Positions 1 to 14,799 of a stretch of 14,799 bases of DNA are shown piece by piece (the first letter of the stretch is position 1; each line of letters opens with the position of its first letter). The position numbers and the translations under genes were made by a program. The notes beneath the pieces are model-generated. The model did no database searches and was not told the origin of the DNA. It worked only from the letters and a program-made list of their open reading frames with translations. The stretch lies in contig SLKW01000418.1 in the NCBI GenBank assembly GCA_007134405.1, forward strand, positions 1 through 14,799, given 5' to 3'. This DNA comes from Paracoccaceae bacterium. Its GTDB lineage: Bacteria; Pseudomonadota; Alphaproteobacteria; Rhodobacterales; Rhodobacteraceae.

Positions 1-740
1 ATGACGCCGGAAATGCCAACCTTTCCATCGAATTCCGTGGCGACGTTGACAGCGTCCTGGCCAGTCAGCCCGTCGACCACCAGGAGCGTCTCGCGCGGGT
101 TGGCGACGTCGCGGACGGCCTGCACCTCGTCCATCAGCACTTCGTCGATATGCAGCCGGCCGGCGGTGTCGAGGATGTAGACGTCGTAGCCGCCCAGCGT
201 CGCCTGCTGCTTGGCGCGCTTGGCGATCTGCACCGCGCTCTCGCCCTTGACGATGGGCAGGGTGTCGACGCCGATCTGGGTGCCCAGGATCGCCAGCTGT
301 TCCATCGCGGCGGGGCGGTTGGTGTCGAGGGACGCCATCAGGACGCGCTTGCCCTCACGCTCCTTCAGGCGGCGGGCGAGCTTGGCCGAGGTCGTGGTCT
401 TGCCCGAGCCCTGAAGCCCGACCATCAGGATCGGCGCGGGCGGGTTGTCGATCTTCAGCTTGCCCGGATCGCCCTCGCCCTTGAGCGTGGCGATCAGCTC
501 GTCATGGACGATCTTGACGACCTGCTGGCCGGGGGTGACGGATTTGGTGACGGCCGCGCCCGTGGCCTTGGGCTGCACGCGCTTGATGAAGTCGCGCGCC
601 ACGGGCAGCGAAACGTCGGCCTCCAGGAGCGCGACGCGAACCTCGCGCAGGGCGGCGGTCACGTCCTCGGCCGAAAGCGCGCCCTGCTTGGTCAGCCGGT
701 CGAAGACCCCGCCGAGGCGTTCGGACAGATTTTCGAACAT
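1..740 (-). CDS. ffh: Signal recognition particle protein Ffh, 5' part (runs off left edge)
   Basis: This is the SRP54-type GTPase that binds 4.5S RNA and signal sequences and delivers nascent membrane proteins to FtsY. About 246 codons are visible, starting at ATG 740-738 with an AAGGAC ribosome site a few bases upstream. The protein opens with the typical N-domain start (MFENLSERLGGVFDRL). The G1 P-loop GLQGSGKTT is at residues 108-116, a DTNRPAA-type G2 region at about 139-145, DTAGR (G3) at 191-195 and VVDGLTGQDA at about 221-230. The window ends just before the usual TKxDGD motif, so the rest of the G domain and the whole methionine-rich M domain lie outside. The visible part shows no defect. 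Identity is certain from the motifs and their order. Confidence 0.97.
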   Translation of the reverse strand, partial: MFENLSERLGGVFDRLTKQGALSAEDVTAALREVRVALLEADVSLPVARDFIKRVQPKATGAAVTKSVTPGQQVVKIVHDELIATLKGEGDPGKLKIDNPPAPILMVGLQGSGKTTTSAKLARRLKEREGKRVLMASLDTNRPAAMEQLAILGTQIGVDTLPIVKGESAVQIAKRAKQQATLGGYDVYILDTAGRLHIDEVLMDEVQAVRDVANPRETLLVVDGLTGQDAVNVATEFDGKVGISGV

Positions 741-905
741 GCGCGCGTCCTTTTGGCCAGCCAATGCATCGGGGCACCCGCGGGCGCAACGCGCTGACGG
801 ATGGCGATCCCCGCAAAAGCGATGGGACCGGAAGCGAGGGGCCTCCGGGAAGTTGAGCGCGGCCTACGTCATCGGCGCGGCGCTGTCAAGCCGGGCGTGC
901 GGCGG

Positions 906-922
906 CGACGCCAAGGGCGCCG
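906..922 (-). terminator. Candidate hairpin downstream of the transaminase gene
   Basis: A 7-bp stem (CGACGCC/GGCGCCG, one G-T wobble) closes a 3-base loop about 60 bases after the stop of the leftward D-amino-acid transaminase gene. No T-run follows on the minus strand, so this is at best an atypical terminator. The rest of the 741-981 gap shows nothing clear beyond the ffh ribosome site, and I could not place an ffh promoter with confidence. Confidence 0.25.
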
Positions 923-981
923 GGCCGATGGTTGGCAAAGGCTTCCGGTAACGGCTTTTGATCTGCGCCGGACCGAACCGA

Positions 982-1842
982 TCAGATCGCCGCCTTCCGG
1001 CTCTCGTCGAGATAGATCTCGCGCAGGCGGGTGGCCACCGGGCCGGGCTTGCCCTCGCCCAGGGCGCGGCCGTCGATCTCGACCACGGGCATGACGAAGG
1101 CCGAGGCCGAGGTGATGAAGGCCTCGTCGGCCGATTGCGCCTCTTCAACCGTGAAGGGGCGTTCCTCGACCTCCATCTGCGCCTCGCGGGCGAAGCGCAG
1201 GACGGCGGCGCGGGTGATGCCATGCAGGATGTCGGTAGAGAGGCCCCGGGTGATGATCTTGCCTCCCTTGACGATATAGGCGTTGTTCGAGGTCCCCTCG
1301 GTCACCAGTTCGTCCTCGACCATCCAGGCGTCGTCGGCGCCGGCCTTCTTGGCCATCATCTTGCCCATCGACGGGTAGAGCAGCTGCACGGTCTTGATGT
1401 CGCGCCGCCCCCAGCGGATGTCGGGGATCGTGACGACCTTCATGCCGGTCTTCGCCTGCGCGCTGTCGGCCAGGCCCGGCTTCGACTGGGTGAAGAGCAC
1501 GACCGTGGGCGGGGTATCGGCGGGCGGATAGGCGAAGTCGCGGTCGCCCGGGTTGCCGCGGCTGACCTGCAGGTAGATCATGCCGTCTTCCAGGTCGTTG
1601 CGGGCGACCATTTCGCGGTGGATCGCCAGCCAGTCGTCGTCGGAATGCGGGTTGCCGATCTCGAGCGCGTCGAGCGAGCGCTGCAGCCGCGCCAGGTGGC
1701 CGGGGAAGTCGATCAACTTGCCGCCGAGGACCGAGGTCACCTCGTAGACGCCGTCGGCCATCAGGAAGGCGCGGTCGAACACCGACACCTTCGCCTGATC
1801 CTCGGGCAGGTAGTCGCCGTTGACGTAAACGGTGCGGTTCAT
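982..1842 (-). CDS. D-amino-acid transaminase (class IV PLP aminotransferase, DAAT-like)
   Basis: A 286-residue fold-type IV PLP enzyme, the usual length for D-amino-acid transaminases, which swap the amino group between D-amino acids and 2-oxo acids (typically D-Ala/2-oxoglutarate to pyruvate/D-Glu). Compared from memory with the thermophilic Bacillus enzyme, I see DGVYEV with Tyr33, IYLQVSRG (residues 89-96), the PLP lysine at K150 in RDIKT, the PLP-binding Glu182 in TEGTS and the GITR segment at 208-211. The substrate-carboxylate motif is RDF (101-103), where the canonical enzyme has RxH. The start at 1842 is set by a GAGG ribosome site that overlaps the stop codon of dgcA, leaving a 10-base gap, so translation is probably coupled. 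It is the last gene of the dgcN-dgcA operon. A branched-chain or 4-amino-4-deoxychorismate specificity cannot be excluded, but the DAAT motifs fit better. Confidence 0.85.
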   Translation of the reverse strand: MNRTVYVNGDYLPEDQAKVSVFDRAFLMADGVYEVTSVLGGKLIDFPGHLARLQRSLDALEIGNPHSDDDWLAIHREMVARNDLEDGMIYLQVSRGNPGDRDFAYPPADTPPTVVLFTQSKPGLADSAQAKTGMKVVTIPDIRWGRRDIKTVQLLYPSMGKMMAKKAGADDAWMVEDELVTEGTSNNAYIVKGGKIITRGLSTDILHGITRAAVLRFAREAQMEVEERPFTVEEAQSADEAFITSASAFVMPVVEIDGRALGEGKPGPVATRLREIYLDESRKAAI

Positions 1843-1852
1843 GGTCAATCCC

Positions 1853-2815
1853 TCATCCCCAGAGTTCCGGTTCGGGCGGGTGCACGCCCGCCGCGTCGTA
1901 TTTAAGCGCCGGGTCGCGATCCTCGGCCAGCAGGAGCGGCCCGTCGAGGTCGACGACCTTCGCCCCCTGCGCGACCAGAACGGCGGGCGCCATGGCCAGC
2001 GAGGTTCCGACCATGCAGCCGACCATGATGCCAAAGCCCCGGTCCTGCGCTGCGTTGCGCAGTGCCAGCCCCTCGGTCAGCCCGCCCGACTTGTCGAGCT
2101 TGATGTTGATCATGTCGTACTTGCCCGTGAGCGCGGCGAGGCTGGCGCGGTCGTGGCAGGATTCGTCGGCGCAGACGGGCAGCGGGCGATCGATCTCGGC
2201 CAGCATCGCGTCGTCTCCCGCCGGCAGCGGCTGCTCGACCATCTGCACGCCAAGGCGCAGCAGGTGGGGGGCGAGATCGGCATAGACCTCGGCCGTCCAG
2301 CCCTCGTTGGCATCGACGATGATCCGGGCGCTCGGCGCGCCTTCGCGCACCGCCTCCAGCCGGGCCATGTCGTCGGGCGTGCCCAGCTTGATCTTCAGAA
2401 GCGGACGGTGCGCGTTCTTCGCCGCCGCCGCGCGCATCTTCTCGGGCGTGTCGAGCGAGAGCGTGAAGGCCGTCAGCACCGGACCCGGCGCGGGCAGCCC
2501 GGCCAGTTCCCAGACCCGCCGGCCGGCGGCCTTGGCCTCCAGATCCCAGAGCGCGCAGTCGACCGCGTTGCGCGCCGCGCCCGCGGGCAGCGCCGATTGC
2601 AAAGAGGCCCGGGTGATATCGGCGGGCAGCCCCGTGATCTGCGCCGCCACGCTATCGAGCGATTCCCCGTAGCGCGCGTAAGGGACGCATTCGCCGCGCC
2701 CCGTGACCCCGCCGCGGGTTACTTCGACCGTCAGCACCTGCGCCTCGGTGCGCGAGCCGCGCGCGATCGTGAATACCTCGGCCAGGCGGAAGCTTTCGGC
2801 CCGTACGGAAATCAT
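1853..2815 (-). CDS. dgcA: N-acetyl-D-glutamate racemase DgcA / L-Ala-D/L-Glu epimerase family (enolase superfamily)
   Basis: A 320-residue enolase-superfamily enzyme of the muconate-lactonizing subgroup. All catalytic positions of dipeptide epimerases are present with a constant offset of 8 from my recollection of the E. coli enzyme: KIK bases K141 and K143, metal ligands D168 (VDAN), E194 (VEQP) and D217 (ADES), and the opposite-face base K239 (NIKLDK). The C-terminal DxD (D289, D291), which in dipeptide epimerases binds the substrate ammonium, is also kept. Next to dgcN, family knowledge assigns conversion of N-acetyl-D-Glu to N-acetyl-L-Glu in D-glutamate catabolism. L-Ala-D/L-Glu epimerisation is the main alternative. 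The start at 2815 has an AGAGGAAGG ribosome site; a longer upstream frame overlaps dgcN and is rejected. Its stop overlaps the ribosome site of the transaminase gene. Confidence 0.88.
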   Translation of the reverse strand: MISVRAESFRLAEVFTIARGSRTEAQVLTVEVTRGGVTGRGECVPYARYGESLDSVAAQITGLPADITRASLQSALPAGAARNAVDCALWDLEAKAAGRRVWELAGLPAPGPVLTAFTLSLDTPEKMRAAAAKNAHRPLLKIKLGTPDDMARLEAVREGAPSARIIVDANEGWTAEVYADLAPHLLRLGVQMVEQPLPAGDDAMLAEIDRPLPVCADESCHDRASLAALTGKYDMINIKLDKSGGLTEGLALRNAAQDRGFGIMVGCMVGTSLAMAPAVLVAQGAKVVDLDGPLLLAEDRDPALKYDAAGVHPPEPELWG

Positions 2816-2846
2816 CGCAATCCCTTCCTCTGTCGCATCGGCGCGC

Positions 2847-2861
2847 GGGGGCATCGCCCCC
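2847..2861 (-). other. Intercistronic hairpin between dgcN and dgcA
   Basis: A perfect 6-bp GC stem (GGGGGC/GCCCCC) with a 3-base loop fills the 52-base gap between the dgcN stop and the dgcA ribosome site. No T-run follows. It could be an mRNA-stability or attenuation element giving more DgcN than DgcA; that role is inferred. Confidence 0.4.
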
Positions 2862-2867
2862 CTGCCC

Positions 2868-3869
2868 TCAGAGCGCGTCCAGCGCGTCGACCAGCTTGCC
2901 CGCGCCGAAGCGGTAGGGGTCCGTCGCCGGCAGGCCCATGCGCGCCTCGACCTCGGCCAGGTAGCTGCGCGCGGCATCCTCGGCCAGGCCCTGGGTGTTG
3001 ACCGCGATGCCGACCACCTGGCAGCCCGGATTGGCCACCCGCGCCAGTTCGAGGCCCAGATCGCGCAGCGCCTCCAGCGTCGGCAGCTTGTAGTCCGGCA
3101 GGCCGCGCATGTGCGGGCGCGTCGGCTCGTGGCAGAGGATCAGCGCATCGGGCTGGCCGCCATGGATCAGCGCCAGCGTGACGCCCGAATAGCTGACGTG
3201 GAACAGGCTCCCCTGCCCTTCGATCAGATCCCAGTGGTCGGAGTCGTTGTCGGGCGTCAGCCATTCGATGGCGCCGGCCATGAAATCGGCGATCACCGCA
3301 TCGAGCGGCACGCCGTCGCCGGTGATCAGGATGCCCGTCTGGCCGGTCGAGCGGAAGGTGGCCTTCATGCCGCGCTCGCGCATCTCGCGCTCCATGCAGA
3401 GCGCGGTGTACATCTTGCCGACCGAGCAATCGGTGCCGATGGCGAGGCAGCGCTTGCCGGTACGGCGCAGGCCGTTGGCGATGGGGTACTTCACCGAAGG
3501 GATGCGCACGTCATGCAGCTTGCGCCCGGTGGCGCGGGCGACGGCGGCGAGATCCTCCTCGTCGCGCAGGAGGTTGTGCAGGCCCGAGGCGAGGTCGAAG
3601 CCCTCTTCCAGCGCCTGAACCAGCACCTTCTTCCAGGTCTGCGAGATCACGCCGCCGCGGTTCGCCACCCCGATGACCACGGTCTTGACGCCCGCTTCCT
3701 TCGCCTCGGCCAGCGTCATGTCGGGGATGCGCATGTCGGCGCGGCAGCCGTCGAGGCGCAATTGCCCCATTGCGTATTCCGGCCGCCAGTCCTTGATCCC
3801 CTGCGCGACCTTGGCCGCCAGCGGGTCCGGCGCATCGCCGAGGAAAAGAAGATACGGGGTCTCGATCAT
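2868..3869 (-). CDS. dgcN: D-glutamate N-acetyltransferase DgcN (DUF1611 family)
   Basis: A 333-residue protein of the DUF1611 family. Members named DgcN were shown in marine proteobacteria and haloarchaea to acetylate D-glutamate from acetyl-CoA, the first step of a catabolic route completed by DgcA and a deacetylase. Visible marks are the N-terminal LLFLGDAPDPLAAKVAQGI stretch, RADMRIPDM (43-51), VIGVANRGG (65-73), a P-loop-like GTDCSVGK (145-152), RSTGQTGILITGDGVPLDA (173-191), IEGQGSL (216-222) and NTQGL (291-295). It has no GNAT-type acetyl-CoA motif, so the chemistry is known from the family rather than read from the sequence. The start at 3869 is preceded by AAGGAGA at good spacing. 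It is the first gene of the dgcN-dgcA-transaminase operon and is divergent from mcl1. No signal peptide is visible, so a cytoplasmic location is expected. Confidence 0.87.
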   Translation of the reverse strand: MIETPYLLFLGDAPDPLAAKVAQGIKDWRPEYAMGQLRLDGCRADMRIPDMTLAEAKEAGVKTVVIGVANRGGVISQTWKKVLVQALEEGFDLASGLHNLLRDEEDLAAVARATGRKLHDVRIPSVKYPIANGLRRTGKRCLAIGTDCSVGKMYTALCMEREMRERGMKATFRSTGQTGILITGDGVPLDAVIADFMAGAIEWLTPDNDSDHWDLIEGQGSLFHVSYSGVTLALIHGGQPDALILCHEPTRPHMRGLPDYKLPTLEALRDLGLELARVANPGCQVVGIAVNTQGLAEDAARSYLAEVEARMGLPATDPYRFGAGKLVDALDAL

Positions 3870-3975
3870 CGCGCTCTCCTTGCGGCCGGTTGCGGGCGGG
3901 GTGTCGTGGGGTTTCTGCTGCGCGGGCGTGGCAAGTGCAAGACGTATCGCGCCCCGGGCGCGCGGCAAGCCGTCT

Positions 3976-4003
3976 TTCGCAGGTGCAGAAACGGGGTTGC
4001 GAA
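3976..4003. promoter_or_regulatory. Inverted repeat TTCGCA-N16-TGCGAA in the dgcN/mcl1 divergent gap
   Basis: A perfect 6-bp inverted repeat with a 16-base spacer sits in the 197-base gap (3870-4066) between the divergent dgcN and mcl1 start codons. The arms loosely resemble TTGC-rich half-sites of short-chain acyl-CoA regulators known from this group, but the match is weak. The same gap holds a compact CGCGCCC/GGGCGCG palindrome at 3948-3962. Confidence 0.4.
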
Positions 4004-4006
4004 GCG

Positions 4007-4033
4007 GCGCGCAAGTTCATAACCCTTGCGCGC
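4007..4033. promoter_or_regulatory. Perfect 9-bp inverted repeat (operator candidate) upstream of mcl1
   Basis: GCGCGCAAG (4007-4015) and CTTGCGCGC (4025-4033) form a perfect inverted repeat with a 9-base AT-richer spacer, centred 47 bases before the mcl1 start. A weak plus-strand promoter can be drawn through it (TTGCGA at 3997, then 17 bases, then TAACCC at 4020), which would put the repeat over the -10 region, as expected for a repressor site. It could instead fold as a hairpin in the transcript. The regulator is not in the window. Confidence 0.5.
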
Positions 4034-4066
4034 GTCGCCACGCAATATCCTGACCGGAGTCTGCCC

Positions 4067-5026
4067 ATGTCCTTTCGCATCCAGCCCACACCCCCGGCTC
4101 GCCCCAACCGCTGCCAGCTTTTCGGCCCCGGGTCGCGCCCCGCGATCTTCGAGAAGATGGCGGGATCGGCGGCGGATGTGATCAACCTGGACCTGGAGGA
4201 TTCGGTGGCGCCCGACGACAAGGACGCGGCGCGGAAGAATGTCATCGCGGCCACGCATGACGTGGACTGGGGCAAGAAGACGCTGAGCGTGCGGATCAAC
4301 GGGCTCGATACGCCGTTCTGGTACCGCGACGTGGTCGATCTGCTGGAACAGGCGAGCGACCGGCTGGACCAGATCATGATCCCCAAGGTCGGCTGCGCGG
4401 GGGATCTTTACGCCGTCGATGCGCTGGTCACGGCGGTCGAGCGGGCCAAGGGCCGGGCGAAACCCATCGCCTTCGAGGTGATCATCGAATCGGCCGCCGG
4501 CATCGCCCATGTCGAGGAGATCGCCGCGGCCTCGCCCCGGCTGCAGGCGATGTCGCTGGGTGCGGCGGATTTCGCCGCGTCGATGGGGATGGCCACGACC
4601 GGTATCGGCGGAACGCAGGAAAACTACTACATGGTGCGCGAGGGCCAGCAGTACTGGGCCGACCCCTGGCACTGGGCGCAGGCGGCGATCGTCGCGGCCT
4701 GCCGGACGCATGGGGTGCTGCCGGTCGACGGGCCCTTCGGCGATTTCTCGGATAACGACGGGTTCCGGGCGCAGGCGCGGCGGTCGGCGACGCTGGGCAT
4801 GGTCGGCAAATGGGCGATCCATCCCAAGCAGGTGGCGCTGGCCAACGAGGTCTTCACCCCGTCGGAGGCGGCCGTGTCCGAGGCGCGCGAGATCCTTGCC
4901 GCGATGGAGGAGGCCAAGGCCCGCGGCGAGGGCGCGACGGTCTACAAGGGGCGGCTGGTGGACATCGCCTCGATCAAGCAGGCCGAGGTGATCGTGCGGC
5001 AATCGGAAATGATCGAGAACGGCTGA
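4067..5026 (+). CDS. mcl1: L-malyl-CoA / beta-methylmalyl-CoA lyase
   Basis: A 319-residue HpcH/HpaI-type lyase that reversibly cleaves L-malyl-CoA to acetyl-CoA plus glyoxylate and beta-methylmalyl-CoA to propionyl-CoA plus glyoxylate. It serves the ethylmalonyl-CoA pathway for acetate assimilation in Rhodobacterales. It matches my recollection of Rhodobacter sphaeroides Mcl1 over its whole length. CoA/substrate Arg76 lies in SVRIN, the Mg ligands are Glu141 (VIIESAAG) and Asp168 (GAADFA), and the conserved FGPGSRP (19-25), INLDLEDSVAPDDK (39-52), TTGIGGTQENYY (177-188), DPWHWAQAAI (199-208) and GMVGKWAIHPKQ (244-255) are all present. The start at 4067 has GGAG at 4056-4059; an in-frame extension back to 3890 would cross the regulatory gap and is rejected. 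It is transcribed alone, divergent from dgcN, with a hairpin after its stop. Confidence 0.96.
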   Translation: MSFRIQPTPPARPNRCQLFGPGSRPAIFEKMAGSAADVINLDLEDSVAPDDKDAARKNVIAATHDVDWGKKTLSVRINGLDTPFWYRDVVDLLEQASDRLDQIMIPKVGCAGDLYAVDALVTAVERAKGRAKPIAFEVIIESAAGIAHVEEIAAASPRLQAMSLGAADFAASMGMATTGIGGTQENYYMVREGQQYWADPWHWAQAAIVAACRTHGVLPVDGPFGDFSDNDGFRAQARRSATLGMVGKWAIHPKQVALANEVFTPSEAAVSEAREILAAMEEAKARGEGATVYKGRLVDIASIKQAEVIVRQSEMIENG

Positions 5027-5063
5027 CAAGAGGCTGATAAAGCGACATTTTCGTGACCTAATC

Positions 5064-5088
5064 GCCCCACGGCCCGCCGCCGCGGGGC
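5064..5088 (+). terminator. Candidate hairpin terminator after mcl1
   Basis: A GC-rich stem, GCCCC-A-CGG against CCG-C-GGGGC with one internal mismatch and a 7-base loop, begins 38 bases after the mcl1 stop, between mcl1 and the convergent cupin gene. Only two T residues follow, so it is not a textbook intrinsic terminator. I see no separate terminator for the cupin gene in 5089-5142. Confidence 0.4.
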
Positions 5089-5142
5089 TTGCCGAGGCGG
5101 TCTGTCAAGTAAAGCCAGCAAATCACTGAGATCAAACGTTTT

Positions 5143-5550
5143 TCAGCCTTTCTCATCGCTTTCGTACTGCGCGGCGGTCACGGGCTCCATCCAGTCCGTC
5201 GTTTCACCCTCCTGGGCGGCCTGGATGGCAATGTGGCTCATGGCGACAGCGGGGGCGGCGCCGTGCCAGTGTTTCTCGCCGGGTTCGAACCAGACCACGT
5301 CGCCGGGGCCGACCTCCTGCACCGGTCCGCCCTCGCGCTGGACGCGGCCCAGGCCGGCGGTGATGATGAGCGTCTGGCCCAGGCGATGCGTGTGCCAGTT
5401 GGTGCGCGCGCCGGGCTCGAACGTGACCCAGAGACCGGCGGGGCGGCCGGGGGTGTCGGCGGCCATCAGCGGGTCGAGGCGGACGGTGCCGGTGAAGTAT
5501 TCGGCCGGGCCGCTGCGGGCGGGGCGGGTTCCGTTGCGGGTGATTTCCAT
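5143..5550 (-). CDS. Small Mn-cupin, (R)-hydroxynitrile-lyase-like family
   Basis: A 135-residue single-domain cupin. It strongly recalls the acidobacterial manganese cupins (Granulicella type) that cleave or form mandelonitrile: [15 protein letters not shown] near residues 14-28, [18 protein letters not shown] (45-61), [19 protein letters not shown] (70-88) and GEKHWHGA (91-98). The presumed metal ligands H53, H55, Q59 and H94 fall at the numbering I recall for that family. Some relatives are annotated only as cupin proteins or grouped with carboxymuconolactone-decarboxylase-like cupins, and the natural substrate of most members is unknown, so cyanohydrin activity is a biochemical potential rather than a proven role. 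The start at 5550 has a strong AGGAGG site 6-7 bases upstream; a longer frame to 5937 runs into pgi and is rejected. No signal peptide is visible. Confidence 0.85.
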
Positions 5551-5650
5551 GCGATTCCCTCCTGTTTTCGGGTGCATGATGGCATGGATGGCGGGCGGGC
5601 GCATCCGCTGCGATGGCGGCGCCGGGAGGGCTTTCGAAGGGTCTGGAACG

Positions 5651-5698
5651 GCGTCGGTATCGCGTCGGTATGACGTCATGACGTTGCGAACGTTGCGG
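5651..5698. promoter_or_regulatory. Repeat-dense stretch upstream of the cupin gene
   Basis: Within 48 bases lie two copies of GCGTCGGTAT (5651-5660 and 5662-5671), the 10-bp palindrome ATGACGTCAT (5670-5679) and two copies of ACGTTGCG (5681-5688 and 5690-5697), which also create CGTT-GCG-AACG. This is in the 257-base gap between pgi and the cupin gene, about 100-150 bases upstream of the cupin start. The density suggests regulator binding sites. I found no convincing -35/-10 pair on the minus strand, and the rest of 5551-5807 holds nothing I recognise. Confidence 0.4.
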
Positions 5699-5807
5699 CA
5701 GGGCGGCGGCAGGGAAATCGCCTGCCGGCGGATGCGCCGCCGGGACGAGGGCGAAAGTGCGTATTTCGGGCAAGATGAAGCGTGCGGCGCCGCCGGTCCG
5801 CCTGCGG

Positions 5808-7427
5808 TCAGCCGCGCAGGCGGTGCAGTGCCGAGAGCAGGTTCAGCGTGGAGCCGTCGCGCCCGGCGGCCTCGACCTTGCCCTCGACCATCGGCAGGAG
5901 GGAGCCGGCCATTTCCTTGCCGAGTTCCACCCCCCATTGATCGAAGGAGTTGATGCCGAGCACGACGCCTTCGACAAAGACACGATGTTCATAAAGTGCA
6001 AGGATCGCGCCGAGTGTCGCGGGATTGAGCTTCGGATAGAGCAGAGTTGTGGAAGGCCGGTTGCCGGGGAAGCTGCGGTGGCGGGCGATCCTCCGGGCGG
6101 CGGCGCCGGTCAGCCCGTCCGCGTGCGCCTGGGCGAGCGCCGCCTCGAAGCTGCGGCCCTGCATCAGCGCCTCGGACTGGGCGAGGCAGTTGGCGGCGAG
6201 CAGCGCGTGATGGCGCGCCAGCGCCGGTTCGTGCCCCTGCGCGGCGAGCAGGAATTCGCACGGCACGATCTGCGTGCCCTGGTGCAGAAGCTGGAAGAAG
6301 GCGTGCTGCCCGTTCGTGCCGGGCTCGCCCCAGACCACGGCGCCCGAGGGACGCGACAGCGGGCTGCCGTCCATCGCCACGCGCTTGCCGTTCGATTCCA
6401 TCTCGAGCTGCTGGAGATAGGCCGGCAGGCGCGCCAGCCGCTGGTCGTAGGGCAGGATGGCGCGGGTCGCGTGGCCGCAGACCTGATGGTGCCAGATGCC
6501 GACGAGCGCGGCCATCACCGGCATGTTCTGCTCAAGCGGGGTCTCGCGGAAATGGCGGTCCATCGCGGCGGCGCCGGCCAGAAAGGCGCGGAAATTGTCG
6601 GTGCCGATGGCGATCATCAGGCTCAGCCCGATCGGGCCCCAGACCGAATAGCGCCCGCCGACCCAATCCTCGAACGAGAAGACGCGCCCCGGATCGATCC
6701 CGAAGGCGGTGGTGCGGTCGAGCGCGGAGGAGAGCGCGACAAACTGCCGGGCCGGATCGCCGCCGCGCATCATCCAGTCGCGGGCGGTGCGCGCGTTGGT
6801 CATCGTCTCGGTCGTGGTGAAGGTCTTCGAGGCGACGACGACCAGCGTGGTTTCGGGATGGAGCCCTTTCAGCGTGTCGTGGATATGCGCGCCGTCGACA
6901 TTGGAGACGAAATGGCAGCGCGGCCCGTCGCAATAGTGCGCCAGCGCCTGCACCGCCATCGCCGGGCCGAGGTCCGAGCCGCCGATGCCGATATTGACCA
7001 CATCAGTGATCCGCCCCGCCGCGCCCCGGATGCGCCCGTCGCGCAGGTCGCGGGCGAAGGTCTCCATCCGCGCGAGCGTGCGGTGGACCTGCGGGATGAC
7101 GTCCTGGCCATCGACGGTGACCGAACCGTCGAGATCGCGCAGCGCGGTGTGCAGGACGGCGCGATCCTCGGTCTCGTTGATGCGCTGGCCCGCGAACATG
7201 GCGTCGCGCCGCGCCTCGAGCCCCTGGGCGCGCGCCAGGTCGAGAAGGGCGGCGCGCATCTCGGCGTCGATATTGGTCTTCGAGTAATCGAGAAGCATCT
7301 CGCCCAGCGGGTCGCTGCGCAGGGTCGTGCTGAAATCGCCCGCGCGGCCGGGGTCATCGAAAAGCGTGGCGATCGCGCGGTCCGCGACGCGGGCGTGCCG
7401 GGCGTCCAGTGCCGTCCAGGGGTCCAT
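5808..7427 (-). CDS. pgi: Glucose-6-phosphate isomerase
   Basis: A 539-residue phosphoglucose isomerase that interconverts glucose-6-phosphate and fructose-6-phosphate in the cytoplasm; the length is normal for the long bacterial/eukaryotic form. Visible marks are [15 protein letters not shown] (143-157), the phosphate-binding [12 protein letters not shown] (200-211), the first family signature [15 protein letters not shown] (253-267) with Arg259, catalytic Glu368 in [14 protein letters not shown], His399 in QGHEP, and the second signature [14 protein letters not shown] ending at catalytic Lys504. The start at 7427 gives the expected N-terminus ([14 protein letters not shown]), but the upstream sequence has only a weak CGGA, so initiation may be inefficient or rely on other signals. 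It is divergent from the DNA glycosylase gene and followed in the same direction by the cupin gene after 257 bases, so the two are probably separate units. Confidence 0.97.
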
Positions 7428-7572
7428 TCCGAAGCCTAGGTCTTGTTATTGGCCCGTTGATGCCAGCAAGCCTCTGTATTGCCCAGCGGAAAACCGCCGC
7501 CTCCGGGGATTGCCGGAGCGGTGTTGCCATTCTGCCCCCATCGCCCGGCACGCTGCTACCGCCCCGCCCCGA

Positions 7573-7618
7573 TTGCCGCCCCCCTTGCCGCCCCCTTGCC
7601 GCCAGCCCGCGGCTGGCG
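7573..7618 (+). repeat. Short tandem repeat plus perfect hairpin just upstream of the DNA glycosylase gene
   Basis: TTGCCGCC followed by a C-run occurs three times in a row (7573-7584, 7585-7595 and 7596-7603, the last copy partial). It overlaps an 8-bp perfect stem (7600-7607 with 7611-7618, loop CGC) that ends 13 bases before the glycosylase ATG. This is the downstream end of the 204-base pgi/glycosylase divergent gap. The rest of the gap has no promoter I can call. Confidence 0.5.
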
Positions 7619-7631
7619 CAGTCTGCCGCGC

Positions 7632-8264
7632 ATGACGGTGGGACGCATCCTGACGAGCGAGGACTGTATGCGCGAGGGCGCGGGCTGGCTGGCGCGCGCC
7701 GAGCCGCGCTTTGCCGAAGCACTGGAGCTGTGCGGCCCGCCGCCGCTGCGCCGCCGCGCCGACGGGTTCGCCGCGCTGATGGGCGCGATCGTGAGCCAGC
7801 AGGTCTCGACCGCGGCGGCGCGCGCCATCCAGGGCCGGCTGGCGGCGACCGGGCTGACGGAACCCGCGACCATCCGCCAGGCCGAGGACGCGGCGCTGCG
7901 CGCGGCCGGCCTGTCGCGGCAGAAGATCCGCTATATCCGCGCGCTGGCCGAGGCGGGGATCGATTTCGAGGCGCTGCGCACGGCGCCCGACGCCGAGGTC
8001 GTCGCGACGCTGGTGGAGTTGCCCGGGATCGGGCGCTGGACGGCCGAGATCTATGCGATGTTCAGCCTGGGCCGCGCCGATGTCTTCGCGCCCAACGACC
8101 TGGCCCTGCAGGAGGCCACGCGGATCCTGTTTTCGCTGCCGGAGCGGCCGAAGGAGCGCGCGCTGCGCGGCATGGCCGAGGCCTGGACGCCCTGGCGCAC
8201 GGTTGCGGCGGGGATGCTCTGGCACTATTACCACCACGCCAAGAACCGCGAGGGTGTGGCGTGA
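7632..8264 (+). CDS. DNA-3-methyladenine glycosylase II (short AlkA type, HhH-GPD)
   Basis: A 210-residue base-excision-repair glycosylase that removes alkylated purines. It is shorter than E. coli AlkA (282 residues) because it lacks the N-terminal TBP-like domain, as do yeast Mag-like and many alphaproteobacterial members. The helix-hairpin-helix is at LVELPGIGRWTAEIYAM (127-143), with the catalytic Asp156 in FAPNDLALQ; FAALMGAIVSQQVSTAAA (46-63) is the conserved early helix pair. The chosen ATG at 7632 has no clear ribosome site and sits just after a stable hairpin. The frame stays open to 7479, but that upstream part is proline-rich and unlike the family. A start at 7668 is possible but would trim conserved sequence. 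It lies 10 bases upstream of the hydrolase gene, so the two are probably cotranscribed. Confidence 0.9.
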   Translation: MTVGRILTSEDCMREGAGWLARAEPRFAEALELCGPPPLRRRADGFAALMGAIVSQQVSTAAARAIQGRLAATGLTEPATIRQAEDAALRAAGLSRQKIRYIRALAEAGIDFEALRTAPDAEVVATLVELPGIGRWTAEIYAMFSLGRADVFAPNDLALQEATRILFSLPERPKERALRGMAEAWTPWRTVAAGMLWHYYHHAKNREGVA

Positions 8265-8274
8265 AAGGACAAGC

Positions 8275-8937
8275 ATGACGCGCAAGCTGCAATCGGACCG
8301 CAAGGGCGTGGCCAGGGGCAAGGCCCGGTCGGCGGTGATCTTCCTGCATGGCTATGGCGCCGATGGGGCCGACCTTCTGGGCCTGGCCGATCCGCTGGCC
8401 CCGCACCTGCCCGACACCGCCTTCTTCGCCCCGAACGCGCCCGAGCGCTGTTCGGGCAATCCCTTCGGCTTCCAGTGGTTTCCGATCCCCTGGCTGGACG
8501 GGTCGTCCGAGGCGGCGGCGGTCGCCGGGATGCTGGCCGCGTCCGACGACCTGAACGCCTTCATCGACGCGACGCTTTCGGCCGAGGGGCTGGAACCCGC
8601 GGCGCTGGCGCTGGTCGGCTTCAGCCAGGGCACGATGATGAGCCTGCAGGTCGCGCCGCGACGGCCTGCGCCGGTGGCGGCGATCGTCGGCTTCTCGGGG
8701 CGGTTGCTGAACCCGAAGGCGCTGGCCCGCGAGGCGGTGAGCAAGCCGCCGGTCTTCCTGATCCACGGCGATGCCGACGAGATGGTGCCGGTCGCGAGCC
8801 TGTCGGAGGCCGCCGACGCGCTGACCGAGGCTGGGTTCGAGACCTATGCGCATGTCTCCAAGGGCATCGGCCACGGGATCGCGCCCGACGGCCTGTCGCT
8901 GGCGCTGAGCTTCCTGCGCGAGAAACTGCCCGGCTGA
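8275..8937 (+). CDS. Phospholipase/carboxylesterase-family alpha/beta hydrolase
   Basis: A 220-residue alpha/beta hydrolase of the phospholipase/carboxylesterase family (like Pseudomonas carboxylesterase II and YpfH), cytoplasmic, acting on short acyl esters or lysophospholipid-like substrates. Visible marks are the oxyanion-hole region FLHGYGADGADL (23-34), the nucleophile Ser117 in GFSQGTMMS, the acid Asp168 in HGDADEMVP and His200 in GIGHGI. The length is normal. ATG 8275 follows AAGGAC (8265-8270), which sits directly after the glycosylase stop, so the two genes are coupled. No signal peptide is visible. The physiological substrate is not known, and its pairing with a DNA repair gene probably reflects transcription rather than shared chemistry. 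Confidence 0.92.
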   Translation: MTRKLQSDRKGVARGKARSAVIFLHGYGADGADLLGLADPLAPHLPDTAFFAPNAPERCSGNPFGFQWFPIPWLDGSSEAAAVAGMLAASDDLNAFIDATLSAEGLEPAALALVGFSQGTMMSLQVAPRRPAPVAAIVGFSGRLLNPKALAREAVSKPPVFLIHGDADEMVPVASLSEAADALTEAGFETYAHVSKGIGHGIAPDGLSLALSFLREKLPG

Positions 8938-8942
8938 GCCCG

Positions 8943-8963
8943 GCCCGGCCGGTGTGGCCGGGC
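8943..8963 (+). terminator. Candidate hairpin after the carboxylesterase gene
   Basis: An 8-bp perfect GC stem (GCCCGGCC against GGCCGGGC) with a 5-base loop starts 6 bases after the hydrolase stop. No T-tract follows, so it is either a non-canonical terminator or an mRNA 3'-end stabiliser. Confidence 0.45.
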
Positions 8964-8966
8964 GTT

Positions 8967-9006
8967 GTCGGGCCGCGTCGGGCGCTGTCGGGCCGTGGCG
9001 GGCCTT
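8967..9006 (+). repeat. Decamer tandem repeat, four imperfect copies
   Basis: Four consecutive 10-base units follow the hairpin: GTCGGGCCGC, GTCGGGCGCT, GTCGGGCCGT and GGCGGGCCTT, fading into GCGGGCTTCG. The register is exact at 10 bases, about one helical turn. It lies in the non-coding gap before the HNH gene; the function is unknown. Confidence 0.55.
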
Positions 9007-9076
9007 GCGGGCTTCGCAAAAGCGTTACACCTGTCTGCAATGCTGCGTCTGCGGCAAACCGCCCACATCGCGGGGC

Positions 9077-9104
9077 TTGCCAGATGGCGGACACGAGATA
9101 TAGT
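9077..9104 (+). promoter_or_regulatory. Sigma-70-type promoter for the HNH endonuclease gene
   Basis: TTGCCA (9077-9082) and TATAGT (9099-9104), each one base off consensus, are separated by 16 bases. The predicted transcript would start near 9111, about 45 bases before the chosen HNH start. An in-frame upstream ATG at 9084 lies inside this promoter, which argues against it as the start codon. Confidence 0.6.
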
Positions 9105-9155
9105 CGGTATGTCGAGCCCCGGTTCGACGCAGACAGAACTGGAGCGCGGCGGCCG

Positions 9156-9740
9156 ATGGATGGCGACTTCCGACACAGTTTCGTAAACGAGCCCGCGGCG
9201 CTGAAGCGGTATCCGGCGCTGGTGCTGAACGCCGATTACAGGCCGCTGTCGTACTTCCCGCTGTCGCTCTGGCCGTGGCAGGAGGCGGTCAAGGCGGTCT
9301 GGCTGGACCGGGTCGATATCGTCGCCGAATACGAGGCGACGGTGCGCAGCCAGCGGATTGAGCTTCGAATACCCTCGGTCGTTGTGCTCAAGGACTATGT
9401 CAAACCCCGGAAGCGCGTGGCCTTCACGCGCTTCAATCTTTTTCTGCGCGACGAATTCACCTGCCAGTATTGCGGGTCGAAGCAGGACCTGACCTTCGAC
9501 CATGTCGTCCCCCGCGCGTTGGGCGGCATCACCAGCTGGCAGAACGTCGTCGCCGCCTGCGCCTGCTGCAACCTGAGCAAGGGCGCGAAAACCCTGAGGG
9601 AAGCCGGGATGCGCCTGCGCCGCCCGCCGCGCCGGCCCGCGGCGCAGGAGCTGATCGACATCGGCCGCCGCTTTCCGCCGAACCACCTGCACGAAAGCTG
9701 GACCGACTTCCTGTACTGGGACACCGAGCTCGAGGCCTGA
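9156..9740 (+). CDS. HNH endonuclease family protein
   Basis: A 194-residue HNH protein of a compact, conserved alphaproteobacterial family. Its N-terminal part, with LVLNADYRPLSYFPLSLWPW (22-41), precedes the nuclease module: zinc knuckle CQYC (103-106), catalytic DHVVPR (115-120) with His116, Asn130, and CCNLSKG (137-143), ending with the typical FLYWDTELEA tail. The N-terminal part is shared by many chromosomal HNH proteins whose target is unknown, so a role in restriction, repair or phage defence cannot be chosen from sequence. ATG 9156 follows GGAG at 9141-9144 and a promoter at 9077-9104. The frame stays open upstream through the previous gene, but that part is unlike the family. It is transcribed alone, with a candidate terminator downstream. 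Confidence 0.9.
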   Translation: MDGDFRHSFVNEPAALKRYPALVLNADYRPLSYFPLSLWPWQEAVKAVWLDRVDIVAEYEATVRSQRIELRIPSVVVLKDYVKPRKRVAFTRFNLFLRDEFTCQYCGSKQDLTFDHVVPRALGGITSWQNVVAACACCNLSKGAKTLREAGMRLRRPPRRPAAQELIDIGRRFPPNHLHESWTDFLYWDTELEA

Positions 9741-9771
9741 GGACGCTCGACGCGGGGTTTCTTGGCGTCGC

Positions 9772-9789
9772 ATTGGGCCTTGGCCCGGT
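9772..9789 (+). terminator. Candidate intrinsic terminator after the HNH gene
   Basis: A 7-bp stem (ATTGGGC against GCCCGGT, two G-T wobbles) with loop CTTG is followed by a run of T residues (T9789-T9792 includes the last paired base), 32 bases after the HNH stop. This is the most terminator-like hairpin in the window, though modest. In the rest of the 9741-9909 gap, TTGCAT at 9844 and TATGCT at 9870 could form a promoter for the binding-protein gene, but their 20-base spacing is poor. Confidence 0.4.
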
Positions 9790-9909
9790 TTTCGCTTGCG
9801 GCTCAGCGCGCGCGCGATTTTCTTTCAGGCTTGAAATGAAAACTTGCATGCGCATCGGGACGCGGCCAGTATGCTTCCTACAACAACGAGACTCGTAGGG
9901 AGGAAGGCA

Positions 9910-11052
9910 ATGACTTACGCAAAGCGCGTGGCCGTCGGACTGGCGGCGCTGGCGTTCGGGGCGCAGGGCGCCCTGGCGCAGGATGTGACGGTCGGGATGA
10001 TCACCACCCTGTCGGGTGGCGGGGCCGGGTTGGGGGTCGATGTCCGGGACGGGTTCCAGCTGGCGCTGAGGAAAGCCGGCAACGAGAACCTGCGCCTGGT
10101 GGTCGAGGATGACGCACAGCGCCCGGAACTGGCCGTGCAGATCGCCGAGCGGATGATCCAGTCGGAGCGTGCGCAGATCCTGACAGGCATCATCTGGTCG
10201 AACCTGGCGATGGCCGTCGTGCCCTCGACCGTGGCGCAGGGCGTGTTCTACATCTCGCCGAATGCCGGGCCCTCGGCCCTGGCGGGCGCGAATTGTCATC
10301 AGGACTATTTCAACGCCGCCTGGCAGAACGACATGCTGCACGAGGCCGCGGGTCAGCACGCCAATGAGCTGGGCTATGAGAACGCCTTCATCATGGCGCC
10401 GAACTACCCGGCTGGAACGGACGCGCTGACCGGGTTCAAACGCTTTTTCGAGGGCGAGCTGGCCGGGGAGCTTTATACCCAGGTCGGCCAGACCGACTAT
10501 GCCGCCGAGATCGCGCAGATCCGCGCCTCGGGCGCGGACAGCATCTTCATCTTCCTGCCCGGCGGCATGGGGATTTCCTTCATGCGGCAGTACGAGCAGT
10601 CGGGCGTCGATCTGCCGATCATCTCGGCGGGCTTCTCGTTCGACCAGGATGTTCTGCCCGCCATGGGTTCGGCGGCGCTTGGCGTGATCAACACCAGCCA
10701 ATGGTCGCCCGATCTGGACAACGAGGCGAACGTGGCCTTCGTCGAGGCGTTCCGCGAGGAATACGGCCGCATCCCGTCGCTCTACGCGAGCCAGGGCTTC
10801 GATACCGCGAACCTGATCCTGTCGGCGATGGACGCGGCCGACATCTCGGACCGCGACGCGTTCCGCGAGGCGCTGAAGGCCGCCGATTTCGACTCGGTCC
10901 GGGGGGAGTTCCGGTTTGCCGACAACCATCATCCCATCCAGACCGTCTATGTCCGCGAAGTGGTCGAGAAAGATGGCGAACTGACCAACGAGATCATCGG
11001 CACCGCCTTTGAGGAGCATCAGGACGTCTACGGCGACGATTGCAGCATGTAA
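9910..11052 (+). CDS. ABC transporter substrate-binding protein, branched-chain/hydrophobic amino acid (HAAT) class
   Basis: A 380-residue periplasmic type I binding protein. A Sec signal peptide is clear: basic start MTYAKR, hydrophobic core, and ALA cleavage at residue 23 before QDVTVG. The mature part opens VGMITTLSGGGAGLGVDVRDGFQLAL, typical of the LivJ/LivK superfamily. IWSNLAMAVVP (95-105), ISPNAGPSALAG (115-126), the WQND motif at 138-141 and FIFLPGGMG (213-221) recall members that bind aromatic or other carboxylates rather than leucine, but the ligand cannot be named. Two cysteines (C129 and C378) are well placed for a disulfide in the periplasm. The start at 9910 has a very strong GGGAGGAAGG site. 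It heads the five-gene uptake operon and is separated from the permease gene by a 64-base gap with a strong hairpin. Confidence 0.93.
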   Translation: MTYAKRVAVGLAALAFGAQGALAQDVTVGMITTLSGGGAGLGVDVRDGFQLALRKAGNENLRLVVEDDAQRPELAVQIAERMIQSERAQILTGIIWSNLAMAVVPSTVAQGVFYISPNAGPSALAGANCHQDYFNAAWQNDMLHEAAGQHANELGYENAFIMAPNYPAGTDALTGFKRFFEGELAGELYTQVGQTDYAAEIAQIRASGADSIFIFLPGGMGISFMRQYEQSGVDLPIISAGFSFDQDVLPAMGSAALGVINTSQWSPDLDNEANVAFVEAFREEYGRIPSLYASQGFDTANLILSAMDAADISDRDAFREALKAADFDSVRGEFRFADNHHPIQTVYVREVVEKDGELTNEIIGTAFEEHQDVYGDDCSM

Positions 11053-11065
11053 GGCGAACCCTGCC

Positions 11066-11093
11066 GCGGCGCGCCGCTTCTGATGCGCGCCGC
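11066..11093 (+). other. Strong intercistronic hairpin between binding-protein and permease genes
   Basis: A perfect 9-bp GC stem (GCGGCGCGC against GCGCGCCGC) with a 10-base loop fills most of the 64-base gap. No T-run follows. In many ABC operons such a structure after the binding-protein gene protects its mRNA and lowers expression of the membrane components; that role here is inferred. Confidence 0.55.
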
Positions 11094-11116
11094 AGTGTTC
11101 CGGCGAAAGTTTCATC

Positions 11117-12034
11117 ATGAGCGTGGCACTCTTTGCAGAGCAGCTCCTGAACGGCGTGCAGTTCGGGCTGATGCTGTTCCTGATGGCGGCTGGCCTGACG
11201 CTGGTCTTCGGCGTCATGGGGCTGATCAACCTTGCCCATGGCTCGCTCTACATGATCGGGGCGTTCGTCTGCGCGGCGGCGGCGGCGGCCTTCGGCAGTT
11301 TCTGGCTTGGGCTGATCGCCGGGCTCGCCGCGGCGGCCGCGGCCGGGGCACTGATCGAGCTTACGGTGATCCGACGACTTTACGACCGCGACCATCTCGA
11401 CCAGGTGCTGGCGACCTTCGCGCTGATCCTGATCCTGTCGGAAGGCGTGCGCATGATTTTCGGCCCCTTCCCGCTCTATCTGTCGGTGCCGGATCTGCTG
11501 CGCGGCACGGTCGATCTGGGCATCACGCGGTACTCGCTCTATCGGCTGGCGCTGATCGGAATCGGGATCGCGGTGGCGATCGGGCTGTGGCTGCTCATCG
11601 CCAAGACGCGGCTGGGCATCCAGATCCGCGCCGGCGAATCCGACCGCGAGATGATCGCCGCGCTGGGAGTGAACATCCGCTGGCTCTATACGGTCGTCTT
11701 CGCGCTGGGGGCGGCCCTTGCCGGCATGGCCGGGGCACTGGTGGGCGCGATCCAGTCGGTACAGGTGGGGATGGGCGAGCCAGTGCTGATCCTCGCTTTC
11801 GTGGTCATCGTCATCGGCGGTATCGGCTCGATCAAGGGGGCGATGGTCGGTGCGCTTCTGGTTGGCGTGATCGACACGATGGGGCGGTTTCTGCTGCCGC
11901 GCATCTTCGCGGCGTTTCTGGACCCGGCACAGGCCATGGGCGTCGGTGCGGCGCTGGCCTCGATGCTGATCTATCTGCTGATGGCGCTGGTCCTGATCCT
12001 GCGCCCCCGAGGATTGTTCCCCGCCCATGGCTGA
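11117..12034 (+). CDS. Branched-chain amino acid-type ABC permease, LivH family
   Basis: A 305-residue inner-membrane permease of the LivH type, nearly all hydrophobic with about eight membrane segments. It shows the family N-terminus LNGVQFGLMLFLMAAGLTLVFGVMGLINLAHGSLYM (11-46), the cytoplasmic coupling loop KTRLGIQIRAGESDREMIAALGVN (163-186) and the late VIVIGGIGSIKGAMVGALL stretch (230-248). The ATG at 11117 has only a weak purine-rich site, which fits lower expression than the binding protein. Its stop overlaps the next gene by 8 bases. The LivM-like partner encoded next would complete the heterodimeric channel. Confidence 0.94.
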   Translation: MSVALFAEQLLNGVQFGLMLFLMAAGLTLVFGVMGLINLAHGSLYMIGAFVCAAAAAAFGSFWLGLIAGLAAAAAAGALIELTVIRRLYDRDHLDQVLATFALILILSEGVRMIFGPFPLYLSVPDLLRGTVDLGITRYSLYRLALIGIGIAVAIGLWLLIAKTRLGIQIRAGESDREMIAALGVNIRWLYTVVFALGAALAGMAGALVGAIQSVQVGMGEPVLILAFVVIVIGGIGSIKGAMVGALLVGVIDTMGRFLLPRIFAAFLDPAQAMGVGAALASMLIYLLMALVLILRPRGLFPAHG

Positions 12035-13007
12035 AATGCGCAGAGAATGGATCGTCAACGCGGTGCTGGCAATGGCGCTGCTGATCGTCCCCTTGGTGGC
12101 ACTGTGGATCAACGAGCCCTTCTACGTCACGCTCGCCACCCGCGTCGCCATCCTGGCGCTGGCCGGCGTCGGGCTGAACCTGGCGCTGGGGCTCGGCGGC
12201 ATGGTCTCGTTCGGGCATGCGGCCTATTTCGGGCTGGGCGGGTATGTCGCGGGGATCATGGCGCATCACGCCTTCACCGGCCTGCCGATGTGGATCGGGG
12301 TGACCGGCAGCAACCAGATGCTCTGGATCTGGCTGTGGGCGGCGCTGCTGTCGGGGTTTCTGGCGCTGATCATCGGCGCGCTGAGCCTGCGCACGAGCGG
12401 AATTTTCTTCATCATGATCACGCTCGCCTTCGCGCAGATGATCTTCTACTTCACGCTGTCCTGGCCCGCCTATGGGGGCGAGGACGGGTTGCCGATCTTC
12501 GTGCGCAACCAGTTTCCGGGGCTGAACACGATGCGGCCCTGGGACATGTTCATCCTGTCCTACGGCGTGCTGATGCTGGCGCTGGTCTTCTTCGCCATGC
12601 TGCGGGCGGCGCGGTTCGGCGCGGCGCTGATGGCGATCCGGCAGAACCCGGACCGCGCGGCGGCGGTGGGCATCTCGCCCTTCGGCGTGAAGCTGGCGGC
12701 CTTCGTGCTGTCGGGGATGATCACCGGGCTTGCCGGCGCGATGATGGCGGATCTGACGCGCTTCGTCAGCCCCGCGATGATCGCGTGGCAGATGTCAGGC
12801 GAGCTGATCGTGATCATCATCCTGGGCGGGGTGGGACGCCTTTTCGGACCGGTGGCGGGGGCGGCGATCCTGGTCGCCTTCGAGGTGATCTTCGGCGGCA
12901 TCACCGAACACTGGCAGTTCTTCCTAGGGCTCATCCTGCTGGGTGTGGTGCTGTTTGCCCGTGGCGGTCTGATCGGACTTCTGGCCGGGAGGGCGCGTCA
13001 TGGCTGA
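12027..13007 (+). CDS. Branched-chain amino acid-type ABC permease, LivM family
   Basis: A 326-residue second permease. It has the LivM hallmarks GVGLNLALGLGGMVSFGHAAYFGLGGY (47-73), ALSLRTSGIFFIMITLAFAQM (118-138) and the ATPase-contacting loop FGAALMAIRQNPDRAAAVGI (197-216), with multiple membrane helices and a cytoplasmic C-terminus. The ATG at 12027 lies inside the end of the upstream permease gene (8-base overlap), and its own stop overlaps the following ATPase gene by 8 bases, so the whole set is translationally coupled. The length is normal for the family and no motif appears broken. Confidence 0.94.
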   Translation: MAEMRREWIVNAVLAMALLIVPLVALWINEPFYVTLATRVAILALAGVGLNLALGLGGMVSFGHAAYFGLGGYVAGIMAHHAFTGLPMWIGVTGSNQMLWIWLWAALLSGFLALIIGALSLRTSGIFFIMITLAFAQMIFYFTLSWPAYGGEDGLPIFVRNQFPGLNTMRPWDMFILSYGVLMLALVFFAMLRAARFGAALMAIRQNPDRAAAVGISPFGVKLAAFVLSGMITGLAGAMMADLTRFVSPAMIAWQMSGELIVIIILGGVGRLFGPVAGAAILVAFEVIFGGITEHWQFFLGLILLGVVLFARGGLIGLLAGRARHG

Positions 13008-13751
13008 GCCGGTTCTGGACCTGCGCGGCGTGAGCAAGAGCTTCGGCGCCCTGCGCGCAACCGACAACGTGTCGCTGACATTGAAGCCGGGCGAGATCCA
13101 CGCGCTGATCGGTCCGAACGGAGCGGGCAAGTCGACGCTGATGGCGCTGATCTCGGGCAAGCTGCCGCCGGATTCGGGCAGCATCCACTTCCGCGGGCAG
13201 GACATCTCGCGTCTGTCTGTGGCGCAGCGCGCGCGGCTGGGCCTGGGGCGCAGCTTCCAGATCTCGTCGCTGATCCCGGAATACTCGGCGCGGCGCAACG
13301 TGATGCTGGCGCTGCAGGCGCGGCAGGGGCATCCCTACAGGTTCCTGTGGCCGGTGATGCGCGACCGCGGCCTGATGGACCCGGCGCGCGAGGTGCTGCG
13401 CCGCGTCGGGCTCGAGGGCCGCGCCAGCGTGCCGTCGGCCGAGCTGTCGCATGGCGAACGGCGGCTTCTGGAAATTGCCGTGGCGCTCGCCCTGGAGCCG
13501 CGGGCCTTCCTTCTCGACGAGCCGATGGCGGGGATGGGCACGGACGGCGCCCGGCGGCTGACCGCGTTTCTGGACAAGCTGCGCGCCGAGGCCCCGATCC
13601 TGCTGGTCGAGCACGACATGGACGCCGTCTTCGCCCTGGCCGACCGCGTCTCGGTGCTGGCCGGCGGGCGGATCATTGCCGCAGGCCCCGTGGCCGAGAT
13701 CCGCGCCAATGCCGAGGTCCGGCGCGCCTATCTGGGCGAGGAGGAAGGCGC

Positions 13752-13755
<4 letters not shown>
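13000..13755 (+). CDS. HAAT-type ABC transporter ATPase, LivG family
   Basis: A 251-residue ATP-binding subunit. Walker A GPNGAGKST is at 38-46, the Q-loop region at GRSFQISSLIPEYSARRNV (83-101), the signature LSHGERR at 149-155 (a common LivG variant of LSGGQ), Walker B AFLLDEP at 169-175 and the switch histidine His205 in VEHDMD. The insert after the Q-loop (RQGHPYRFLWPVMRD) and the EYLGEEE-like tail (RRAYLGEEEGA) are typical of LivG. It starts within the LivM gene and ends with the 4-base GTGA overlap that starts the LivF gene. It powers import together with the next gene product as a heterodimer. Confidence 0.95.
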
Positions 13756-14441
<686 letters not shown>

Positions 14442-14452
14442 AGCACGGAAAA

Positions 14453-14471
14453 CCTGATGAATCACGTCAGG
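14453..14471 (+). terminator. Weak hairpin after the ABC operon
   Basis: CCTGATG (14453-14459) and CGTCAGG (14465-14471) pair over 7 bp with one wobble and a 5-base loop, 11 bases after the last operon stop. No T-run follows, so the call is tentative. The 14442-14599 gap otherwise contains the palindrome CTGACGTCAG (14534-14543) and nothing else I recognise. Confidence 0.3.
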
Positions 14472-14533
14472 ACCGTTGCCGAATCCACTGCGAACGCGGT
14501 TTCAGCAGTACATCGCGTAGGGTCCAATGGGCG

Positions 14534-14543
14534 CTGACGTCAG
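14534..14543. promoter_or_regulatory. 10-bp palindrome CTGACGTCAG
   Basis: A perfect palindrome in the convergent gap between the ABC operon and the capsule-export ATPase gene. It shares the core TGACGTCA with the palindrome at 5670-5679 upstream of the cupin gene. A regulator site is possible but unproven, and the convergent position is unusual for one. Confidence 0.25.
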
Positions 14544-14599
14544 ACCGCGGGGTAGTCTCAGGTCAAATACGAAGCGCTCCAGGAACGGCGCCGTCGTCT

Positions 14600-14799
14600 T
14601 CAGGCCATCAGTTCCTCATGCCGTCGGATCGCATCGTCGACATCGGCATAATATTCCAGCTTGCCCTCATTCAGCACGAGCCCGCTGTCGCAGAAATTCC
14701 GCATGTCGTTGAGCGAGTGGCTCACAAGGATCGCCGTCGCATTCTCCAACCTGGCGCGGAAGACCTCCTTGCTCTTGCGCTTGAACCGAGCGTCGCCCA
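14600..14799 (-). CDS. Capsular polysaccharide export ABC ATPase, C-terminal part (KpsT type; runs off right edge)
   Basis: Reading leftward from the window end, 65 codons are open to a TGA at 14602-14600. They begin GDARFKRKSKEVF, the segment that directly follows Walker B in polysaccharide/teichoic-acid export ATPases (DExLxVGDxxF), then ILVSHSLNDMRNFCDSGLVL with the switch histidine in VSHS, and end LEYYADVDDAIRRHEELMA, the typical KpsT/CtrD/BexD-like tail. The protein would work with KpsM-type permease to export a capsule or related polysaccharide across the inner membrane. The rest of the gene and any glycan locus lie outside the window. The family call is good; capsule versus O-antigen export is less certain, but the short tail without a carbohydrate-binding domain favours capsule. 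Confidence 0.8.
   Translation of the reverse strand, partial: GDARFKRKSKEVFRARLENATAILVSHSLNDMRNFCDSGLVLNEGKLEYYADVDDAIRRHEELMA

Follow-up and report, generated by a model that had tools for sequence, protein, structure and literature searches.

The window, a 14,799-nucleotide stretch of DNA that constitutes one whole contig (C59) of a draft genome estimated to be 83% complete, carries three leftward genes on the minus strand. The first, dgcN (2868..3869), encodes a 333-aa homolog of D-glutamate N-acetyltransferase with DUF1611_N and P-loop DUF1611_C domains. It is followed by dgcA (1853..2815), encoding a 320-aa enolase-superfamily homolog of N-acyl-D-Glu racemases and L-Ala-D/L-Glu epimerases, and by DAAT (982..1842), encoding a 286-aa homolog of fold-type IV, PLP-dependent D-amino-acid transaminases. 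All three ORFs are intact and are separated by gaps of 52 nt (dgcN-dgcA) and 10 nt (dgcA-DAAT), in agreement with the arrangement described in the initial annotation. An intergenic region (3870..4066), the slot where relatives miss dgcN or dgcNA, separates dgcN from a divergent plus-strand gene (4067..5026) for a CitE/HpcH-HpaI-type lyase (PF03328, 138.8 bits). At dgcN-less loci, the region toward this CitE-like gene is shorter. The lyase served to mark the locus in relatives and is not claimed as a member of the pathway; it occurred within the fetched stretch at 26 of 86 dgcN loci, all 26 being among the 42 loci from the family, and at 68 of 80 named loci, which are the best 80 of at least 582 confirmed relatives.

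Profile searches identified the products of dgcN and dgcA as the initial annotation had named them. DgcN scored 559.1 bits against the NCBIfam equivalog model NF041892 (cut-off 480), matched both DUF1611 domains (PF07755 and PF17396) and aligned with PDB chain 7xrj_A at 591 bits across 332 residues. By profile, it is a putative D-Glu N-acetyltransferase. A control search of E. coli returned no DgcN match. DgcA scored 522.5 bits against the equivalog model NF042940 (cut-off 400). The enolase-superfamily residues, earlier called complete, are present in the window protein, with KIK read from its sequence and D168, E194, D217 and K239 from alignment columns.

The specificity of "DgcA" is not proven, because a known epimerase, E. 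coli YcjG, also passes the DgcA model (424.1 bits on NF042940). The window DgcA is 49% identical to YcjG and scores 339.9 bits against the L-Ala-D/L-Glu epimerase model PRK15129/NF011708, below its cut-off of 343. Across 98 DgcA proteins, 24 alignment columns are invariant, including D289 and D291 (the DxD pair), and all 24 are also found in YcjG, leaving no residue among them that separates use of N-acetyl-D-Glu from use of L-Ala-D-Glu. Six genomes carry dgcN away from this locus or on a separate contig, and their loci were not counted as dgcN-less in this alignment. The DxD pair was considered as a marker distinguishing dipeptide epimerase from racemase and was rejected, because it is invariant in all 98 homologs, dgcN-linked DgcA included. 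YcjG differs in its setting: E. coli lacks a DgcN match, and ycjG lies among murein-peptide genes, adjoining mpaA with mppA nearby. PMC5808125 reviews YcjG as active on L-Ala-D/L-Glu.

The window DAAT scored 368.7 bits against the D-amino-acid transaminase subfamily model NF005209 (cut-off 320) and 224.2 bits against the equivalog model TIGR01121, short of its cut-off of 277.45. Its catalytic K150 is invariant in 75 of 75 aligned proteins. The canonical motif, as tabulated in PMC10003956 in 1daa numbering, consists of F26, Y31, [VA]33, [KRPT]35, xYxQ and RxH. When positions are assigned by visual inspection of the alignment, the window protein shares Y33, V35, YxQ, R101 and K150 with the canonical Bacillus-type enzyme (PDB 1daa), but deviates at M28, S37 and F103. 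F103 replaces H100 in 75 of 75 aligned DAATs, and Ser at 37 replaces K35, the proposed holder of the 2-oxoglutarate gamma-carboxylate, in 71 of 75. Use of D-Glu or 2-oxoglutarate by this DAAT is uncertain because of these departures. D-Ala catabolism by DAAT was reportedly described in Pseudoalteromonas CF6-2 by Yu et al. in 2022; the present gene would likewise encode a D-Ala catabolic enzyme, but is linked to dgcNA.

The locus resembles the DgcN-DgcA D-glutamate pathway, reportedly described by Yu et al. in 2023 in ISME J 17:537, in that both genes are present and adjacent and exceed their profile cut-offs. It differs in that DAAT follows them here and that dgcN goes missing independently of dgcA and DAAT in this family. 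The surveyed GTDB family is taken to be Rhodobacteraceae on the basis of the named loci. Among 123 genomes of this family for which both dgcN and DAAT coordinates were listed, all but two from different genera, 115 had DAAT downstream of dgcN on the same strand within 4.5 kb. The same order was found at 39 of 42 fetched family loci and at 55 of the 80 named loci, a set biased to near kin because it comprises the best-scoring of at least 582 confirmed relatives. The cultured relative Cereibacter johrii has the triad at L269. Three of these 80 run too close to a contig edge to be judged (L272 and L276, scored as '-AT', and L330, scored as 'T only'); the locus tree, built without them, is weakly supported, with 12 of 77 inner branches starred. 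Outside the family, DAAT accompanied dgcN at 2 of 44 loci (L073 and L078, from distant genomes of the phylum that carry the whole triad). These 44 loci came from 42 genomes and include some copies below the DgcN cut-off. They were searched for DAAT over ~7 kb at 1e-8, using the window protein as the query, and a diverged DAAT could have escaped this search. The triad recurs far above chance, and the survey proposed in the initial annotation thus shows that DAAT does not stand beside dgcNA at random.

Such recurrence might reflect an old neighborhood whose genes share no function. The CitE-like lyase, which has no obvious link to the others, is conserved alongside them as well, and in some genomes insertions of other genes, a few of them on the opposite strand, separate dgcA from DAAT. 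DAAT adjacency at 115 of 123 nevertheless far exceeds that of the distal neighbor FtsY, common to only 2 of 86 loci when queried with an imperfectly translated FtsY piece. The triad in two distant genomes also argues against mere proximity, as does retention of dgcA beside DAAT after loss of dgcN (see below), and we regard an association without shared function as quite improbable. The space between dgcN and DAAT has room for dgcA alone in 89 of the 123 family genomes, and at least one other gene separates dgcA from DAAT in 26. The largest ORF between dgcA and DAAT is on the opposite strand at L061 and L063, and L126 has an opposite-strand ORF too; co-transcription is therefore not general. 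The intervening genes were rejected as further pathway enzymes, since they vary by genome. By eye, they resemble genes for a phosphoesterase, a depolymerase-like esterase, a DMT-like membrane protein and an exonuclease.

A DAAT homolog was present in 199 of 199 family genomes (E ≤ 1e-70). dgcN, scored at a threshold of 1e-100 with the 34 misses rechecked at 1e-3, was present in 165 of 199 and was most often the missing part of the triad. dgcA was kept above cut-off in 19 of the 34 dgcN-less genera, and in all 19 DAAT lay directly downstream of it, with a gap of at most ~300 nt. The nine Paracoccus loci among the 80 named loci, the best of at least 582, all kept DAAT alone. A dgcN remnant in one genome (G523) and a dgcA remnant in another (G403) show gene loss in those two. 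The order of retention is DAAT > dgcA > dgcN, and the survey suggests that the transaminase, rather than the D-glutamate enzymes, is the part lacking in no examined family member.

The initial annotation had presented the operon as a D-Glu pathway with an added transaminase, a description that these counts do not bear out as it was stated. On that view, dgcNA would be the pathway itself, and DAAT would be an accessory enzyme supplying D-Glu from other D-amino acids. The order of the triad, the frequent fit of dgcA alone between its partners and the whole triad in two distant genomes are consistent with that view, as is one genome (G446) in which dgcN and dgcA stay together with DAAT on another contig. 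However, none of the 199 genomes lacks DAAT, the 34 without dgcN included, dgcA lies with DAAT and apart from dgcN in two rearranged genomes (G022 and G391), and the proposed 2-oxoglutarate-binding lysine is mostly Ser. We consider a D-Glu-centered unit unlikely.

The persistence of dgcA without dgcN, together with the YcjG resemblance, the murein-peptide neighbors of ycjG and the reviewed YcjG activity, leads to a second proposal, salvage of peptidoglycan peptides. DgcA would then be mainly an L-Ala-D/L-Glu epimerase and DAAT would remove D-Ala, so that the core would take care of both stem-peptide D residues and DgcN would be an optional extension. Opposing it are the sub-threshold epimerase score, the DxD pair shared with dgcN-linked DgcA, and gene order outside the family, where dgcA lies directly downstream of dgcN in 40 of 44 loci and 3.5 kb upstream in one more and is therefore tied to dgcN. 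AmpG, the canonical muropeptide importer, was matched in none of the 40 family genomes searched (E ≤ 1e-20), which counts against classical murein recycling; AmpG was accordingly rejected as support for it. This proposal overlaps with the one we prefer, differing in the main DgcA substrate, and is possible, although we lean away from it.

A third proposal makes DAAT the family's cell-wall D-Glu maker in place of glutamate racemase, with dgcNA as overflow. PMC5808125 lists DAAT among the two usual sources of D-Glu, and nine genera that have DAAT gave no MurI match in either a profile or a single-sequence search. One of the nine (G411) gave no PF01177 match at E ≤ 1e-5 either, although PF01177 is a weak test because it missed G431, which has MurI by sequence. 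The other eight have strong PF01177 matches and may possess another racemase, and no sequence signature was found in the three MurI-less DAATs tested. MurI was matched (E ≤ 1e-10) in 190 of 199 family genomes, that of the window included, with 56 passing the curated cut-off. The proposal therefore fits nine genera at most; DAAT was rejected as a general glutamate racemase replacement, and we find the proposal highly improbable for the family.

The explanation we favor, and hold to be fairly probable, is a conserved Rhodobacteraceae operon for clearing D-amino acids, most likely those derived from peptidoglycan, with a DgcA-DAAT core to which DgcN, where kept, would add free D-Glu. DAAT would pass the amino group of D-Ala, and probably that of further D-amino acids, to a 2-oxo acid; with 2-oxoglutarate in that role, the product would be D-Glu. 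DgcN would convert free D-Glu to N-acetyl-D-Glu. DgcA would turn this compound, and possibly also the L-Ala-D-Glu dipeptide, into its L epimer, and the resulting N-acetyl-L-Glu would enter arginine synthesis or the L-Glu pool. The analysis shows the profile identities of the genes, their order and the order in which they are retained; every substrate, the co-transcription and the direction of flux are inferred. N-acetyl-L-Glu is an arginine precursor in an established pathway, and ArgJ was found in 24 of 24 family genomes, that of the window among them. A deacetylase is therefore not obligatory, and the earlier conclusion that one must be supplied from elsewhere does not follow of necessity; none was found among the window proteins scanned by profile, a subset of its ORFs. 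According to PMC11747546, the Rhodobacteraceae strain LCG007 has genes for DAAT, EC 2.3.1.312 and EC 5.1.1.25 and grows on D-Glu and D-Ala. The link between DAAT and dgcNA was not found in the literature searched and may be published already.

A bolder form of this explanation, which we advance tentatively and regard as doubtful, takes DgcA-DAAT rather than DgcN-DgcA as the indivisible unit. DgcA would be bifunctional for N-acetyl-D-Glu and L-Ala-D-Glu and DAAT would take D-Ala, so that the core would clear both D residues of cell-wall peptides, with DgcN as an optional part that would have been lost repeatedly. MurI-less genera would use this one operon both to make wall D-Glu (through DAAT) and to destroy it (through DgcN/DgcA).

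Rhodobacteraceae play an important part in consuming organic nitrogen, and cell-wall D-amino acids are a slow-turning fraction of it. If the operon works as we read it, metagenomic counts of dgcN would understate the D-amino-acid capacity of the family, and some of the genes that the present model labels DgcA may encode dipeptide epimerases. Species that keep dgcA-DAAT without dgcN, and genera without a recognizable MurI, would allow the individual roles to be tested directly. In favor of the explanation we prefer, Pseudorhodobacter ferrugineus, whose locus has no dgcN, and P. wandonensis, which has the triad, share DgcA proteins 93% identical, with a dN/dS of 0.058. Against it, DgcA evolved faster in other dgcN-less lineages, with dN/dS of 0.12-0.44 in six further pairs in which dS was often saturated, and the dN/dS of DAAT was also raised in several of the same pairs.

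The DgcN-DgcA pathway and DAAT, a D-amino-acid transaminase homologue, are already known. As far as can be seen, what is new is the family-wide coupling of DAAT with dgcNA, the order in which these genes are retained, and the fact that the DgcA model also captures YcjG. Searches of the accessible literature did not show the DAAT-dgcNA linkage.

The window is the complete contig C59 of a 2.83 Mb draft genome that is 83% complete. The three leftward genes of the initial annotation, with gaps of 52 nt (dgcN-dgcA) and 10 nt (dgcA-DAAT), were confirmed on the minus strand, and the identities proposed for the first two held. dgcN (3869-2868) scored 559.1 bits on the D-glutamate N-acetyltransferase profile (cut-off 480) and dgcA (2815-1853) scored 522.5 bits on the N-acyl-D-Glu racemase profile (cut-off 400). 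The DAAT-like transaminase gene (1842-982) passed the NF005209 subfamily model with 368.7 bits (cut-off 320) and fell below the cut-off of the stricter TIGR01121 model (224.2 vs 277.45). Top solved-structure matches were 7xrj for DgcN (591 bits over 332 residues), 4gfi for DgcA and 9pxs for DAAT. Pararhodobacter sp. SW119 was the closest named relative by DAAT (89%) among the matches listed.

The initial annotation had also proposed a neighbourhood survey, which placed DAAT after dgcN in 115 of 123 family genomes and in 2 of 44 loci outside the family. Genomes of the window's GTDB family were taken as Rhodobacteraceae because named loci point there; 199 were surveyed, all but two from different genera. 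Positions were compared using 150 rows for each gene, among which the 123 genomes held both. In the 115, DAAT followed dgcN in the same orientation at a distance of at most 4.5 kb, with space for dgcA only in 89 and for more in 26; in the other eight the genes were on different contigs (five), 63 kb apart (one), divergent (one) or separated with DAAT 5.7 kb downstream (one). Of 86 fetched dgcN loci, most spanning ~7 kb per side, 42 were from the family, and 39 of these had DAAT downstream of dgcN and in the same orientation. The exceptions were G323 (contig end), G022 (dgcA and DAAT on another contig than dgcN) and G035 (DAAT the divergent neighbour of dgcN-dgcA). The two outside loci, L073 and L078, belong to the window's phylum and a different class. 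The dgcN-dgcA-DAAT triad was present in 55 named loci, the best 80 of 582 relatives being considered.

Genes inserted between dgcA and DAAT varied among genomes when inspected by eye. A plausible intervening gene was on the opposite strand in L061 and L063, as was one of two in L126, which rules out a single simple transcript spanning dgcNA and DAAT in these loci. A phosphoesterase-like gene, named by eye, occupied this interval in several loci of the window's genus (L121-L125) and in another two genomes (L075 and L084), with other genes elsewhere.

DAAT was matched in 199/199 family genomes (E <= 1e-70) and dgcN in 165/199 (E <= 1e-100). A profile search (E <= 1e-3) found no DgcN in 31 of the 34 dgcN-less genomes; in the other three, a distantly related DUF1611 protein was present in G366, a disrupted dgcN of which both ends remain in G523, and a divergent DgcN-like and DgcA-like pair in dgcA-dgcN order in G445 (G445:C8:65232-67296; 226 and 201 bits, below both cut-offs). 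DgcA was above cut-off in 19 of the 34, and DAAT was immediately downstream of dgcA in all 19. A strict DgcA-DAAT pair is argued against by two genomes in which dgcN and dgcA lie together, with DAAT on another contig (G446) or divergent (G035). Of 25 dgcN-less loci fetched, 16 kept dgcA, six had the CitE-like lyase gene (divergent beside dgcN in the window, 4067-5026, plus strand) immediately before DAAT, one (G403) had a dgcA remnant and two had neither neighbour. In Paracoccus, among the best 80 of 582 relatives, DAAT stood alone in 9/9 loci and the CitE-like gene adjoined it in eight. The order of retention is DAAT > dgcA > dgcN. On the DAAT tree dgcN changed state at least 11 times and dgcA at least five times, on weakly supported branches and with gain and loss not separable by such counts alone. 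Since the CitE-like gene marks the site, repeated loss of dgcN and of dgcNA from one slot is the simplest reading. By eye, this slot in UBA6197 (L290) retains a stretch resembling the dgcN C-terminal end.

Catalytic motifs and the D289-x-D291 pair were intact in 16 aligned DgcA from dgcN-less loci. Pseudorhodobacter ferrugineus, whose locus has no dgcN, and P. wandonensis, which carries the triad, form the closest pair; their DgcA proteins were 93% identical, and dN/dS was 0.058 for DgcA, 0.050 for DAAT and 0.032 for CitE. DgcA ratios were 0.12-0.44 in the remaining six comparisons that include a dgcN-less partner and 0.03-0.15 in ten pairs where both members have dgcN, dS often being saturated and the DAAT ratio also raised in several of the dgcN-less comparisons. 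The higher ratios suggest that constraint on DgcA may be relaxed or changed in some dgcN-less lineages. The E. coli protein YcjG, whose epimerase activity on L-Ala-D/L-Glu has been demonstrated (review: PMC5808125), scored 424.1 bits on the DgcA model (cut-off 400), was 49% identical to the window DgcA and had all 24 columns invariant across 98 DgcA homologues. Being named DgcA is thus not enough to fix the substrate. Two results speak against a murein-recycling role: AmpG was matched in 0/40 family genomes (E <= 1e-20; the positive controls E. coli, Caulobacter and Bacteroides matched), and outside the family dgcA was immediately downstream of dgcN in 40/44 loci.

Compared with the motif table for canonical DAATs in PMC10003956, the family DAAT is alike at Y33, V35, YxQ and R101. 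It differs in having F103 where canonical DAATs have His (75/75), Ser at K35 (71/75) and Met at F26 (59/75). K35 is proposed there to hold the 2-oxoglutarate gamma-carboxylate, and its replacement by Ser makes use of D-Glu or 2-oxoglutarate by this DAAT uncertain. Glutamate racemase (MurI) was matched in 190/199 family genomes (E <= 1e-10), including the window's, and was above the curated cut-off in only 56/199. No MurI was found by profile or sequence in nine genera (G018, G032, G407, G411, G420, G445, G462, G464 and G257), whose genomes are all at least 95% complete; DAAT was present in 9/9 and the dgcN threshold passed by 8/9. Eight matched the broader PF01177 racemase family strongly, and these proteins could be another racemase. 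G411 had no PF01177 match (E <= 1e-5), a search that also missed G431, which has MurI by sequence.

From profile identities, gene order and retention we infer the most likely route, including its substrates, co-transcription and flux. DAAT would remove D-Ala, with other D-amino acids as possible further substrates; DgcN would acetylate D-Glu; DgcA would epimerise N-acetyl-D-Glu and perhaps L-Ala-D-Glu too; and the N-acetyl-L-Glu would pass to arginine synthesis. A deacetylase had been thought necessarily to act from elsewhere; a dedicated one is not strictly required, because ArgJ was present in 24/24 family genomes examined, the window's among them, and N-acetyl-L-Glu can enter arginine synthesis. 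According to PMC11747546, DAAT and the two D-Glu enzymes occur together in LCG007, a Rhodobacteraceae strain able to grow on D-Glu as well as on D-Ala, which lends outside support at the level of gene presence and growth.

Among the best 80 of 582 relatives (L264-L343), TTCTTCG/CGAAGAA occurred upstream of dgcN in 18/46 dgcN-bearing loci and TTGCGCAA in 9/46, against means of 0.7 and 0.1 in mononucleotide shuffles, the loci compared being related. Neither was found in any of 15 dgcN-less loci, whose regions are shorter, and TTCTTCG was absent from window 3870-4066. They may represent an operator. A stretch resembling AAATTGCGC...GCAAG...TTTTGCAGGTGCAGCA recurred by eye beside the CitE-like gene in L264-L343, with and without dgcN, and so probably belongs to that gene. 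Elsewhere in the window, 5143-5550 encodes a cupin protein matching the (R)-mandelonitrile lyase NCBIfam (179.5 bits, cut-off 140). A putative ABC uptake operon (9844-14441) comprises a substrate-binding protein with weak urea or branched-chain amino acid type matches, below cut-offs, with ORFs behind it in the same orientation that by eye resemble permeases and ATPases. An FtsY/SRP54-type GTPase lies at the contig end (1-797); of the 86 loci, only those of two near relatives had it downstream.
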